From: Psychrobacter aquimaris
GTDB lineage: Bacteria; Pseudomonadota; Gammaproteobacteria; Pseudomonadales; Moraxellaceae
Direction of reading: 5' to 3'
Assembly: GCF_016107525.1 (NCBI RefSeq)
Contig: NZ_JABASR010000007.1
Coordinates: forward strand, 1-64,000
Length of the DNA stretch: 64,000 nucleotides
Part shown: positions 1 to 64,000 of the stretch, piece after piece
How the letters are laid out: every line of letters begins with the position of its first letter
Position numbering within the stretch: the stretch's first letter is position 1
Made by a program: the position numbers and the translations under genes
Notes under the pieces: model-generated
What the model saw: only the letters and a program-made list of their open reading frames with translations
The model's database searches: none
What the model was told of the DNA's origin: nothing

Positions 1-1145
1 TCAAAGATATTCCGGTAGATGTGCTAGCCAAATATGACTTTAGTGCCATTCCCTTGTTTATTTTAATGGGCGTTTTTGCCACTCATTCAGGGATGGCAGG
101 TAAGCTATTTGAAGCTACACGAACTATTTTCGGTGGGGTGAGGGGAAGTCTTGGTATTGCAGGTATTGGTTCCTCTGGTATCTTTGCGTCTATCTCAGGT
201 TCATCCTTAGCCACAGCTTCAACTATGACTAAGGTTGCGCTACCGCAAATGGAGAAGTATGGCTATCAGCCCGGCTTTGCCTGCGGTATTTTAGCAGCGG
301 GTGGCACGTTAGGTATTATGATCCCGCCCAGTATAGCCTTACTGGTCTACGCCATCCTAACCCAGCAGTCGGTTGGTGATATGTTTATCGCAGGTTTCTT
401 GCCGGGTATGTTAGGGATGGTGATGTACTCAATCACTGTCATGATTATGGTGCGCTGGAAACCGCATCTGGCAAAGCGCGGTGAGAAAACGTCTTGGAAA
501 GCCAAGTTTGTATCACTTACTGGTTTGATCCCTTTTAGTTTTATCTTTGTTGTGATTATCGCTGGTATCTTCTTTGGGTTGTTTACCCCGACAGAAGGTG
601 CAGCCGTTGGTGCCTTTGTCTCTTGGGCTTATGCGTTCGTGAAAGGCATGCGCATGGATGGGTTAAAGCAGTCCTTGATTGAGACCTTGGCGCTCTCTGC
701 AGTGGTGTTCTTTATGCTCTTGGGCGCAGAAGCCTTGGGTTACTTTATCTCAGTGTCGCGTTTGTCTTATACGTTGGCGTCTTGGATTGGCGGTTTGGCG
801 GTCAGTCCGATGATTGTGCTGATCTGTATTTTGATCATGTATTTCCTGCTGGGTCTGTTTATGGATGCGCTAGCGATGCTGGTGATTACCATTCCAGTGG
901 TGTATCCGATTATTCTAGCCTTAGGGTTTGATCCGGTATGGTTCGGTATTATTGCGGTGTTGACGGTGGAATTAGGTTTGATTACGCCGCCGATGGGTAT
1001 GAATATCTTTGTGATTAAGGCGATGGCACCGCATATTAAGCTGTCCGATATGTTCCGCGGGGTGGCTCCTTTTATTGTGTCGGATTTGGTTAGATTAGTA
1101 ATCTTGGTTATGTTCCCTGCGATTTCGCTGGTGTTGTTGAGTTGA
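1..1145 (+). CDS. dctM: TRAP transporter large permease DctM, 5' end outside window
   Basis: Large membrane subunit of a tripartite ATP-independent periplasmic transporter, which moves an organic acid across the inner membrane using the ion gradient. The reading frame is open from the first base, so the gene starts upstream; about 380 residues are visible, near the end of a family of about 425. Hydrophobic segments run through the whole protein. The family hallmarks are the glycine/serine-rich stretch before TKVALPQM and the C-terminal LITPPMGMNIFVIKAM. The small permease and binding protein are presumably upstream. No strong terminator follows. A diverged copy of the last 48 codons lies at 4491-4637. 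The substrate cannot be told from the sequence. Confidence 0.93.
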   Translation, partial: KDIPVDVLAKYDFSAIPLFILMGVFATHSGMAGKLFEATRTIFGGVRGSLGIAGIGSSGIFASISGSSLATASTMTKVALPQMEKYGYQPGFACGILAAGGTLGIMIPPSIALLVYAILTQQSVGDMFIAGFLPGMLGMVMYSITVMIMVRWKPHLAKRGEKTSWKAKFVSLTGLIPFSFIFVVIIAGIFFGLFTPTEGAAVGAFVSWAYAFVKGMRMDGLKQSLIETLALSAVVFFMLLGAEALGYFISVSRLSYTLASWIGGLAVSPMIVLICILIMYFLLGLFMDALAMLVITIPVVYPIILALGFDPVWFGIIAVLTVELGLITPPMGMNIFVIKAMAPHIKLSDMFRGVAPFIVSDLVRLVILVMFPAISLVLLS

Positions 1146-1309
1146 GGTCTGTCACTTAGATTGCGAGCGCACTTTATTATCAGCCTTGTCATCTTAGTGC
1201 CTAATATTATTCACAATGCTGCGTGTTGTTATGCGTAGCATTATATAGACCTTACTTTATAATGGCGTAGTCATACTTCATTTAGATCACTATATTTAGA
1301 TATGGTGCA

Positions 1310-1513
1310 ATGCTCTCGTTTGGCAAGATTACGACAGGTGAGTCTGTGTCAGGTCTCGATTTGCCGCATATTGGTTTTGTACAATTAGCGAAGAGTATGG
1401 GATATGAAGGAACACTTATAAAGGCGTATTTACCAAAAGCAATTGATGAAGCAGTCAATACATCAGACTTTTATCTGTTAGAGATTATTGGCCCAAATAC
1501 AAGCGAAATTTAG
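1310..1513 (+). pseudogene. C-terminal relic of a TPP-dependent decarboxylase
   Basis: This 67-codon frame reads like the extreme C-terminal end of the TPP-binding domain of the benzoylformate decarboxylase/acetolactate synthase family. GLDLPHIGFVQLAKSMGYEG corresponds to the family pattern 'LDLPxIDFVxLAxxxGxxG', followed by a helix of alternating Ala and Asp/Glu and a final LLEIIGP beta strand. Full-length enzymes have about 530-570 residues, so roughly nine tenths are missing and no cofactor-binding motif remains. It has no convincing ribosome site. I read it as a gene relic inside the accessory segment 1146-4490, not as an active protein. Confidence 0.55.
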
Positions 1514-1583
1514 GAAGCGATCTTGTGTGATGTGCTAAGTGTGATGTAAGCAAAAAGAATCAGTCATTAATAAGGGAATATAG

Positions 1584-3038
1584 ATGAAAAAGACGATTTC
1601 AGTATTGGGTGTCATGGCCTTAAGTTGGAGCAGTTTTGTACAGGCTGATACATACATAGTAGATAGTTATGCCGATGATAATTCACAAGGAACACTACGC
1701 TGGGCTATTGAACAATCTAATATTAACAACACGCAAGAAAATGACATTTTAATTCAAGCTGTTGGTAAAGCACCTTATATTATTCAAGTTAATAAACCAT
1801 TGCCACCAATAAAATCTGCAGTAAAAATTATTGGAGCGCAGTGGGCTAAAACAGGAGAGTATATTGCAATTGATGGTTCGCAATATATCAAGGGCGAAGG
1901 TGCGAAAGCGTGTCCAGGAGCTAATCCTAAACAATATGGAACCAACGTGCGTACAATGACCTTACCTGGACTGTTTATACAAGATATTAATGGTGTGACG
2001 TTAAAGGGTTTAGATATTCATCGCTTCTGTATTGGTGTGTTAATTAATCGTTCAAGTAATAATCTAATTCAACATAATCGCATTAGTAATAATTATGGTG
2101 GATCAGGTGTTATGCTTACTGGCGATGATGGTCAAGGTAATCCAACTTCAACGACAACTAACAACAATAAAGTGTTGGATAACTTGTTTATCGATAACGG
2201 TGACGGTTTAGAGCTTACACGTGGTGCAGCATTTAACCTTGTAGCAAATAATGCTTTTATTTCGACCAAAGCTAATCCAGAGCCTTCACAAGGTATTGAG
2301 ATCTTATGGGGCAACGATAATACTGTGGTTGGTAATAAATTCGAAAATTATTCTGATGGTTTGCAAATTAACTGGGGTAAACGTAATTACATCGCATATA
2401 ACGAATTAACTAACAACTCGATTGGATTCAATTTATCGGGCGATGGCAATATTCTTGATAGTAATAAAGTGCATGGTAACCGTATCGGCATTGCGATACG
2501 TTCAGAAAAAGACAGTAATGCCCGTACTACTTTAACTAAAAACTTAGTTTGGGATAATGGCAAGGAGATTAAGCGCTGTGAGGCAGGTGGTTCTTGTGTA
2601 TCAGGTCAACGTTTAGGTTCAATTATCTTTGCGGTTCCTGGATTAGAACATGCTGACTTTGTTGGCTCTCGTGGTGGCGGTGTGGTCATCGAAGCTGCAA
2701 AGCTGCAAAAAACCTGTACCCAGTTAGGTCAAAAAAATTGTAATAGCACACCCAACCAAGCCATTCAGACACCCACGCTAATTGTCAAAGAAGGCATAAT
2801 CGTAGCAGAAGTCAATGTGCAGCCGAATCAGAGTTACCAGTTAGAATTTTTTGCTAATACTCAAGCAGCTTCTCAAGAAGCTGAAAAATATCTTGGATCG
2901 AAAATGGTCACAACCAATGCTAGAGGAACAGCAGAGGTATCTTTAAAACCTGTAACTGGCATGGCCACGGTGACAGCGACATTAACTAATCATCTAGGTG
3001 CAACTTCTGAGCTCAGTGCGCCTATAGTTGTTCCTTAA
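1584..3038 (+). CDS. Exported right-handed beta-helix repeat protein
   Basis: A 484-residue protein with a clear Sec signal peptide (MKK start, hydrophobic core, likely cut after SFVQA near residue 21), so it is periplasmic or secreted. The middle part (about residues 130-300) is rich in Asn/Gly with repeated N-N-x-I/V-x-x-N patterns, typical of parallel beta-helix (NosD/pectate-lyase-like) folds. The C-terminal 100 residues look like a separate beta-sandwich with several Cys residues before it. GGGAATA lies upstream of the ATG with normal spacing. The target is unknown. Its codon use is more A/T rich than the catabolic genes nearby, and it sits among gene relics, which suggests acquired DNA. 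Confidence 0.8.
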   Translation: MKKTISVLGVMALSWSSFVQADTYIVDSYADDNSQGTLRWAIEQSNINNTQENDILIQAVGKAPYIIQVNKPLPPIKSAVKIIGAQWAKTGEYIAIDGSQYIKGEGAKACPGANPKQYGTNVRTMTLPGLFIQDINGVTLKGLDIHRFCIGVLINRSSNNLIQHNRISNNYGGSGVMLTGDDGQGNPTSTTTNNNKVLDNLFIDNGDGLELTRGAAFNLVANNAFISTKANPEPSQGIEILWGNDNTVVGNKFENYSDGLQINWGKRNYIAYNELTNNSIGFNLSGDGNILDSNKVHGNRIGIAIRSEKDSNARTTLTKNLVWDNGKEIKRCEAGGSCVSGQRLGSIIFAVPGLEHADFVGSRGGGVVIEAAKLQKTCTQLGQKNCNSTPNQAIQTPTLIVKEGIIVAEVNVQPNQSYQLEFFANTQAASQEAEKYLGSKMVTTNARGTAEVSLKPVTGMATVTATLTNHLGATSELSAPIVVP

Positions 3039-3054
3039 GGCCATGTTCTATATT

Positions 3055-3095
3055 GAAAAACACCATGATAACCTTTTAATGTCATCATAGTTTTT
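3055..3095 (+). terminator. Possible weak terminator after the beta-helix gene
   Basis: An imperfect hairpin (ACCATGATAACC against GTCATCATAG) ends in a T-rich stretch. It resembles the better hairpin after the aldehyde dehydrogenase relic at 16615-16655, and a stretch like TTTTGAGACCAGTTTTAAT follows both, so the two may share an origin. Confidence 0.4.
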
Positions 3096-3136
3096 ATTTG
3101 TGAGGAATAGTAAATTGTATTTTAAAACTACGTATT

Positions 3137-3463
3137 TTGAGACCAGTTTTAATCGTTATGTTCAGATGTATGTATTCAAAACTCTTGGAAGTATTTGGCC
3201 ATATCGATGCGCTAGTTAACGATGCAGGACTCGGTTTATATGCGTCGACAAAGGATATTGATACTGTTTCTTATCGTGAGCTTCTTGAGCTTAACAACTT
3301 AGTGCTTCTGACTAGACGCAAGCTGGTTGAAGAAGGGCAAAACGCTGCTGAAGCGGAAATAAGCAATATTGGCTTGGCGGCTCGCTCTCCCGAATGTGTA
3401 GAAGAAAAGATTCTTGGCTTAATCCGAACAGGCGAGAGCCAAGATGATCTGGTTACTAAATAA
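3137..3463 (+). pseudogene. Short-chain dehydrogenase relic with an internal deletion
   Basis: The middle of this 108-codon frame, FGHIDALVNDAGLGLYAST, is the SDR signature around the conserved N-A-G motif, here N-D-A-G. It continues to an ELNNLV segment matching the family's 'DVNLxG' element. The frame then jumps to a charged tail (SPECVEEKILGLIR) like the extreme C-terminus of SDR proteins. The cofactor-binding TGxxxGxG motif and the catalytic Tyr-x-x-x-Lys are both absent. A normal SDR has about 250 residues. I infer an N-terminal truncation plus an internal deletion that left the frame open. Confidence 0.55.
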
Positions 3464-3670
3464 TATGGGGGTGGTAGCCTTCTATAAATATACTTTCTGA
3501 TGAGGTTAAAAAAGACTTATTTTATTTTAGATGATCGTAATCAAAGTGTAATATATCCGCAAATAGTAGTTATAGCCTTATCCAATAATATTATTGACAG
3601 TTGTTTTGGGAGGCTATAAACCACGCAATGAGATTGAATAAGCTATTAGATATAGAGGAAGTTGGAACGC

Positions 3671-4321
3671 ATGAATTATGAAGCGAGAATTAAACAGATC
3701 GTTGAAATAGCCTACGATCGTCTTTGCGGGAAAATAACAGGCCAACGAATCAAAGTGTCCAATGAGGCTTCCTTACAGTTACAGTTTGCGTCAATTTTAA
3801 AAACAATTGGCGAACTCTACGAGGAAACGCCAAATGAAATATTCAATATCGAAATCGAGAAAAATGTCACGCTGAGCGGTGGTACATTTTTTAAAAGTAA
3901 AACCGACAAGGCTAAAATCGATATTTGGTTTTCGCTAGAGAATGTTAAAAGTGGTGAGAAACACTCTTGTGCTATTGAGCTTAAATATTTCAAGAAAGTA
4001 AATTACCGTGAGCCAAATAATCGATATGACGTCTTCAAGGATATCCATAATCTCGAGCGCTATGGAAACTTTGTAGATGTCGGGTTTCTATTGGTGGCCA
4101 CTGATCATTCTCATTATATCAATCAACAAAAATTTTCTGAGGATACTAAAGATTTCGATTTTCGAGAAGGTCAAAGTTATAGTGCTGGTACGGAACTTGT
4201 CTATAGGACTAAAAATCCATATGGGCCACCTATCATTTTGAAAGGCAGCTACGATTTCGTGTGGCGACCCGTCGAAACAGGCCTAAGCTTTCTATTCGTT
4301 CCGGTAGCACCCTGCGAATGA
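3671..4321 (+). CDS. Hypothetical protein, PD-(D/E)XK nuclease-like
   Basis: A 216-residue soluble protein without a signal peptide or membrane segment. KAKIDIWFSLEN followed 15-20 residues later by CAIELKYFKK fits the D-(x)n-E-x-K core of the PD-(D/E)XK restriction-endonuclease-like fold: Asp in KIDIW, Glu and Lys in IELKY. The N-terminal third is helical and charged. No DNA-binding domain is recognisable. ATG at 3671 is preferred over TTG at 3662 because GAGGAA lies 10 bases before the ATG. It stands alone between an SDR relic and the duplicated dctM end, with no methyltransferase or immunity partner visible. The nuclease reading is inference from one motif. Confidence 0.6.
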   Translation: MNYEARIKQIVEIAYDRLCGKITGQRIKVSNEASLQLQFASILKTIGELYEETPNEIFNIEIEKNVTLSGGTFFKSKTDKAKIDIWFSLENVKSGEKHSCAIELKYFKKVNYREPNNRYDVFKDIHNLERYGNFVDVGFLLVATDHSHYINQQKFSEDTKDFDFREGQSYSAGTELVYRTKNPYGPPIILKGSYDFVWRPVETGLSFLFVPVAPCE

Positions 4322-4490
4322 AATCTAAAAACCTCCTAACTGACCATCGACTCTGTTAAACCTGCTATCGGGTATATTGTATGAATATATCCAATAGGAT
4401 TATTAAATTGGTATGATCATTAACCAATAAAAAATAAATTGGCAACGTAATCAAATTACTTAGACAAAAAGTCTCTTAACTTGAATTGGG

Positions 4491-4637
4491 GTGAATATCT
4501 TTGTAATTAAGGCGATGGCACCGCATATTAAGCTTTCCGATATGTTTCGAGGAGTGGCACCGTTTATTGTGTCGGATTTGGTTCGGTTGGTGTTACTGGT
4601 AGCCTTCACGTCAATTTCGCTGGTGTTGTTGAATTAA
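4491..4637 (+). pseudogene. Second, diverged copy of the dctM 3' end
   Basis: The 49 codons from GTG at 4491 to TAA at 4635 align without gaps to the last codons of the dctM gene at 999-1145. Both share NIFVIKAMAPHIKLSDMFRG and the closing SLVLLN/S, but many third positions and some residues differ. It has no upstream part, so it is not a functional gene. A strong terminator follows at 4711. The pair brackets about 3.3 kb of accessory genes, as expected if a segment carrying its own dctM end entered by recombination. Confidence 0.8.
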
Positions 4638-4710
4638 GCCTTATTGATAGGGCTGAGTACGATGCAATGGTATTCGTGTCTTCGCTCAGTCCCTCATTTC
4701 TGTTTTATTG

Positions 4711-4743
4711 CCATGCCGCCTCAATGGCGGCATGGTTTTTTTT
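4711..4743 (+). terminator. Strong rho-independent terminator
   Basis: A perfect 10-bp stem CCATGCCGCC / GGCGGCATGG with a 5-base loop is followed by eight T residues. It closes the dctM tail copy and probably served the original TRAP operon. Confidence 0.9.
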
Positions 4744-5238
4744 GGATTTTAAGCTCGTGTTGACAATAAGAGATTCAAGTAACGTGACTGATAGTATGAA
4801 GGGTAATGATTTTATGCTGACCTCACTATAAATACTGATGTTTGATATGTTGGTCTGCTAGAAACATATAATTTATTATCAACTAAGTTTATTAAATGGG
4901 ATAGTTGTCATAGGTATTCGTAGAAATATTGTGTTATATATTTTGCCTTACTTATGATAAAACTGGCATTAACTCCTCATTTTATCAGTAAAATGGTAGG
5001 AATCATTGCTTTATATAGATATTTATTAATAATTAGAGTATTTAAATATTAGTTCCCTGTTAAAATAGCTTTACAAGTTATCAACTTTATTGATAATATT
5101 AAGTCAAGATCAGCAGCACGTTATTAGTCACTCTCTAAGCTAGTCTCAATTGCCTGCTTAAGAATTGATGTTGATTCTTTGAATAACGCTTATTTATATA
5201 TCATCAGGAAAGTAATAACACATATCATGGAGCACACT
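4744..5238 (+). promoter_or_regulatory. Intergenic control region of the hydroxycinnamate genes
   Basis: About 495 A/T-rich bases without a credible gene. A perfect inverted repeat TTATCAA-N5-TTGATAA lies at 5078-5096, some 140 bases before the hydratase/lyase start. A degenerate copy (TTATCAA then TTTATTA) lies near 4876-4894. Such a palindrome suits a MarR dimer, so binding by the regulator encoded at 9733 is a reasonable inference. No firm -35/-10 pair could be assigned. Confidence 0.5.
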
Positions 5239-6069
5239 ATGTCAGATTATAAAAACCGCTGGACAACCGTCAAAGTAGAAGTGACCGAAAATATTGCTTG
5301 GGTGACTTTCAATCGTCCAGATCAACGCAACTGCATGAGCCCAACGCTCAACCGAGAAATGATCGACATACTAGAAACGCTAGAGCAAGATCCTGAAGCT
5401 GGAGTGGTGGTTATCACTGGTGAAGGCAGTGCATGGACAGCAGGGATGGATCTAAAAGAATACTTCCGTGAGACAGATGGCCAGCCTGAGATTGTTCAAG
5501 AAAGAACGCGTAGAGACGCCTGTCGATGGCAGTGGCAACTACTGCGCATGTACAGTAAACCGACTATTGCAATGGTAAATGGCTGGTGTTTCGGTGGTGC
5601 TTTCTCGCCGCTCGTGGCCTGCGATCTTGCCTATTGTGCTGATGAAGCCACCTTTGGTTTGTCAGAAGTGAACTGGGGTATTCCACCGGGCAATCTTGTG
5701 AGTAAAGCGATGGCTGATACGGTGGGTCACCGCGAATCCCTATACTACATTATGACAGGCGAACCGTTTAAAGGTAAAAAAGCAGCAGAGATGGGTCTTG
5801 TTAATAAAAGTGTCCCACTTGAGGAGCTAAAGGCGGAAGTAGAGAAAGTGGCAAAGGTACTGCTCGCAAAAAATCCAGTCGTGCTGCGCTATGCAAAAAA
5901 TGGCTTTAAGCGCTGTCGTGAGCTGACATGGGATCAAAATGAAGACTATCTCTACGCCAAGATTGATCAGTGCGCTATGCGTGATCCAGAAAATGGACGC
6001 GCTGAAGGCATGCGTCAGTTCCTTGACGAAAAAAGTATTAAGCCTGGGCTACAAACGTACAAGCGGTAA
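5239..6069 (+). CDS. ech: p-Hydroxycinnamoyl-CoA (feruloyl-CoA) hydratase/lyase
   Basis: A crotonase-fold enzyme that hydrates feruloyl-, caffeoyl- or coumaroyl-CoA and splits the product by retro-aldol cleavage to acetyl-CoA and vanillin or the matching aldehyde. From ATG 5239 the protein has 276 residues, the usual family length, and aligns without gaps to my memory of the Pseudomonas enzyme. Tyr75, Ser123, Glu143 (in FGLSEVNW) and Tyr239, which I recall as active-site residues, are all present. ATG 5239 is chosen over ATG 5227 because GGAG lies 6 bases before it. The genes for the next step (vdh) and the preceding step (fcs) follow on the same strand. Acinetobacter calls the homologue HcaA. 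A terminator at 6131 separates it from vdh. Confidence 0.96.
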   Translation: MSDYKNRWTTVKVEVTENIAWVTFNRPDQRNCMSPTLNREMIDILETLEQDPEAGVVVITGEGSAWTAGMDLKEYFRETDGQPEIVQERTRRDACRWQWQLLRMYSKPTIAMVNGWCFGGAFSPLVACDLAYCADEATFGLSEVNWGIPPGNLVSKAMADTVGHRESLYYIMTGEPFKGKKAAEMGLVNKSVPLEELKAEVEKVAKVLLAKNPVVLRYAKNGFKRCRELTWDQNEDYLYAKIDQCAMRDPENGRAEGMRQFLDEKSIKPGLQTYKR

Positions 6070-6130
6070 GCGTCTTGCAGTTATAGACTTGTGAAATAAC
6101 CGATTAAAAATACAATAATTTTTTTGCTGT

Positions 6131-6168
6131 AAAGCCCTTCTAGCAAAGGGCTTTCAGTATTTTTTTTA
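6131..6168 (+). terminator. Terminator between hydratase/lyase and vdh
   Basis: A stem AAAGCCCTT / AAGGGCTTT with a 6-base loop is followed after a short gap by a run of eight T. It may reduce read-through into vdh, so vdh-fcs may also have their own promoter in the 60 bases that follow. Confidence 0.8.
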
Positions 6169-6230
6169 AATAAAAAATGAAAGATAAAATCTAAATAGCG
6201 TCTACTTCTATCTGGAAAAGGAACTCCAAT

Positions 6231-7679
6231 ATGTATCACGTCCAAATGATTATTAATGGTAAATCATGCCCCGCAACCGACAACAGTACCTTTGACCATA
6301 TTGGCTCAACTACTGGTGACGTTGTCACCAAAGCAGCTGCTGGAAAGGCTGATGATGCAAATAAAGCGATTGAGGCTGCCGCCGCCGCTTTTCCAATGTG
6401 GTCAGCGCTACCACCGAGTGAAAAAAGAATACGGTTACTAAAAGCTGCCGATTTACTTGCCTCACGGGCAGAGGAGTTTATCAGTATCGGCATGACTGAA
6501 ATGGGGTCAAGTGGTGCATGGTACGGTTTTAATGTGCAGGTAGCTGCCAATATGCTGCGTGATGCAGCAGGAATGGTCACTCAAATTCAAGGTGATATTA
6601 TTCCCAGCGATGTGGAAGGTCGTATGGCGATGGCTTGGCGTGTGCCTTGCGGCGTAGTGGTAGGAATGTCTCCTTGGAACGCTCCTATCATATTGGCGAC
6701 GCGGGCCCTTGCCATGCCATTGGCTTGTGGCAACACAGTGGTACTCAAAGCCTCTGAAAACTGCCCTGCTACTCATGAGCTATTGATCCAGACTCTAAAT
6801 GATGCAGGTCTAGGCGAAGGGGTCGTCAATTTGGTGACGCATAGTGGCGAAGATGCACCAAGTGTAGTGACGGCTCTAATCGCACACCCAGCCGTCAAGC
6901 GTATCAACTTCACAGGTTCAACGCATGTCGGCAAAATCATTGCCAAACAATGTGCTGAATATCTAAAGCCAGTTATCCTAGAATTGGGAGGAAAAGCGCC
7001 CGTTATTGTCTGTGAAGATGCAGATCTCGAAGAAGCAGCCAATGCCATTGCTTTTGGTGCTTTTTTCAATCAAGGTCAAATCTGTATGAGTACAGAGCGT
7101 GTTTTGGTCAATGAGAAAGTTGCGGACAAACTGATTGAGTATCTTAAATTAAAGATTGATGGTTTTGTTACTGGTTTGCCAACGGACCAAGTACATATTG
7201 CCCATGTGATAAGTCAGCAAGCTGCTGATCGTATCAAGGCTCTGGTAAAAGACGCAGAAGATAAAGGCGCTAAGGCCATTACTGATTACACTTTTAACGG
7301 TACGGCTGTTAGCCCAATCCTGTTAGAGCATATCTCTCCAGAAATGCAAATTTATACGGAAGAGTCCTTTGGTCCTGTCTGTACCTTAGAGCGAGTAGCA
7401 GACGATGATGAAGCAATCATGAAAGCAAATGCCTCAGAGTTTGGGCTGTCTGCTGCTATCTTTAGCAAAGATATTGGACGCGCTATGAACCTTGCCAAAC
7501 GCATTGAAAGTGGCATATGTCATATCAATTCTGCCACTGTAGACGATGAAGCACCTATGCCATTCGGCGGTGTCAAATCTAGCGGCTATGGGCGTTTTGG
7601 TAGTAAAGCTTCAATCAGCGAATTTACTGAACTTCGCTGGGTCACCATGCGTAGTACGCCAAAACATTATCCGATTTGA
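6231..7679 (+). CDS. vdh: Vanillin (aromatic aldehyde) dehydrogenase, NAD-dependent
   Basis: An aldehyde dehydrogenase superfamily enzyme of 482 residues that oxidises vanillin, protocatechualdehyde or 4-hydroxybenzaldehyde to the acid. Visible features are PWN at 148-150, the FTGSTHVG cofactor loop near 227-234, general base Glu251 in ILELGGKAP and nucleophile Cys285 in NQGQICMS. The ATG has AAGGAAC upstream with good spacing. It acts in the cytoplasm directly after the hydratase/lyase, and the product would feed the protocatechuate route, which is not in this window. A related but broken aldehyde dehydrogenase lies at 15159-16575. Substrate assignment rests on gene context. Confidence 0.92.
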   Translation: MYHVQMIINGKSCPATDNSTFDHIGSTTGDVVTKAAAGKADDANKAIEAAAAAFPMWSALPPSEKRIRLLKAADLLASRAEEFISIGMTEMGSSGAWYGFNVQVAANMLRDAAGMVTQIQGDIIPSDVEGRMAMAWRVPCGVVVGMSPWNAPIILATRALAMPLACGNTVVLKASENCPATHELLIQTLNDAGLGEGVVNLVTHSGEDAPSVVTALIAHPAVKRINFTGSTHVGKIIAKQCAEYLKPVILELGGKAPVIVCEDADLEEAANAIAFGAFFNQGQICMSTERVLVNEKVADKLIEYLKLKIDGFVTGLPTDQVHIAHVISQQAADRIKALVKDAEDKGAKAITDYTFNGTAVSPILLEHISPEMQIYTEESFGPVCTLERVADDDEAIMKANASEFGLSAAIFSKDIGRAMNLAKRIESGICHINSATVDDEAPMPFGGVKSSGYGRFGSKASISEFTELRWVTMRSTPKHYPI

Positions 7680-7737
7680 TGTAAGGAAAAACAAAGTACG
7701 AAAAGGAAGCAAATAATTAGAAATAAAGGAATATTTC

Positions 7738-9633
7738 ATGACCCAATTTACCTATCACAGCTATCCAGAACGTGCCGTTGCTGTCGGTAGCAGCGATGCT
7801 GTCGTTCACCAAAAGTATGATTCAGAAGGCGATATTCACTACATAAACGCTACCACACCGCTGGACGATTATCCCGATTTTTTATTTGATAAATTATACG
7901 ACTATGCCAAAAAATATCCCGATAGAGTACTGATTGCGCAACGTGAGCTAAATGTCGCCACCAATGAGCGTGGCGATTGGGTCAAACTGACCTACAGCGA
8001 TGTGTTAAAAAAGGCGCGTAGCATTGCTCAGGCATTACTTGAATATGATCTCTCAGAAGAGCGCCCGTTGATGATCTTATCTGAGAACTCAATTGAGGTG
8101 TTCTTACTCATGTGCGGCGCGATGCTGGCAAATGTGCCTTATGCCTTGGTCGTACCTGCCTATTCATTGGTGGCCAAAAAACCCGATAAGTTGCAGTACG
8201 TGATCGAAAAGCTCACGCCAGCTCTGTTTTATGCGGGTGATGGCAAAGGTTTTTTGCGTCAGCTCAAGGCTTGTGGTCAGATGGACAAACCGATCATCAC
8301 ATCGACGGGCAATATTGATGGCGAGCCGTGCCTGAATCTGAATGATTTGCTGGCAACTGAGGCGACGGATGCGGTTGAGCAAACCCATAAGCAAATGTCA
8401 GCAGACAGCATTGCCAAGTTCCTCTTTACCTCAGGCTCCACAGGCAACCCTAAAGTCGTGCCCACAACCCACCGTATGCTGTGTAGTAATCAGCAAATGC
8501 TCAAGCAAGGACTGTGTTTGATAGAAGAAGATCCACTGGTATTGATCGATTGGCTCAGTTGGCATCATACCTTTGGTGGCAGTCACAACCTTGGCATTGC
8601 ACTATACAATGGCGGGACATTTTATATTGATGATGGTCGTCCTGTTGCCGGTAAGTTTGATGAGACCATTCGCAATCTTAAAGAAATCTCTCCCAGTAAG
8701 TACTTTAACGTACCCGTTGGGTGGTCGATGCTTGCCAATGCCTTAGAGGAAGATGAGGCACTGCGCGATAACTTTTTCAAAAAGGTCGATTTGTACTTTT
8801 TTGGCGGTGCCAGTTTATCGGCAGAGCTGTGGCAACAGCTGGGCGATATCAGCTATCAACACTGCGGCGAAAGAATCCGCATCATGTCGGGCATCGGTAT
8901 GACAGAGACCTCACCGTCTTGTACCTTTACCACGGGTCTATCAAACGACACGGCAAGCTTTGTGGGCGTGCCTGCAGCAGGTGTTGAAATCAAACTGGTG
9001 CCGATGAAGGACAAAATAGAGCTGCGTATCAAAGGCCCCCATGTGATGCCAGGGTATTGGCGGCATGATACTGCCACATCCAAGGCAGCAGACAGTTTTG
9101 ATGACGAAGGATTTTACTGCAGCGGTGATGGCGTACTGCCTTACAACCCTAACGATCTTTCAGAGGGCTTGGTCTATGATGGCCGTATCGCTGAGGATTT
9201 TAAATTAACCACAGGAACTTTTGTCAACGTGGGCGAACTGCGTAACCGTATGGTATTACAAGGTATGGATCTGATCGAAGATGTGGTACTGACGGGTGAA
9301 GGCAAAAGTGAAATCGGGGCTTTTGTGTTTGTAAAAGAAAAAGTGGCACGTAAGTTAACCGAGCTGCATGATACTGAACTTAAGCAGGTACTAGAGCATG
9401 ATCGATTGCAGGCATGGTTTAGCCACTTCATGAGTACCATCAATGACGGCTATGAAGCCAGCTCAAAAATAATTGCCCGTATCTATTTGATGGAAACGCC
9501 GCCCAATGTGGTTGAAGGTGAGAAAACCGACAAAGGCACTCTCAATCAACGAAAACTGCGCAATAATAGAGTGAAAGAAACGGATAAATTATACGAAGAC
9601 AAAGCAGATAAATTGAGGTTTTTGGCCAAATAG
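7738..9633 (+). CDS. fcs: Feruloyl-CoA synthase (hydroxycinnamate-CoA ligase)
   Basis: An AMP-forming acyl-CoA ligase of 631 residues that activates ferulate, p-coumarate or caffeate to the CoA thioester, the first step of the pathway. The ATP/AMP loop FTSGSTGNPKVVP lies near residue 228. GIGMTETSP near 386 is the adenine/acyl motif, and GDGVLPYNP with YDGRIAEDFKL are the hinge-region motifs. The length fits the feruloyl-CoA synthase branch, which is longer than ordinary acetyl-CoA-type ligases. A typical AAAGGAA site precedes the ATG. It follows vdh by 58 bases and probably forms one transcript with it. The Acinetobacter counterpart is HcaC. Confidence 0.93.
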   Translation: MTQFTYHSYPERAVAVGSSDAVVHQKYDSEGDIHYINATTPLDDYPDFLFDKLYDYAKKYPDRVLIAQRELNVATNERGDWVKLTYSDVLKKARSIAQALLEYDLSEERPLMILSENSIEVFLLMCGAMLANVPYALVVPAYSLVAKKPDKLQYVIEKLTPALFYAGDGKGFLRQLKACGQMDKPIITSTGNIDGEPCLNLNDLLATEATDAVEQTHKQMSADSIAKFLFTSGSTGNPKVVPTTHRMLCSNQQMLKQGLCLIEEDPLVLIDWLSWHHTFGGSHNLGIALYNGGTFYIDDGRPVAGKFDETIRNLKEISPSKYFNVPVGWSMLANALEEDEALRDNFFKKVDLYFFGGASLSAELWQQLGDISYQHCGERIRIMSGIGMTETSPSCTFTTGLSNDTASFVGVPAAGVEIKLVPMKDKIELRIKGPHVMPGYWRHDTATSKAADSFDDEGFYCSGDGVLPYNPNDLSEGLVYDGRIAEDFKLTTGTFVNVGELRNRMVLQGMDLIEDVVLTGEGKSEIGAFVFVKEKVARKLTELHDTELKQVLEHDRLQAWFSHFMSTINDGYEASSKIIARIYLMETPPNVVEGEKTDKGTLNQRKLRNNRVKETDKLYEDKADKLRFLAK

Positions 9634-9732
9634 CTTAACATGACACGCTAGAGTGTGCCTTCAATCTGAACGAAAGTGCCTAAATGAGGACACGCTCTAG
9701 AATACCTAATACTGTCGAGCAAGGAAAATCCA

Positions 9733-10188
9733 TTGAATAACATACAGTCAAGCAAGCCTACTGGCAATGCGCCAACCGTTAGCTATAGCGTTGGTAAGCT
9801 CGACAAGCTCGTTAGTCAACAGCTCAGTGAATTACTCTCAGAGTTGGATGTCAGTTTGCCCCAATTCACCATGCTATCAAACCTTCATCTGCATGGTGAA
9901 ATGGCAAATGCTAAACTGGCGTCGCGATCATTTATCAGTCCGCAAGCCTCTAATCAAATCATCAAAACGATGGAAGAGAAGGGGTGGATCAGTAAAAGTG
10001 ACGATCCCAATCATGGACGTATTTTACTGATTGGCTTGACGTTAGAAGGGCAAGCAGTGTACGAGAGATGTAAGGCAAAAGCGATGGATTTTGAAAATAT
10101 GATGCTCGCGGGGCTGCCTGCTGAGAATGTTATGATGCTAAAAGCCACAGTACAGCGATTGATCGCGAATTTAAAACAAGAATCTTAA
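9733..10188 (+). CDS. MarR family regulator of hydroxycinnamate catabolism
   Basis: A 151-residue winged-helix protein of the MarR family. The core runs from QFTMLSNLHLHGEMANAKLA through a recognition helix near SPQASNQIIKTMEEKG to the wing DDPNHGRILLIGLT. The start is TTG at 9733, supported by AAGGAA 6 bases upstream. Its place just behind fcs, and the known HcaR/FerC-type regulators that respond to hydroxycinnamoyl-CoA thioesters, suggest it represses this cluster and is released by the CoA intermediate. The TTATCAA palindrome at 5078-5096 is a candidate target. That role is inferred from context. Confidence 0.88.
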   Translation: MNNIQSSKPTGNAPTVSYSVGKLDKLVSQQLSELLSELDVSLPQFTMLSNLHLHGEMANAKLASRSFISPQASNQIIKTMEEKGWISKSDDPNHGRILLIGLTLEGQAVYERCKAKAMDFENMMLAGLPAENVMMLKATVQRLIANLKQES

Positions 10189-10271
10189 AACAAGACTAAA
10201 GAGACACTGAGATTTGATAGACCTTTAGCTTATAAGGACTTAAGTGGAAAGCCTCAGTAAAAGCAGAAATG

Positions 10272-10306
10272 AACCGATACGTTGTCATAAACGTATCGGT
10301 TTTATT
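10272..10306 (+). terminator. Terminator between marR and the convergent porin gene
   Basis: A perfect 12-bp stem AACCGATACGTT / AACGTATCGGTT with a short loop is followed by TTATTTT. It separates the converging marR and porin transcripts. Confidence 0.85.
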
Positions 10307-10343
10307 TTAAGCTAATAATAGTGCGGTTTAGAATGATGACTGC

Positions 10344-11393
10344 TTAGAATTTGTATTTGGCCATCACCTCGACTTCTTGACCTTTTAAGCGCCATGGTAG
10401 GGTGGTATCGCTGCGATCGCGCCACTCAATACCAACATCAAGATCGGGTAAGTAGGTATAAATAAGGTTGGCACTTTTTATATCGATTGAGTTGTCAGCC
10501 TCATCATCCACATTGACCTCACCATAGCGCATGTTACCGCGCAGTTTTGGCGTAAAAGTATGACTATAGCCGACGCTAAAGCCCGTTTGCGAGACAAGCT
10601 TACCATTCTCGGCATCACAGTTGACACTGACTGGAGTGAGCGCTCCTGTGGTACACACGCCTGAGTATACCCCCATACCTTTGCCAGTATAGACACTACC
10701 ATGTAGCGACCCATCTCCTAGCGTGAGCTTACCCGCTAATGACGCACCAATACCGATGTCTGAATCCGAATCATCTTCAATACTTGTACCCGCTTCACGG
10801 CCAGTCACGGCGGCAGTGTAGCCAAAATCGGCGATATTGTCGCTATAGCTGACAACCATATCAGGTAAGTTGGCATCGTCATAGACAGGATCTTGCGCGG
10901 TCACCCGTAGTCCGTCATTCACATAATGAAATGTTAGGTCTGGACGAACATAAAGCCCACTACCAGCGATGGTACCAAAGCCTGTGCCATAGAAATCAAG
11001 CTGTTCCGTGAGACGCGGGGCAACGGCAAAAAACTGACCGCTCCAGGTCTTACCTACCGTAAATTTGTCATATTGCATAAAAGCGTGGCGTAGCCTTAAT
11101 TCAGGCGTGCCGCTATCATAGCCCGTAAAATCGCCATAAAAATCGCCTTCAATAAAGCCTGTCAGTTTTTTGTTATCAACGAGCGTAGTTGCTTTGAGAT
11201 TAATTCTCGATTCTCTGATATTGCCTTCAAAATCAGAATCTTTGTCATCGGGCGAAATAAATATCCCTTCAGCTTTAATATATCCCCCGATACTTAGCGT
11301 TGTGTCCCCGTCAGTCACGACATCTATTGCTTGTACATGGGTACATAGGGATAAGGTGGATACCGCAAACAACACCGTTTTTAGATTACGCAT
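10344..11393 (-). CDS. DcaP-like outer-membrane porin (hca cluster)
   Basis: An outer-membrane beta-barrel of the DcaP family, which forms trimeric channels for dicarboxylic and aromatic acids in Acinetobacter. From ATG 11393 it has 349 residues: a signal peptide ending near THVQA, then TTLSIGGYIKAEG typical of mature DcaP, alternating beta-strand patterns, and a terminal Phe in MAKYKF that serves outer-membrane assembly. ATG is preferred to GTG 11402 because GGAG lies 10 bases before it but only one base before the GTG. A close paralogue sits at 30348-31382. Here it would admit hydroxycinnamates (compare HcaE). Confidence 0.88.
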   Translation of the reverse strand: MRNLKTVLFAVSTLSLCTHVQAIDVVTDGDTTLSIGGYIKAEGIFISPDDKDSDFEGNIRESRINLKATTLVDNKKLTGFIEGDFYGDFTGYDSGTPELRLRHAFMQYDKFTVGKTWSGQFFAVAPRLTEQLDFYGTGFGTIAGSGLYVRPDLTFHYVNDGLRVTAQDPVYDDANLPDMVVSYSDNIADFGYTAAVTGREAGTSIEDDSDSDIGIGASLAGKLTLGDGSLHGSVYTGKGMGVYSGVCTTGALTPVSVNCDAENGKLVSQTGFSVGYSHTFTPKLRGNMRYGEVNVDDEADNSIDIKSANLIYTYLPDLDVGIEWRDRSDTTLPWRLKGQEVEVMAKYKF

Positions 11394-12075
11394 ATACGTC
11401 ACACTCCGTGTTTATTTTAAAACCAAAGTCACACGTGCTAAAAATCACGCGCGCTATTTGCCACTGCTTATAGCGACTTTAGCCTATAAAAAATAGTGCA
11501 GATCATGTCATCTGGCACTAACCAATTCCTTTTGTTTTCTACTTTTATGCGCTAACCACAGCTCTTTAACGCTCACTCTTTACTGTTTACTTTCTCAAGA
11601 ATAACGCACACTCACATGACATCACGGCGGGGCACAAAGCCTTATTATTCGCCGTATGATGATAGCGGTGTATGACAGAGAGAGATGAGACAGACGTTTG
11701 AGTACCTATGACACGTACTACTGAACGCGTAGTAAACCCCCTCATGATTGATAGGAAAAATGCAGTTGTTTACCAGTTATTAAGGTTGTGTTAACGCCTA
11801 TTACAAGATAGCAACTTATCTAAATTATTGTCAAGCTTCTTTATAAAATAGTTTGACATATTTATATTATAAACCGTATTATGTACCAATATTAAGGGGT
11901 TTATAAATTTATAGATGAATTTTAAAAGTTATATTATAAAGAAGGTTTATAATATAACGAGTGGTTACGTAGCGATTAAGGCTTTAAATAAGAGGGTGTA
12001 TTTGAGTCGTCCGCTTTGTAATACAAGAAATAAATATGACGTCGCCCTCACTCTATTAATCAAAAGGATTTGATC
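11394..12075 (+). promoter_or_regulatory. Divergent control region with palindromic operators
   Basis: About 680 bases without a gene, between the porin (leftward) and the TRAP binding-protein gene (rightward). A perfect inverted repeat lies at 11928-11958: 13-base arms GTTATATTATAAA and TTTATAATATAAC around GAAGG. The arm recurs as TTTATATTATAAACC at 11861-11875, the reverse complement of a GGTTTATAATATAA stretch at 11944-11957. The arrangement looks like two or three binding sites for one dimeric regulator. The arms resemble, but lack the flanks of, the Zur-like box at 36800. Nothing is recognised in 11400-11850. Confidence 0.55.
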
Positions 12076-13176
12076 ATGTCTAGCGATAACGCGCATTTCA
12101 GAAATACTCGTACTAAGGCTACTCTCAACTTACGCCACGGCCTTTCTATGTTGGCATTATCACTGGTATTACCACTGAGTCTGACGGCTTGCAGCAGTGG
12201 CTCAGAAGCCAAAAATGGCGGCGCGGATGAGGTGGTAGTCTTGCGTATGTCACATTTCATGCCTGCACCATCGGCCATGAATGCGGAGATATTTGAACCT
12301 TGGGCCAAAAAAATCGAAGAAGAATCCAATGGTCGTATCAAAATCGAGAATTTTCCTGGATCTACACTCACCAAACCCTCTGATACGTATGAGGCTGTGG
12401 TAAACGGTAGGGTGGATATCGGCATACAGTTACAGGGTTACACTAGTGGCCGCTTTCCATTGTCACAAATCGCTGAATTACCAGGTCTATCAAACTCAGG
12501 GTCTCAGATGAGCTGTCTGATGCAGACGTTGTATGACAACGGGACTATCGCAAGCGAGTATGAAGATTCTCATGTCATATCGCTTTACGGTCTTGGACCT
12601 GGCGTACTTCATAGCACTAAATTGATTGCCAAACCTGACGACATGAAAGGCCTACGTATACGCCGCCCCTCTGCCGTGGCTGGTGACATCATAGAAAGTA
12701 TGGGCGCCGCGCCAGTCGGGTTACCTGCGACCGATATCTATACCTCTTTACAGCGTGGGGTCATCGATGGGTTGAGCTTGCCTTGGGATGGCGTACCCAT
12801 ATTTCGTGTGAATGAGCTGGTCGACAATCACACCAATATCCCGCTTTATTCCTCTAGCGTGGTCATCAATATGAATAAAGAAAAGTACGATTCACTACCA
12901 CCTGACTTGCAAAAAGTTATTGATGATAACTCTGGCATGGTCTTTGCCAAAAAAGTGGGGGAAATGCTGACTGAAGACGATAGGGAAGCTCTGCAAGCTG
13001 CCAAAGATGCGGGTAGTACTATTGTTGATATTCCTGATCCACTCAATGACCCAGCATGGTCAGGTCTCTTAAAACAAGGCACGCAAAAATACCTCAACTC
13101 TGTAAATCAAAATGGGGTCGATGCCGATGCAGTATATGAGAAGGTAAAAGCGGCTAGTGAAGCCTGTAAGGTATAA
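12076..13176 (+). CDS. dctP: TRAP transporter solute-binding lipoprotein (DctP family)
   Basis: An extracytoplasmic solute receptor of the TRAP family, 366 residues from ATG 12076; AAGGA lies 7 bases upstream, which favours it over TTG 12070. The N-terminus is a lipoprotein signal with lipobox LTAC near residue 39, so it is membrane anchored rather than free. The body shows DctP features: MSHFMPAPSAMN at the mature start, GRIKIENFPGSTL, the conserved Arg in GLRIRRPS, and a YTSLQRGVIDGL segment. No permease subunits are adjacent. They may be the dctM system at the window start or lie elsewhere. A hydroxycinnamate or other aromatic ligand is likely from context. Confidence 0.88.
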   Translation: MSSDNAHFRNTRTKATLNLRHGLSMLALSLVLPLSLTACSSGSEAKNGGADEVVVLRMSHFMPAPSAMNAEIFEPWAKKIEEESNGRIKIENFPGSTLTKPSDTYEAVVNGRVDIGIQLQGYTSGRFPLSQIAELPGLSNSGSQMSCLMQTLYDNGTIASEYEDSHVISLYGLGPGVLHSTKLIAKPDDMKGLRIRRPSAVAGDIIESMGAAPVGLPATDIYTSLQRGVIDGLSLPWDGVPIFRVNELVDNHTNIPLYSSSVVINMNKEKYDSLPPDLQKVIDDNSGMVFAKKVGEMLTEDDREALQAAKDAGSTIVDIPDPLNDPAWSGLLKQGTQKYLNSVNQNGVDADAVYEKVKAASEACKV

Positions 13177-13239
13177 AAATGCTTGAGCAGATCATTACGC
13201 CCCATTATTTTATATTAGGTTTTATCAGAAGGAATATTT

Positions 13240-15042
13240 ATGCATATCTATAATGCCCCGCTACAAGACATACGTTTTTTATTGACGGATGTTTTTGATG
13301 CCCCATCATTTTGGCAGGTCAACAAAAGCCTGAACCATATTGATATGGATACGGTGGATATCGTGCTTGAAGCATTGTCCAAGTTCACCAAAAATGTATT
13401 GCTGCCTTTGAATCGCAGCGGCGATGAAGAAGGGGTTGGTTTTTCGTATGATGAAGAAGGCTATGGCGCAGTCAGTACGCCGACGGGTTTTAAACAGGCT
13501 TATGATCAGTATAAAGAGGCCGGCTGGGTTGGCCTAGGGGCAACGCCAGAGTATGGAGGGCAAGGGTTTCCTAAAATGGTATCGATGTTTCAAGAAGAGA
13601 TGATGTTTAGTACCAATCAAGCGTTCGCGCTTTACCCCAACCTTGCGTTGGGTGCAGGCCTGTGCTTATTGAAGTCAGCTTCCGAGTCACAAAAAGACAG
13701 GTATCTGGAGAAAATATACGCTGGCGAATGGGCAGGCACGATGTGTTTGACAGAAGCACATGCAGGGACGGATTTGGGCCTGATCAAAACCAAAGCCGTG
13801 CCCAATGACGATGGCAGCTACGACATCACGGGCAGCAAGATTTTTGTGACCGGCGGCGATCATGATTTGACAGAAAACATCATTCATTTGGTATTGGCAA
13901 AAACACCCAACGCCCCTGCAGGCTCAAAGGGTATTTCTTTATTTATTGTACCCAAATATTTGATTGAAAAAGAGGCTGATGGTGGCGACCGAATCGGTGC
14001 GCGAAACGCCGCTTCGGTGGGTTCTGTCGAGCATAAAATGGGCGTCAAAGGCTCAGCAACGTGCGTGCTCAATTTTGATCAGGCCAAAGGCTGGATGGTT
14101 GGTGAAGAATATACAGGACTTGCCTCTATGTTTCTGGTGATGAACTACGAGCGTCTGGCTATCGGTATGCAAGGCATTGCCGTCACAGAATTGGCGTATC
14201 AAAATGCTGCCGCCTACGCCAACGATCGATTGCAGTCACGTAGTGATTCTGGGATAAAAAATCCTGATAAATTAGCAGACGCCTTGATTCATCATGCTGA
14301 TATACGCCGCATGCTGCTTAATGCCAAGTCTCATGCCGAAGTGTCTCGCTGCTTTGCGATGTATGTTGCCAAACAATTGGACATTGCAAAATACAGTCAT
14401 GACAAGCAAATGATCGACACGGCCAATGCGCGTGTTGCATTATTGACCCCGATTACCAAAGCCTTTTTGAGTGATAAAGGGTTTGAGGCAACGGTTGACT
14501 GCCAGCAAGTATTTGGCGGGCATGGTTATATCTGTGATTGGGGGATGGAGCAAATCGTACGCGATGCACGCATTGCCCAAATCTATGAAGGTGCAAACGG
14601 CATTCAGGGGCTAGATCTACTGGGGCGCAAAGTTGCCAAAGATGGTGGTGCCATGCTGTTTGATTTTTTAACTGAAATACGCCGTTTTATTGCCAATATG
14701 TCAGGGGAACATGGCATCAAGCAAGCCACACTGACTGCGGCTGATGACCTTGAGCGCATGACCAATACATTATTAGGTAATATGGATGAGCGGAGCGATG
14801 ATGTGAATGGCTGTGCGGTCAATTATCTACACGCCACTGGGTATCTGTGTTTTGCTTATATGTATGCCATGATGGTGGCGGCCAGCCAGTATAAAAAAGG
14901 GGCATTTTATGCCAATAAGCTTAAATTGGCAGACTACTTTATCGATCATGTGTTACCGCGAATGCAAACGCATATAGAGATGGCTCAAGCGGGTAGCCAA
15001 TCCATGATGGCGTTTGATTTGGCCTATTTTGAACCTGCGTGA
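13240..15042 (+). CDS. Acyl-CoA dehydrogenase, long form with extra C-terminal domain
   Basis: A 600-residue FAD enzyme that introduces an alpha,beta double bond into acyl-CoA thioesters. Motifs include CLTEAHAGTDLG near 170-180 for FAD/substrate binding, FGGHGYICDWG near 425, and the catalytic glutamate in YEGANGIQG near 450. The last 120 residues form the additional helical domain found in the long acyl-CoA dehydrogenase subgroup. AAGGA precedes the ATG by 7 bases. In Acinetobacter the hca cluster includes HcaD, an acyl-CoA dehydrogenase that lets saturated phenylpropanoids enter the pathway. The same role is inferred here: dihydroferuloyl-CoA to feruloyl-CoA. Confidence 0.88.
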   Translation: MHIYNAPLQDIRFLLTDVFDAPSFWQVNKSLNHIDMDTVDIVLEALSKFTKNVLLPLNRSGDEEGVGFSYDEEGYGAVSTPTGFKQAYDQYKEAGWVGLGATPEYGGQGFPKMVSMFQEEMMFSTNQAFALYPNLALGAGLCLLKSASESQKDRYLEKIYAGEWAGTMCLTEAHAGTDLGLIKTKAVPNDDGSYDITGSKIFVTGGDHDLTENIIHLVLAKTPNAPAGSKGISLFIVPKYLIEKEADGGDRIGARNAASVGSVEHKMGVKGSATCVLNFDQAKGWMVGEEYTGLASMFLVMNYERLAIGMQGIAVTELAYQNAAAYANDRLQSRSDSGIKNPDKLADALIHHADIRRMLLNAKSHAEVSRCFAMYVAKQLDIAKYSHDKQMIDTANARVALLTPITKAFLSDKGFEATVDCQQVFGGHGYICDWGMEQIVRDARIAQIYEGANGIQGLDLLGRKVAKDGGAMLFDFLTEIRRFIANMSGEHGIKQATLTAADDLERMTNTLLGNMDERSDDVNGCAVNYLHATGYLCFAYMYAMMVAASQYKKGAFYANKLKLADYFIDHVLPRMQTHIEMAQAGSQSMMAFDLAYFEPA

Positions 15043-15158
15043 TCCAATGGCAAATATCAGTTTGTTATCTATTCGCTTAACGATGCATTGACTATTAACC
15101 AGCAGTTTTTATTATGATCGACAAGGAGTATGACCTGTCTAGCTATAACAATCTGAAT

Positions 15159-16575
15159 ATGAACTATATCGCTGGAGAGTGGTGTGATGGCAATTAGTGA
15201 CGAGTAATCCATTTACCGGTGAAGAGATTGCGACCTTTAAAGCGGCAAGCCTAGAGGATCTCAATGACGCGTATGTCGCACTAGAAAAGGCGCAGCAAGA
15301 ATGGAGCATGACCAACCCTTACCCCATGAGTTATATCATCGAGCAAGCCGTGTAAGTCCTTATCAATCGCCGTGAGGAATTAATTGATATGCTGGTGCGT
15401 GAGACGGGCTCCACCGTCATTAAAGCCAGTATCGAAGTCGATGCCTGTGTTGGGACGATGAAGGTAGCGGCAGAATATCCTTTCTTACTAGAAACGACTG
15501 TTGCGCGCTTTGCCATTCCTGACAAAATTAATCACATAATTCGTAAGCCTGTCGGTGTGGTGACCGTTATTGGCCCTTTTAATTTTCCACTGGTGTTGGC
15601 CATACGTTCGGTTGTTACGGCATTGGTAAGTGGCAATGCGGTACTACTAAAGCCCGCCACTAATATGCCTATTAGTGGCGGGGTCTTACTGGCCAAAATC
15701 TTTGAAGAGGCAGGACTGCCAGCTGGCGTACTATCCGTCGTTGTGCCTAAAGCTTCCGAAATCGGCGATGCGCTCTACACGCATCCTATCCCATGTGTGA
15801 TCTCCTTTACTGGCTCAACTGAAGTGGGGTAACGTATTGGTCAAAAGCGGGTCGCGGTATTAAGCGCTCTATTTTGGAGCTGGGCGGCAACAATGCGTTT
15901 GTCGTCCTTGACGATGCTGATGTTGATTATGCGGCGCGTTCGGCTGTCTTTGGCCGATTTTTACATAGTGGTCAGGTTTGCATGTCAGCCAACCGTATTA
16001 TCGTTCATGAGTCTATCTTTGATGACTTTGCAGCGAAGTTTGTTAAATATACCAAAGGACTTAATGTCGGCGATCCATCACGACCTGATGTGTTGATCGG
16101 ACCTTTGATTAATGAGCGTGAAGCAGTGCGTGTAGAGCAGGCCTTACAACAAGCACTACAAGAAGGTGCTGAAATGCTGCTTGAGGGTAAACGTGACGGC
16201 GCACTTGTGTATCCGTATGTCCTAAAAAATACCAATGATGGCTATTCTGCTTGCACAGAGATGTTTGGCCCTGTCGCAACGCTAATCTCACATAGCGGTG
16301 ATGAGGACGCTCTGCAAATGGCCAACGATACCGACGATGGACTAAGCGGTGCCGTACACTCAGCCGATATCGCACGCGCACAGAAGTTTGCAGCTGGATG
16401 AAGGACGGGTATGGTGCATATCAATGACCAGAGTGTCAACGATGAGCCACGTATTGCCTTTGGCGGTGAGAAGGCATCAGGTATCGGGCGCTTCGGCCGT
16501 CATATCACGTTCGATGAGTTCACCACGTATCAGTGGGTATCGGTACAAACGGAGCAGCGCGCTTACCCAATCTAA
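15159..16575 (+). pseudogene. Broken aldehyde dehydrogenase gene
   Basis: Joined across its lesions, this reads as a nearly complete aldehyde dehydrogenase of about 470 residues, starting MNYIAGEWCDG and ending AYPI. It keeps ELGGNNAFVVLDDADVDYA, a Cys motif HSGQVCMSANR and FGPVATL. The lesions are a frameshift near 15195, in-frame TAA at 15353 and 15830, a second frameshift near 15835-15870, and in-frame TGA at 16399. The sequence is most like benzaldehyde/vanillin dehydrogenases. GACAAGGAG lies about 30 bases before the ATG. With intact vdh nearby, its loss would be tolerated. Five separate lesions rule out a single sequencing error. Confidence 0.9.
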
Positions 16576-16614
16576 AGAAAGGCGCTTTAGGCAATAGCGT
16601 AGTTCTATATCTAC

Positions 16615-16655
16615 AAACCATGATGACCTTTTACGGTTGTCATGGTTTTGTTTTG
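16615..16655 (+). terminator. Terminator after the aldehyde dehydrogenase relic
   Basis: A stem AAACCATGATGACC / GGTTGTCATGGTTT (two mismatches) is followed by TGTTTT. It is similar to the weak hairpin at 3055-3095. Confidence 0.7.
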
Positions 16656-16919
16656 GGTGATTGAAAGTTGAGGGTTTTTGAGACTAGTTTTAATAGTTGT
16701 ATTTAATAAATGTGGGTAAGATAATAAGTTATAAAAGCTAAAGTGTATTATGTTTATTCATGTTAGCCTTTATCGTTTAGTTAATTGACAAACTAATTAT
16801 GGCTCTGGCTTCGAAATAAGCTAATCCATGAAAACGGAGGCTAACACCGTGTGGTATTCACTATATCTATGTGGTTATAAGTAATTTATATCGAGTTGAA
16901 TCATAGTAAGGATACAAGA
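16656..16919 (+). other. Intergenic region, nothing recognised
   Basis: A/T-rich stretch before the SUKH-like gene. The first 45 bases resemble the sequence after the hairpin at 3055. No gene, RNA or operator could be supported, though a promoter for the next gene is expected here. Confidence 0.4.
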
Positions 16920-17483
16920 ATGCTAGAAGAGGAATATATCGAACAATTTAATGGTCACGACGTGCCAGAAGCTCTTTTGTCTCTGCTTCAATTTGCCAAT
17001 GAAAAATCAAAGATGGATTACTTTTCTGATGGTTTTGAATTCTCTATAAATTTGGATAAATGTGGACTTAAAACCTACTCAGAAGATGAAGGATTTTTAA
17101 GTTCTATCATTGAATTTGCAAATGCAGATGGTACTGGGTCAACGTATGGTTTTTGGCTTAAAAATAAAGATAATAACCTAATTGAAGCACCAGTAGTTAT
17201 CTTTGGAAGCGAGGGAGGCTTTCACGTAGTAGCTAATAATATCAATGGCTTATTGCAAATACTGACATTTGATTCGGAGCCAATGGTTGATTGGGATAGT
17301 CTGTATTACTATAAAGATCCTGATGATTATGAGCCTAGTGCGAAAATCGAGTCTTACCGTAGTTGGCTTAAAAATACTAGCTCTTTAGAAACCATCACTA
17401 ACGCTGATGCGCTAGTTGAACTTGCTCAAAAATATCATCAAAAAGAATTCAAAGATTGGATGGCTAAGTTCTATCAAGACTAG
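16920..17483 (+). CDS. SMI1/KNR4 (SUKH)-like protein
   Basis: A 187-residue acidic, soluble protein. It begins with a helix (MLEEEYIEQFNGHDVPEALL), followed by YGFWLKNKDNNLIEAPVVIFGSEGG and FHVVANNINGLLQIL. This order, with the F/YGFW strand, a central P-V-V-x-G-S-E-G-G turn and a small-helix segment, is characteristic of SUKH-superfamily proteins, many of which are immunity proteins against contact-dependent or polymorphic toxins. ATG 16920 is used because TAAGGA lies 7 bases upstream; the frame extends to TTG 16896. No toxin gene is next to it; the neighbour is a PIN-domain gene. Function here is unknown. Confidence 0.65.
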   Translation: MLEEEYIEQFNGHDVPEALLSLLQFANEKSKMDYFSDGFEFSINLDKCGLKTYSEDEGFLSSIIEFANADGTGSTYGFWLKNKDNNLIEAPVVIFGSEGGFHVVANNINGLLQILTFDSEPMVDWDSLYYYKDPDDYEPSAKIESYRSWLKNTSSLETITNADALVELAQKYHQKEFKDWMAKFYQD

Positions 17484-17661
17484 TAGTAACCGCAGGTTCA
17501 CATATAACAAGCACATGAGCAATGTTTTATCGCTAACTCGGTAAAAACTGAAATTGCTATGGAAATTGTGGTTTAAACAAATCAATTAATTACGTCCTTC
17601 AATAATCGGGTGCATTTTTGCTACCCCCAGTTATTAGTACATTACATTACTAAGGTAACTT

Positions 17662-18768
17662 ATGAGCACTGAACTAGAGAGTCGATTGGTATTTATTGAT
17701 ACTTCTGCATATGAAAGTAAAAATTACCAATTTAATGAACATGTGCTAGGCAAACTTTGTGATTTTCTTGAATCTGAAAGGCTTCATCTCCTTATTACTC
17801 AAATTACGATTAATGAAATAAAAGCTCATTTATTATCAAAATCGGAAGAATCAGCAAGAGCTATAAAGAAAGTACAAAAAGATGCAATGTTCTTAAGAAA
17901 TGCACCTGATCTTGCTTGTCACGGCATTTTTGAGAAAGTCAAAGCCGAAGATATTCATAAAATTGCTTTAGAAAGTTTTGAAAATTTTCTTGATAAGAGT
18001 TCATCTGAAATTGTTGACATAAAAAATGTTGATGCTTCGATTGTTTTCGATAAATATTTTAAATCAGAACCTCCCTTTGGAGGAGCAAATAAAAAATCTG
18101 AATTTCCTGATGCATTTGTTCTCGAAGCTGTAGCTAAAGTAAGTAAAGATAGGGGGCATACTTTATATGTTATCAGTGATGATGGTGATATGGAGAAATA
18201 TGCGGACACTTTAGATAATTTGATTCATTTAAAGAGGGTTGATGACCTCTTGGATTTAGTTGTTCGTAATGAAGAAGAGTTAAAAGAACCTGTCAAATTT
18301 GCAGATAGTATTCTTGAACAGCTAGAAGAAAAATTAATTGAAAGTGTCAAAGAGATAATTAGCTCATCAGAATTCTATTCAGATGAGGCGAATGAGTTTG
18401 ACGATGAAATATACCAAATAGATATTGAGTCTGTTTGTATAAATCATAAGAATATAATTTCGGTATCAGATGAGAATGTTGAGTATGAAATCGATTTTGA
18501 GGTTGTTCTAAAGGCTCACTATTCAATTGCTGATTACGATCGTTCGCCGTGGGATCCTGAAGATAAAGTTTATATGTTTGTGCTGCATAACGATATTGTG
18601 AAAAAACATACTGAAGTGTTTTCGGCCTATGTGAATATTGATTACATGGACGGAATAAGAGCTAATGCTGAAGTTTCAGAATTAGAATTCATTGAATCAG
18701 TATTTGAACTAAATGAAAATAATAGTGAAATAATTAGCGTGAGATATTTAGATTTAAGCGATAAATAA
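17662..18768 (+). CDS. PIN-domain protein (DUF4935-like)
   Basis: A 368-residue protein whose first 190 residues form a PIN-type ribonuclease domain. VFIDTSAYES holds the first catalytic Asp, QITINEIKAH the conserved Glu, FPDAFVLEAV the third acidic site and YVISDDGDM the last. The C-terminal 170 residues are very acidic and of unknown fold, with a likely beta-rich part after residue 250. Start ATG 17662 has AAGGTAA upstream. PIN domains with long C-terminal regions are known from single-gene RNases and from defence or toxin contexts, and no antitoxin is visible. It is much more A/T rich than the nearby catabolic genes, which suggests transfer. Confidence 0.7.
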   Translation: MSTELESRLVFIDTSAYESKNYQFNEHVLGKLCDFLESERLHLLITQITINEIKAHLLSKSEESARAIKKVQKDAMFLRNAPDLACHGIFEKVKAEDIHKIALESFENFLDKSSSEIVDIKNVDASIVFDKYFKSEPPFGGANKKSEFPDAFVLEAVAKVSKDRGHTLYVISDDGDMEKYADTLDNLIHLKRVDDLLDLVVRNEEELKEPVKFADSILEQLEEKLIESVKEIISSSEFYSDEANEFDDEIYQIDIESVCINHKNIISVSDENVEYEIDFEVVLKAHYSIADYDRSPWDPEDKVYMFVLHNDIVKKHTEVFSAYVNIDYMDGIRANAEVSELEFIESVFELNENNSEIISVRYLDLSDK

Positions 18769-18963
18769 AAATCCAGTTAAGTGAAGTCGTGATATAACAA
18801 GAGGTTAAAGTTTCGATCATCTGCTCAGGTCACTAAGCCGACCTTCAAAACCTAAGCGATATGAACCTTTACTTCTCTTTTAATTTTACAAAAAATCATA
18901 TTTGGAGTTTTAGCCACTTTTACGCTGAAAAGTACTCATTAACGGCTCCATTTATAACGACAA

Positions 18964-18991
18964 GGCTCAACTGGTTTTAACCAATTGAGCC
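18964..18991. terminator. Hairpin between convergent PIN and OYE genes
   Basis: An almost perfect stem GGCTCAACTGGTT / AACCAATTGAGCC (one mismatch) lies between converging genes. No T-run follows on either strand, so it is a terminator-like hairpin only. Confidence 0.5.
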
Positions 18992-19007
18992 AGTATTGCC
19001 TATACAG

Positions 19008-20102
19008 TTACTCTATCGGAGACGGCTTACCATGCGGGCTTGAGCGCAGATATTGTTTAGGCGCTTTTACTTTTGCACCAAGCTCTGCCGCCGCGTGCCA
19101 AGGCCAATGCGGGTCATAAAGTATGCCGCGTGCTAATGCAACCGCATCCGCTTGCTGCTCAGCAATAATGCTTTGTGCTTGTTGCGCTTCGGTTATCAAG
19201 CCCACTGCGATGACGGGTATAGCTACGGCTTCTTTTATCGCGGTTGCAAAAGGCACTTGGAAGTTAGCTTCCACAGGGATTTGCTGTTTTGGGCTAAGTC
19301 CTGCAGTGCTCACATGGATATAATCACAGCCTAACGCCTCCAATGCTTTAGCCAGTTCGATCGTTTGTGTAAGATCCCAGCCGCCTTGGGCCCAATCGGT
19401 TGCAGAAACACGCACACCTACTGGCTTTTCACTTGGAAATTCGGCTCGAACCGCTGTAAATACGTCAAGTAACAAGCGCATTCTGTTCTCAAGGTTACCG
19501 CCGTATTGATCATCACGTTTATTAGAAAGTGGCGATAAAAACTGATGTAATAGATAACCGTGAGCACCGTGAAGTTCAATTAAGTTAAGACCCAGCACAT
19601 CGGCACGTTTTGCCGCATTCACAAAATCGCTTATTAATTCATCAATGTCATTTTGATCCATTGCTGTGGGTACAGTAGAATTTTCGTCATACGCGAGCGC
19701 CGATGGTGCCACCGTTTGCCAGCCATTTAACTGATCAGGGGCAATCGAACCGCCGCCGTCCCATGGTTTTTCAGTGGACGCTTTACGCCCAGCATGGGCA
19801 AGTTGGACGCCTATCGGCATCGGGCTGTACTGTCTGATTGCGGTTAGCGTTTTAGCCAGTGCTGCTTGCGTCCTTTCATCCCATAATCCTAAATCAGCAT
19901 AGCTGATACGTCCTTGTGGATTGACCGCCGTCGCTTCTAAAATAAGTAGCCCTGCACCGCTCAAACTCATTTGGCCTAAATGGATCGTATGCCAATCGCT
20001 TGCCGCGCCATCATTGGCAGAGTACTGACACATGGGTGCGATGATAATACGGTTATCTAATGTTAGTTGCCCAAGTTGCAAAGGCGAAAAAAGCTGGCTC
20101 AT
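19008..20102 (-). CDS. NADH:flavin oxidoreductase, Old Yellow Enzyme (YqjM-type)
   Basis: An FMN-dependent ene-reductase of 364 residues, with a TIM barrel and no export signal. Typical elements are IIAPMCQYSANDG at the N-terminus (the YqjM-class Cys that tunes the flavin), IHLGQMSLSG, IGVQLAHAGRKAS, IELHGAHGYLLHQFLSPLSN with the substrate-binding His pair, and DAVALARGILYDP near the end. These enzymes reduce activated C=C bonds of enones and other electrophiles. AAGGATT precedes the ATG. It is a lone gene between the PIN gene and the IclR gene; a link to aromatic catabolism is possible but not shown. Confidence 0.92.
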   Translation of the reverse strand: MSQLFSPLQLGQLTLDNRIIIAPMCQYSANDGAASDWHTIHLGQMSLSGAGLLILEATAVNPQGRISYADLGLWDERTQAALAKTLTAIRQYSPMPIGVQLAHAGRKASTEKPWDGGGSIAPDQLNGWQTVAPSALAYDENSTVPTAMDQNDIDELISDFVNAAKRADVLGLNLIELHGAHGYLLHQFLSPLSNKRDDQYGGNLENRMRLLLDVFTAVRAEFPSEKPVGVRVSATDWAQGGWDLTQTIELAKALEALGCDYIHVSTAGLSPKQQIPVEANFQVPFATAIKEAVAIPVIAVGLITEAQQAQSIIAEQQADAVALARGILYDPHWPWHAAAELGAKVKAPKQYLRSSPHGKPSPIE

Positions 20103-20234
20103 GGTGAATCCTTAAAAAACGCGCCTAAAGACACGGAAGATAAAATGCAAAGCGATATAAATGACTTACATGATTACCGCTTGAATAGTTGATGGGGATG
20201 AATCATTATTTTTATAGGGTACATTTAAGTGATG

Positions 20235-21110
20235 CTAGCTAATATATAAATTACTCTCAATCATGTTTTTCATATGCAGTAGGCGCGGGGCAATATCTTC
20301 TTCTAGCTTGGTGCGACTCAAGATAAAACTTGGTGCGCCGCAGTTAAACGTGAGCAAACCTTCCGTCGGGTGCATCAGTGCAATGGCAACCGCATTAACA
20401 TCTTTTTGCCATTCACTAATTGAAAAACAGTAGCCGTAATCTTCATAATCTTGGAAGGCTTTATCTAACCCTCGTCTGATCTTTAGCCAATCATCCTTAT
20501 ACTTATTACGAATCGCATTAAGGATGAATTCTTGCTCAGCAGGCGGCATGCTGGCTAGGCAAGCTCGACCCATCGAGCTTAAATGAATCGGCAAATATGA
20601 GCCGATATTGCGCTGCATGGTGGTACTACCAGCGCCTTGTACCACATTGAGATAGACCATCATCAACCGATCGCGAGTCGCCATAGCCACCGCACTATTG
20701 GCATAATCTGCCAGCTCCTCCATATAAGGGGTCGCGAGGTTATTGATGGAGATGTTGGTCATCATTGTATAGCCAAAACCAAGCACTCCTGTTGAGAGCT
20801 GGTACTTGCTGCTATTGGTAGACTGTTTTAGATAGCCTAATTTTACCAAAGTGTATGTCAGACGAGTGATGGTTCCTTTAGGAATACCTGTCAGCTGACT
20901 GAGGTCTTGATTGCCCAAATAAGGGCGCTGCGGGGTAAAGCAACGCAGCAGCTCGAGACCGCGAGCCAATGCAGTGACAAACTGTCTGTCGTTTTTGTCA
21001 CGCATCTCTGCAATGGGTTCTAACAACTCCATATGCATCTCACTATTAGCGTTGTCATTGGCAAGCGTGTCATTCGTCATAGGTGGTCTATTATCCCCAA
21101 TTAAGTTCAT
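20235..21110 (-). CDS. IclR family regulator (PcaU/PobR-like)
   Basis: A 291-residue IclR-type regulator with an N-terminal winged helix (about residues 45-105: FVTALARGLELLRCF, then the helix-turn-helix around LTGIPKGTITRLTYTL) and a C-terminal effector domain. The FVTALARGL start is typical of the PcaU/PcaR/PobR branch that responds to aromatic or keto acids. The start is uncertain: ATG 21110 is given, and ATG 21080 is an in-frame alternative; neither has a strong ribosome site. It lies at the edge of the beta-oxidation island, next to the MFS transporter. A palindrome in the gap between them recurs in the divergent promoter at 23776-24140, so it probably controls both. Confidence 0.9.
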   Translation of the reverse strand: MNLIGDNRPPMTNDTLANDNANSEMHMELLEPIAEMRDKNDRQFVTALARGLELLRCFTPQRPYLGNQDLSQLTGIPKGTITRLTYTLVKLGYLKQSTNSSKYQLSTGVLGFGYTMMTNISINNLATPYMEELADYANSAVAMATRDRLMMVYLNVVQGAGSTTMQRNIGSYLPIHLSSMGRACLASMPPAEQEFILNAIRNKYKDDWLKIRRGLDKAFQDYEDYGYCFSISEWQKDVNAVAIALMHPTEGLLTFNCGAPSFILSRTKLEEDIAPRLLHMKNMIESNLYIS

Positions 21111-21190
21111 CCAAATATCGTTTATCGCTTTAATTATACTATATTAATGTATATTTATAGTCTCAGCATAGCACGATGCGGAGTTATTGT

Positions 21191-21205
21191 TTCGCTATGC
21201 GGTAT
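21191..21205. promoter_or_regulatory. Candidate IclR operator, copy 1
   Basis: TTCGCTATGCGGTAT lies between the iclR start and the transporter stop codon. Read on the minus strand it is ATACCGC-ATA-GCGAA, a near-palindrome shared with 23939-23956 and 24052-24070. Position upstream of iclR suggests autoregulation. Confidence 0.5.
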
Positions 21206-21238
21206 GAACGGTAGTGATATTCGTCATAAGAGGCATTA

Positions 21239-22504
21239 TCACGCCTCTTGAGGATCATACTGCTTTTCTTTAATAAACAAGGTCGGAATAAGACCGCATA
21301 AGAAGTACGCGCCTGCCATCAGCAATAAACCTGCACCGATAGAGTTATGCATCGCCATGTAGCCAATAGCGACAGGGGCAATCACAGAACCAAGTCGCCC
21401 GATATTGAATGCTCCACCAATGGCCGTACCTCGGATAGCCGTAGGGAAGCTTTCGGTCAAATAGGTGGCGTTGATAGCATAAGGGATGCCATATAAGAAG
21501 CCAAAAGTGATCATCAGCCAACCGATGTTTTCTGGAGTATGCATATAGACCAAAATAGGGATAAACAATGCGGTGCCCATGGTGCCAAAGGCAAAGACTA
21601 TTTTTCGACCAATTTTATCCGCCATGAACCCAGCCACTACTTTGGCAAACATCATAGTGAGATAGGTACCTGCCATGTATAGCGCCATTTCTTTAAACTT
21701 GATACCCAGCTCAGTTTCTAGATAAGAAGGTAGCCAATTACTGACGCCAAAATATCCAAACAGTAAAAGTCCTGAACTCATTGACCACAATATAAACATG
21801 ATGCGATGTTTGGGGTTTTCAAATATGGCTTTGTAGGGATTTTCAGCCTTTTGCAGTGTGTTTTTCTCGCCACTTAATTTACGGGCGCGAGACTCCTTCC
21901 AAGACTGTGGTTCAGGTACTAGGAAATACATGGATATTGAAAGGAGAATGGGCAAAAATGTTAAAAGATATAATGTACGCCAGCCATAGCTGGGAATGAT
22001 CCATGCTGAAACACTCGTAATCACCAAAGACCCAAGCGTAAAGCCTGTCATGAGCGCAGCAAGCACAGTAGTTCGATGCTTAGTCGGCACCATCTCTGAC
22101 ATGAGCGTATTGGTCGCGATATACAAACTACCCAGACCCAAACACGCGAATACCCGAAGTGCTATAAATTGCTCATAGCTTTGTACAAATCCACTAAAGC
22201 CAGATAGGATTGAAAACAATCCAGTAGCCAGAACAATCACACGTACTCGCCCAAAACGATCACAGGCCCAGCCGCCAAAAACCCCACCAATCGCCATGCC
22301 AAACAATGACCAACTACCTAGCGCGCCAGCTTGTACATTAGATAATCCAAACTCTAGTTTTAGGCTAGATAAGGTAAAGGCAAGAATACCGATATCAGCG
22401 CCATCACATAATAAAACCAAGAAACAAAAAACAAAAGCCAGTTTCCAAGGTTGTTTTTGGGTAGCGCTTGCGCTTGGATCTGACGTTATAGCCACACTTT
22501 TCAC
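21239..22504 (-). CDS. MFS transporter, aromatic acid:H+ symporter (AAHS)-like
   Basis: A twelve-helix major facilitator protein, 421 residues from GTG 22504. AAGGAT lies 7 bases before the GTG; TTG 22534 is a longer but unsupported start. Family signs are LLCDGADIGILAF in helix 1 (the D-G-x-D motif of PcaK/DcaK/BenK-type carriers), GGWACDRFGRVRV in the first cytoplasmic loop, and FMADKIGRKIVF in the loop after helix 8. Such carriers bring aromatic or dicarboxylic acids into the cell with protons. It is transcribed with the acyl-CoA dehydrogenase gene 117 bases upstream and belongs to the beta-oxidation island. Confidence 0.9.
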   Translation of the reverse strand: MKSVAITSDPSASATQKQPWKLAFVFCFLVLLCDGADIGILAFTLSSLKLEFGLSNVQAGALGSWSLFGMAIGGVFGGWACDRFGRVRVIVLATGLFSILSGFSGFVQSYEQFIALRVFACLGLGSLYIATNTLMSEMVPTKHRTTVLAALMTGFTLGSLVITSVSAWIIPSYGWRTLYLLTFLPILLSISMYFLVPEPQSWKESRARKLSGEKNTLQKAENPYKAIFENPKHRIMFILWSMSSGLLLFGYFGVSNWLPSYLETELGIKFKEMALYMAGTYLTMMFAKVVAGFMADKIGRKIVFAFGTMGTALFIPILVYMHTPENIGWLMITFGFLYGIPYAINATYLTESFPTAIRGTAIGGAFNIGRLGSVIAPVAIGYMAMHNSIGAGLLLMAGAYFLCGLIPTLFIKEKQYDPQEA

Positions 22505-22620
22505 AATGTATATCCTTATCGTTGTGAGAATCAAAGACTGAGCTTATGAAGAGGGAAGGACGGTATTCGCATCCTAGCAAATACCGCTGTGCATTTTGGT
22601 GGGTGAAAAAGTGCGCGTTA

Positions 22621-23775
22621 TTACTCGCTGGCTTCTTTAATCATGTTGCGGGCAATAATGACTTGCTGGATTTGCGTGGTACCTTCATACAGACGATATA
22701 GACGGACATCACGGTAAAAACGCTCAATACCGTAGTCTGCGATATAGCCTGCGCCGCCATGAATTTGCACCGCTCTATCAGCCACACGACCACACATTTC
22801 GGTTGCAAACATTTTGGCACACGAGGATTCGGTCACGACATCTTTGCCCTCATCACGTAGACGTGCAGCGTCTAGCACCATGGACTTGGCGGCATAAATC
22901 TCTGCTTTTGAGTCAGCGAGCATACCTTGAATGAGCTGAAAACTGGCAATGGGTTGACCAAATTGCTTACGTTCGACGGCATAGTTGAGCGCATCATTCA
23001 GCATGCGAGTGGCGGCTCCAGTACTGGCTGCCGCAATGTGTAAGCGCCCTTTATCTAAGACTTTCATGGCAGTTTTGAACCCCACACCCTCGACACCGCC
23101 AATGAGCGCATCGGCTGGCACGACACAGTTATCAAAGATGACATCACAGGTATGCGCGCCTTTTTGCCCCATTTTTTTATCGATTTTGCCCAAGGTAATA
23201 CCGGGGGTGTCACTCTCAACAATAAATGCTGAAATTCCACCAGAACGTTTGTTTTTCGGATCAGTGCGTGCCATGACAGTGAATACGCCAGCTTGCGGGG
23301 CGTTGGTGATATAACGCTTGGTGCCATTGATAATGTAAGTATCTCCATCTTTGATGGCGGTTGTTTTCAATGAGGCGGCATCTGAGCCTGACTCTGGCTC
23401 AGTCAAACAGAATGAACCAATGATTTCACCACTGGCTAACCGAGGTAGATACTTCTGCTTTTGCGCTTCAGTACCATCAATCACTAGGCCAGATGAGCCA
23501 ATACCATTATTTGTCCCTATTAATGAGCGAAATGCAGGGGAAGTGCGCCCTAACTCAAATGCCAACGTCACCTCTTCTTCCATCGTGACACCTAGTCCGC
23601 CGTACTCTTCGGGAATAGTAAGTCCAAAAAGCCCTAACTCGCGCATCTGTTCAATGATGTCTTCTGGCAGACGGTCGTTTTCTGCAACCCAATGCTCCAT
23701 AGGAACCAGTTCGTCGTTAACAAAGTTGCGAATCGTTTGGGTAATGTGGTCGAGGGTCTCTTTATCTCTAATCAT
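22621..23775 (-). CDS. Acyl-CoA dehydrogenase of the beta-oxidation island
   Basis: A 384-residue FAD acyl-CoA dehydrogenase, the usual length. It shows FCLTEPESGSDAASLKT for flavin/substrate binding, YITNAPQAG, the RKQFGQPIASFQ helix, QIHGGAGYIADYGIER, and the catalytic Glu in YEGTTQIQ near residue 367. It would perform the first oxidation of the activated acid. A strong AAGGAAGA site precedes the ATG. It is divergent from the hydratase, dehydrogenase, thiolase and ligase genes at 24141-29557, with about 365 bases between, and matches DcaA of the Acinetobacter dicarboxylate cluster in place and type. Confidence 0.93.
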   Translation of the reverse strand: MIRDKETLDHITQTIRNFVNDELVPMEHWVAENDRLPEDIIEQMRELGLFGLTIPEEYGGLGVTMEEEVTLAFELGRTSPAFRSLIGTNNGIGSSGLVIDGTEAQKQKYLPRLASGEIIGSFCLTEPESGSDAASLKTTAIKDGDTYIINGTKRYITNAPQAGVFTVMARTDPKNKRSGGISAFIVESDTPGITLGKIDKKMGQKGAHTCDVIFDNCVVPADALIGGVEGVGFKTAMKVLDKGRLHIAAASTGAATRMLNDALNYAVERKQFGQPIASFQLIQGMLADSKAEIYAAKSMVLDAARLRDEGKDVVTESSCAKMFATEMCGRVADRAVQIHGGAGYIADYGIERFYRDVRLYRLYEGTTQIQQVIIARNMIKEASE

Positions 23776-24140
23776 GTGAATCTTCCTTGTTTGATTAATG
23801 CCTGTTTGGTTGATGACTGATAGTCATAACGGCTTTTTAACAGTGTTAGTAATGCGGTATTCAGTAATTAAGTAATTTGGTGACCTTGCTAAACAGCATA
23901 ATCCATGGATTATTAAATTACAATACTTTTGGTTTAAAAAACCGCATTGCGGTATTTTTATGATAAATATTATATTTTTATTATATTATTTTTCTGATTT
24001 AACCAATTTTTACCCTTCACAAATGAAAATAAACAGTATATATTGATATTAAATACCGCATAGCGATATTTAATATTCAAAATAAATGCTTTTATAGAGT
24101 GTTTATACTTTATATAAGAATGATGTTTAAGGAGTGGATC
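23776..24140. promoter_or_regulatory. Divergent promoter with two candidate IclR operators
   Basis: A/T-rich 365-base gap between the leftward acyl-CoA dehydrogenase and rightward hydratase operons. AAACCGC-ATT-GCGGTATT lies at 23939-23956 and AATACCGC-ATA-GCGATATT at 24052-24070, both near-palindromes of ATACCGC-N3-GCGGTAT. A half-site GCGGTAT lies near 23852. One copy near each operon fits joint control by the IclR regulator at 20235. Confidence 0.6.
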
Positions 24141-24917
24141 ATGGAAGAGCAAATCCTTATTTGTGAGAAACAAGGAGAGGGCGTTAGTGTCATTAGACTG
24201 AATCGCCCGAAAGTACGCAATGCGCTGAACAGTGAGCTACGCCAACAAATGGCAGATTTGTTCATTCAGTTAAATGAGGATCCACAAACCAAAGCGATTG
24301 TACTGACTGGCGGTGATAAAGTGTTTGCTGCTGGTGCCGATATCAATGATTTCTTGACTACAAGCACGGTTGATATGTATCTGCGCCATAGCGAGCGCTA
24401 TTGGGATGCCATCACTCATTGCCGCAAGCCCATTATTGCTGCCGTCAATGGCTATGCGCTTGGCGGCGGCTGTGAGCTGGCGATGCATGCTGACATTATC
24501 GTCGCAGGCAAGTCTGCCAAATTTGGACAGCCCGAGATCAAAATAGGACTCATGCCAGGTGCTGGCGGGACGCAGCGTTTGTTTCGTGCCATTGGCAAAC
24601 ATAAGGCCATGAAAATGGTACTCACTGGCGATATGATCAGTGCTGATGAGGCGGACACAATGGGGCTGGTCTCTGAAGTCGTTGACGATGAGGCTACCAT
24701 CACTCGCGCCATTGAGATCGCTGAGCAGCTGTCAAAGTATTCTCCCATTGCCTTAGCGCAAATCAAAGAGGTGGCGAATCTGGGTGTTGATATGTCCTTA
24801 GAAGGTGGGTTGGCACTGGAGCGTAAAGCCTTTCAGATTCTGTTTGATACACACGACCAAAAAGAAGGGGCCAAAGCTTTTTTGGAAAAACGCTCTGCAG
24901 ACTATAAAGGCTATTAA
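24141..24917 (+). CDS. Enoyl-CoA hydratase (PaaF/DcaE-like)
   Basis: A crotonase of 258 residues from ATG 24141, with AAGGAG 6 bases upstream; the frame extends to 24099 without support. Visible features are FAAGADINDF (oxyanion-hole strand), NGYALGGGCELAMHADII with the Gly of the second oxyanion hole, and the catalytic Glu pair in GGGCELA and FGQPEIKIGLMPGAGGTQR. This is the standard set for water addition to trans-2-enoyl-CoA, unlike the lyase at 5239. It is the first gene of a rightward operon and would supply the hydration step. Confidence 0.93.
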   Translation: MEEQILICEKQGEGVSVIRLNRPKVRNALNSELRQQMADLFIQLNEDPQTKAIVLTGGDKVFAAGADINDFLTTSTVDMYLRHSERYWDAITHCRKPIIAAVNGYALGGGCELAMHADIIVAGKSAKFGQPEIKIGLMPGAGGTQRLFRAIGKHKAMKMVLTGDMISADEADTMGLVSEVVDDEATITRAIEIAEQLSKYSPIALAQIKEVANLGVDMSLEGGLALERKAFQILFDTHDQKEGAKAFLEKRSADYKGY

Positions 24918-24992
24918 GCTGCATCAACGCCACTTATTTCTTTTGAGGTCCACGCCGACCAAATCCTATCGCAAATTATGTAGAGAATCATT

Positions 24993-26558
24993 ATGACCGT
25001 GAATACACTTGCCATTGTTGGTACTGGTATTATGGGCATGGGCATTGCCCAAATTGCTGCCCAAGCTGGTATCCAAGTCCTTTTATATGACGCCAAAGCT
25101 GGTGCGGCTGAGCAAGGGCGACAGTCGCTGCAAGCCATGCTCGAAAAGCTCACCGCTAAAGGCAAATTTAGTGATGATGAGCTGCAGTCTATGCTGAGCA
25201 ATTTAACAGTCATCCAAGAACTGAATCAGATTGCTACCGCTGAGATAGTGGTTGAAGCCATTATCGAAAACCTAGATATCAAAAAACAGCTTTTCGCCCA
25301 GTTAGAAGATGTTGTCACAGCCGATACAATTTTGGCGACCAATACCTCGTCTTTATCTGTCACCGCAATCGCTGCTGACTGTGACCATCCAGAGCGCGTG
25401 GCAGGGTTTCACTTCTTTAACCCAGTTCCTTTGATGAAAATTGTAGAAATCATTCCGGGCATTTCTACTCAGTCATCAGTGGTTGACACTCTCATTGATT
25501 TGGCCAAACGGATGGGTCATCTGGGCGTGGTCGCAAAAGACACACCCGGATTCATCGTTAACCATGGTGGCAGAGCCTATGGTACCGAAGCATTAAAAAT
25601 ATTGGGTGAAGGTGTCGCAAGTTTTGAGCAAATCGACCGCATTTTGCGTGACGGCGCAGGTTTTCGTATGGGGCCGTTCGAGCTGCTTGATTTGACGGGC
25701 ATTGATGTGTCTCATCCTGTGATGGAGTCAATTTACAACCAGTTCTATCACGAAGCGCGTTATCGCCCGCATCCATTAACCCGTCAGATGCTGGTAGGCA
25801 AAAAGCTCGGTCGTAAGGTTGGTGAAGGTTTTTATCACTATAAAGACGGTCAGAAGCTGTCTACGGCTACCGCTCAAAATCAATCGTCCGAAGCGCTCAT
25901 ATCTGATGCCGTTATTACATCGGTTTGGATTGGCACTGATTTGGCAGAAGATAAGACGCAGCTAATCGATTATCTAAACACTTGTGACATCACTATTGAT
26001 GATAATGACAAGCCGAGTCCTGATAGTTTGGTGCTGCTCGCCATTTATGGCGAGGATACGACCAATGCGGCGATTCGTTATCAGGTCGATCCCAAGCAAG
26101 CCGTTGCTATTGATATGCTTACCGAGCTTACAAAGCATCGTACGTTGATGCCAAGCATCGTCACGCAAGAGCAGTTTGTGGCGCAAGCTTACAAGTTATT
26201 TGGTAACGGTTTGGATAGCAGTGAGGCAGATGCGCAGGATGCGGGCAGTGCTACCTTGATTACTGAAAGTACAGGTTTTGTGGCACAGCGTGTAGTTGCT
26301 ATGGTGATCAATCTTGGTTGTGACATTGCGATGCAAGACATTGCTTCACCTGAGGATATCGATAATGCCGTCAAGCTTGGGCTAGGTTATCCGTATGGCC
26401 CTATCTCTTGGGGCGATAAACTTGGGGCCCCGCGAGTGTTACTCATCTTAGAGCGTATCTACAGGCTGACAGGTGACCCACGTTACCGTCCAAGCCCTTG
26501 GTTACAACGCCGCGCCAAACTTGATGTCTCACTCTTTACTCAGCAAACCAAATATTAA
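24993..26558 (+). CDS. 3-Hydroxyacyl-CoA dehydrogenase (PaaH/DcaH-like)
   Basis: A 521-residue NAD enzyme that oxidises 3-hydroxyacyl-CoA to 3-ketoacyl-CoA. The Rossmann motif is GTGIMGMGIAQIAAQAG near residue 9. ATNTSSLSVTAIA and HFFNPVPLMKIVEII (about residue 138) carry the catalytic His, and VVAKDTPGFIVNHGGR ends the first domain. A second C-terminal domain, with a repeat of the fold (FVAQRVVAMVINLGCD, then GLGYPYGPISWGD), is as in the PaaH-type long form of about 475-510 residues. It follows the hydratase by 75 bases, within one operon. Confidence 0.93.
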   Translation: MTVNTLAIVGTGIMGMGIAQIAAQAGIQVLLYDAKAGAAEQGRQSLQAMLEKLTAKGKFSDDELQSMLSNLTVIQELNQIATAEIVVEAIIENLDIKKQLFAQLEDVVTADTILATNTSSLSVTAIAADCDHPERVAGFHFFNPVPLMKIVEIIPGISTQSSVVDTLIDLAKRMGHLGVVAKDTPGFIVNHGGRAYGTEALKILGEGVASFEQIDRILRDGAGFRMGPFELLDLTGIDVSHPVMESIYNQFYHEARYRPHPLTRQMLVGKKLGRKVGEGFYHYKDGQKLSTATAQNQSSEALISDAVITSVWIGTDLAEDKTQLIDYLNTCDITIDDNDKPSPDSLVLLAIYGEDTTNAAIRYQVDPKQAVAIDMLTELTKHRTLMPSIVTQEQFVAQAYKLFGNGLDSSEADAQDAGSATLITESTGFVAQRVVAMVINLGCDIAMQDIASPEDIDNAVKLGLGYPYGPISWGDKLGAPRVLLILERIYRLTGDPRYRPSPWLQRRAKLDVSLFTQQTKY

Positions 26559-26631
26559 TATCAACGATAAAGCAATATTGTTAAACCATAAAGTTATCAC
26601 TCAGATATTCAAAATACGACAAGGAAAAGTT

Positions 26632-27834
26632 ATGTTAGATGCCTATATTTATGATGGATTAAGAAGCCCTTTTGGTCGCTATGTCGGTGCATTAGCAACG
26701 GTACGCCCTGATGATTTAGTCGCTACCGTGATGAAAGCATTGGTTGAGAAGCACCAGCTATCTGCCAATATTTTCGACGAAGTATTGTTAGGCAGTGCCA
26801 ACCAAGCAGGTGAGGACTCTCGCAATATCGCTCGCAACGCTGCTCTGTTAGCAGGATTGGACGTAAAAACGCCAGGTCAGACAGTCAACCGCTTATGTGC
26901 GTCAGGTCTGTCTACTGTTGTCGATGCTGCTCGCAGTATTACGTGTAACGAAGGCGATATTATTTTAGCAGGTGGTGTGGAGTCGATGACGCGTGCGCCA
27001 TTTGTCTTTGCCAAGACTGAGCAGCCCTTCAGCCGTGACTTTAAAGTATTTGACACGACCATTGGCAGCCGTTTTCCCAACCCAAAGATTATTAAGCAGT
27101 TCGGTAGCGATACCATGCCGCAGACGGGCGATAATGTCGCGCAGAAGTATGGTGTTACGCGCGAGGAAGCGGATAAGTTTGCCGCCGCATCGCAATCCAA
27201 GTATCAAGCTGCCAAACAAGCAGGTTTCTTTGACGATGAAATAACACCTATCACCGTCTCACAAGGTAAGAAGTTGCCCGCAAAAGTAGTCACGGAAGAT
27301 GAGCATCCCCGTGCCAGCTCCGATATTGAGGCACTACAAAAGCTTAAGCCTTTAAACCAAGATGGTGTGGTCACCGCAGGTAATGCATCCGGTATCAATG
27401 ATGGTGCTGCTGCGCTCATCATCGGCTCAAAACAAGCAGAGGAAAAGCTAGGCTTTAAGCCGATTGCCAAAATCTTGTCATCGGGTGCGATGGGTGTTGA
27501 GCCTAACATCATGGGCGTGGGTCCTGTTGAAGCGATTAAGCTGGCGCTAAAACGTGCTGATTTGACCCTCAATGATATGTCTGTCATTGAGATTAATGAA
27601 GCATTCGCTTCGCAAGTGCTGGGCTGCCTAAAAGGGTTGGACATTGATTTTGATGATAAGCGCGTCAACCCTAATGGCGGGGCAATCGCTGTCGGCCATC
27701 CGCTGGGCGCATCCGGTGCAAGAATCGCCTTGAGCACTGCTCGAGAGCTACAGCGTACGGGCGGCAAATATGCAGTGGTTAGCTTGTGTATTGGTATTGG
27801 GCAAGGGCTTGCCATGGTGATAGAACGCGTCTAA
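26632..27834 (+). CDS. Acetyl-CoA C-acyltransferase, beta-ketoadipyl-CoA thiolase type
   Basis: A thiolase of exactly 400 residues, the length of PcaF/PaaJ/DcaF proteins, when started at ATG 26632, which has AAGGAAA upstream. The open frame reaches back into the previous gene, but that extension has no support. Nucleophilic Cys89 sits in TVNRLCASGLS, the active-site His in NGGAIAVGHPLGASGARI, and the second Cys in CIGIGQGLAMVIERV. It would cleave the 3-ketoacyl-CoA to acetyl-CoA and a shortened acyl-CoA, finishing one turn of beta-oxidation. The real substrate (ketoadipyl-CoA or an aryl ketoacyl-CoA) cannot be told. Confidence 0.92.
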   Translation: MLDAYIYDGLRSPFGRYVGALATVRPDDLVATVMKALVEKHQLSANIFDEVLLGSANQAGEDSRNIARNAALLAGLDVKTPGQTVNRLCASGLSTVVDAARSITCNEGDIILAGGVESMTRAPFVFAKTEQPFSRDFKVFDTTIGSRFPNPKIIKQFGSDTMPQTGDNVAQKYGVTREEADKFAAASQSKYQAAKQAGFFDDEITPITVSQGKKLPAKVVTEDEHPRASSDIEALQKLKPLNQDGVVTAGNASGINDGAAALIIGSKQAEEKLGFKPIAKILSSGAMGVEPNIMGVGPVEAIKLALKRADLTLNDMSVIEINEAFASQVLGCLKGLDIDFDDKRVNPNGGAIAVGHPLGASGARIALSTARELQRTGGKYAVVSLCIGIGQGLAMVIERV

Positions 27835-27883
27835 GCCATGCCGCATAAAGCTTGCCAAATTATTTATTATCAAGGATGACACT

Positions 27884-29557
27884 ATGACCACCATACTCAA
27901 CGAACACGACAACTACCATCAAGCCGAAGAAGCGTATGGATTTCCCTTAATTATCAAACAGCTACTCAACCGTGCCAAAATTGCTTCTACTGATCAAACC
28001 ATCAGTTACGCAGATAAAGTCACTTATACCTATGCTGAGTTTTTTAAGCGTATCAATCGCTTGGCCAATGTCCTAAAAAACATGGGCTTGCAGGCAGGTG
28101 ATGTGGTCGCGGTCATGGATTGGGACAGTCATCGTTACCTTGAGGCATACTTTGCCGTGCCGATGTCCGGCATGATTTTACAAACCGTCAATGTGCGCTT
28201 GTCAGAAGACAAAGTGCTGTACACCGTCAATCATGCTGCGCCAAAAGCATTGCTGTTAAACGCTGAATTTGCGCCGATGATCAAAAACTACCGTGACGAC
28301 GCGCCTTCTATTGAGCATGTAATGTGGGCTGACGATGCAGAAGTTGATAAAGCAGAGTTGCCTGACTATGTTGACGGTGAATACGAGGCACTGTTGGCAG
28401 CCGCTAGTGATGAGTTTGATTTTCCAGATTTTGATGAAAACACCATCGCCACGACGTTCTATACCAGTGGTACCACAGGTGATCCAAAAGGGGTTTTCTT
28501 TACTCATCGCCAGATCGTACTACAGACCATGGCAAGCACTTTGGCATCAGCCCTCAATGCCGAAGGCCAAGGCGCGCGCTACAACGATGTCTATATGCCG
28601 ATGACCCCTTTATTCCATGTTCATGCGTGGTGCTGGCCGTATGGCGCAACCATGATAGGGCTAAAACAAGTATATCCCGGACGCTATCTAGCACCAAAAC
28701 TGGTCGATTTGATCGAGCAACACAAAGTCACGCTGTCACATGGTGTTCCCGCCATATTACAAATGCTCCTCAAAGAAATGGCAGAACGCGGTCGCAAATT
28801 TGAGAATCTCAAACTACTGCTAGGGGGTTCAAAGCTCAACGAAGGCTTGGCTAAAGCAGCTATAGAATGTGGCATAGAATTTATGTCAGGGTTTGGGATG
28901 TCAGAATCCTGTCCTGTACTGTCTCGAGCGGTATTTGATGATAAGACAGAGTCGATGACGCTGGAGGATAATCTCAATTATCGTTGTCTGTCAGGCTCAC
29001 CCATCATGCTAGTGTCGATGGAAATCTGGGATGAAAACGGCAAACCACAACCCATGGATGGCAAATCGACAGGCGAGCTTGTGATACGAGCACCGTGGCT
29101 GACTCAAAGCTACTTTAAAAATCCCGATGCGGGCAATGTGTTATGGAAAGGTGGCTGGATGCATACGCAAGACATCGCCTGCATGACTGCTGATGGCACA
29201 CTCAGCATTACCGATAGGCTCAAAGATGTTATCAAATCTGGCGGCGAATGGGTATCCTCGCTCGAGGTTGAAACCATTCTATCCTTCCATCCTAGCGTTG
29301 CTGATATTGCTGTGATTGGTGTGCCAGATGAGCGCTGGGGCGAGCGTCCTTTGGCATTGATTGTGCTAAAACCAGACCATATCGATACAAAAATGGAAGA
29401 TATTTTGGCGTTGGGTCATCAAGCAGTAGAGAGAGGCCATCTGCCAAAGTATGGCGTGCCAAGTGAGATTAGGTTTTTATCAGAAATGCCAAAAACTAGC
29501 GTCGGTAAACTTGATAAGAAGAGAATGCGGTTGATGTGCTCAGAAAACTTAATCTAA
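27884..29557 (+). CDS. AMP-forming acyl-CoA ligase (medium-chain/aryl type)
   Basis: A 557-residue adenylate-forming ligase. The P-loop FYTSGTTGDPKGVFFTH is near residue 197; MSGFGMSESCPVLS is the central motif; TQDIACMTADG and SITDRLKDVIKSGGEWVSS are the hinge and core motifs; the catalytic Lys of the C-terminal lobe is in TSVGKLDKKRMR. PMTPLFHVHAWCWPYGA is like the AlkK-type medium-chain ligases. It would activate the acid that enters through the porin and MFS carrier. Start ATG has CAAGGATG upstream and follows the thiolase by 49 bases. It replaces the CoA-transferase (dcaIJ) present in the Acinetobacter dca cluster. Confidence 0.92.
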   Translation: MTTILNEHDNYHQAEEAYGFPLIIKQLLNRAKIASTDQTISYADKVTYTYAEFFKRINRLANVLKNMGLQAGDVVAVMDWDSHRYLEAYFAVPMSGMILQTVNVRLSEDKVLYTVNHAAPKALLLNAEFAPMIKNYRDDAPSIEHVMWADDAEVDKAELPDYVDGEYEALLAAASDEFDFPDFDENTIATTFYTSGTTGDPKGVFFTHRQIVLQTMASTLASALNAEGQGARYNDVYMPMTPLFHVHAWCWPYGATMIGLKQVYPGRYLAPKLVDLIEQHKVTLSHGVPAILQMLLKEMAERGRKFENLKLLLGGSKLNEGLAKAAIECGIEFMSGFGMSESCPVLSRAVFDDKTESMTLEDNLNYRCLSGSPIMLVSMEIWDENGKPQPMDGKSTGELVIRAPWLTQSYFKNPDAGNVLWKGGWMHTQDIACMTADGTLSITDRLKDVIKSGGEWVSSLEVETILSFHPSVADIAVIGVPDERWGERPLALIVLKPDHIDTKMEDILALGHQAVERGHLPKYGVPSEIRFLSEMPKTSVGKLDKKRMRLMCSENLI

Positions 29558-29713
29558 TCCAACAAGCTTGCTAAGCATAGTAATGATTTTAATAAATGCT
29601 AAAGCTTGCATAAATGCGGGCGTGTGCATAAATGCCTAGGTTTGAATAAGTGTTAGATGGTAACGAGTACTCTTAGAGACGATCATAATCTGCATACAAA
29701 AAAGAGAAAAACT

Positions 29714-30187
29714 ATGGAAGCGGTTCCTACATTTTCAGAAATAAAAGAGGCTGTCACAAGTGATGACAGTCACCCATTGCATGATTTTACGGTTATTTAT
29801 CCTCAGCAAGTTGAATGGGGTGACATGGATACCTTTGGTCATGTCAATAACGTTGTCTATTATGAATATTCGCAAAATGCTCGTATCTATTACAACAGGC
29901 GCTTGGGTTTATTCAACGAACAGACGTTTTCGGTGATGGCAGCCTCGTCATGTCGATACCTCAAATCAGTTGCTTATCCTGACGAGTTATGGATTGGCGT
30001 CAAGGTCAAGAAAATCGGTAACTCAAGTTTGATTCATGAATATACATACTACAGTACGGTGCAGAAGACAGTCGTTGCGATAGGTGAGTCGGTTTTAGTC
30101 TATCTTGATAAAATGAGCGGACAAAAAAAACCGATCGATGAGTCGCAAAAAGAAGCGATTGCGGCGTTAGAGAACATTAATCAATAA
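29714..30187 (+). CDS. Acyl-CoA thioesterase, 4-hydroxybenzoyl-CoA thioesterase fold
   Basis: A hotdog-fold protein of about 157 residues. The signature QVEWGDMDTFGHVNNVVYYEY contains the catalytic Asp and the G-H-V-N-N helix start of the 4HBT family. Such enzymes release free acid and CoA from aryl- or acyl-CoA. ATG 29714 is used; ATG 29657 would add 19 mostly charged residues with no ribosome site, and the shorter form also has only a weak one. In this operon it could hydrolyse the end product of side-chain shortening (a benzoyl-type CoA) or relieve CoA trapping. Confidence 0.85.
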   Translation: MEAVPTFSEIKEAVTSDDSHPLHDFTVIYPQQVEWGDMDTFGHVNNVVYYEYSQNARIYYNRRLGLFNEQTFSVMAASSCRYLKSVAYPDELWIGVKVKKIGNSSLIHEYTYYSTVQKTVVAIGESVLVYLDKMSGQKKPIDESQKEAIAALENINQ

Positions 30188-30347
30188 GCGTAAAACTCAA
30201 TAGGTCGGTCGAATTATTATTGAATTTTTTAATTAGAAAGTAGGCGTTAGTTTTCATATAAAAGGACTATGCGTTTTTATGGATTAGAGCAAACGTAGTA
30301 GTGATCAGGATTGATAAGGATATCAAAATAAAACAGGGAATAGATGG

Positions 30348-31382
30348 ATGATGCTTTATACAAAAAGGCTGTCTGTAGGTTTGGCTATGGTGGCAACATG
30401 CGCCTCTGCACAAGCGATAGATATTGTGACAACGGGCGATACAACGTTGAGTATCGGTGGTTATATCAAAGCAGAAGGGGCGTTTAATTCGCCCGATGAA
30501 GGGGATTCAGAGTTTAAGGGAAACTTACGCCAGTCTCGTATCAATGTGAAGACGACCAAATCCGTCGAGGATAAAAAGCTCACGGGTTTTATCGAAGGCG
30601 ATTTTTATGGCGATTACGCCAAGGGCGGCTCAAACCTGCGCTTGCGCCATGCTTATGTTCAAGTGGATGATTTGACAGTAGGTAAGACTTGGAATGGCCA
30701 GTTTTTGGCAGTTGCGCCCCTTTCCACTGAGCAGCTCGACTTCTGGGGTACAGGTATTGGAACGGCCTCTGGTGGAGGTTCTTATATCCGTCCAGATTTG
30801 ACGGTACATTATACTTATAAGGGGCTGCGTTTTACGGCTCAAGACCCTGTGTATGACGACGCGAGCCTGCCTGATATGGTGGTCAGCTACAAAGATAAGA
30901 TATCTAATTTTGACTATAATGTCGCTGTCACAGCGCGTGAGGCTGAAAATGGAGACGATTCGGATGTGGGCGTCGGCGTGTCTTTAGCAGGCAAGCTGAC
31001 ATTAGGTAAGGACTCACTCCATGCCAGTGTATACAATGGTAAAGGTATGGGCGTCTATTCTGCCATCTGTGTTGGCGGACCTCTCATTATGAATGGCGGT
31101 GTAAATTGTGATGCCGAAGATGGCAAACTGATCTCACAAACAGGTTATAGCGTCGGTTATAAGCATCAATTTACCCAAAAGCTGCGTGGTAATTTGCGTT
31201 ATGGCGAGGTGAATGTCGAGGATGCGGCAGATACGTCTGCCAATGTAAAAAGCGCAAACCTTATCTATGAGTACTTACCAGATTTAGATTTGGGCATTGA
31301 GTGGCGAGAGCAAAGCGCAACGACATTTCCGTGGATGCCAGCAGGACAGCAAATTGAAGTAATGGCAAAGTATGATTTTTAG
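30348..31382 (+). CDS. DcaP-like outer-membrane porin (beta-oxidation island)
   Basis: A 344-residue outer-membrane barrel with a signal peptide ending ASAQA, the DcaP start GDTTLSIGGYIKAEG, a GFIEGDFYGD strand, and a terminal Phe in MAKYDF. It closely resembles the porin at 10344-11393 along its whole length, including the conserved MGVYS and VNCDAE loop. It lies at the end of the catabolic operon, as dcaP does in Acinetobacter, and would pass the anionic substrate through the outer membrane. AGGGA is 8 bases before the first ATG. A second ATG follows directly. Confidence 0.9.
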   Translation: MMLYTKRLSVGLAMVATCASAQAIDIVTTGDTTLSIGGYIKAEGAFNSPDEGDSEFKGNLRQSRINVKTTKSVEDKKLTGFIEGDFYGDYAKGGSNLRLRHAYVQVDDLTVGKTWNGQFLAVAPLSTEQLDFWGTGIGTASGGGSYIRPDLTVHYTYKGLRFTAQDPVYDDASLPDMVVSYKDKISNFDYNVAVTAREAENGDDSDVGVGVSLAGKLTLGKDSLHASVYNGKGMGVYSAICVGGPLIMNGGVNCDAEDGKLISQTGYSVGYKHQFTQKLRGNLRYGEVNVEDAADTSANVKSANLIYEYLPDLDLGIEWREQSATTFPWMPAGQQIEVMAKYDF

Positions 31383-31518
31383 ATGAAAAAATTTATGATC
31401 TCTAGCCCTGTTAGAGGTCATAAAGCGTACGTTGAAAAGGTATGTAATATTGATTTTATATGACGTTTACTGGAGCACTTATTCTTAACGTACCTTTAGG
31501 GTTTTACTCAAACCCACC

Positions 31519-31721
31519 TCATTTAGACACCATGTCGTCGATACCGAGTAATATTTGCTGTGCATGCTCAAAATCATGAGTGCCTATTTCGGTAAGGCTG
31601 ATTCTTTTTCTAACTTTGAGACATACTTACCGACCAGTCGCGGCAACCATTACATCGTGGCTGCGGCATTACTGAACCTGCTTTGCGACACAAATGGCTG
31701 TATCGCATCAATTCTATCTAG
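31519..31721 (-). pseudogene. LysR-family regulator relic (N-terminal part)
   Basis: On the minus strand from 31721 the frame reads LDRIDAIQPFVSQSRFSNAA, which matches the start of many LysR regulators ('MDRIDAIxxFVxVxxxGSFxxAA'). It continues WLPRLVGKYVSKLEKE (the recognition helix region, with a stop between). After a frame change comes LTEIGTHDFEHAQQILLGID, the end of the winged-helix domain, and then TGA at 31521. The domain order is right, but a stop, a frameshift and loss of the effector domain make it non-functional. It may once have controlled the porin operon or a lost neighbour. Confidence 0.6.
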
Positions 31722-31743
31722 AAAAACTCTTTTCTTGAAACTA

Positions 31744-31762
31744 AATGATAATAATTTTCATT
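31744..31762 (+). promoter_or_regulatory. Fur box upstream of the siderophore receptor
   Basis: AATGATAATAATTTTCATT matches the 7-1-7 Fur pattern TGATAAT-N-ATTATCA with one mismatch in the second arm. It lies about 250 bases before the receptor gene, so repression by Fur under iron-rich conditions is expected. Confidence 0.7.
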
Positions 31763-32011
31763 AACATTTGTATTATTTATACAATGTTGCTAGAGTATGC
31801 ACTCTCTATTACCGAACCGTTAACATCGCTTCGTTTTTGCTGTTTTTAAGATGTGTTTTAGATCAATACTTTAGCTTATATAAATTGTAGTAAAAGAGGG
31901 GCAGTTTTATTTTCCCTGAGCATAATGCTTATTACTCAGCTCTATAACACGCCTTTTATGAGCAAAGCTGGCAGGTATTAATAAAACGAAGTACTTTTAG
32001 GATTGTGATTT

Positions 32012-34366
32012 ATGCCGACGTTATCAACACCTTCTAACTATAAAAAATATTTTCGTTCACAAAAGCCGACCTGTATCTTGACCAGTCGTGCATTATTGAG
32101 CATTGCTATCACCTCTATCATTAGCACGACAGCACTCGCCTCTGACACCAATGAGCTGGCGACCATGCAAGTAGCAGCGCAAGACGCGACTGAGTCAGAA
32201 ACCATGCCCTCTACCGAGCTTGATACCATTGTCGTCGTTGCGGCAAGGGAGGAGCTCGTACAGGCGCCAGGTCTGTCTGTCATTAGTGAGGAAGCCATCG
32301 AAAAAGCGTCAGTTTCTAATGATATCTCAGAAATCGTGCGTAAGATGCCAGGGGTGAACCTTTCAGGTTCGTCTACTTCTGGTCAACGAGGCAACCAGCG
32401 CCAAATAGATCTGCGCGGCATGGGGCCGAATAACACGCTCATCTTAATTGATGGGCGTCCAGTGACGTCACGTAACGCGGTGCGTCCTGGCCGTGCCAGT
32501 GAACAAGACACGCGCGGTGACTCACAGTGGGTGCCGCCAAGCGCCATTGAGCGTATCGAAGTATTGCGCGGTCCAGCCGCCGCCCGTTATGGTTCGGGAA
32601 GTATGGGCGGGGTCGTCAATATCATCACCAAGTCTCCCAATAAAAAAGAGTTTTCGGTGACTGGTCACTATGAGATGCCAGAAAGCGATCTTGAGGGTAA
32701 AGATTGGCGCACCAATATCAACATGGCAGGGCCATTGACAGATAAGCTGTCTTTTCGTACCACACTTGGCTATCACGATAGTGAAGGTGACGATCCTTAT
32801 ATCAATGCAGATGATGCTCAAATTGTTGATGGTCGTAGTGGACCAGCAGCGTCTGTTGCCGCCGGTCGTGAAGGGGTTGAGAATATAGACGCGCGCCAGT
32901 TGTTTGAATATGCCATGGATGCAATGAATACCGTTGGCTTTGAGGTCAATTATAGTAATCAAAGCAATCGCTGGGCAGGTGATTCGCAATTTCAGACAGT
33001 GAATGATGACTTGGTCAATGCGCTGGCAGGTCAAGAAACCAACAAGATGGAGCGTTATGGTGCGGCATTGACTCATCGCGGTGAGTATGACGATGCCAGT
33101 AGCAACAGCTATATAGAATATACACGCACTCTTAATGAGCGCTTAAATGAAGGTAATGGCGGTAGTGTTGAAGGACAAATTTCAGTCCCTGAGGCAGGAG
33201 CAGAATATACATGGACAGAAGCTACCTATGATACGTTAAATGCAAAATCAGAGTGGGACATCTACTTTGACCGTCATACACTGACTGCTGGAGCAGAGTT
33301 CCGTGGTGAGAGGTTAGACAATCCGCTGGTTTCTGCTGTAACATTTGATGAAGGGTTTGATTTTGGTGATACAGAGACCGATCCTGCTAAGCGTGATCCA
33401 GTATCAGACGCGTATCTTATTGGTGCTTACTTAGAAGATAACTATCAAATTACACCTGACTGGTATATCACCCCTGGCATACGTTTTGATTATCATGATC
33501 AGGCAGGTAGTAATTGGTCACCTAGTCTGAATACCACTTGGCATTTTAGTCCGAACTGGTCGGTAAAAGCAGGCGCCAGTCGCGCTTTTAAAGCGCCCGC
33601 CCTATATCAGCTGGATCCGAACTATATTTACTATACTCGCGGGAATGGTTGCCCATCAAGCATACCGACTGATGAACGGGGCTGTTATGTCTTAGGAAAC
33701 TCCGAGCTTGAGCATGAAACCTCTTGGAACAAAGAGCTGACCTTTGCTTATAAGGATGACACAGGACTCAATGCAGGGTTGACTTATTATCGCAACGATT
33801 ATGATAACCGTATCGGTGCTGGCATAGAGCGTGTGGGCGTGGTCGGTGTAGTGGCTGACGGTGTCGCTGCCGACCGCTCTGTTTTTCAATGGGAAAACCA
33901 AGGAGAGGCGATCATTGAAGGCCTAGAAGGGTTTGTCAAAGTGCCTGTCACTGATACGGTTTCATGGTCAACCAACTTAACAGGAAATATTCGTTCAGAA
34001 CGCAAAGACACTGGTGAGCCATTGTCCTTAATTCCTAAATTTACGATGAACTCAAATGTCAATTGGGACATTACCCCACGCTGGAATACTGACTTTGGTG
34101 TTAGTTACTATGGACGCATTGATGCCCCCGATGTTTCGGTCACGACTGGTGATGAGCTTGAGACATTAAATCTGGCTCGCAAGCCCTACGCGCTTGCCAA
34201 TGTAAGCACCCGCTATGATTTGACGGATGGTATCACCGTTGGGGCGGGTATAAAGAATTTATTTGATAAACAAATCAAACGAGAAGGGACTGGCACTAAT
34301 GCAGGAGCACGTACTTTTAATGAGCCTGGACGTTATTATGTCTTCGATATCAGGGTTGATTTTTAA
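32012..34366 (+). CDS. TonB-dependent catecholate siderophore receptor (FepA/PfeA type)
   Basis: A 784-residue outer-membrane receptor with a long N-terminal signal region (residues 1-43, ending near TTALAS). Next come a TonB-box-like ELDTIVVVAARE, the plug domain and a 22-strand barrel. The plug reads MPGVNLSGSSTSGQRGNQRQ and MGPNNTLILIDGRPVTSRN, nearly the same as FepA of enterobacteria, then IERIEVLRGPAAARYGSG. The protein ends with an aromatic Phe. It would import ferric enterobactin or a similar catecholate, or act as a receptor for siderophores of other species, since no biosynthesis genes are here. A Fur box precedes it and a terminator follows at 34393. Confidence 0.94.
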   Translation: MPTLSTPSNYKKYFRSQKPTCILTSRALLSIAITSIISTTALASDTNELATMQVAAQDATESETMPSTELDTIVVVAAREELVQAPGLSVISEEAIEKASVSNDISEIVRKMPGVNLSGSSTSGQRGNQRQIDLRGMGPNNTLILIDGRPVTSRNAVRPGRASEQDTRGDSQWVPPSAIERIEVLRGPAAARYGSGSMGGVVNIITKSPNKKEFSVTGHYEMPESDLEGKDWRTNINMAGPLTDKLSFRTTLGYHDSEGDDPYINADDAQIVDGRSGPAASVAAGREGVENIDARQLFEYAMDAMNTVGFEVNYSNQSNRWAGDSQFQTVNDDLVNALAGQETNKMERYGAALTHRGEYDDASSNSYIEYTRTLNERLNEGNGGSVEGQISVPEAGAEYTWTEATYDTLNAKSEWDIYFDRHTLTAGAEFRGERLDNPLVSAVTFDEGFDFGDTETDPAKRDPVSDAYLIGAYLEDNYQITPDWYITPGIRFDYHDQAGSNWSPSLNTTWHFSPNWSVKAGASRAFKAPALYQLDPNYIYYTRGNGCPSSIPTDERGCYVLGNSELEHETSWNKELTFAYKDDTGLNAGLTYYRNDYDNRIGAGIERVGVVGVVADGVAADRSVFQWENQGEAIIEGLEGFVKVPVTDTVSWSTNLTGNIRSERKDTGEPLSLIPKFTMNSNVNWDITPRWNTDFGVSYYGRIDAPDVSVTTGDELETLNLARKPYALANVSTRYDLTDGITVGAGIKNLFDKQIKREGTGTNAGARTFNEPGRYYVFDIRVDF

Positions 34367-34392
34367 CTGCTAAACCAGTCATTTGTCTAAAT

Positions 34393-34429
34393 AAAAAAAG
34401 GTCTAAGCAATGTGCTTAGACCTTTTTTT
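34393..34429. terminator. Bidirectional terminator after the siderophore receptor
   Basis: A stem AAAAAAAGGTCTAAGC / GCTTAGACCTTTTTTT with a 5-base loop ends the receptor transcript. Confidence 0.92.
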
Positions 34430-34778
34430 GATTATGCATTTTGAGCTTAGCGTGATAGCTGTATTGATAAATCAACAAATCAAAACCAATCTGGAGACTC
34501 TCGCTAGCCTAATTGTATCAAAACGGATACAGCGGCAGTTTCTATGTTGACACTGTCCGCGGCGCTCACGTATATTTTAGAAAGACTTACTTTAAAGTAC
34601 TCGCTATAAAGCAGTCGTTTTAAAAGAGTCTGTTTTAGAAATGCTATAACTGTCTAAAAAACACAATATCTCAGCATAAAAAGTGCTCTAGTAGCAAGCA
34701 CTCCGCCCTAAAAACAAGCGCATAAATGCACTGCTTATCAGCGCCAGACTACCGTACATTATGAAAAGGATTTTAGAG
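34430..34778 (+). other. Intergenic leader of the alcohol dehydrogenase
   Basis: About 350 bases without a gene. Small hairpins can be drawn but none is convincing. A promoter for the following alcohol dehydrogenase must lie here; no clear motif was assigned. Confidence 0.4.
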
Positions 34779-35909
34779 ATGATTATAACAGAATATATTG
34801 ACATTACCGCCGCAGTCACCCGAGAAAAGGGAGCTGACTTTACCTTGGAGCAAGCCAAAATCCGCGCGCCCAAAGACGATGAAGTACTGGTAAAAATCGT
34901 CGCTACAGGCATGTGCCACACCGATATGATCGTGCGTGACCAAGATTACCCTGTGCCGCTGCCGCTGGTATTGGGTCACGAAGGCGCAGGTATCGTCGAA
35001 AAAGTCGGGCCACTGGTTAAAGATATTGTAGTGGGTGATCATGTGGTACTGAGCTATGGCTATTGCTCACAATGCAGTTCGTGTCATTCAGGTCATGAGC
35101 CCTACTGTAAGGAGTTTTACCCGCGTAATTTTGGTGGCAGTGACATGGACGGTAATAATGCTATTCAAGATGCTGACGGCAACCCCCTTAACGATCATTT
35201 CTTTGCGCAATCCTCATTTGCCACCTATGCGCTCAGTTTAGAGAGCAATACCATCAAGGTCTCTAAAGATGCTCCAATTGAATTGCTTGGCCCATTAGGC
35301 TGCGGCATTCAGACAGGCGCAGGCGCGGTCATCAATTCGCTAAAAGTGCGCCCGGGCACGAGCTTTGTAACTTTCGGTGCAGGCGCTGTGGGCTTGTCTG
35401 CGGTACTGGCTGCCCAAGTAGCAGGCGCAACCACCATCATCGCAGTCGATGTGGTGCCCTCACGGCTTGAGCTTGCTAAGGAGCTTGGCGCGACCCACGT
35501 CATCAATAGTAAAGAAGAAGACGTGGTCGAAAAGGTGCGTGATATCACAGGTGGCGGCGCGCTATTTGCCTTAGAATCAACGGGTATTCCAGCTGTCTTG
35601 CGTCAAGGTATCGACTCGCTGGGCACACTTGGGACCATTGGTGTCGTAGGCGCACCTGCGCTTGAGACAGATGCCAACTTTGATGTCAATGACTTGCTGC
35701 TTGGCGGTAAATCTATCCAAGGTATTGTTGAGGGTGACGCGACTACCAAAATCTTTATCCCGCAGCTGGTAGAGCTTTATTTACAAGGACGTTTTGCCTT
35801 TGACAAATTGGTCAAATACTATGATTTTAAAGACATCAATCAAGCCGCAAAAGACAGTGCCGAGGGTACTACCTTAAAGCCTATCATTCGTATTGCCGAT
35901 AATGCTTAA
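34779..35909 (+). CDS. Zinc-dependent aryl-alcohol dehydrogenase (XylB-like)
   Basis: A medium-chain dehydrogenase of 376 residues that interconverts benzyl- or aryl-type alcohols and aldehydes with NAD. Catalytic-zinc ligands are in GMCHTDM and GHEGAG; four structural-zinc cysteines are in CSQCSSCHSGHEPYC; the Rossmann motif is FGAGAVGLSAVLAAQVAGA. GCGIQTGAGAVINSL is a hallmark of the benzyl-alcohol dehydrogenase branch. ATG 34779 has AAGGA 8 bases upstream and is preferred to ATG 34761. It stands alone between terminators. With the broken aldehyde dehydrogenase and TPP relic it suggests an older, partly lost benzaldehyde-type route. Confidence 0.9.
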   Translation: MIITEYIDITAAVTREKGADFTLEQAKIRAPKDDEVLVKIVATGMCHTDMIVRDQDYPVPLPLVLGHEGAGIVEKVGPLVKDIVVGDHVVLSYGYCSQCSSCHSGHEPYCKEFYPRNFGGSDMDGNNAIQDADGNPLNDHFFAQSSFATYALSLESNTIKVSKDAPIELLGPLGCGIQTGAGAVINSLKVRPGTSFVTFGAGAVGLSAVLAAQVAGATTIIAVDVVPSRLELAKELGATHVINSKEEDVVEKVRDITGGGALFALESTGIPAVLRQGIDSLGTLGTIGVVGAPALETDANFDVNDLLLGGKSIQGIVEGDATTKIFIPQLVELYLQGRFAFDKLVKYYDFKDINQAAKDSAEGTTLKPIIRIADNA

Positions 35910-36009
35910 AAGTTATTTGTCTATAAGAAATGGGCAAATGTATTATCAGGTATGTTATTGATAGCTTGTATCGCAAATCCGCATAAAAATTTTCATTTTC
36001 TTTCAATAT

Positions 36010-36044
36010 AAAAAGGTCTGAGCCATTCGCTCAGACCTTTTTTG
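36010..36044 (+). terminator. Terminator after the aryl-alcohol dehydrogenase
   Basis: A stem AAAAAGGTCTGAG / CTCAGACCTTTTTT with a 7-base loop. It is similar in sequence to the terminator at 34393. Confidence 0.92.
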
Positions 36045-36090
36045 TTTTATCGACTGCTCTTTTTATTAATTCGTTGTTTTTATTCTACAA

Positions 36091-36537
36091 TTATTTTGCC
36101 CAAAAAAGTTCTAGTTTGGGTTTAATGATTAACGAGAGAATAATTGAAAAGAAAATGCCAATCGGTAGGGCGGTCAATAAACTGGCGATCCACATATAGA
36201 GAAAATGATGCCAATCAGAGAAGTCACTGAGATTAATCGTGGTAACCACGGCCATGATTGACTCCATGATGATTGCCATGCATAGACCAAAAATGACATT
36301 CATCTGCACGGTGGAAATATCTGGCAATACCGCCCGTAATATTTTATTGATTAGCATGGCGATCACACCACCGATAGGTGCAATGCAGATCACGCAAAGC
36401 GCAAAAGAGCTCAGCCAAGCACGCATAAAACTATCCCCAAAACCGATATTATTCCAAGTCATGACAAAAGTGAGCGTCCCACCGATAACCGCTACTATAC
36501 TAAAAATGATAAATATTTTTTTGCAAGTCTTAAGCAT
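36091..36537 (-). CDS. Small membrane protein with two DUF2798 repeats
   Basis: A 148-residue inner-membrane protein with four predicted helices. It consists of two similar halves, each with a T-x-x-N motif in the loop (VMTWNNIGFGDSFMRAW and VTTINLSDFSDWHHFLYMW) followed by a helix with A-P-I-G or L-P-I-G. This is the DUF2798 pattern; single-repeat versions of about 70-80 residues are common. Function is unknown. The ribosome site is weak. It is alone, divergent from the Zur-boxed ABC operon, with 285 bases between, so the same promoter region may affect both. Confidence 0.8.
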   Translation of the reverse strand: MLKTCKKIFIIFSIVAVIGGTLTFVMTWNNIGFGDSFMRAWLSSFALCVICIAPIGGVIAMLINKILRAVLPDISTVQMNVIFGLCMAIIMESIMAVVTTINLSDFSDWHHFLYMWIASLLTALPIGIFFSIILSLIIKPKLELFWAK

Positions 36538-36771
36538 TTACTTATCCATATTAAATAATTCAAGCACAGTATAGCCATATATTTTTGCGAAAGGCAGTCT
36601 TGTTCTTTTGGTATTTTTCTGTACAAAGCAATGAATTTACTCGATATTTTGATGAAAATTATGATGCGTAAGTGATGTGTTTTTATAAGGTTAATACCGT
36701 TTTGAACTCATAAAATGACATGAGGATTGGTACTCAGCCTCAGTAGAAAAAGGTTTACCTTTAATACCTTT

Positions 36772-36817
36772 CGTTATAACATAACGTTTTTTTTGAAATG
36801 TTATAATATAACGGAAA
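36772..36817 (+). promoter_or_regulatory. Two Zur-like operators before the ABC importer
   Basis: CGTTATAACATAACG (36772-36786) is a perfect palindrome. GTTATAATATAAC (36800-36812), preceded by GAAAT, reproduces the left part and core of the gammaproteobacterial Zur consensus (GAAATGTTATA-N-TATAACATTTC). The second box ends 10 bases before ATG 36823 and overlaps the GGAA ribosome site. Zinc-dependent repression of the operon is therefore likely. Confidence 0.75.
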
Positions 36818-36822
36818 AGTAT

Positions 36823-38379
36823 ATGAGAAAAATTGCTTTAATTTCTGTGCTAATAGCCCTAGCAGGACTAGCATGGTATTTCATTGCTGGCGCTAAGCCG
36901 TCAGACGGTCAGACAGCCTCTACGCCTCAGGGCAATGAACAACAAAACTTAATCGTGGTCACACCATGGGAAATAACGTCTACTGATCCTAGTAAGTCGG
37001 GATTTATTTTTCAGCGTTTGCAGATTGCCGAAACGCTGGTAGATGCCAAACAAAATGCTGAGTTGCAACCCATGCTGGCACAAAGTTGGTCTGCCAATGA
37101 GAACGGCGATGTGTGGACGTTTGTGCTGCGTGATGGCGTGAAATTCCATGACAGCTCGCCACTGACGGCAGATGATGTGGTCAAAAGTTTGCAGGTGGCG
37201 CTCAGCAAGCCCACTGCTTTGGAGTCAGCGGCTATTGCAGAAATGAAAGCGATTGATAGCAAGACGGTTGAAATCACATTAGATAAGCCGCTCATGTCTT
37301 TCCCCGCTTATCTGGCACATGCGACCAGTATTATCTTAGCTAGCTCATCGTTTGATGAGAATAACGAGGTCACTCAGCTTATTGGTACAGGGCCATACTA
37401 TGTCACCAAATTTGAGCCACCACAAAAAATCGAGCAAAAAGCGTTTGCCGATTACTGGGGCGAGAAAGCTAAGATCCAAGACATTACTTACTTAGCCAAT
37501 AGCCGTAGCGAAACGCGTACGTTACTGGCGCAGAGCAAACCTAATTACCTCGTGTTTACCTTAGATTCAGCGAGTCTAACCCGCCTAAAGCAGGACCCCA
37601 ATCTACAAGTTCAGTCAAAGTCATTGGCGCGTACTATCGAATATAAAGTCAATGCGGACAATCCGTTGTTTAGCGATGTGCGTGTTCGTCAAGCGCTTAG
37701 TGATGCCATTGATAGACAAGGCATTGCCCAATCTGTGATGCATGCGGGTGATGCGGCAGCCACGCAAATACTGCCACCAATATTTAAAGACTGGCAAATC
37801 AAAACGCAAAGTAAGCAGCCAGGTCCCCAAGCGATTAAGCAGCGCTTATTAGACGCAGGCTTTACTGAAGATAGCGATGGCATGCTACAAAAAGACGGTA
37901 AGCCCTTTAAATTTACCTTACTCACATTCTCAGATCGTCCTGAATTACCCATTATTGCCACCGCTTTGCAAGCACAATGGAAAAAAATTGGGGTAGATGT
38001 GGACGTGTCCGTGGGTAATTTTTCAGAGATTCCATCAGGTCATCAAGACGGCACGCTGGAGATGGGACTATATGCGCGTAACTACGGCATGACGCCTGAT
38101 CCAGTCGGCTCGCTGGTAGAGGATTTTGACCCACAAGGCAGCGATTGGGGCGTGATGAATTGGCAAAATCCAGAGCTGACCAAGCGTTTATTGATGCTTG
38201 AGACGACCAAAGGCAATGATGTGGCGACTAAGCAGCGCGTCTCGCAAATCATTTTTGATGAGCGTCCTATCGTGCCTGTGGTGTACTACCAACAAAATGC
38301 CGCTGCACACAAGTCATTAAAAGGCTTAGAAATCGATGGTTTGGAGCGAAACTTTTATTTAAACAAGTTGTCTTGGTAA
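36823..38379 (+). CDS. ABC transporter substrate-binding protein (NikA/OppA class)
   Basis: A 518-residue periplasmic binding protein from ATG 36823; the frame extends upstream to 36727, but across the operators. The N-terminal MRKIALISVLIALAGLAW is a signal peptide or anchor. The body belongs to the SBP_bac_5 family: PMLAQSWSANENGDVWTF, LRDGVKFHDSSPLTADDVV near 125-145, IGTGPYYVTKF and VRQALSDAIDRQGIAQS. The family includes nickel, opine-metallophore and peptide receptors. With the Zur-like boxes, a zinc-related ligand is the best guess. Permease and ATPase genes follow in order. Confidence 0.9.
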   Translation: MRKIALISVLIALAGLAWYFIAGAKPSDGQTASTPQGNEQQNLIVVTPWEITSTDPSKSGFIFQRLQIAETLVDAKQNAELQPMLAQSWSANENGDVWTFVLRDGVKFHDSSPLTADDVVKSLQVALSKPTALESAAIAEMKAIDSKTVEITLDKPLMSFPAYLAHATSIILASSSFDENNEVTQLIGTGPYYVTKFEPPQKIEQKAFADYWGEKAKIQDITYLANSRSETRTLLAQSKPNYLVFTLDSASLTRLKQDPNLQVQSKSLARTIEYKVNADNPLFSDVRVRQALSDAIDRQGIAQSVMHAGDAAATQILPPIFKDWQIKTQSKQPGPQAIKQRLLDAGFTEDSDGMLQKDGKPFKFTLLTFSDRPELPIIATALQAQWKKIGVDVDVSVGNFSEIPSGHQDGTLEMGLYARNYGMTPDPVGSLVEDFDPQGSDWGVMNWQNPELTKRLLMLETTKGNDVATKQRVSQIIFDERPIVPVVYYQQNAAAHKSLKGLEIDGLERNFYLNKLSW

Positions 38380-38448
38380 GTCGTCTTTACTGTCATTTGC
38401 TTTATAACGCCAATTCTTTATAACACTGAAAAATTGTAATGGATAACT

Positions 38449-39387
38449 ATGTTTAAATATATTGCTCATCGAGTGCTGCAGCTGCTCTTGGTTATCTGGT
38501 CGGTCGGCACATTGACCTTTGTGCTGACTCGCAGTTTGCCCGGTGATATGGCGTACCGCATCGCGGCCAGTCGCTACGGGTATGACCAAACCGATGCCGC
38601 CGCCGCCGCACTGGTGCGCTCAGAGCTTGGTCTGGATCAACCGTGGTGGCAAAGCTACTTTGACTGGCTGCTCGATTTGGTTCAGTTTAATCTCGGGCAT
38701 TCGCTGGTCAGTGGCGAGTCTATATGGGCTGAGATTGCGCATCAGTTTGGACACACGCTGTCCCTAGCATTGGCGGCATTGGTGATATCGGTTTTTATCG
38801 GGCCGCCGCTTGGCTTACTTGCCGCGCAAAAACCCAATGGCTGGTTTGATCGTCTGACTTTGGTGGCGAGTACCGTACTGCGCTCTGTGCCTATTTTTAT
38901 TATTGGTATTGCGCTTATCACGCTACTCGCCGTCCAAATAAAATGGCTACCCGCTGCAGGTTATGGCACGCCGCAACATTATATTCTGCCGGCATTGACC
39001 TTGGCAATTGGGCTGTCTGCGGTATCGGTTCGCGTCAGTCGCCATGCAATGGTACAAGTGCAAACGTCTGAATATTATGATTTTGCTCAGTTAAAGGGAC
39101 TGAATAAATGGACGGCATTTTGTCGGCATGGCCTACGTAACGTGACTATTCCGATTTTGGCTTATCACTCAGTCCAGTTGGTGTATTTGGTTGAAGGGGT
39201 AGTGATTGTGGAGAGTTTGTTTGCTTGGCCTGGTAGTGGTCATGCGTTGGTGCATGCCATCGTCGCGCGTGATGTGCCGATGATACAAGGTACCGCGTTG
39301 ATTATGGGCGGTATGTTTGTGGTGCTCAATATGGTGGTGGATTTGCTCAGTGGTCTGATCGATCCGCGTATTGATTTGGCACGTTAA
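38449..39387 (+). CDS. ABC transporter permease, first subunit (NikB/DppB class)
   Basis: A 312-residue inner-membrane permease with about six helices. It starts MFKYIAHRVLQLLLVIWSVG, the standard N-terminus of DppB/NikB proteins, with a long periplasmic loop containing SELGLDQPWWQSYFDWLLDL. The cytoplasmic EAA loop near residues 205-230 (YDFAQLKGLNKWTAFCRHGLR) binds the ATPase, and the protein ends with a DLLSGLIDPRI motif common to this class. It follows the binding-protein gene by 69 bases. Confidence 0.93.
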   Translation: MFKYIAHRVLQLLLVIWSVGTLTFVLTRSLPGDMAYRIAASRYGYDQTDAAAAALVRSELGLDQPWWQSYFDWLLDLVQFNLGHSLVSGESIWAEIAHQFGHTLSLALAALVISVFIGPPLGLLAAQKPNGWFDRLTLVASTVLRSVPIFIIGIALITLLAVQIKWLPAAGYGTPQHYILPALTLAIGLSAVSVRVSRHAMVQVQTSEYYDFAQLKGLNKWTAFCRHGLRNVTIPILAYHSVQLVYLVEGVVIVESLFAWPGSGHALVHAIVARDVPMIQGTALIMGGMFVVLNMVVDLLSGLIDPRIDLAR

Positions 39388-39483
39388 TCATTACTGCCAA
39401 AGCCATTATCAAAAAGCCTTATTACAAAATGGCAACCACGAACTGAAGCCACAAACTGAAGCCACATGAGGAATTATGATTTT

Positions 39484-40287
39484 ATGACTATTTTTAGCGG
39501 GGTTCATGCCCTACAGCCAGTACAAAAATTTGGCGGGCTACTACTTATCTTGTTATTGGTGTTTGCGTTTTTGCAGCCGCTGTACTATCCGATAGATGCC
39601 GACATACAAGACCTTGGAAATATGTTGCAATCGTCCAGTATCAGCCATTGGTTTGGCACCGATCACTTTGGTCGAGATATGCTGGCACGCGTCGCCTCAG
39701 CTATTCGTTTGTCGTTTTTACTGATTGTCCTATCGGTAGGTTTTGCCCTATTTTTTGGACTGTTGATGGGTGTGCTCAGCGGCTATTTTGGTAGCTGGGT
39801 GGATAAGATATGCACCTTTTTGTGTGACATTATCATGGCGCTACCGGGGTTGCTATTTATCTTATTGTTTGCAGCGATTGCACCCAACACCTTTTGGTCG
39901 CTCTATCTTGGTATATCCTTGGTGCTCTGGGTTGAGTTCTTTCGCATGGTGCGCGCCATGACGCAAACGATTGCCAGTAGCCGAGAGATCGAAGCGTCGC
40001 GTCTGATGGGTATGGATTTTTTCTATTGTTTTAAACGACACTTTTTACCCAAGATTTTGCCCGTTGTCGCCACTTTAAGTGCATTTGCGGCAGGCAATGC
40101 GGTGCTCGCGCTTGCCACGCTAGGCTTTATCAATGTTGGTTTGCGTCCGCCTACCGCTGAGCTAGGGCTGATGATGACGGAGCTGTTTCCGTATTACTAT
40201 CAAGCGCCGTTTGTGTTTCTCCAGCCTATTATTGCCGTCTTTATTTTGGTCTTAAGCCTACAATTACTCTCAGGAAAAATGAAATGA
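39484..40287 (+). CDS. ABC transporter permease, second subunit (NikC/DppC class)
   Basis: A 267-residue permease from ATG 39484, with GAGGA 10 bases upstream; ATG 39466 is the alternative and gives 273 residues. It has an N-terminal helix, then the family pattern HWFGTDHFGRDMLARVASAI and the EAA loop REIEASRLMGMDFFYCFKRH. FINVGLRPPTAELGLMM near the C-terminus is typical of DppC/NikC. Its stop overlaps the ATG of the ATPase gene (ATGA at 40284-40287), so translation is probably coupled. Confidence 0.92.
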   Translation: MTIFSGVHALQPVQKFGGLLLILLLVFAFLQPLYYPIDADIQDLGNMLQSSSISHWFGTDHFGRDMLARVASAIRLSFLLIVLSVGFALFFGLLMGVLSGYFGSWVDKICTFLCDIIMALPGLLFILLFAAIAPNTFWSLYLGISLVLWVEFFRMVRAMTQTIASSREIEASRLMGMDFFYCFKRHFLPKILPVVATLSAFAAGNAVLALATLGFINVGLRPPTAELGLMMTELFPYYYQAPFVFLQPIIAVFILVLSLQLLSGKMK

Positions 40288-41825
40288 TCGCGCATACTGC
40301 AGGAGACAATGCTGACAATGCTGACAATGCTGACAATGCTGACAATGCTGACAATGCTGACAATGCTGACAATGCTGACAATGCTGACAATGCTGACAAG
40401 GCCGCCGCAAATGTCTTGGTAAAAACGAACGATTTGGCGGTGTTTACCAAGTCGGGGCTGGGTTTGGTTGAGCCCATCAGTGTCACGTTATACAAAGGCC
40501 AAAATCTGACCATTTTGGGTGAAACAGGGTCGGGTAAAAGTTTGCTAGCGCAAGCCATCATGGGCGCATTGCCTGATGAGCTGGTGAGCCGCGGCGATAT
40601 TTTGATCGAAAACCAAGCGTTAACTAAGCCGGAACTGCGTGAGTATTGGGGTCGCCGCATGGCGATGCTGCCACAAGAGCCAAGTCGTTCGCTGAACCCC
40701 ACGATGGATGTGGTCAGTCAAGTGTGGGAGAGCCTGTATTTTGTTGCCAAGCAAGACAGCAAGGTCAGTAAGCAATTGGCACAAGAGAAGATAGAAGCAC
40801 TAGGGCTAGGCAAATTTGCGGCGTACTATCCGCACGAGCTGTCAGGCGGTATGGCGCAGCGTGCGTCTTTTGCGATTGCCACCTCGGGCGGCGCGTATAT
40901 TGTCATCGCGGATGAGCCGACCAAAGGCTTAGATGAGATCAACAAACAAGCGGTGATTAATCTGCTAAGAAACGTCGCTAAAGAGGGCGGTACGTTGCTT
41001 ACCATCACCCATGATATCGATGTGGCAAGAGCGCTGAGTGTTGGTGCTGATGATCGCATCATGGTAATGAAAAAAGGCAAACTGCTTGAGCAAGGTAAAG
41101 GCGAGCAGGTATTGAACCAACCGATATCAGACTACGCCAAACAACTCATCGCTGCCGCGCCTGATAACTGGCCAGCAAAAAATAGCACAATCATTGAAGA
41201 GCAACCCTTATTGACCGCAAAAGAAGTGAGCTTAGTGCGTGGTAAGCGGGTATTGTTTGAGGGGTTGAGTTTTCGTCTCAAGCGCGCTGAAGTGCTTGGG
41301 GTGATTGGTGGTAGCGGAATTGGTAAAAGTTCACTAGGGGACGCGCTTTGCGGCTTACTAAAACCTGCCAGCGGCGCAATCACATGGCAGAGCAAACCCA
41401 AACGTCATCAAGTGCTAAAGCTGTATCAAGATCCACCAGCCGCCTTTGCCTCACATGTACCACTGAAAATCTTGCTTAATGATATCATCAAAAAGCACCG
41501 GTTAGATGCCAGCCGCGTACCTGAGTTATTAGAAAAGTTAAAGCTGGATAAGCAGATTCTCACTCGCAACGCGCTCAATGTCTCGGGCGGGGAGTTGCAA
41601 CGGGTGGCGATTTTGCGCGCATTACTCTTTAATCCTGTTTTGCTGTTTGCTGATGAGGTTACTTCCAGACTCGATCCCATCACCCAAAGAGAAACGCTGG
41701 ATTTGCTGGTCACACAGTGCCAAGCCCAGCAGTGCACGCTAGTGATGGTCAGCCATGATCATCACATCATGCGCCATTACTGCCATCAAGTGATTGACTT
41801 AGAACGCTTTACTAAACCGTCATAA
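40284..41825 (+). CDS. Fused double ATPase of the nickel/peptide-type ABC importer
   Basis: A 513-residue protein with two complete ABC ATPase domains, equal to NikD plus NikE in one chain. First domain: Walker A GETGSGKS, signature LSGGMAQR, Walker B IVIADEPT. Second: Walker A GGSGIGKS, signature VSGGELQR, Walker B LLFADEVT, H-loop MVSHDHH. Residues 7-39 are an added tract of A-D-N triplets coded by a 9-bp tandem repeat (40302-40400) that precedes the first domain and has no counterpart in usual NikD. The start overlaps the permease stop. It powers import by the permeases. Confidence 0.93.
   Translation: MIAHTAGDNADNADNADNADNADNADNADNADNADNADKAAANVLVKTNDLAVFTKSGLGLVEPISVTLYKGQNLTILGETGSGKSLLAQAIMGALPDELVSRGDILIENQALTKPELREYWGRRMAMLPQEPSRSLNPTMDVVSQVWESLYFVAKQDSKVSKQLAQEKIEALGLGKFAAYYPHELSGGMAQRASFAIATSGGAYIVIADEPTKGLDEINKQAVINLLRNVAKEGGTLLTITHDIDVARALSVGADDRIMVMKKGKLLEQGKGEQVLNQPISDYAKQLIAAAPDNWPAKNSTIIEEQPLLTAKEVSLVRGKRVLFEGLSFRLKRAEVLGVIGGSGIGKSSLGDALCGLLKPASGAITWQSKPKRHQVLKLYQDPPAAFASHVPLKILLNDIIKKHRLDASRVPELLEKLKLDKQILTRNALNVSGGELQRVAILRALLFNPVLLFADEVTSRLDPITQRETLDLLVTQCQAQQCTLVMVSHDHHIMRHYCHQVIDLERFTKPS
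40302..40400 (+). repeat. 9-bp tandem repeat inside the ATPase gene
   Basis: Nine perfect copies of GCTGACAAT at 40311-40391, flanked by GGAGACAAT (40302) and GCTGACAAG (40392), one variant on each side. The repeat codes (Ala-Asp-Asn)n. Since the unit is three codons, copy-number slippage keeps the frame and only changes the length of an acidic linker. Confidence 0.97.
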
Positions 41826-41840
41826 TGGCCGACAACGCAC

Positions 41841-41877
41841 AAAAAAGTCCAAAAACGATGGTTTTTGGACTTTTTTT
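41841..41877. terminator. Bidirectional terminator after the ABC importer operon
   Basis: A stem AAAAAAGTCCAAAAAC / GTTTTTGGACTTTTTTT with a 4-base loop lies between the ATPase and the convergent permease gene. Confidence 0.92.
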
Positions 41878-41928
41878 ATTGACGATGTTCTTTTGTGTAG
41901 ACGCTGTTATAAATAACTATGAGCTTGA

Positions 41929-43254
41929 TTAATTTAGCACCTGCTTTGCTTGATAGCGACTATAGTAATAAATCGCTAATCCCGGTATATAGAGCAAGAG
42001 TGACAACAGCAGGTTATCCACGCCAGCCGCATAGATTAGCCAAATACCGTAGACACTCGCACCCAGACCGATGGCTTTGATGCTCCAGCGCTCTGACTGC
42101 GCAAATGAGACTTTGACCAAATAGGCACCGACCAAAAAGTAAGGAATCAAAATCATCGAGGTAGAGATAATCACTAAGGTGTTATAACCCTCACCCGTCA
42201 AAAAGATCATCAATAAGCACAGCTGAACGGTGGCACTAGTCAGCAGCAGTGATGCAGTCGGTGTGCCTTGCTCATTTTGCTTAGTAAAGATACGCGGAAA
42301 GGCATTGTACTTGGCAGCGGTAAACGGCACTTCGGCAGAGTAGAGAATCCAACTGAGATAAGACGCCAAGACCGAGATGATAAGCCCAATACTAATGACC
42401 CATTTGCCTACGTCACCCGTCATTTGCGCCATGATGCCTGCCATTGAGGGATTGCTAAGTGCCGCCACATCAACGCGGCTCATGACCCCAAGCGAAAGCA
42501 GGGTGATGGCAATATACAGCACCAGCGCGAACAATACGCCGATATAAGTAGCACGGCCGATATCAGAACGCTTTTTGGCGCGCTGTGATAAGACAATCGC
42601 GCCTTCGATACCCGTAAATACCCATAGTGTAATTAGCATGGTCCCTTTGACCTGCTCCATAAACGGCACTTCTAACGTCGTACCTGCGCGGTCAGCATTA
42701 AAGGTCTGCATATCGAAAGCATAATAGGCAAACACAATAAAAGCAATCAGCGGTAGGCTTTTTGCCAAGGTCGCCAGCAGGTTAATAAAGGCCGCTTGTT
42801 TGACGCCGCGCAGTACCAAATAATGCACTAACCATAAGATAATCGATTCACCAATTAGTGCGCCAATCGTGTTGCCTTCACCAAAGACAATACTAGTTGG
42901 CGTATCAATAAAGCTACCCAATGCTGCAAACGCCACGACCAAATAACCCACCACACCAATGGTGGCACACAGCCAATAACCCCATGCTGAAAAGAAGCCT
43001 GCCAAATCGCCAAACCCTGTTTTGGCATAAGTATAAATACCGCCATCCAGTTCAGGCTTCAGGCGTGATAAATGCAAAAAGCAGCCTGCGAGGAACAAAA
43101 TACCCACGCCTGTGATGATCCATGCAGTGATGATAGCGTCCACGCCTGCCACTTCGGCCATGTTTTGCGGTAGGCTAAAAATGCCCGCACCGACCATCGA
43201 GCTGAACACGATGGCGGTGAGCATGGTTAGCCCAATTTTTTGTCGATTTTGCAT
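41929..43254 (-). CDS. APC-superfamily amino-acid permease
   Basis: A 441-residue membrane protein with about twelve helices. The N-terminal IVFSSMVGAGIFSLPQNMAE is the unwound helix-1 substrate motif of the basic amino acid/polyamine antiporter (ArcD/APA) family, and LWVFTGIEGAIVLSQRAKKR in helix 6 is equally typical. It ends 11 bases from the homocysteine S-methyltransferase gene on the same strand, so both are probably co-transcribed. In that context it may import S-methylmethionine, although the classic MmuP is from a neighbouring APC branch; a basic or other amino acid is possible. Confidence 0.85.
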   Translation of the reverse strand: MQNRQKIGLTMLTAIVFSSMVGAGIFSLPQNMAEVAGVDAIITAWIITGVGILFLAGCFLHLSRLKPELDGGIYTYAKTGFGDLAGFFSAWGYWLCATIGVVGYLVVAFAALGSFIDTPTSIVFGEGNTIGALIGESIILWLVHYLVLRGVKQAAFINLLATLAKSLPLIAFIVFAYYAFDMQTFNADRAGTTLEVPFMEQVKGTMLITLWVFTGIEGAIVLSQRAKKRSDIGRATYIGVLFALVLYIAITLLSLGVMSRVDVAALSNPSMAGIMAQMTGDVGKWVISIGLIISVLASYLSWILYSAEVPFTAAKYNAFPRIFTKQNEQGTPTASLLLTSATVQLCLLMIFLTGEGYNTLVIISTSMILIPYFLVGAYLVKVSFAQSERWSIKAIGLGASVYGIWLIYAAGVDNLLLSLLLYIPGLAIYYYSRYQAKQVLN

Positions 43255-43264
43255 CGCACTGTCT

Positions 43265-44206
43265 CTATTTTGTCGAAGTACCTGTTGTCAAAGTACTTGT
43301 GAAATACTGGCTCAATTCCTGAATGTGCTCAGGGCCAATACCGCAGCAGCCGCCGATCAGTGATGCGCCTTGGGTTTGCCATTTCTTTGCCCAGACCAAA
43401 TACGCAGGCGGGGTTAGGTCGTCACGCACTTCATCAAGGCCGTCATTGGCGGTGGCGTCTTTTGTCTGTGGTGGGAAAGCATTGGCATAAGCGCCAAGTT
43501 TGATGTGTGCAGCATCTTTGTCTTGCAAAACGTTTTGCGCCACATCAAGGGCTTGGTCGATCACTTCTGGCTGACAGCAGTTAAACAAGATCGCTTCTAC
43601 ATTGATATCCGCCATTTTGGTAACGGCTTCTTCTACCGTTTCGCCTGAGCGCAGACGCGGTACATCGAGATGCTCACTGTCTTCTAGCGTGAATGACACC
43701 CATAGCGGTTTGTTGTCGGTATCTAGCGTATCAAGTAGCGCACGTACCGCAACCGACTCTGCGATCAAGCTTTGGGTTTCTGCTAGCCAAAAATCCACAT
43801 GTTTGCTCAAACCCTTGATAAGTGGCGTTGCGATATCTTCGACATGCTCAGCGTCAAATAAGTCAGCACGGTATGAGCCAAATAGCGGCGGGATTGAACC
43901 TGCAATCTTAGTATCGCTGCCTTCCATGTCGACAGCGGCGCGTGCCATCTCGCCTGCTGAGGCGGCTAACTCTTGCGCCTGATTGGCAAAACGCTCTTCG
44001 CCAATATGAAAGGGCACGAGCGCATAGCTGTTGGTGGTGATGACTGCTGCGCCGCTTTGGATAAAGGCGCGATGCACGTCACGGACGATCTCAGGTGCTT
44101 CGATCATTGCCAGCGCCGACCATTCAGGCTGACGAAATGGCGCGCCGCGTTTAGCAAGTTCGCGTCCCAAACCGCCGTCAATAATAGTGACTGAATTAGT
44201 TGCCAT
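43265..44206 (-). CDS. mmuM: Homocysteine S-methyltransferase
   Basis: A 313-residue zinc enzyme that moves a methyl group from S-methylmethionine (or S-adenosylmethionine) to homocysteine, giving methionine. It starts TIIDGGLGRELAKRGAP. The zinc ligands are a Cys in FNCCQPE near residue 215 and the Cys-Cys pair of IGGCCGIGPEHI near 290, the complete family set. Visible GAGGGAT precedes the ATG. The downstream permease gene probably brings in the methyl donor. There is no SAM riboswitch-like fold visible upstream. Confidence 0.92.
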   Translation of the reverse strand: MATNSVTIIDGGLGRELAKRGAPFRQPEWSALAMIEAPEIVRDVHRAFIQSGAAVITTNSYALVPFHIGEERFANQAQELAASAGEMARAAVDMEGSDTKIAGSIPPLFGSYRADLFDAEHVEDIATPLIKGLSKHVDFWLAETQSLIAESVAVRALLDTLDTDNKPLWVSFTLEDSEHLDVPRLRSGETVEEAVTKMADINVEAILFNCCQPEVIDQALDVAQNVLQDKDAAHIKLGAYANAFPPQTKDATANDGLDEVRDDLTPPAYLVWAKKWQTQGASLIGGCCGIGPEHIQELSQYFTSTLTTGTSTK

Positions 44207-44811
44207 AACACATCCCTCTTTATTGTAAATAGTAGAATTATTTAGAAGGGCGAAATACTAGGCGTAATGAGGGGCAGATGCAACCAAAAGTTTGGCAACA
44301 CTGACAACTTATCACCTTTATTATTTAATTCTATTATTTGCGTATCAATATCAGCCAACACTATAAGGAATTAGCCCAGTAATGGACGCTACTAGATGTA
44401 TGTTTTACATTAAAACCTATGACAGTCGTAAATCACCTAAGCATTACTTGATCATTTTTACGTGGTAAATTTGCTTTAGTAAATCTAAAAAAATACTTAA
44501 AAAAGTTATATAGAGACAATTTGATAAACCCATTTGTCCACTGCTTTGCTCTTGTGACTTTGGTTTGTGTTTTTTACTATTTTTCTTAGAGTATTCATAA
44601 GAGTTTTATGGACTATAAATAATCATCATTTGATATAGAAAGTCATGCAATGACAGATAATCATTGATATCAGTTATTTTCCTAAGAGTGTGTATCAGCG
44701 TTACTTTCGCTTAACAACTGCACACGCGGCCATTGTTGACAGCCCAACTGTAATCTGGGCATGATGTTAGCGAGTAACCCTCGTTGTATACACTTATCAA
44801 AGGAGCATGAT
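44207..44811 (+). other. Intergenic region, nothing recognised
   Basis: About 600 A/T-rich bases between the divergent mmuM and butanediol dehydrogenase genes. I looked for small genes, hairpins with T-runs and palindromes and found none I could defend. It must hold two promoters. Confidence 0.4.
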
Positions 44812-45876
44812 ATGAAAGCAGCACGTTTTTATGATAAAGGTGATATTCGTATTGAAGACATTCCAGAACCTATCGTAGAGCCGGGTACGGTCGGTATCGA
44901 TGTGGCATGGTGCGGTATTTGCGGCACGGATTTGCATGAGTTTATGGAAGGGCCTATTTTTATCCCACCATGCGGTCATCCGCATCCCATCTCGGGAGAG
45001 TCCGCACCCATCACGATGGGGCATGAGTTCTCAGGCGTGGTTTACGAAGTAGGTGAGGGTGTCGATGATATCGAAGTCGGTCAGCATGTAGTGGTTGAGC
45101 CTTATATCATCGCTGATGATGTCTCTACTGCCGAAGGGGAGAACTATCATTTATCAAAGGATATGAACTTTATCGGTTTGGGCGGACGTGGTGGCGGGTT
45201 GTCAGAAAAAATCGCCGTCAAACGCCGCTGGGTGCATCCGATCTCCAATGACATTCCATTAGATCAAGCAGCCTTGATTGAGCCGCTATCTGTGGGCTAT
45301 CATGCTTTTGTGCGTAGTGGCGCTAAGGCAGGCGATATCGCGTTGGTCGGCGGTGGTGGCCCCATTGGTTTATTATTGTCCTCGGTCTTAAAAGCCAAAG
45401 GTCTGACTGTCATACTCACGGAGCTGAGTGCCAAGCGCAAAGAAAAAGCCAAAGATAGCGGCGTTGCGGATTATATTTTAGATCCCACTGAAGTGGACTT
45501 GAGCGAAGAAGTGATGAAAATTACCAACAATCGCGGTGCGGACGTGGCGTTTGAATGTACCAGTGTCAATGCAGTACTCGATTCATTAGTTGAGCTGACC
45601 AAGCCTGCTGGCGTGGTGGTGATTGTCTCTATCTGGAGCCATCCTGCAGAAATCAGCGTGCACAGCGTCGTGATGAAAGAGCTGGATATTCGCGGCACCA
45701 TCGGCTATGTGAATAACCATAAAGATACCATTAAGCTGGTCGAAGACGGTTTGGTTGATCTTGAGCCGTTTATTACCCAGCGCATCAAGCTAGATGATTT
45801 GATCTCTGAAGGGTTTGAAACGCTTATTCACAACAATGAGTCTGCGGTGAAAATCATTGTGAATCCAAATTTATAA
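44812..45876 (+). CDS. 2,3-Butanediol dehydrogenase-type zinc alcohol dehydrogenase
   Basis: A 354-residue medium-chain dehydrogenase. AWCGICGTDLHEF and MGHEFSGVVYEVG carry the catalytic-zinc ligands and LVGGGGPIGLLLSSVLKAKG is the NAD-binding loop. The usual four-cysteine structural-zinc loop is replaced by a Cys-free stretch, EPYIIADDVSTAEGENYHLS, a known feature of one BDH branch in pseudomonads and Acinetobacter. It would interconvert acetoin and 2,3-butanediol. ATG 44812 has AAGGAG 6 bases upstream, and the longer frame from 44761 is rejected. Single gene with its own terminator; no acetoin-cleavage genes nearby. Confidence 0.88.
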   Translation: MKAARFYDKGDIRIEDIPEPIVEPGTVGIDVAWCGICGTDLHEFMEGPIFIPPCGHPHPISGESAPITMGHEFSGVVYEVGEGVDDIEVGQHVVVEPYIIADDVSTAEGENYHLSKDMNFIGLGGRGGGLSEKIAVKRRWVHPISNDIPLDQAALIEPLSVGYHAFVRSGAKAGDIALVGGGGPIGLLLSSVLKAKGLTVILTELSAKRKEKAKDSGVADYILDPTEVDLSEEVMKITNNRGADVAFECTSVNAVLDSLVELTKPAGVVVIVSIWSHPAEISVHSVVMKELDIRGTIGYVNNHKDTIKLVEDGLVDLEPFITQRIKLDDLISEGFETLIHNNESAVKIIVNPNL

Positions 45877-45927
45877 GCGATATATTTGAATAAAATTGGC
45901 TTTGCAGAATAGAGTCGATGATAAGAA

Positions 45928-45967
45928 TAAAAAAAGCGCCATCTTATTAGAATGGCGCTTTTTTTAT
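45928..45967. terminator. Bidirectional terminator
   Basis: A stem AAAAAAAGCGCCAT / ATGGCGCTTTTTTT with a 9-base loop separates the converging dehydrogenase and tautomerase genes. Confidence 0.93.
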
Positions 45968-46012
45968 GAGTTTTTGACTGTATATATCGTGATGGCAAAA
46001 TCGAAATCGGCT

Positions 46013-46402
46013 CTACAATTTACCGTTCAGATATTGGATTTCACCATAGCCAAAACTCCAATCCACATCAGTATTGGTCATAAAAGAGATAAACAAGTCT
46101 TTTGGGTCGAGCGCGCAATGTGTCTGGAGCTTGTCTGCCATCAACTCACAAAATTTCTTTTTCATCACCGTTGCGCGTGGACTGGTAAATACTTGAATGA
46201 CAATGGCGGCTTCTGTGCGCTCAAATCCCAAACCTGTATCGAGCAAAATCATACGTCCGGGCTTATGCTCGGTGACGATTTGATATCGGTCTCTCTCAGG
46301 CACTTCAAACGCGCTCACGACACAGTCTTGCACCGTATCCATTAGCATTTTAAGCTCGTCGTCGCTGCGACCTTCAGTCACATCTATTCGTACTAGTGGC
46401 AT
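46013..46402 (-). CDS. Tautomerase family protein
   Basis: A 129-residue protein that starts Met-Pro, leaving the N-terminal proline that is the catalytic base of the 4-oxalocrotonate tautomerase superfamily. The order PLVRIDVTEGRSDDELKML, FEVPERDRYQIVTEHKP and IVIQVFTSPRAT is that of the fused, two-repeat form of 125-130 residues. Natural substrates of this subgroup are mostly unknown, though some dehalogenate or tautomerise small keto acids. AAGGAT precedes the ATG. No catechol meta-cleavage genes are nearby. Confidence 0.85.
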   Translation of the reverse strand: MPLVRIDVTEGRSDDELKMLMDTVQDCVVSAFEVPERDRYQIVTEHKPGRMILLDTGLGFERTEAAIVIQVFTSPRATVMKKKFCELMADKLQTHCALDPKDLFISFMTNTDVDWSFGYGEIQYLNGKL

Positions 46403-46770
46403 GTTTTTATCCTTATATAATTATAATTATGGCAAATCGTCATTGACGCCCAGTGCGCTCATGCAATGATAATAGTCGCAGATATCATCATCGATAGCCA
46501 CTTTGGCTTCAGTGATATTCTCGTAATGATTTCTTGATATTCATTGCTGGACGGTCAATATTCAGCCTTTTTCTAACTAAAAACGTCTATCATTGAGGAA
46601 TGCTAGGGCTGGGGTGAGTTTTGTTCTGTTGATATTATTGAAAAACATCATTGGGATTAAGAAGCATTTATTTGGCGTTATAAAAATCAAGTAATTTAAA
46701 GCTAATAAACGATTATGTAATACAAACTGACTGTCACATAAATATTAAAGGATAACAAGGATAAGCTAAT
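46403..46770 (+). other. Intergenic region with a possible gene remnant
   Basis: A minus-strand stretch (46427-46530) reads as a plausible C-terminal protein end: NITEAKVAIDDDICDYYHC, MSALGVNDDLP, then stop. It has no start and its family is not recognised, so the evidence is composition only. Nothing else was found. The last 30 bases hold the ribosome site of the next gene. Confidence 0.3.
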
Positions 46771-47628
46771 ATGAAGAGTCCTAATAAGTCTAAAAGTTCA
46801 TTAGTGGTTGGTTTGACACCCGCAGGATACAAAATACCTGATGTAAGAATGACGAAGCCCACGTTTCATTTCGCCAAAGATAGTAGCGGTTCAATGTTAA
46901 TTCAAGAAATCGACACCGTAAAACTCAATCGTTCTCGAAAGATTAGCTACTTCGTTCCAAACAACATCGGTATGTTGATGAGCGTAAGCACTAAAGCTTC
47001 AAATCGAGCAAAAGAGATTTTTGACGGGAAATTTAAAAGCAGTAACTATGAATTGGATATTACTAAGTTAACCGGAGATAAAAAAGGTGCGATAAGTGCT
47101 ATTTCCCAAGATGTTTACGACTACATTGAAGCAATTCAATCTGCAATCGTCTTTGCTTATACTGCTTTAGAAGCATTTGCTAATCTTAGTATTCCTCATG
47201 GGCATACTTATCAAGCTAAGAAAAACTCGAAAGGTATCATAGAGTCATACGATAAAGTAGCCATTGAACGGTGGCTTAGTTTAAAAACAAAGATTAAATA
47301 CATACTTCCTGAGTTGTACGAAACTAAGGCTGTAGAAAAGCAAAAATGGTGGGGGCAATTCGTTACTCTTGAAGAGTACAGAAATGAGATAATACACCAG
47401 AAATCTATCGATTCCACTGAGTTTTATAAGGCATATTTCAAAGATTCTATTTTTAATATCATCAACTGCATCGAGTCCGTAATCTCATTTTTCTACGTAG
47501 CTCACCAAGCTAACGGTAAAACAAATGAAGTGTGGCCTTGGTTAAAAGATCATATTGATATCCCATCGGTAGAGTTTCAGCAAAATAATTTCGAAGTTAC
47601 TGGAAACCTTTATCAAGGCTTCAAGTAA
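46771..47628 (+). CDS. Hypothetical protein with a HEPN-like helical domain
   Basis: A 285-residue soluble protein. Residues about 105-250 are helical with AIVFAYTALEAFANLSIPHG and, later, YRNEIIHQKS, the R-x4-H pattern of HEPN ribonuclease-like domains (also seen in swt1/RiboL-PSP HEPN). The N-terminal 100 residues contain a possible beta-rich region and no known motif. AAGGATA precedes the ATG. It is isolated between an intergenic gap and a terminator-like hairpin and is A/T rich, so an acquired defence-type or stress protein is possible. HEPN assignment rests on one short motif. Confidence 0.6.
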   Translation: MKSPNKSKSSLVVGLTPAGYKIPDVRMTKPTFHFAKDSSGSMLIQEIDTVKLNRSRKISYFVPNNIGMLMSVSTKASNRAKEIFDGKFKSSNYELDITKLTGDKKGAISAISQDVYDYIEAIQSAIVFAYTALEAFANLSIPHGHTYQAKKNSKGIIESYDKVAIERWLSLKTKIKYILPELYETKAVEKQKWWGQFVTLEEYRNEIIHQKSIDSTEFYKAYFKDSIFNIINCIESVISFFYVAHQANGKTNEVWPWLKDHIDIPSVEFQQNNFEVTGNLYQGFK

Positions 47629-47640
47629 TCATTATAATAT

Positions 47641-47668
47641 GCAAAAAACGGCTGTTTTTTTGCTTTTT
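47641..47668 (+). terminator. Terminator after the HEPN-like gene
   Basis: GCAAAAAA pairs with TTTTTTTGC around CGGCTG, followed by TTTTT, just past the stop codon. The stem is mostly A-T, so its strength is doubtful. Confidence 0.55.
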
Positions 47669-47824
47669 AACTTTTTATTTCAGGAGCTATTTGATTTTCT
47701 TAATGATCCGTGGGTATAACTCTGATCATTGCCTAACTTATTTCGTAATGACATCAAAGAGTACATTTAGCCAGTCATAAGCGCTGAGCGTTTTATACCT
47801 TCCAAGCCACTCTAGTCTCCACCA

Positions 47825-48550
47825 CTACCCAAGCAGCGGAAACTGATAGATAGTAGCGTATACAAAGGTCGCAATCAGCCCAGCAATGATACTGAACCAC
47901 ACCATATATCGCTGAGGCGCTGACCATACAATGCGCCAATCGATTCTCCCCCGTGCGGTCAGCCATTCCATCATACTAATGGCAATCGTCAGCCATAATG
48001 TCCCCACCAAAAATCCACCCATCACATCGCTCAGATAATGCTCATTTAACACGATTCGACTCAACCCTATAAGCAGACATAATAAAAGCGCGAGCGATAA
48101 TATCCGCACTTGGTTAATAAAGCTTTGGCTAAAGCGAATCGCCATATAAGCGAGAAATCCATAGAGCGCGATGCTGATAGTCGCATGACCACTTGGGAAC
48201 GAATGGGTGTGCTCTTGCAATAAAATATCAATCGGGCGGGCACGTTGAAAAGCCATCTTATTCGCAAAAGTAAAAGCGGTACTGCCGATGGTCGAGACCA
48301 GCAGTCCAATCAAGATATAAGGCTGGCGCACGACCGCGCAGAGGATTGCTGTCAGCAGAATGATCAAACAGGTGACGGGGGTAGAGCTTGAACTGGTGAT
48401 CAAAATAAAAAAATCTATGATGCCAGATTCGCGCAGCACACTCATATGCTGCGATACAAACAAATCGGTGGTCACAATAGAGTCGGCCTCCACTATATCC
48501 TCGACCAAGCCTGCAAACAGCGCCAAAATATATATATGCAAGAGTGTCAA
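47825..48550 (-). CDS. PAP2-family phosphatase, membrane bound
   Basis: A membrane phosphatase of about 241 residues acting on phosphatidic acid, phosphatidylglycerol-phosphate or undecaprenyl pyrophosphate. The three motifs are complete: KMAFQRARPID, SFPSGHAT and SRIVLNEHYLSD. Five to six helices are visible. No ATG or GTG opens the frame at the right place. The first start is TTG 48550, but the frame is open with hydrophobic, family-like sequence (HHFSGLILTILTLLH) back to a TAA near 48588, so either the start is a rare codon or the ATG was lost. An ATG at 48584 reads another frame. Confidence 0.85.
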   Translation of the reverse strand: MTLLHIYILALFAGLVEDIVEADSIVTTDLFVSQHMSVLRESGIIDFFILITSSSSTPVTCLIILLTAILCAVVRQPYILIGLLVSTIGSTAFTFANKMAFQRARPIDILLQEHTHSFPSGHATISIALYGFLAYMAIRFSQSFINQVRILSLALLLCLLIGLSRIVLNEHYLSDVMGGFLVGTLWLTIAISMMEWLTARGRIDWRIVWSAPQRYMVWFSIIAGLIATFVYATIYQFPLLG

Positions 48551-48738
48551 AATGGTGAGTATCAGGCCAGAAAAGTGATGCCATTGTTACCTAAGAAGGT
48601 TTACTTAGTATGCGACTCGTGGAGTGCGCTGTATTATTGCTGCAGCACACTCTTAATAAAAGTAGTCTAGCATAGTGCTTATCTATTACAGCCTCGAAAC
48701 CTATTGTTAAGCTTTTGATTTCACTAATTTTTTTTACG

Positions 48739-48789
48739 TACATCAAAATCAGGCTTTTACTTAGCAGTAATAAGCCTGATTTTGATGTA
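48739..48789. repeat. Perfect 18-bp inverted repeat at the LysR gene end
   Basis: TACATCAAAATCAGGCTT (48739-48756) and its exact complement (48772-48789) flank a 15-base loop that contains the LysR stop codon. As RNA it forms a strong hairpin, but there is no T-run after it on the minus strand, so it is not a standard terminator. Confidence 0.9.
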
Positions 48790-49666
48790 ATGACTCTTGT
48801 AAATGGGTAACAAGCAGTTTCAGTTTTTGATCAGGCTGCCTTGCTTTAGGGTATACCGCATACATCCCCATTTTTTTTCGTGTAAAACGTTGCAAAATTT
48901 GCGTGAGCGTATTTTGCTGAAGTTCATTATAAACAAGTACTTGTGGTAAAAAGACAATACCTAGATCGCTAAGAGCAGCTCGTTTAATGGCACTAAGATG
49001 ATTGCTATGAAATCGACCCTGTACAGGAAGTAATTGTTCTGCGCCATCTATGTATAGTGGCCATATGCCGTTAGCCGTATTATCAAACTTATAAACTAAG
49101 CACTCATGATGTTGTAACTGTTCAGGAATTTGAGGCGTACCATGTTGCTCTAAATAGACTGGTGTCGCACATATGACCCACTGGCTATCTATAAGGCGCC
49201 TTGCAATGAGAGATGAGTCTTCAAGTTCGGCGGTTCTTATTGCCAGATCAAATCCTTCTTCTATCAAATCAACCAATCGATTGGTAATTTGTAAATCTAC
49301 CGATATTTCAGGGTATTTTTTACAAAATTCGGCAATGGCTTCACTCAATACTAAGTCAGCAGACACCACTGGCATAGTGATACGTATGTTGCCTTTCATG
49401 TCTTCGCCGTAACCTGTCACAGCATTTTCGGCTTCTTGAAAGGCAAATTTAGCAATTTTCGCTTTGTTATAAAGTGTCCTTCCTGCATCGGTTAGGCTTA
49501 ACTTTCTGGTTGTTCTGTAAAGCAGCTGTGTATTCAAGCTTTCTTCTAGTCTTGCAATACGTTTGCTAACCACTGAGTTCGTCAATGATAATTTTTCAGC
49601 GACTCTAGAAAATGACTCTTCTTCAACAACCTGAACGAATAAAATCATGTCGTCAGCTTTGATCAC
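48761..49666 (-). CDS. LysR-family transcriptional regulator
   Basis: A 301-residue LysR regulator. The N-terminal winged helix runs DMILFVQVVEEESFSRVAEK, SLTNSVVSKRIARLEESL and TTRKLSLTDAG. The rest is the ligand-binding fold, with SADLVLSEAIAEF and the C-terminal LPQVLVYNEL. The start is GTG 49666 with GGAGAA upstream. It diverges from the lactate permease-dehydrogenase operon at 49987, which LysR proteins commonly control, so regulation of lactate use is inferred. The inverted repeat at 48739-48789 overlaps its 3' end. Confidence 0.9.
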   Translation of the reverse strand: MIKADDMILFVQVVEEESFSRVAEKLSLTNSVVSKRIARLEESLNTQLLYRTTRKLSLTDAGRTLYNKAKIAKFAFQEAENAVTGYGEDMKGNIRITMPVVSADLVLSEAIAEFCKKYPEISVDLQITNRLVDLIEEGFDLAIRTAELEDSSLIARRLIDSQWVICATPVYLEQHGTPQIPEQLQHHECLVYKFDNTANGIWPLYIDGAEQLLPVQGRFHSNHLSAIKRAALSDLGIVFLPQVLVYNELQQNTLTQILQRFTRKKMGMYAVYPKARQPDQKLKLLVTHLQESLHQNQAYYC

Positions 49667-49986
49667 ACTTGTTCTCCAATTGCAGTAATGTGTTTCTGAT
49701 TATATCAAAAAAAGAAAATAACATTGTCTTTTGAGACAATATATCAATTTATTAATAAAGCGTAGAATATTTTAGGGAATTTTGAGTATTTGGTCATAGC
49801 ACTGGCAGAGGCTCTTTTTGGCTTCGTTTGCAAGACAGCTTTGATAAATTAATATTGATTAGCAGTACTTATCTGTGAATGTTCAACATGTTCTAGTCGT
49901 CATTGATTCATGAAAAACTGAGTCATAAAAATAAATATTTAAATGGCTTTACTCAAGGAAGATCACACAATCAAAAGGATGTAATT
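49667..49986. promoter_or_regulatory. Divergent region between lysR and the lactate operon
   Basis: About 320 A/T-rich bases. ATATCAATTTATTAATAAAG and similar stretches contain T-N11-A type patterns that LysR proteins bind, but such patterns occur by chance in A/T-rich DNA. No operator is claimed. AAAGGA at 49975 is the ribosome site of lldP. Confidence 0.4.
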
Positions 49987-51693
49987 TTGAATCAAACAAT
50001 ATATGGGCTGTTGGCATTACTGCCAATCGTTCTCTGTGGTATTTTTCTTATAGGCTTGCAATGGTCGGCCAAAAAAACAATGCCAATCATTTTAGCTGTT
50101 ACCGCTGCGCTTGCGATTTTTATATGGGATATGACGCTTAACCGAGTGTCATCATCTATTATTCAGGGTTTGGTGATAACTGTCTCGGTGTTGTGGATTG
50201 TCTTTGGTGCTATTTTTTTGCTGAATACATTGAAAAATACTGGTGCAATCGCCGTTATCCGTGCTGGGTTTACCAATGTATCGCCAGATAGGCGTGTGCA
50301 AGCCATTATTATTGCATGGTGCTTTGGCTGCTTTCTTGAGGGTGCCTCTGGTTTTGGTACAGCTGCTGCTATTGCCGCGCCTTTGCTGGTGGCGATAGGA
50401 TTTCCAGCGCTGGGTGCGGTGTTGATGGGAATGATGATACAAAGTACGCCTGTATCATTTGGTGCGGTCGGTACGCCTATCGTTATTGGGGTAAATAATG
50501 GGTTAGATAAAGCGGCCATTAGCGCTCAACTGGCACAAGAAGGACTACAGTGGGGCGACTTTTTACAACTGATTACCAGTCAAGTGGCTATCATGCATGG
50601 TGTCATTGGTACGTTTATGCCGCTTTTTATGGTGATGATGCTCACTCGCTTTTTTGGTAAAAACAAAAGCTGGAGAGAAGGCTTCGCTATTTGGCCATTT
50701 GCTATTTTTGCAGGCTTGGCATTCACGATTCCTTATACATTGACGGGTGTTTTTTTAGGACCGGAGTTTCCGTCACTGGTCGGTGGTTTGGTCAGTATTA
50801 CTATCGTTGTTAATGCTGCTAAAAGAGGGTTTTTAGTACCAAAAACCACATGGGATTTTGAACCGCAAAAAAGCTGGCCAAGTGAATGGCTTGGTAAGTT
50901 AGTGGTCAGTAAAGAAGATATTACGCCAACCTTGAGTGATAAGGAGATGTCCACCGTTATGGCGTGGTTCCCTTATTTACTGGTTGCCCTCTTACTGGTG
51001 TTTTCAAGAGTATTTACAGGCTTTCAGTCTTTGCTTAACAGTGCGACAGTAGACCTAAACTCGATTTTAGGTGAGGCAGATATCAGTGCCAGCTTTAGTC
51101 CTTTATATTTACCAGGCGGCTTGTTACTAATCAGTGCTTTGGTTGCTGCCGCTCTTCAAACTAGAAAACCCGTCAGCGCACTAAACAATGCCTTTAAAGA
51201 ATCAGGTAAAACCGTGTTAGGGGCAGGTTTTGTACTTATCTTTACAATTCCAATGGTGAGGATTTTTATTAATTCAGGCGTAAACTTATCAGATGTGGCG
51301 AGTATGCCAGTCGCAAGTGCAGAGTTATTTGCGGGTACTTTTGGCAATGTTTTCCCCTTGATTAGTGCTACCATTGGTGCGTTAGGTGCCTTTATCGCGG
51401 GCTCTAATACCGTATCTAATATGATGTTCAGTCAATTCCAGTATGAAGCCGCCATGAGCTTACATGTTTCACCTTCTCTGATCATTGCGGCTCAAGCCGT
51501 TGGTGCAGCAGCCGGTAATATGATTGCCATACATAACGTCGTGGCTGCATCAGCCACAGTGGGTCTACTTGGTATGGAGGGCGCCACACTTAGGCGTACT
51601 ATTTTACCCACCATATACTATGTGTTGTTCTGTGGCATCATCGTCATGGCTGCAATTTACATTTTTGGTTTTCAAGGGCCCTTGGCATCATGA
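49987..51693 (+). CDS. lldP: L-lactate permease family transporter
   Basis: A lactate/proton symporter of 568 residues with about thirteen helices. FLEGASGFGTAAAIAAPLL and GNMIAIHNVVAASATVGL are diagnostic for the LctP/LldP family, as is the pair of related halves. The start is TTG 49987, 7 bases after AAAGGA. The longer frame to 49903 would add 28 charged residues before the first helix and has no ribosome site. The stop overlaps the dld start by four bases. It imports D- or L-lactate for the two dehydrogenases that follow. Confidence 0.92.
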   Translation: MNQTIYGLLALLPIVLCGIFLIGLQWSAKKTMPIILAVTAALAIFIWDMTLNRVSSSIIQGLVITVSVLWIVFGAIFLLNTLKNTGAIAVIRAGFTNVSPDRRVQAIIIAWCFGCFLEGASGFGTAAAIAAPLLVAIGFPALGAVLMGMMIQSTPVSFGAVGTPIVIGVNNGLDKAAISAQLAQEGLQWGDFLQLITSQVAIMHGVIGTFMPLFMVMMLTRFFGKNKSWREGFAIWPFAIFAGLAFTIPYTLTGVFLGPEFPSLVGGLVSITIVVNAAKRGFLVPKTTWDFEPQKSWPSEWLGKLVVSKEDITPTLSDKEMSTVMAWFPYLLVALLLVFSRVFTGFQSLLNSATVDLNSILGEADISASFSPLYLPGGLLLISALVAAALQTRKPVSALNNAFKESGKTVLGAGFVLIFTIPMVRIFINSGVNLSDVASMPVASAELFAGTFGNVFPLISATIGALGAFIAGSNTVSNMMFSQFQYEAAMSLHVSPSLIIAAQAVGAAAGNMIAIHNVVAASATVGLLGMEGATLRRTILPTIYYVLFCGIIVMAAIYIFGFQGPLAS

Positions 51694-53462
51694 GTGACAC
51701 ACCATTACAAGATAAGGAGCGTCATATCTCTTCGTCAAATCGAGCTTCTCAAGGCATGCTGAGTCCTGATCACGTGTTAGATAAACTAACCAACTTATTA
51801 GGAGCCAGTAATGTACAGGCTGATCCAGAGAAAAATGAGCACTATAGAATGGGGTGGCGCTCTGGTGGCGGCAATGCCTTAGCCGTTTTATTTCCGCAAA
51901 CATTGCTTGAGATTTGGCGTAGCCTAGAAGTGTGTGTAGAAGGCGACTGCATCATCATCATGCAAGCGGCAAAAACAGGACTGACTGAAGGCTCAACGCC
52001 AAGCGGTAATGACTACGATAGACCCGTGGTTGTTATCAATACCCTTGCCATAAATCAGTTGTATTTGGTGAACGACAACGAGCAAGTGATTAGCTTGCCT
52101 GGGGCTACATTACACCAGTTGCAAAGCCAACTTAATGCCGTAGATAGAGCGCCGCATTCAGTCATAGGATCATCAACTTTAGGTGCATCTATTATTGGTG
52201 GGGTTTCTAATAACTCAGGTGGGGCTCTTGTGAAAAGGGGTCCTGCTTACACCGAGCTTGCGTTGTTTGCACAAATAAACAAACACGGTCAGCTGGTGTT
52301 GGTTAATCACCTAGATGTAGAGTTAGGAAATACCCCTGAAGAAATACTCACTAACTTACAAACAGGTAATTTTGATAAAAGAAAGCTACCTGACACTGGC
52401 AAGTTGGCATCTGATAAAGAGTACATCACTAGAGTAAAAGATGTTAATGCAAGCACACCAAGTCGTTTTAATGCTGACAAGCGGAGACTGTATGAAGCAA
52501 GTGGGTGTGCTGGCAAGCTTGCTGTATTTGCCGTACGCCTTGACACTTATCCAACCGCTGCAAGAGAGAAGACCTTTTATATAGGCAGTAACAGTGTGAG
52601 TGAGCTTGCACAGTTGCGACGGCAGATATTATCGAGCTTTGAAAATATTCCTGAAGTTGGTGAATATATGCATCGCGATATATTTGATGTATCCGCTAAA
52701 TACGGTAAAGACACGTTCCTGAGTATTAAGCACCTTGGTACAAATGCTTTACCTAGACTGTTTTCTATCAAAGGCGCTATGGACGCAAAGTTCCATAAGT
52801 GGTCGTGGATGCCAAAGCATTTCACAGATAAAGTCATGCAGTTCATCGCCAATATATTTCCAAAGCATTTACCGAAGCGAATGCTGGAGTACCGCGACCA
52901 ATATGAGCATCACCTAATATTAAAAATGAGTGATGAGGGCATAGAGGAAGCACAAGATTTCTTGAAGACTTTTTTTGCGTCATCAAAAACCGGTAGCTAT
53001 TTTGAATGTAGTGAGGAAGAGTCAGAAAGCGCCTTTTTAAATCGTTTTGCAGCAGCAGGTGCCGCATTGAGGTATGAAGTCATACATGAAAAAGAGGTAG
53101 GGGAGATATTAGCGCTTGATATTGCCATACCACGTAATGAGTTAGACTGGCTTGAAACGCTACCTGAAGAAATAGCTCAACATTTAGAAAAGAAGCTCTA
53201 TTACGGTCACTTTTTTTGTTATGTGTTTCACCAAGACTATATATTGAAAAAGGGCAGTGATGCTAAGCATGTCAAAAAGATGATGCTAGCATTATTGAAT
53301 GAGCGAGGGGCAAAGTATCCTGCTGAGCATAATGTCGGGCACTTATACGAAGCGGAACCTGATTTACAGAACTTTTATAAAAGCCTAGACCCAACGAATA
53401 CGTTTAATCCGGGTATTGGTAAAATGTCGAAAACTAAACGTAATTGCTCGTGCTGTGTGTAA
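51690..53462 (+). CDS. dld: D-lactate dehydrogenase, quinone-dependent (Dld)
   Basis: A peripheral membrane FAD enzyme of 590 residues that oxidises D-lactate to pyruvate and passes electrons to the quinone pool. It aligns in order with E. coli Dld (571 residues): YRMGWRSGGGNALAVLFP, LTEGSTPSGNDYDR with the FAD-binding loop, HSVIGSSTLGASIIGGVSNN, ASGCAGKLAVFAVRLDTYP, MHRDIFDVSAKYGKDTFL, and the C-terminal YPAEHNVGHLYEA and NPGIGKMSK. It overlaps the permease stop by ATGA, so the two are translationally coupled. A Cys-rich tail (CSCCV) is unusual and its role is unknown. Confidence 0.95.
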   Translation: MSDTPLQDKERHISSSNRASQGMLSPDHVLDKLTNLLGASNVQADPEKNEHYRMGWRSGGGNALAVLFPQTLLEIWRSLEVCVEGDCIIIMQAAKTGLTEGSTPSGNDYDRPVVVINTLAINQLYLVNDNEQVISLPGATLHQLQSQLNAVDRAPHSVIGSSTLGASIIGGVSNNSGGALVKRGPAYTELALFAQINKHGQLVLVNHLDVELGNTPEEILTNLQTGNFDKRKLPDTGKLASDKEYITRVKDVNASTPSRFNADKRRLYEASGCAGKLAVFAVRLDTYPTAAREKTFYIGSNSVSELAQLRRQILSSFENIPEVGEYMHRDIFDVSAKYGKDTFLSIKHLGTNALPRLFSIKGAMDAKFHKWSWMPKHFTDKVMQFIANIFPKHLPKRMLEYRDQYEHHLILKMSDEGIEEAQDFLKTFFASSKTGSYFECSEEESESAFLNRFAAAGAALRYEVIHEKEVGEILALDIAIPRNELDWLETLPEEIAQHLEKKLYYGHFFCYVFHQDYILKKGSDAKHVKKMMLALLNERGAKYPAEHNVGHLYEAEPDLQNFYKSLDPTNTFNPGIGKMSKTKRNCSCCV

Positions 53463-53592
53463 TAGCAAGTGTGGGCTAAACTTGCTGCTTCAAAAATAAG
53501 TCAATTGTATCCATCGTTTAGTACTGAGCTATGCACAATTAGACATTTAGAAAAATCACATAGATATCTAACAGAATAAAAAGGGTAACCGT

Positions 53593-54735
53593 ATGATTAT
53601 TTCATCTCCAAACGACTACAGAGCCGCTGCCGAGCGCCGACTGCCACCATTTTTATTTCATTATATAGATGGCGGCGCCTATGCTGAACATACCTTAAAA
53701 CGAAATATCGAAGATCTATCACAAATTTCCCTGAGGCAGCGTGTATTGAATGATATGTCACAGCTAAGCCTTGAAACGCAGCTGTTTAATGAAACGTTGT
53801 CTATGCCCGTAGCTTTGTCACCAGTAGGTTTGACAGGTATGTATGCACGTCGCGGGGAAGTACAGGCAGCTATGGCAGCGGATAAAAAAGGCATTCCGTT
53901 TACCATGTCGACGGTTTCAGTTTGTCCGATTGAGGAAGTGGCCCCTAAAATCAACCGTCCTATGTGGTTTCAGCTTTATGTATTAAAGGACCGAGGCTTT
54001 ATGAAAAATGCCTTGGAGCGTGCCAAAGCCGCAGGGTGTTCGACACTGGTCTTTACGGTGGATATGCCAGTACCAGGCGCACGCTACCGCGATGCACATT
54101 CTGGTATGAGTGGTAAGAATGCAGCTATGCGCCGTTATTTACAGTCTGTGATGCATCCGCAATGGGCGTGGGATGTAGGAATACACGGCCGTCCGCACGA
54201 TCTTGGTAATATCTCTACTTATTTAGGCAAGCCAACAGGATTGGAAGATTATATAGGCTGGTTGGGCAATAATTTTGATCCTTCTATTTCTTGGAGAGAT
54301 TTAGATTGGATTCGTGAATACTGGGATGGACCTATGGTTATCAAAGGTATTTTAGACACAGAAGACGCCAAAGATGCGGTGCGTTTTGGGGCAGATGGCA
54401 TAGTCGTGTCTAATCATGGTGGACGACAGCTGGACGGGGTTTTATCAAGTGCGCGTGCTCTGCCTCCTATTGCCGATGCTGTTAAAGGACAAATTAAAAT
54501 TCTAGCAGACTCTGGCATACGCAATGGATTGGATATTGTGCGCATGCTGGCTTTAGGTGCAGATGTTTGCATGATAGGGCGAGTATTTATATATGCCTTA
54601 GCAGCGGCTGGTGGTGCAGGGGTAACCAATTTGCTTGAACTGCTGGATAAAGAAATACGCGTAGCGATGACGCTAACTGGCGCACAATCCATTGCTGATA
54701 TTAATTCAGATTGTTTGGTGAAATTAAATAACTAA
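53593..54735 (+). CDS. lldD: L-lactate dehydrogenase, FMN-dependent (LldD)
   Basis: An alpha-hydroxyacid oxidase family enzyme of 380 residues, the same as E. coli LldD in length, that oxidises L-lactate to pyruvate at the membrane. It opens [20 protein letters not shown], near identical to the family start. It has [30 protein letters not shown] and [14 protein letters not shown]. The active-site His-Gly-Gly-Arg is in [14 protein letters not shown], followed by the FMN-phosphate loop [17 protein letters not shown] precedes the ATG. Together with dld it lets the cell use both lactate isomers. Confidence 0.96.
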
Positions 54736-54745
54736 ATCGAGCTTG

Positions 54746-54772
54746 TTGAGATTAATATTTTATTAATCTCAA
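54746..54772. terminator. Hairpin after lldD
   Basis: A perfect A/T-rich stem TTGAGATTAATA / TATTAATCTCAA with a 3-base loop, followed by TTCTTC. It sits between convergent genes and may end transcripts from both sides. Confidence 0.6.
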
Positions 54773-54832
54773 TTCTTCGCATATTTTTATCTAGGTAAGA
54801 GGTTTAATATTGGGGTTTGCCCAAATCCGCTC

Positions 54833-56449
54833 TTACTCTATGTTCAACATCGATTTCGCCACAGCTTCGGCTACTTTAATGCCATCAATCCCTGCTGATA
54901 ATATGCCACCTGCGTAGCCAGCGCCTTCGCCTGCAGGGAATAAGCCTTTGGTGTTAATGCTTTGGAATTCTTTATTGCGTTTAATACTTATTGGTGACGA
55001 TGTTCTGGTTTCTACGCCAGTTAGTAAACCGTCGTCAGATGAGAATCCTTGGATTTTTTTATTAAATGCTGGAATGGCTTCACGTATGGCATCCACGGCA
55101 AAATCGGGTAGTGCTTTACTTAAGTCGGTTAAGGTAATGCCCGGTGTGTAAGACGGGTTAACATCACCTAATTCTGAATTTGGTTTACCTTTTAAGAAAT
55201 CGCCAATGGTTTGCGCTGGTGCACTGTAGTCTTTGCCGCCTAATTCAAACGCTAAGGTTTCTAGTTGTCTTTGTAAGTCGATACCAGCAAGAGGGTGATT
55301 TGGGTAATCTCGCTCTGGATCGATGCCTACAACAATAGCACTGTTAGCGTTACGCTCGTTTCTTGAATATTGGCTCATGCCGTTAGTGACAACACGGCCT
55401 TCTTCTGATGCTGCGGCAACCACGGTCCCGCCTGGACACATACAAAAGCTATAGACGGAACGACCATTTTTACAATGATGCACCAGTTTGTAATCCGCAG
55501 CGCCAAGTATCTCATTTCCAGCATTGTCACCAAAGCGTGCTTGGTCTATGGTTGACTGTTTATGTTCAATCCTAAAGCCAATTGAGAAAGGCTTTGCTTC
55601 AACATACACACCTTTATCATGGATCATTTGGAAGGTGTCACGGGCGCTATGACCAACAGCAAGAACAACATGGCTAGTTTTTAAGGTTTCACCACTATTA
55701 AGTGTCACGCCAGTTACTTTTGAGTCAGTGATATGCAAGTCATCTACGCGAGTAGCAAAACGGACTTCCCCACCAAGCGCTATGATCTCGGCACGCATTT
55801 TTTCTACCATGGTGACTAACTTATAAGTACCTATGTGCGGTTTACTAACAAATAAAATCTCATCTGGTGCGCCAGCTTTTACAAACTCTGTCATTACTTT
55901 ACGGCCGTAATGATTGGGATCTTTCACTTGGCTATATAATTTGCCGTCGGAAAAAGTACCCGCTCCGCCTTCACCGAATTGTACGTTTGATTCTGTGTTT
56001 AATTTACGCTGACGCCAAAAGCCAAAGGTATCTTTGGTGCGTTGTCTGACTTCATTACCGCGTTCAATGATAATAGGTTTAAAACCCATTTGAGCCAGCG
56101 TAAGTGCTGCTAATAAACCACAAGGTCCAAAACCAATAACAACAGGACGCTCAGTTAAATCCTCTGGCGCTTGGCCAATATATTTGTAGCTGGTATCTGG
56201 TGTTGCCTTAACATGGTTGTCTGACTTAAATTGAACCAGTAAATCATTGGTTAAATCCGAGTCGGTAAGTGTGATGTCTAGCGTATAAATTAATTGGATA
56301 TTTCTTTTATTACGAGCATCATAACCACGTTTAAACATCACAAATGACGCCATTTGCTCAGCAGAAATTTTAAGTTTTGTCGTTATAGCAGTCGTTAGAT
56401 CTTCAGGTGCATGATTTAATGGCAATTTAATTTCAGTTAAACGTATCAT
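54833..56449 (-). CDS. FAD-dependent oxidoreductase (COG2509-like)
   Basis: A 538-residue flavoprotein. After an N-terminal 95-residue ferredoxin-like domain comes the dinucleotide motif VIGFGPCGLLAALTLAQMGF near residue 105. The remaining motifs are a KLNTESNVQFGEGGAGTFSD patch, a second nucleotide region at HVVLAVGHSARDTF, the Cys motif SFCMCPGGTVVAAASEEG, and the closing flavin motif GLFPAGEGAGYAGGILSAG. This is the conserved arrangement of a widespread family of uncharacterised dehydrogenases. The substrate is unknown. It converges on the lactate operon and has no obvious functional link to it. Confidence 0.88.
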   Translation of the reverse strand: MIRLTEIKLPLNHAPEDLTTAITTKLKISAEQMASFVMFKRGYDARNKRNIQLIYTLDITLTDSDLTNDLLVQFKSDNHVKATPDTSYKYIGQAPEDLTERPVVIGFGPCGLLAALTLAQMGFKPIIIERGNEVRQRTKDTFGFWRQRKLNTESNVQFGEGGAGTFSDGKLYSQVKDPNHYGRKVMTEFVKAGAPDEILFVSKPHIGTYKLVTMVEKMRAEIIALGGEVRFATRVDDLHITDSKVTGVTLNSGETLKTSHVVLAVGHSARDTFQMIHDKGVYVEAKPFSIGFRIEHKQSTIDQARFGDNAGNEILGAADYKLVHHCKNGRSVYSFCMCPGGTVVAAASEEGRVVTNGMSQYSRNERNANSAIVVGIDPERDYPNHPLAGIDLQRQLETLAFELGGKDYSAPAQTIGDFLKGKPNSELGDVNPSYTPGITLTDLSKALPDFAVDAIREAIPAFNKKIQGFSSDDGLLTGVETRTSSPISIKRNKEFQSINTKGLFPAGEGAGYAGGILSAGIDGIKVAEAVAKSMLNIE

Positions 56450-56648
56450 TGGTTACTCATAAACTAGTATAGAAAACAGTCTCGCATTTTACTGGTACTG
56501 ATACAAATAAGCGAATAAATATTTTACTTGCGAAGGGTAAATTTACGGATTTGTACTGTAGTTTGAAAATGACACTTGCCGTCAAATCCGTACAGTCAAA
56601 CTTGGGAGACTTTAGTTAAGCAGCCTAATGGTAAAAGTTAGACCACAC
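56450..56648 (+). other. Intergenic region, nothing recognised
   Basis: Two stretches, GGATTTGTACTGTAG and AAATCCGTACAGTC, look related but do not form a clean repeat. No gene or signal is supported. Confidence 0.35.
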
Positions 56649-56843
56649 TTATCTTGGTGCCTTATAACCCAAACCTTTTTTAATTCTAGTCCCACTACGA
56701 GCATAGCTCTTGTCTTGCGGCGCTGCAAAGCAGTGCTTTGCTGATCGCTCCTCATTATAATCAAGCTCGATATGCCCAATGATATCGTTGATCGCTAAAA
56801 ATCTTGTTTTATAGTATTGGTGATACACCAGATCAGAGGTCAC
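56649..56843 (-). pseudogene. IS3-type transposase C-terminal remnant with in-frame insert
   Basis: On the minus strand, VYHQYYKTRFLAINDIIGHIELDYNEERS, cited in parts, corresponds to the region near the C-terminus of IS3-family OrfB: HQYYKTR (around the last catalytic helix), IIGHIELDYNEERS ('xIxxYIExxYNxxR') and the final GLGYKAPR. A stretch of about 20 residues (from SAKHC to SGTRI) interrupts this pattern and is encoded by a short palindrome-containing segment. The DDE core is absent, so the element is dead. Its 5' edge abuts the broken plus-strand frame at 56824. The family call is from pattern memory only. Confidence 0.45.
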
Positions 56844-57057
56844 TAATTCTCAAGCAGCAAAGCCTAAAGTAACAACAAATAATGCAGCTTCCACAGCAGA
56901 AATAGATGCTCAACGTATAGAAAATAATGTAAATTCGGATAATCCTAGTTTTGGTAGTTCAGCTATTAAGGATTTCAATGCTACTGAAGGTAATCCAGTC
57001 ATACACCGTGCAGACAACATAAATGCTAGTCAGGTGATAGATCGAGGTGGTCGCTGA
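56824..57057 (+). pseudogene. 3' part of a disrupted host gene
   Basis: After TGA at 56821 the plus frame stays open for 77 codons to TGA 57055. Its Ala/Asn/Ser-rich composition (QAAKPKVTTNNAASTAEID, then FGSSAIKDFNATEGNPVI) is unlike random sequence and looks like the tail of a secreted or surface protein. The start is missing: the transposase relic overlaps its 5' edge. The sequence downstream is the likely end of the Mu-like prophage, so this tail may itself be cut by the phage. The family is not recognised. Confidence 0.45.
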
Positions 57058-57085
57058 AGATAAAGCTTTCATAAGTAAGAGGCGC

Positions 57086-57277
57086 TTTGTGCAATAATGT
57101 GGGGCAGTGATTAGTTGTGCATAGTGATAGTGAAGAAGATGTGCCTGTATTATCAACCACTAGGCTAATGATATCAAGGGTTAAGCATATTTGGCGAGTC
57201 GGGTTATGCACGAATAGATTTTGAGCAGGAATGATTAATATTGATATGATTGCGGTGTTTAATTGTGCATAAGTGAG
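57086..57277 (+). promoter_or_regulatory. Candidate MuA-type transposase binding sites at the left end
   Basis: Four related sites: TTTGTGCAATAATGTG at 57086, GTTGTGCATAGTGATAG at 57114, the inverted TTCGTGCATAACC at about 57203-57215, and ATTGTGCATAAGTGAG at 57262. Their shared core is TTGTGCATAA. Several transposase sites near the left end, some spaced widely, are the known layout in Mu. Identity of the binding protein is inference. Confidence 0.6.
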
Positions 57278-57320
57278 GATAGTTTGATAGGCGTTTAAAC
57301 GATGTTTAAAGAATGATTAA

Positions 57321-57346
57321 GGGCAGCCGTGATGGTTGCCCTTTTT
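57321..57346 (+). terminator. Rho-independent terminator near the prophage left end
   Basis: A stem GGGCAGCC / GGTTGCCC (one mismatch region) with loop GTGAT is followed by six T on the plus strand. It would stop host transcription entering the prophage. Confidence 0.85.
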
Positions 57347-57354
57347 TGTGGGTG

Positions 57355-57714
57355 CTATTTGACGGTCACAGTGCTAGGTATGATTTTAGCATTGGATAAG
57401 TCGATACTAATAGGAGCATGGTGCTCACACCCGTCAGATAGGTCGCCAGTCTCTGCAAACCTTGTCAGATATGGCAGTAAGTCGCTGACTTGTTGACGTG
57501 TTAAGTGCATTCGAGTATTAAAAAGGGTGTTTTCAGGGGCGTTTAGTGGCTGCCACCCTTCATTTGCTGTCATTATTTGAGGATTTGCGTCATCTGTACC
57601 CAGCCAAACCTTATCATCCATAGCGCTACTGCTCTTTTGGAGGGAGCATTTGTAGCCTGACGAGTCTGTGAAGGTAAGTAGCTCAAATCCACGCTGCGTT
57701 ATTTGTGAGTCCAT
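57355..57714 (-). CDS. Small phage protein of unknown function
   Basis: A 119-residue protein from ATG 57714, with AAGG 9 bases upstream, preferred to TTG 57723. GFELLTFTDSSGYKCSLQKS, then KVWLGTDDANPQIM and RMHLTRQQVSDLLPYL, is a pattern I recall from many short phage and prophage proteins of unknown function. It lies between the left-end sites and the repressor gene and is read in the same direction as the repressor, so it is probably expressed in the lysogenic state. No catalytic motif is visible. Confidence 0.7.
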   Translation of the reverse strand: MDSQITQRGFELLTFTDSSGYKCSLQKSSSAMDDKVWLGTDDANPQIMTANEGWQPLNAPENTLFNTRMHLTRQQVSDLLPYLTRFAETGDLSDGCEHHAPISIDLSNAKIIPSTVTVK

Positions 57715-57759
57715 ATCCTGCAAGCCTTGTAGTGATTATTTTAACTCAGTATAGCACCA

Positions 57760-58449
57760 CTAATCAGGTAGGTCATAGCTTGCGTGGATGACTTGACCGC
57801 AGACTTCGATGTCTGTGGCTTCCATATCGGCTTTGGTGATGTCTAGCGGATCATAGAACTTGTTATCACTGATGAGGCGTAGACCGCCGCCAATGAGCCA
57901 CTGGATGCGCTTGACGTAATGCCTGTCCTCTATGCGAATGACGTAGACCTTGCCGTCTAAGGGTTGGGTGTGCTCGCGATTAATCACTACTACTGCGCTC
58001 TCTGGGATGGTGGGCGTCATGGAGTCGCCTTTGGTGAACAACGCCGCTAAGGATTTGGCGTTGAGACCGCGAGCCATTAACCAGTGCTTGCGAAATGCGA
58101 GATGCTTGGTGGCTGTGGCGTCACCCAGACAAACCGCGCCATTACCTGCACTGACTTCTATGTCATAGGCTGGGATGTAGGCGTATTCGTCGTCAACTGT
58201 GTCACTGGCTTGGGCTGACGGCGCTGATACGTGGCTTGTATCGCCAAATATCAGGTACTGAGGCGTAACGTTGTATAGCTTGGATAGCTTCTCAAGCGTT
58301 TCCAGTGACGCTTCTGTGCCTCCGTTCTCCCATTGCTGTAACGTCGTGCGACTAACTGCTATGTCAGGGTTGGCTGTAACGGCATCTCTTGATAAAGAAG
58401 CGTTCTCTCTAGCCTCCCTTAATCTGATTCCTATCTGTTTTCTATTCAT
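57760..58449 (-). CDS. Prophage repressor, HTH plus S24 peptidase (LexA/CI-like)
   Basis: A 229-residue repressor from ATG 58449, where GAGGTGAT supports the start; the frame extends to 58467. Residues 1-70 form an XRE-type helix-turn-helix (IGIRLREAR to PQYLIFGD). The C-terminal half is a LexA/CI-like S24 domain with the nucleophile Ser in TKGDSMTPTIPES and the Lys in RIEDRHYVKRIQW. It would keep the phage silent and self-cleave in response to RecA after DNA damage. It diverges from ner with operator-like repeats between. Confidence 0.92.
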   Translation of the reverse strand: MNRKQIGIRLREARENASLSRDAVTANPDIAVSRTTLQQWENGGTEASLETLEKLSKLYNVTPQYLIFGDTSHVSAPSAQASDTVDDEYAYIPAYDIEVSAGNGAVCLGDATATKHLAFRKHWLMARGLNAKSLAALFTKGDSMTPTIPESAVVVINREHTQPLDGKVYVIRIEDRHYVKRIQWLIGGGLRLISDNKFYDPLDITKADMEATDIEVCGQVIHASYDLPD

Positions 58450-58480
58450 AATAATCACCTCAACCATAAAACAGTTTAAT

Positions 58481-58638
58481 TCGATGATCTGTTCTATAAT
58501 AACTATAATTCTGTTTATAGAACAGATAGAAAAATTGTTTTAAAATACAACGGGTTACAAGATTTTAAGCAAATAGAACCATTTTTCTTTCTGTTTTACT
58601 TTATAAAACGGTTTACAGGTACAAGTAAAACGGTTAAT
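58481..58638. promoter_or_regulatory. Early operator region of the prophage
   Basis: Between repressor and ner. CTGTTTATAGAACAG (58511-58525) is a perfect palindrome, and a related CTGTTCTATA lies at 58490. TAAAACGGTT occurs at 58604 and 58626, and a further AAAAACGGTTATT at 58918 just before the transposase start. The two motif types may be the sites for the repressor and for Ner. Confidence 0.65.
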
Positions 58639-58670
58639 ATGTAAATTCAATAAGCAAATGAGGTGACTAA

Positions 58671-58904
58671 ATGCACACAAACGAAGCGGTAAAAAAAGTG
58701 CCATGCGACTGGCACCAAGCCTATATAAGCGCTGCGTTAAAAGAAAAAGGTACTAATTTATCAGCATTGTCAGCAGCAAACGGTTATTCCCGTAACGGTT
58801 TACGCAATGCTTTGTATCGTCCTTATCCTAAAGCCGAAAAGATTATTGCTAAAGCTATTGGCGTTGAACCTAAGGATATTTGGCCTACTCGCTATGATGT
58901 ATAA
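58671..58904 (+). CDS. ner: Ner-like DNA-binding protein
   Basis: A 77-residue helix-turn-helix protein of the Mu Ner/Nlp family. DWHQAYISAALKEKGTNLSA, LSAANGYSRNGLRNALYRPY and AIGVEPKDIWPTRYD are the three characteristic blocks, the last one (P-x-x-I-W-P-x-R-Y) being the family hallmark. In Mu, Ner turns down early and repressor transcription after infection. GAGGTGA precedes the ATG with good spacing. It is followed by the transposase gene 29 bases later. Confidence 0.93.
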   Translation: MHTNEAVKKVPCDWHQAYISAALKEKGTNLSALSAANGYSRNGLRNALYRPYPKAEKIIAKAIGVEPKDIWPTRYDV

Positions 58905-58933
58905 AAGCATCAATCGGAAAAACGGTTATTAAT

Positions 58934-60910
58934 ATGAAAGATTACTATACAGCACAGGAAATAGCCGATTTGAATTTGAAAAGTTTACCAAATTCTAAGT
59001 CGAATGTCATTAGATGGGCAAAAAAAGATAATTGGTCAACCCGAAAACGAGTTGGTCGTGGTGGCGGTTTGGAATATGCGTTTGAAAGTTTACCTGCTGA
59101 CGCACAAGCAGAGATTAAATCGAAGGCTTACAAGGCTTTGATGCCGAAGCAGTCTACTGATGCGGCTCGTCAAGTGGCGATCATCGCTAACCGTGATATA
59201 TCGAAACTGGATGATACTCAGCGTGCTACTGCTGATGCTCGTCTGCGTATGACATTGTTGGTCGGTCAATATGAAGCAGCGCTGGGCAGTCGCAATAAGG
59301 CGCTGGATGAAGTGGTCGCTCTGAGCCGTGATGAGGCGCTGCCTGTCGATGATATGACCGACTATAACGCGGTCTGCGTCACAGCGCTTGCCAAGGCTCG
59401 CGGTAAAACTGGCGTTGGTAAGCGTGCGCTGCATCAATGGTGCATCGCTGCGGATAAATGCAGTACGCCAACCGAGCGCCTTGCGGCACTTGCGCCACAA
59501 AAGCAGGGTCAGCCTGTGATTGAGCCGACCAATATTGAATGGCTGCCTGAGTTTATGAGCTTTTATTGCACCGCTAATGGTCTGTCTATGTCCGAGGCGC
59601 ATTATAAGTTTAGCAAAGTGTATGCAGACAAGCATGGCGTTGACGCTGTCCCTCACTATGATGCGGTGCGCCGTGCTTTGGCTAAGCTGCCAGTGTGGGT
59701 GCGCGAGACTCATCGTTTGACTGGCTCTGCAATGCGCGGACTACGCGCTTATGTGACCCGTGATTGGAATGCTGGCTTTATACAAACCAATGATATATGG
59801 GTCGGCGATGGGCACAGTCTGAAATGCCGAATTGCACATCCGTTGAACGGCCAGGCATTTACTCCTGAGTTTACGATGATTATGGATGCGCCTAGTCGGA
59901 TGATCGTGGGTTGGTCGCTGTCCTACTCTGAAAGTCAAATCGCAGTCGGTGATGCGCTGCGTCACGCTATGGAAAGTCATGGCATCCCTGCTATTTACTA
60001 TAGCGATAACGGCTCTGGTCAAAAGAACCAGACGTTTGATACGGATGTAACGGGTGTGTTTGCAAGGCTCGGCGTGCATCACGCGACTGGTATACCAGGT
60101 AATGCTCAGGGTCGCGGCATTATTGAACGTCCAATGAAAGGTGTGCCAAAGCGTATCGCTCAAGCGTTTGAGACCTATTACGGCAAAGATGCGGATAAAG
60201 AAACGGTGCGCAAGCGCTTGTACTCGCTAAACACGTACAACAATGCGGTGACTGATAAAACCAGTGAGGACAAGCTCACGCCTATCCAAAAGAGAGGGCG
60301 GAAAATATTGCCATCGTGGAGTGACTTGATCGCTGAGGTTGAGTATCAGGTCGATGACTATAACCATCATCGTATTCACTCTGCCATCGGTACAACGCCC
60401 GCCAAGAAGCGCGAGCAGCTACTGGCTTTGATGGATGCTGATGCGATGGTGATGCTAAGTAGCGATGATGCGCGTGACTTGTTCCGTCCTTCGTTCAAAC
60501 GTGTGGTACAGCGCGGTCAAGTGCAGTGGGAGAAATCGTTTTATGCCCATGAGCAGCTTGAGTTTCACTCTGGTAAAGACGTCATGGTCTATGTCGATCA
60601 GCACGACCCAAGCACCGTCATCGTGCGCGATATGGAAGGTCATTATATCTGTGAGGCATTGCTCGGTGGTAACGCGCAGCCTGCATTTACCAAGGACTTT
60701 ATCGAACGTGCAGATGATAAACGCCGAGCGGCACAAATCAAGCGTAAAGAAAAAGACATTGCGCGTATCAAGGCTCAAACCACAACCACTTTGGATTATG
60801 AGAAGTCGGATGTACTACATGAGCTATTCAGCGGCAAGACTGTTGAGACGGTCGCCAAGCAAGAATATGCGATGTTTGAGATCGATGTCAAAACGGTTAA
60901 TAAAAAATAA
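58934..60910 (+). CDS. Mu-type transposase A (DDE recombinase)
   Basis: A 658-residue transposase. The N-terminal 70 residues form the Mu-type HTH that binds DNA sites (MKDYYTAQEIADLNLKSLP). The rve-like catalytic core has Asp292 in WVGDGHSL, Asp358 in YYSDNGSG and Glu398 in GRGIIERPMKG, the complete D-D-E set of MuA. The C-terminal 200 residues include the beta-barrel domain and a charged tail that contacts the B protein. Length is close to MuA (663). A candidate AAAAACGGTTATT box overlaps its ribosome region. It performs the strand cleavage and transfer for integration and replicative transposition. Confidence 0.96.
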   Translation: MKDYYTAQEIADLNLKSLPNSKSNVIRWAKKDNWSTRKRVGRGGGLEYAFESLPADAQAEIKSKAYKALMPKQSTDAARQVAIIANRDISKLDDTQRATADARLRMTLLVGQYEAALGSRNKALDEVVALSRDEALPVDDMTDYNAVCVTALAKARGKTGVGKRALHQWCIAADKCSTPTERLAALAPQKQGQPVIEPTNIEWLPEFMSFYCTANGLSMSEAHYKFSKVYADKHGVDAVPHYDAVRRALAKLPVWVRETHRLTGSAMRGLRAYVTRDWNAGFIQTNDIWVGDGHSLKCRIAHPLNGQAFTPEFTMIMDAPSRMIVGWSLSYSESQIAVGDALRHAMESHGIPAIYYSDNGSGQKNQTFDTDVTGVFARLGVHHATGIPGNAQGRGIIERPMKGVPKRIAQAFETYYGKDADKETVRKRLYSLNTYNNAVTDKTSEDKLTPIQKRGRKILPSWSDLIAEVEYQVDDYNHHRIHSAIGTTPAKKREQLLALMDADAMVMLSSDDARDLFRPSFKRVVQRGQVQWEKSFYAHEQLEFHSGKDVMVYVDQHDPSTVIVRDMEGHYICEALLGGNAQPAFTKDFIERADDKRRAAQIKRKEKDIARIKAQTTTTLDYEKSDVLHELFSGKTVETVAKQEYAMFEIDVKTVNKK

Positions 60911-60928
60911 GTATTTGATGGTTGGTTG

Positions 60929-61189
60929 CTAGGGCTTTGCTTGAAGCACTGGTAGCTCAGAAGAAATGGTTTTGCATAGATGGTCTAAGGCGGTGCGTTC
61001 GTGAGTCATGCCCTCTGGTGGGCAAGGAAAGTCAGACTTTAGGGTATGTAGTATTTGATTGATGTCGCTTGGTTGGATTGTGTCGCTTTTGATTAGCGTA
61101 CCGACTAAGCGCGTCAAGAAAAGTTCTTGCATATCGACCTGATGACTCAGTGTTTTAACTGCCAAATTTAGATCGTCAAAGTTATTCAT
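60929..61189 (-). CDS. Small reverse-strand phage protein between A and B
   Basis: An 86-residue protein, MNNFDDLNLAVKTLSHQVDM onward, from ATG 61189 with AGGTG just upstream; ATG 61192 is equally possible and the frame extends to 61213. It is acidic and mostly helical with ALDHLCKTISSEL at the end. No family is recognised. Its orientation, opposite to the early operon, is unusual for Mu and suggests a gene with its own promoter, perhaps expressed in the lysogen or as a later insertion (moron). Confidence 0.55.
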   Translation of the reverse strand: MNNFDDLNLAVKTLSHQVDMQELFLTRLVGTLIKSDTIQPSDINQILHTLKSDFPCPPEGMTHERTALDHLCKTISSELPVLQAKP

Positions 61190-61216
61190 CATACACCTAT
61201 ATAGGAAGTTCAAAAA

Positions 61217-62092
61217 ATGAGTATATCACTATTAAAGCAACACATTGAAGCCACCACCCTTAGCCAGTCACAAGTTGCCGCGCAGTTGGGCAAATCGCCT
61301 GCAACGATTAACCAGTACCTGCAAGGCAAGTACAAAGGCGATGTCGAAAGCATCGATAAGGCTGTCGTTGAGTTGGTCGAGCGTCAAAAAAGTAAGTCAA
61401 CTGACTTATCGAACGCCTTTATCGAAACGCCAATGGCACACCGCACCATGCAGAGCTGTATGTTTGCTCACGCGATGAATGATATGCAGCTCATCATCGG
61501 TGAGGCAGGTCTGGGTAAGACGATGGCGCTAAAAGAGTATGCCGCCCGCAATAGCAACGTGGTGATGCTGGAAGTTGATCCGACGTTTAGCTCTAAAGTG
61601 CTATTGGCTGAAATCTGCAATGCCCTAGGCGTAACGGCTGGACGTAATAACCACGCGATGATGACCGCTGTGATTGAGAAATTAAAAGGCTCTGACCGCT
61701 TACTTATCATCGATGAGGCTGAGCTGTTGACACTGAACTCGCTTGAGATACTGCGCCGCATCCATGACAAAGCTGGTATCGGTATCGTGCTTGCTGGTAT
61801 GCCGCGCCTACGTGCCAACCTACGCGGTGCGCGTGGACAGTATAAGCAAATCTATAGCCGTATCGGCATGGTGCATGACCTGAAGATGCGTCTGCCTGTC
61901 GAAGATATTGCGATGTTCTGCGAGTCGGCACTGGGTACGGCTGAGTTTAACGAGACATTAAACAAGGTGTCACAAGGGAATGCACGACGTTTAAACAAGC
62001 TGCTGCGCGGTATCAATCGTATGGCAGTGCTGAATAAAGCGCCGGTCAATAAAGACATGATCGACCAGTTTGCCGACCGGTTGATTGACTAA
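61217..62092 (+). CDS. Mu B-type transposition target-selection ATPase
   Basis: A 291-residue AAA+ protein. The first 60 residues hold a helix-turn-helix (TTLSQSQVAAQLGKSPATIN) as in MuB. Walker A is GEAGLGKTMAL near residue 97, Walker B LLIIDEAELL near 158, and sensor-like IVLAGMPRLRAN follows. The C-terminal 70 residues are the small helical domain that binds DNA and transposase. B forms filaments on target DNA and delivers it to A, and gives target immunity. AGGA precedes the ATG. Confidence 0.94.
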   Translation: MSISLLKQHIEATTLSQSQVAAQLGKSPATINQYLQGKYKGDVESIDKAVVELVERQKSKSTDLSNAFIETPMAHRTMQSCMFAHAMNDMQLIIGEAGLGKTMALKEYAARNSNVVMLEVDPTFSSKVLLAEICNALGVTAGRNNHAMMTAVIEKLKGSDRLLIIDEAELLTLNSLEILRRIHDKAGIGIVLAGMPRLRANLRGARGQYKQIYSRIGMVHDLKMRLPVEDIAMFCESALGTAEFNETLNKVSQGNARRLNKLLRGINRMAVLNKAPVNKDMIDQFADRLID

Positions 62093-62105
62093 AAAGGAGT
62101 TTGAG

Positions 62106-62474
62106 ATGTCAAAGTTAAGTAAAGAACAGATTAAGGCGTTGACAGATAAGCCTACGGAGTATGTCACGATTCGCTTGATGTGTGATGGCTACAGGATATC
62201 GCTGCAAGACAGTTTGATTAAGCGAAAACTCAGAACGCAACTGTATGTGAACGGTAGCTTTAAAGGCAAGTGGTTTGTACATCCTGAAGATCACGCTGAA
62301 ATTAAGTTTTATAGACAGCGGTTTATGTATGTCAAGAAAAGCCCGTACAGCAAGAAGAAGAAAGCGATTGAGATGATACGCCACGCTGACTTTGCCAGTG
62401 TCGGTCAAGCCTTGCGCCACTTAAACACCGTTTGCGATAGCGTGGAAGTGATTGAGGAGAACGATTGTGAGTAA
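62106..62474 (+). CDS. Hypothetical phage protein
   Basis: A 122-residue basic protein from ATG 62106, with AAGGAG directly upstream; the longer frame from 62085 overlaps gene B. It contains KPTEYVTIRLMCDGYRISL, suggesting two strands at the N-terminus, and a Lys-rich middle (YVKKSPYSKKKKAIE). It has no motif I recognise. It overlaps the next gene by 8 bases, which shows translational coupling in the early operon. In Mu this place is taken by small semi-essential genes (kil, gam and others), but no similarity is visible. Confidence 0.65.
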   Translation: MSKLSKEQIKALTDKPTEYVTIRLMCDGYRISLQDSLIKRKLRTQLYVNGSFKGKWFVHPEDHAEIKFYRQRFMYVKKSPYSKKKKAIEMIRHADFASVGQALRHLNTVCDSVEVIEENDCE

Positions 62475-62946
62475 GCAACTGCAAATCTGTGAATCGGTAT
62501 GCCCTCAGTGTAAGCGCGAAATTGAGTTCGAATCGATACATCCGTTGGAAGTAGATCGCGACTGTTTTTTAGGTAGTTATATCTGCAAATGCGACAGCAG
62601 TTTGTTGATGGATTATGAAGTCGCCACCCAAACGATTATTGCTAGAACTTATGAAGAATGGCGACTGCATCATAAGAAAGAAACACCTATCACCGCCAAA
62701 TTCAAAAGCATTAAGGTCGGCGCTCTTAGTAAAGAAGCGGCTATACGCACTGCAAATCGTCTCAATGAGCTGCATTTTGAAAGTCAATATGCTAACTGCC
62801 ACGGTTCAGAAGTTATGGAAGGTCAATACGTCACGACGCTATTTGTTGATGACTGCAAAGAAGTTAGAGACGCTCATGTAGCAGCAGTTTGCGCATGGAA
62901 AAAGTTGCTAACAAAGCAAGAATTGGAGACACCCAATGAGCACTAA
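62467..62946 (+). CDS. Phage protein with zinc-ribbon-like cysteines
   Basis: A 159-residue protein starting at GTG 62467, with GAGGAG 7 bases upstream; the longer frame to ATG 62452 lacks a site. Near the N-terminus, CPQCKREIEFESIH and, about 25 residues later, SYICKCDSS give two Cys-x(1-2)-Cys pairs spaced like a small zinc ribbon. The remaining part is of unknown fold. It overlaps gemA by 11 bases. Function is unknown; a nucleic-acid or protein-binding role would suit the ribbon. Confidence 0.6.
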   Translation: MSKQLQICESVCPQCKREIEFESIHPLEVDRDCFLGSYICKCDSSLLMDYEVATQTIIARTYEEWRLHHKKETPITAKFKSIKVGALSKEAAIRTANRLNELHFESQYANCHGSEVMEGQYVTTLFVDDCKEVRDAHVAAVCAWKKLLTKQELETPNEH

Positions 62947-63397
62947 AAAAATCCTCATGGCAAAGATTCATATCGCCAAAAAAGACCTGCATTTGGACGA
63001 TGACACTTACCGCGATGTGCTGTGGCGTGTGACTGGTAAGCGTAGCTGCAAAGATATGACCATCGCCCAGCTGCAAGACGTGGTGAAAGACATGGAAAAG
63101 AGCGGATTTAAGCCAAAAGCTGCGCCAAAACATGGCAAAAAGCCTTCAGTCGTCGGCAAGCGTGAGCCACTAATGGGCAAAATCCACGCCATGCTGACCG
63201 ATATGGGGCTGCATTGGAACTACGCACACGGCATGGCAGACAAGATGTTCGGCATCAAGCGTCTGCAATGGCTCAATGACTCGCAACTGTACAAGCTGAC
63301 GCAAGCGCTGAGCGTGCATCAGCAGCGTGAGGCTAAAAAAGCAGCAAAGAAAGCGGCCTCAAATGAACGCAAAAAAGCGGTACCAGAGCCGAAATGA
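62936..63397 (+). CDS. gemA: GemA (Mu gp16) family protein
   Basis: A 153-residue protein of the Mu GemA/DUF1018 family, which in Mu modulates host gene expression and DNA topology. The N-terminal AKIHIAKKDLHLDDDTYRD, VLWRVTGKRSCKDMTIAQL and LLxDMG-like MLTDMGLHWNYAHGMADKMF are the family blocks. GGAGA lies 6 bases before ATG 62936, inside the previous gene. The C-terminus is a Lys/Ala-rich tail that ends within a repeated 13-base stretch (63361-63424). The tail differs from standard length and may be slightly extended or eroded. Confidence 0.88.
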   Translation: MSTKKILMAKIHIAKKDLHLDDDTYRDVLWRVTGKRSCKDMTIAQLQDVVKDMEKSGFKPKAAPKHGKKPSVVGKREPLMGKIHAMLTDMGLHWNYAHGMADKMFGIKRLQWLNDSQLYKLTQALSVHQQREAKKAAKKAASNERKKAVPEPK

Positions 63398-63424
63398 ACG
63401 CAAAAAATCGCAAATGAACGCAAA
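63361..63424 (+). repeat. Three copies of a 13-base direct repeat at the gemA end
   Basis: AAATGAACGCAAA occurs at 63361, 63392 and 63412. The second copy contains the gemA stop codon TGA. The first codes for NERK within the tail. The pattern suggests slippage or local duplication that set the present end of gemA. Confidence 0.85.
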
Positions 63425-63456
63425 TTGATGAACTTTTAATGTTTTTGGGGATATAG

Positions 63457-63903
63457 ATGAACGATCAAATGATAGATGCGCTAGTCGATGAGTTAAAGCC
63501 TGAATTGCTGCCTGACATCATCGTCAATATCAGTGATTTGATTGGCTATAAAGCGACATTGAAACTGGTTGAAGCGTTTGGCGGTATCAAGTTTGCAATG
63601 CCAAGCGGTCAACGCGAAAGCAAGTACTTTGAGGCGCTTATCAATGCGGTCGGCAACGATGCTGCGCTGACGCTCACGAAAAACTATGGCGGTGAGCTGA
63701 TCTATATCCCCTGCTGCCATGCTGCGTTTATCCAATTGCGTAATACAGAATTTAGACAAGCGGTGACGCTGGCGGTGGCTGGTGGCGAGGTGCAAACGGC
63801 GGTGATACATCGCTTGGCATCGCAATACGGCTTTACTGAGCGCTGGGCTTATAAGGTCTTGGCTGCTGAAGCTGCTATCTACCAGCTCGATTTATTTAAC
63901 TAA
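63457..63903 (+). CDS. mor: Mor-family middle transcription activator
   Basis: A 148-residue protein of the Mor/C activator family of Mu, which switches on middle phage transcription. The N-terminal part has dimerisation helices (ELLPDIIVNISDLIGY), followed by LVEAFGGIKFAMPSG and a C-terminal helix-turn-helix at AVIHRLASQYGFTERWAYKV that binds DNA. The strand GELIYIPCC before the HTH is typical. GGGATAT precedes the ATG. It sits at the expected place after gemA, and genes for lysis and head proteins would follow outside the window. Confidence 0.88.
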   Translation: MNDQMIDALVDELKPELLPDIIVNISDLIGYKATLKLVEAFGGIKFAMPSGQRESKYFEALINAVGNDAALTLTKNYGGELIYIPCCHAAFIQLRNTEFRQAVTLAVAGGEVQTAVIHRLASQYGFTERWAYKVLAAEAAIYQLDLFN

Positions 63904-63924
63904 TTTTAACTTAATGAAATGGTG

Positions 63925-64000
63925 ATGATGATGACTGCAATGACGAATAAAACAACGATGAAGCCTACTAGCGTAACGATACCAATGCCTTTGCCGACGC
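63925..64000 (+). CDS. Start of a further phage gene, cut by window end
   Basis: From ATG 63925 the frame is open to the window end (MMMTAMTNKTTMKPTSVTIP, then MPLPT). Two more in-frame ATGs follow directly. No recognisable motif in 25 codons and no strong ribosome site. In Mu the next genes after mor are for lysis, so a holin- or endolysin-associated protein is possible but not shown. Confidence 0.4.
   Translation, partial: MMMTAMTNKTTMKPTSVTIPMPLPT

Follow-up and report, generated by a model that had tools for sequence, protein, structure and literature searches.

A probable Zur-repressed zinc importer of the nickel/peptide class in Psychrobacter aquimaris

An operon in Psychrobacter aquimaris encodes an ABC importer of the Opp/NikA class and starts just behind two putative binding sites for the zinc regulator Zur. 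It lies in a 64-kb stretch of DNA, called the window here. We consider it quite probable that this is a zinc-starvation operon, repressed by Zur, whose product imports zinc, most likely bound to a scavenged chelator, and so provides a second route beside ZnuABC. The parts of this reading differ in firmness. Zur control of the operon is very likely and strongly supported. Zinc is a likely cargo, because of the Zur-type regulation and because zinc genes lie beside some of the relatives. That zinc arrives in chelated form, bound to a scavenged small molecule, is plausible and in keeping with the binding protein's class. We infer repression by zinc, the cargo, its chelate form and the identity of the chelator alike.

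The operon would work as follows. When zinc is sufficient, zinc-loaded Zur dimers would occupy both tandem boxes and keep the operon off. When zinc runs short, Zur would let go, and the periplasmic binding protein, the two permeases and the fused ATPase would be made. The importer would then take in zinc, most likely complexed with an environmental chelator (histidine, a peptide or something similar), alongside the ZnuABC route.

A sequence-only reading of the window had proposed a NikABC-like operon with one fused double ATPase, and profile searches bear this out: they find one SBP_bac_5 protein, two BPD_transp_1 permeases and a single protein with two ABC_tran stretches (Table 1). Together with the Opp/Nik type of the ATPase domains, this places the importer in cluster C (Opp/NikA). 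PF00496 is the only Pfam match of the binding protein; there is none to PF01297, the family of ZnuABC-type (cluster A-I) binding proteins. The reading frame of permease 2 is open from ATG 39466; the start given in the table was picked from the 267-aa length of several relatives and is presumptive. The ATPase start overlaps the permease 2 stop by 4 bases. Downstream of the operon's stop codon comes a strong hairpin that has a T run; a consensus scan has no entry for this hairpin. The same reading had held that no genes of the ZnuABC kind adjoin the operon, and a scan of nine proteins between 32012 and 44206 finds none. A FepA-like receptor (32012-34366) was left out of the system because it has no exact box upstream and passes the cut-off of a FepA-family siderophore-receptor model. 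A comparison of gene order across genera found no partner gene kept beside the operon.

Table 1. Features of the operon and its control region, in positions of the window
Feature	Position	Strand	Basis
Zur box 1 (predicted), CGTTATAACATAACG	36772..36786	.	exact GTTATANNATAAC site; kept in nine Psychrobacter promoters
Zur box 2 (predicted), GAAATGTTATAATATAAC, with TATAAT hexamer	36795..36812	.	exact site; kept in nine Psychrobacter promoters
Likely ribosome-binding site, GGAAAAG	36813..36819	+	sequence, by inference; abuts box 2
Substrate-binding protein, SBP_bac_5 / cluster C, 518 aa	36823..38379	+	Pfam PF00496, 1.7e-76; structure model; NikA/peptide-binder fold
Permease 1 (NikB/OppB type), 312 aa	38449..39387	+	PF00528, 1.3e-39; best NCBIfam model Opp2B, below cut-off
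Permease 2 (NikC/OppC type), 267 aa from ATG 39484	39484..40287	+	PF00528, 3.5e-22
Fused double ATPase, 513 aa	40284..41825	+	two ABC_tran stretches; similar-length ATPases after the permeases in relatives
Likely rho-independent terminator	41841..41876	+	16-bp stem, 4-nt loop, -19.3 kcal/mol, z -7.3

Both palindromes are where the sequence-only reading had put them. The two 13-bp boxes are spaced 27 bp apart, directly 5′ of the binding-protein gene. Box 2 had been said to cover the ribosome site, which needs correction: the box ends at 36812 and GGAAAAG starts at 36813, so that the two abut. The TATAAT inside box 2 is a perfect -10 hexamer and may serve as the operon's promoter, in which case Zur bound there could directly block the polymerase; the same consensus scan gave no promoter-like site at box 2. 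Exact matches to GTTATAANATAAC in the window are limited to the two operon boxes. When up to two mismatches to the motif are allowed, 14 matches are found against 7.7 expected, and such weak matches therefore mean little.

The rest of the genome (3.43 Mb) brings the number of exact GTTATANNATAAC sites to four. Two are the operon boxes, the third lies between the divergent zur and znuA genes (C41:86920) and the fourth is 5′ of a gene for a His-rich secreted protein. A search for the boxes at known zinc genes had been set in advance as a test of the Zur proposal, and the proposal passed it with the site between zur and znuA. The motif by itself is not rare: its reversed pattern, used as a control, gave five forward and two reverse matches in the same genome against the four exact sites. 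The argument is therefore carried by position and conservation. The Zur in question is the second FUR-family protein of the genome (C41:86309-86557) and adjoins znuA. It scores barely above the cut-off of the FUR profile (24.7 bits, cut-off 23.1), and its best NCBIfam model is Zur, at 99 bits below the cut-off of 167. ZnuA passes its Pfam cut-off, and a gene that we named znuC-like by eye follows zur; all three genes are on a contig other than the operon's. A search for ZnuD in this genome gave zero matches at 1e-30, and a Zur-boxed ZnuD-like receptor is present in one sister genome (L171). The genome likewise gave zero matches to opine dehydrogenase (Staph_opine_DH), in a search whose positive controls gave none either.

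Conservation of the boxes was followed first within the family. A search of 199 Moraxellaceae genomes returned matches in 25 genomes at 29 places, made up of 18 orthologues (our own included; at least 57% identity) and 11 distant paralogues (25-33%). Every one of the 18 orthologues has a box 5′ of it, exact in 16 cases and with one mismatch in two. We also scored the DNA within 300 nt of each estimated start with a matrix made solely from boxes of other genes, and hence without any operon box, using a threshold of 15 that was fixed after the first locus results were in view. None of the 11 paralogues reaches it; 15 of the 18 orthologues do, and the three rows that fall at 13.2-13.6 have the exact site GTTATATAATAAC. 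One paralogue does have a site with a single mismatch, some 500 nt ahead of its match. The named Psychrobacter loci of a second search all have the box (8/8); six of them apparently repeat the 199-genome set, and two genomes are added. In an alignment of nine Psychrobacter promoters, column identity is 92-93% in the boxes, 87% between them and 62% further upstream. Six sister genomes together hold 36 exact sites, of which 19 stand before this operon or a zinc-linked gene: nine before the operon, four at zur-znuA, three at the His-rich protein, and one each at a ZnuD-like receptor with His-rich loops, a second ZnuA-like gene and a small His-rich protein. The other 17 precede genes that are unidentified or have no such link, and may have arisen by chance.

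The second search yielded 30 loci, of which 8 are from Psychrobacter, 14 from Pasteurellaceae, 6 from Aeromonas and 1 from Cellulomonas, with 1 distant match in Paramagnetospirillum. All six Aeromonas orthologues are preceded by an exact box. The matrix run gave 5/6, because the estimated start was displaced in A. salmonicida, where the gene is broken; the exact box is present there too. The six Aeromonas genomes contain 15 GTTATAACATAAC sites in all: six at this operon, six at ytfJ-zrgA and three at the gene for type-B L31 (ZrgA and L31 recognized by family match, ytfJ by eye). ZrgA belongs to a zinc-uptake family by its Pfam name, and type-B L31 is a Zur target. No exact box was found 5′ of any of the 14 Pasteurellaceae orthologues, nor 5′ of the Cellulomonas and distant Paramagnetospirillum matches. 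Each of the six Aeromonas genomes has two FUR-family proteins, and each of the eight Pasteurellaceae genomes tested, which cover 8 of the 14 loci, has one. That Zur is missing from Pasteurellaceae is not firm, since a diverged Zur could escape such a count (our own barely clears the FUR cut-off) and since a review records Zur for Haemophilus influenzae and H. ducreyi (PMC8000910).

More distant relatives were sampled in two ways. A draw of 398 Pseudomonadota genomes gave 16 orthologues besides our own. Nine of these score at least 15 in the 300-nt range; in a tenth the box stands some 820 nt upstream, ahead of a DUF1826 gene. Six are without a box in the scanned stretches; one of the six falls inside the Pasteurellaceae branch of the family tree, which leaves five without an explanation. 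A match was present in 159 plasmid records, and 13 loci were examined. A score of at least 15 within 300 nt was found at eight; at one the box lies 30 nt before the annotated start (the matrix run, working from the estimated start, had cut it off); at two it lies ahead of a COG0523 gene that heads the cluster; and at two there is no box in the scanned stretches. For the alphaproteobacterial plasmid loci the count with a box is 10 of the 12 examined. Random windows from the same loci score at least 15 in 7 of 4000 cases, and the seven come from L195 and L218 (COG0523 promoters) and from L199.

Zinc-linked neighbours are present at 6 of the 13 plasmid loci. COG0523-type GTPases, so named from their similarity to a Pantoea protein annotated ZigA, are encoded next to the cluster or within it in Phyllobacterium, Pseudosulfitobacter and Pantoea. 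In Skermanella, an AztA-type zinc transporter set and a COG0523-type GTPase are divergent from the operon, and in Paracoccus aestuarii, a zinc ABC transporter follows it. The Microvirga record, which is unannotated, has COG0523 and AztC-like genes near the operon by tblastn. At the other seven loci no zinc neighbour was seen, by annotation except for one unannotated record.

In the family tree, 70 orthologues split from the 11 paralogues with an SH-aLRT of 99, and the proteins of Moraxellaceae and Pasteurellaceae group together with a support of 100. Placements inside the tree are unsure, because the tree was quickly built, several of its branches are long and the program warns about the join to the paralogues. 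Boxes are found across several parts of this tree, so Zur control is probably old in the importer family, and the direction of change in Pasteurellaceae would probably be one of loss. In sum, the earlier claim of Zur control gains from the box between zur and znuA, from the conserved boxes of the orthologues, from their absence where no second FUR-family protein was found and from a precedent in Paracoccus that is taken up below.

The binding protein says less about the ligand. Its predicted structure (mean pLDDT 86.6) matches NikA-class and peptide-class binders about equally, with NikA proteins among the top matches. The fold therefore names no ligand, and comparing folds does not discriminate between metal and peptide. 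Dipeptide and oligopeptide binders are found at similar scores among both the fold and the sequence neighbours, as they would be if the operon encoded a peptide or amino-acid importer, free of metal and induced indirectly in zinc starvation, for example to supply histidine or cysteine. We hold this to be unlikely. The zinc-transporter and COG0523 neighbours of the plasmid relatives argue against it, as does the fact that nickel-type models are the best for both permeases, though below cut-off. His407 also argues against it, being present in 69 of 70 orthologues and in none of the 11 paralogues; it lies in a low-confidence loop (404-408). His109 has the same distribution (69/70 and 0/11), and His166 is found in 58/70 and 5/11. 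One Moraxellaceae orthologue (L097) has a His-rich stretch near its N-terminus. The three histidines and this stretch would suit a metal or metal-chelate site, which falls short of proof.

Slightly less likely again, in our judgement, is a NikABCDE-type importer for nickel (or cobalt) that has come under the control of Zur. It draws on the best NCBIfam model of the binding protein, Opp5A_nikA (252 bits, cut-off 600), on the NikA proteins among the top structure matches and on the urease genes of the genome, by which the organism needs nickel. The residues tell against it. Arg137 is among those with a role in NikA. In an alignment with the NikA chain of 2noo, a mutant whose residue numbers we counted by hand, Arg137 corresponds to Ala167, His416 to Gly439 and Trp398 to Tyr421; that NikA needs His416 is taken from the title of 3qim. 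The zinc genes beside relatives and the box of a zinc regulator likewise point away from nickel. Membership in the NikABCDE nickel importer was rejected, with His416 aligned to a glycine and the Nik equivalog models shown all below their cut-offs (bits/cut-off: nickel_nikA 189/393, nikB 245/447, nikC 163/358, nikD 240/319, nikE 191/333). The CntABCDF staphylopine importer was rejected too, all four models again being below cut-off (CntA 137/800, CntC 131/440, CntD 231/380, CntF 227/385). In the proposed comparison of the binding protein with CntA-type and NikA proteins, the NikA fold is there, the scores fall below the cut-offs of both models and, by alignment, His416 is lacking.

That AT-rich DNA has produced the boxes by chance, as the equally frequent reversed pattern and the 17 sister-genome sites without a tie to zinc genes might suggest, is so improbable that we dismiss it, given two exact sites 27 bp apart, promoter identity that peaks in the boxes, boxes before the Moraxellaceae and Aeromonas orthologues, and the paralogue and random-window controls.

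Zinc import under Zur thus remains our preferred reading. On the other side of the ledger are the urease genes, the boxless orthologues (6/16 in the draw and 2/13 on plasmids), the 17/36 sister-genome sites that lie elsewhere and the 7/13 plasmid loci that have no zinc neighbour. More tentatively, and with rather less than even confidence, we suggest that these importers form an unnamed, phylum-wide family dedicated to zinc on scavenged small chelators that are not of the cell's own making. Such a family would be a Gram-negative counterpart of Cnt without a zincophore of its own; its ATPase would be fused, and its site for zinc or a zinc chelate would lie around the His407 loop. The portions available of PMC7029138 and PMC10563805 contain no importer of this class, and literature searches on Zur in Psychrobacter, Moraxella or Aeromonas, or on Zur with peptide-type importers, gave nothing on this importer there among the matches listed. 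Importers of this kind are now tied to a Zur box in Moraxellaceae, Aeromonas, Pantoea and most of the alphaproteobacterial plasmid loci. The outcome is a testable importer family with marked residues, and Pasteurellaceae stand out as a branch that has retained the importer without the boxes.

Among known systems, NikABCDE of Escherichia coli shares the binding-protein fold and the permease class. It has separate NikD and NikE and is controlled by NikR, and our binding protein lacks the nickel-linked His416. ZnuABC and AztABCD have in common with our operon Zur control and a role in zinc starvation (both predicted for ours), but their binding proteins belong to another family (cluster A-I, PF01297).

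Other precedents come from three reports. CntABCDF of Staphylococcus aureus, a zinc importer of the same Opp/NikA class as ours, is derepressed without Zur and works with staphylopine; unlike our operon, it has separate CntD and CntF ATPases and a linked locus for staphylopine synthesis (PMC5666155). Corynebacterium diphtheriae has two zinc- and Zur-regulated four-gene importers, dip2125-2128 and dip2162-2165; one of them is termed NikA/OppA-like, and the other is said to resemble it (PMC6711530). These differ from ours in being actinobacterial, one is tied to sidAB, and the likeness is by description (PMC6711530). In Paracoccus denitrificans, zinc depletion of the medium raises pden1338-1344 by 8.6- to 16-fold, and EMSA shows binding of Zur to the pden1341 promoter (PMC5387054). 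To the authors it was somewhat unusual for a cluster C transporter to be controlled by Zur, and they left its specificity open (PMC5387054). Unlike ours, with its two boxes and no adjoining COG0523 gene, the pden1341-1344 cluster has the box GTAATATAATAACAT and includes a COG0523 gene, as do some relatives of our operon. It resembles ours in class, in the order of binding protein, permease, permease and single ATPase, and in a box just upstream with 5-3-5 spacing (PMC5387054). By layout and class, rather than by its sequence, pden1341 may be an orthologue of our binding protein, and the orthologue in P. aestuarii is 41.6% identical. Because of the precedents in Paracoccus, S. aureus and C. diphtheriae, what is new here is a further Zur-boxed importer, of a kind already known but little explored.

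Exact copies of the predicted Zur box also precede genes for proteins rich in histidine (table below). For the secreted one in the P. aquimaris genome, no match was found in either Pfam or NCBIfam, and relatives that have the box occur in three of the sister genomes; the one from another genus has no match in Pfam. In a Moraxellaceae genome the exact box was seen before two further genes, RibA-like and alcohol-dehydrogenase-like. Two weak box-like sites lie next to each other between genes named by eye as carbonic-anhydrase-like and LysR-like, and this pair may be due to chance.

Features in and near the importer operon and at predicted Zur-box sites
Feature	Position	Remark
Siderophore receptor, TonB-dependent, FepA family	32012-34366	upstream of operon
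9-bp tandem repeat GACAATGCT	40305-40399	10.6 copies; start of fused ATPase
Zur	L004:857-1450	own genome
His-rich secreted protein	L001:924-1565	own genome, C3 near 96915; exact Zur box near start
Small, very His-rich protein	L151:1657-2073	downstream of exact box; Moraxellaceae, other genus
RibA-like gene	L156:1553-2146	named by eye
Alcohol-dehydrogenase-like gene	L146:1634-2716	named by eye
Weak box-like pair	C11:324015-324051	own genome; loci L020/L021

The siderophore receptor is seemingly unrelated to the operon. The fused ATPase begins with an Ala-Asp-Asn run encoded by the tandem repeat, an array that is in frame because its unit is 9 bp; none like it was found in the 8 other named Psychrobacter loci. 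By eye, the DNA-binding half of the organism's own Zur contains a stretch rich in Gln, Pro and Lys, which looks like an insert.

In Aeromonas salmonicida ATCC 33658 (L087), the binding-protein gene is split over two reading frames and looks broken, despite which an exact box stands upstream of it. Moraxellaceae and Pasteurellaceae are distant families, yet their binding proteins cluster together on the tree, which suggests gene transfer.
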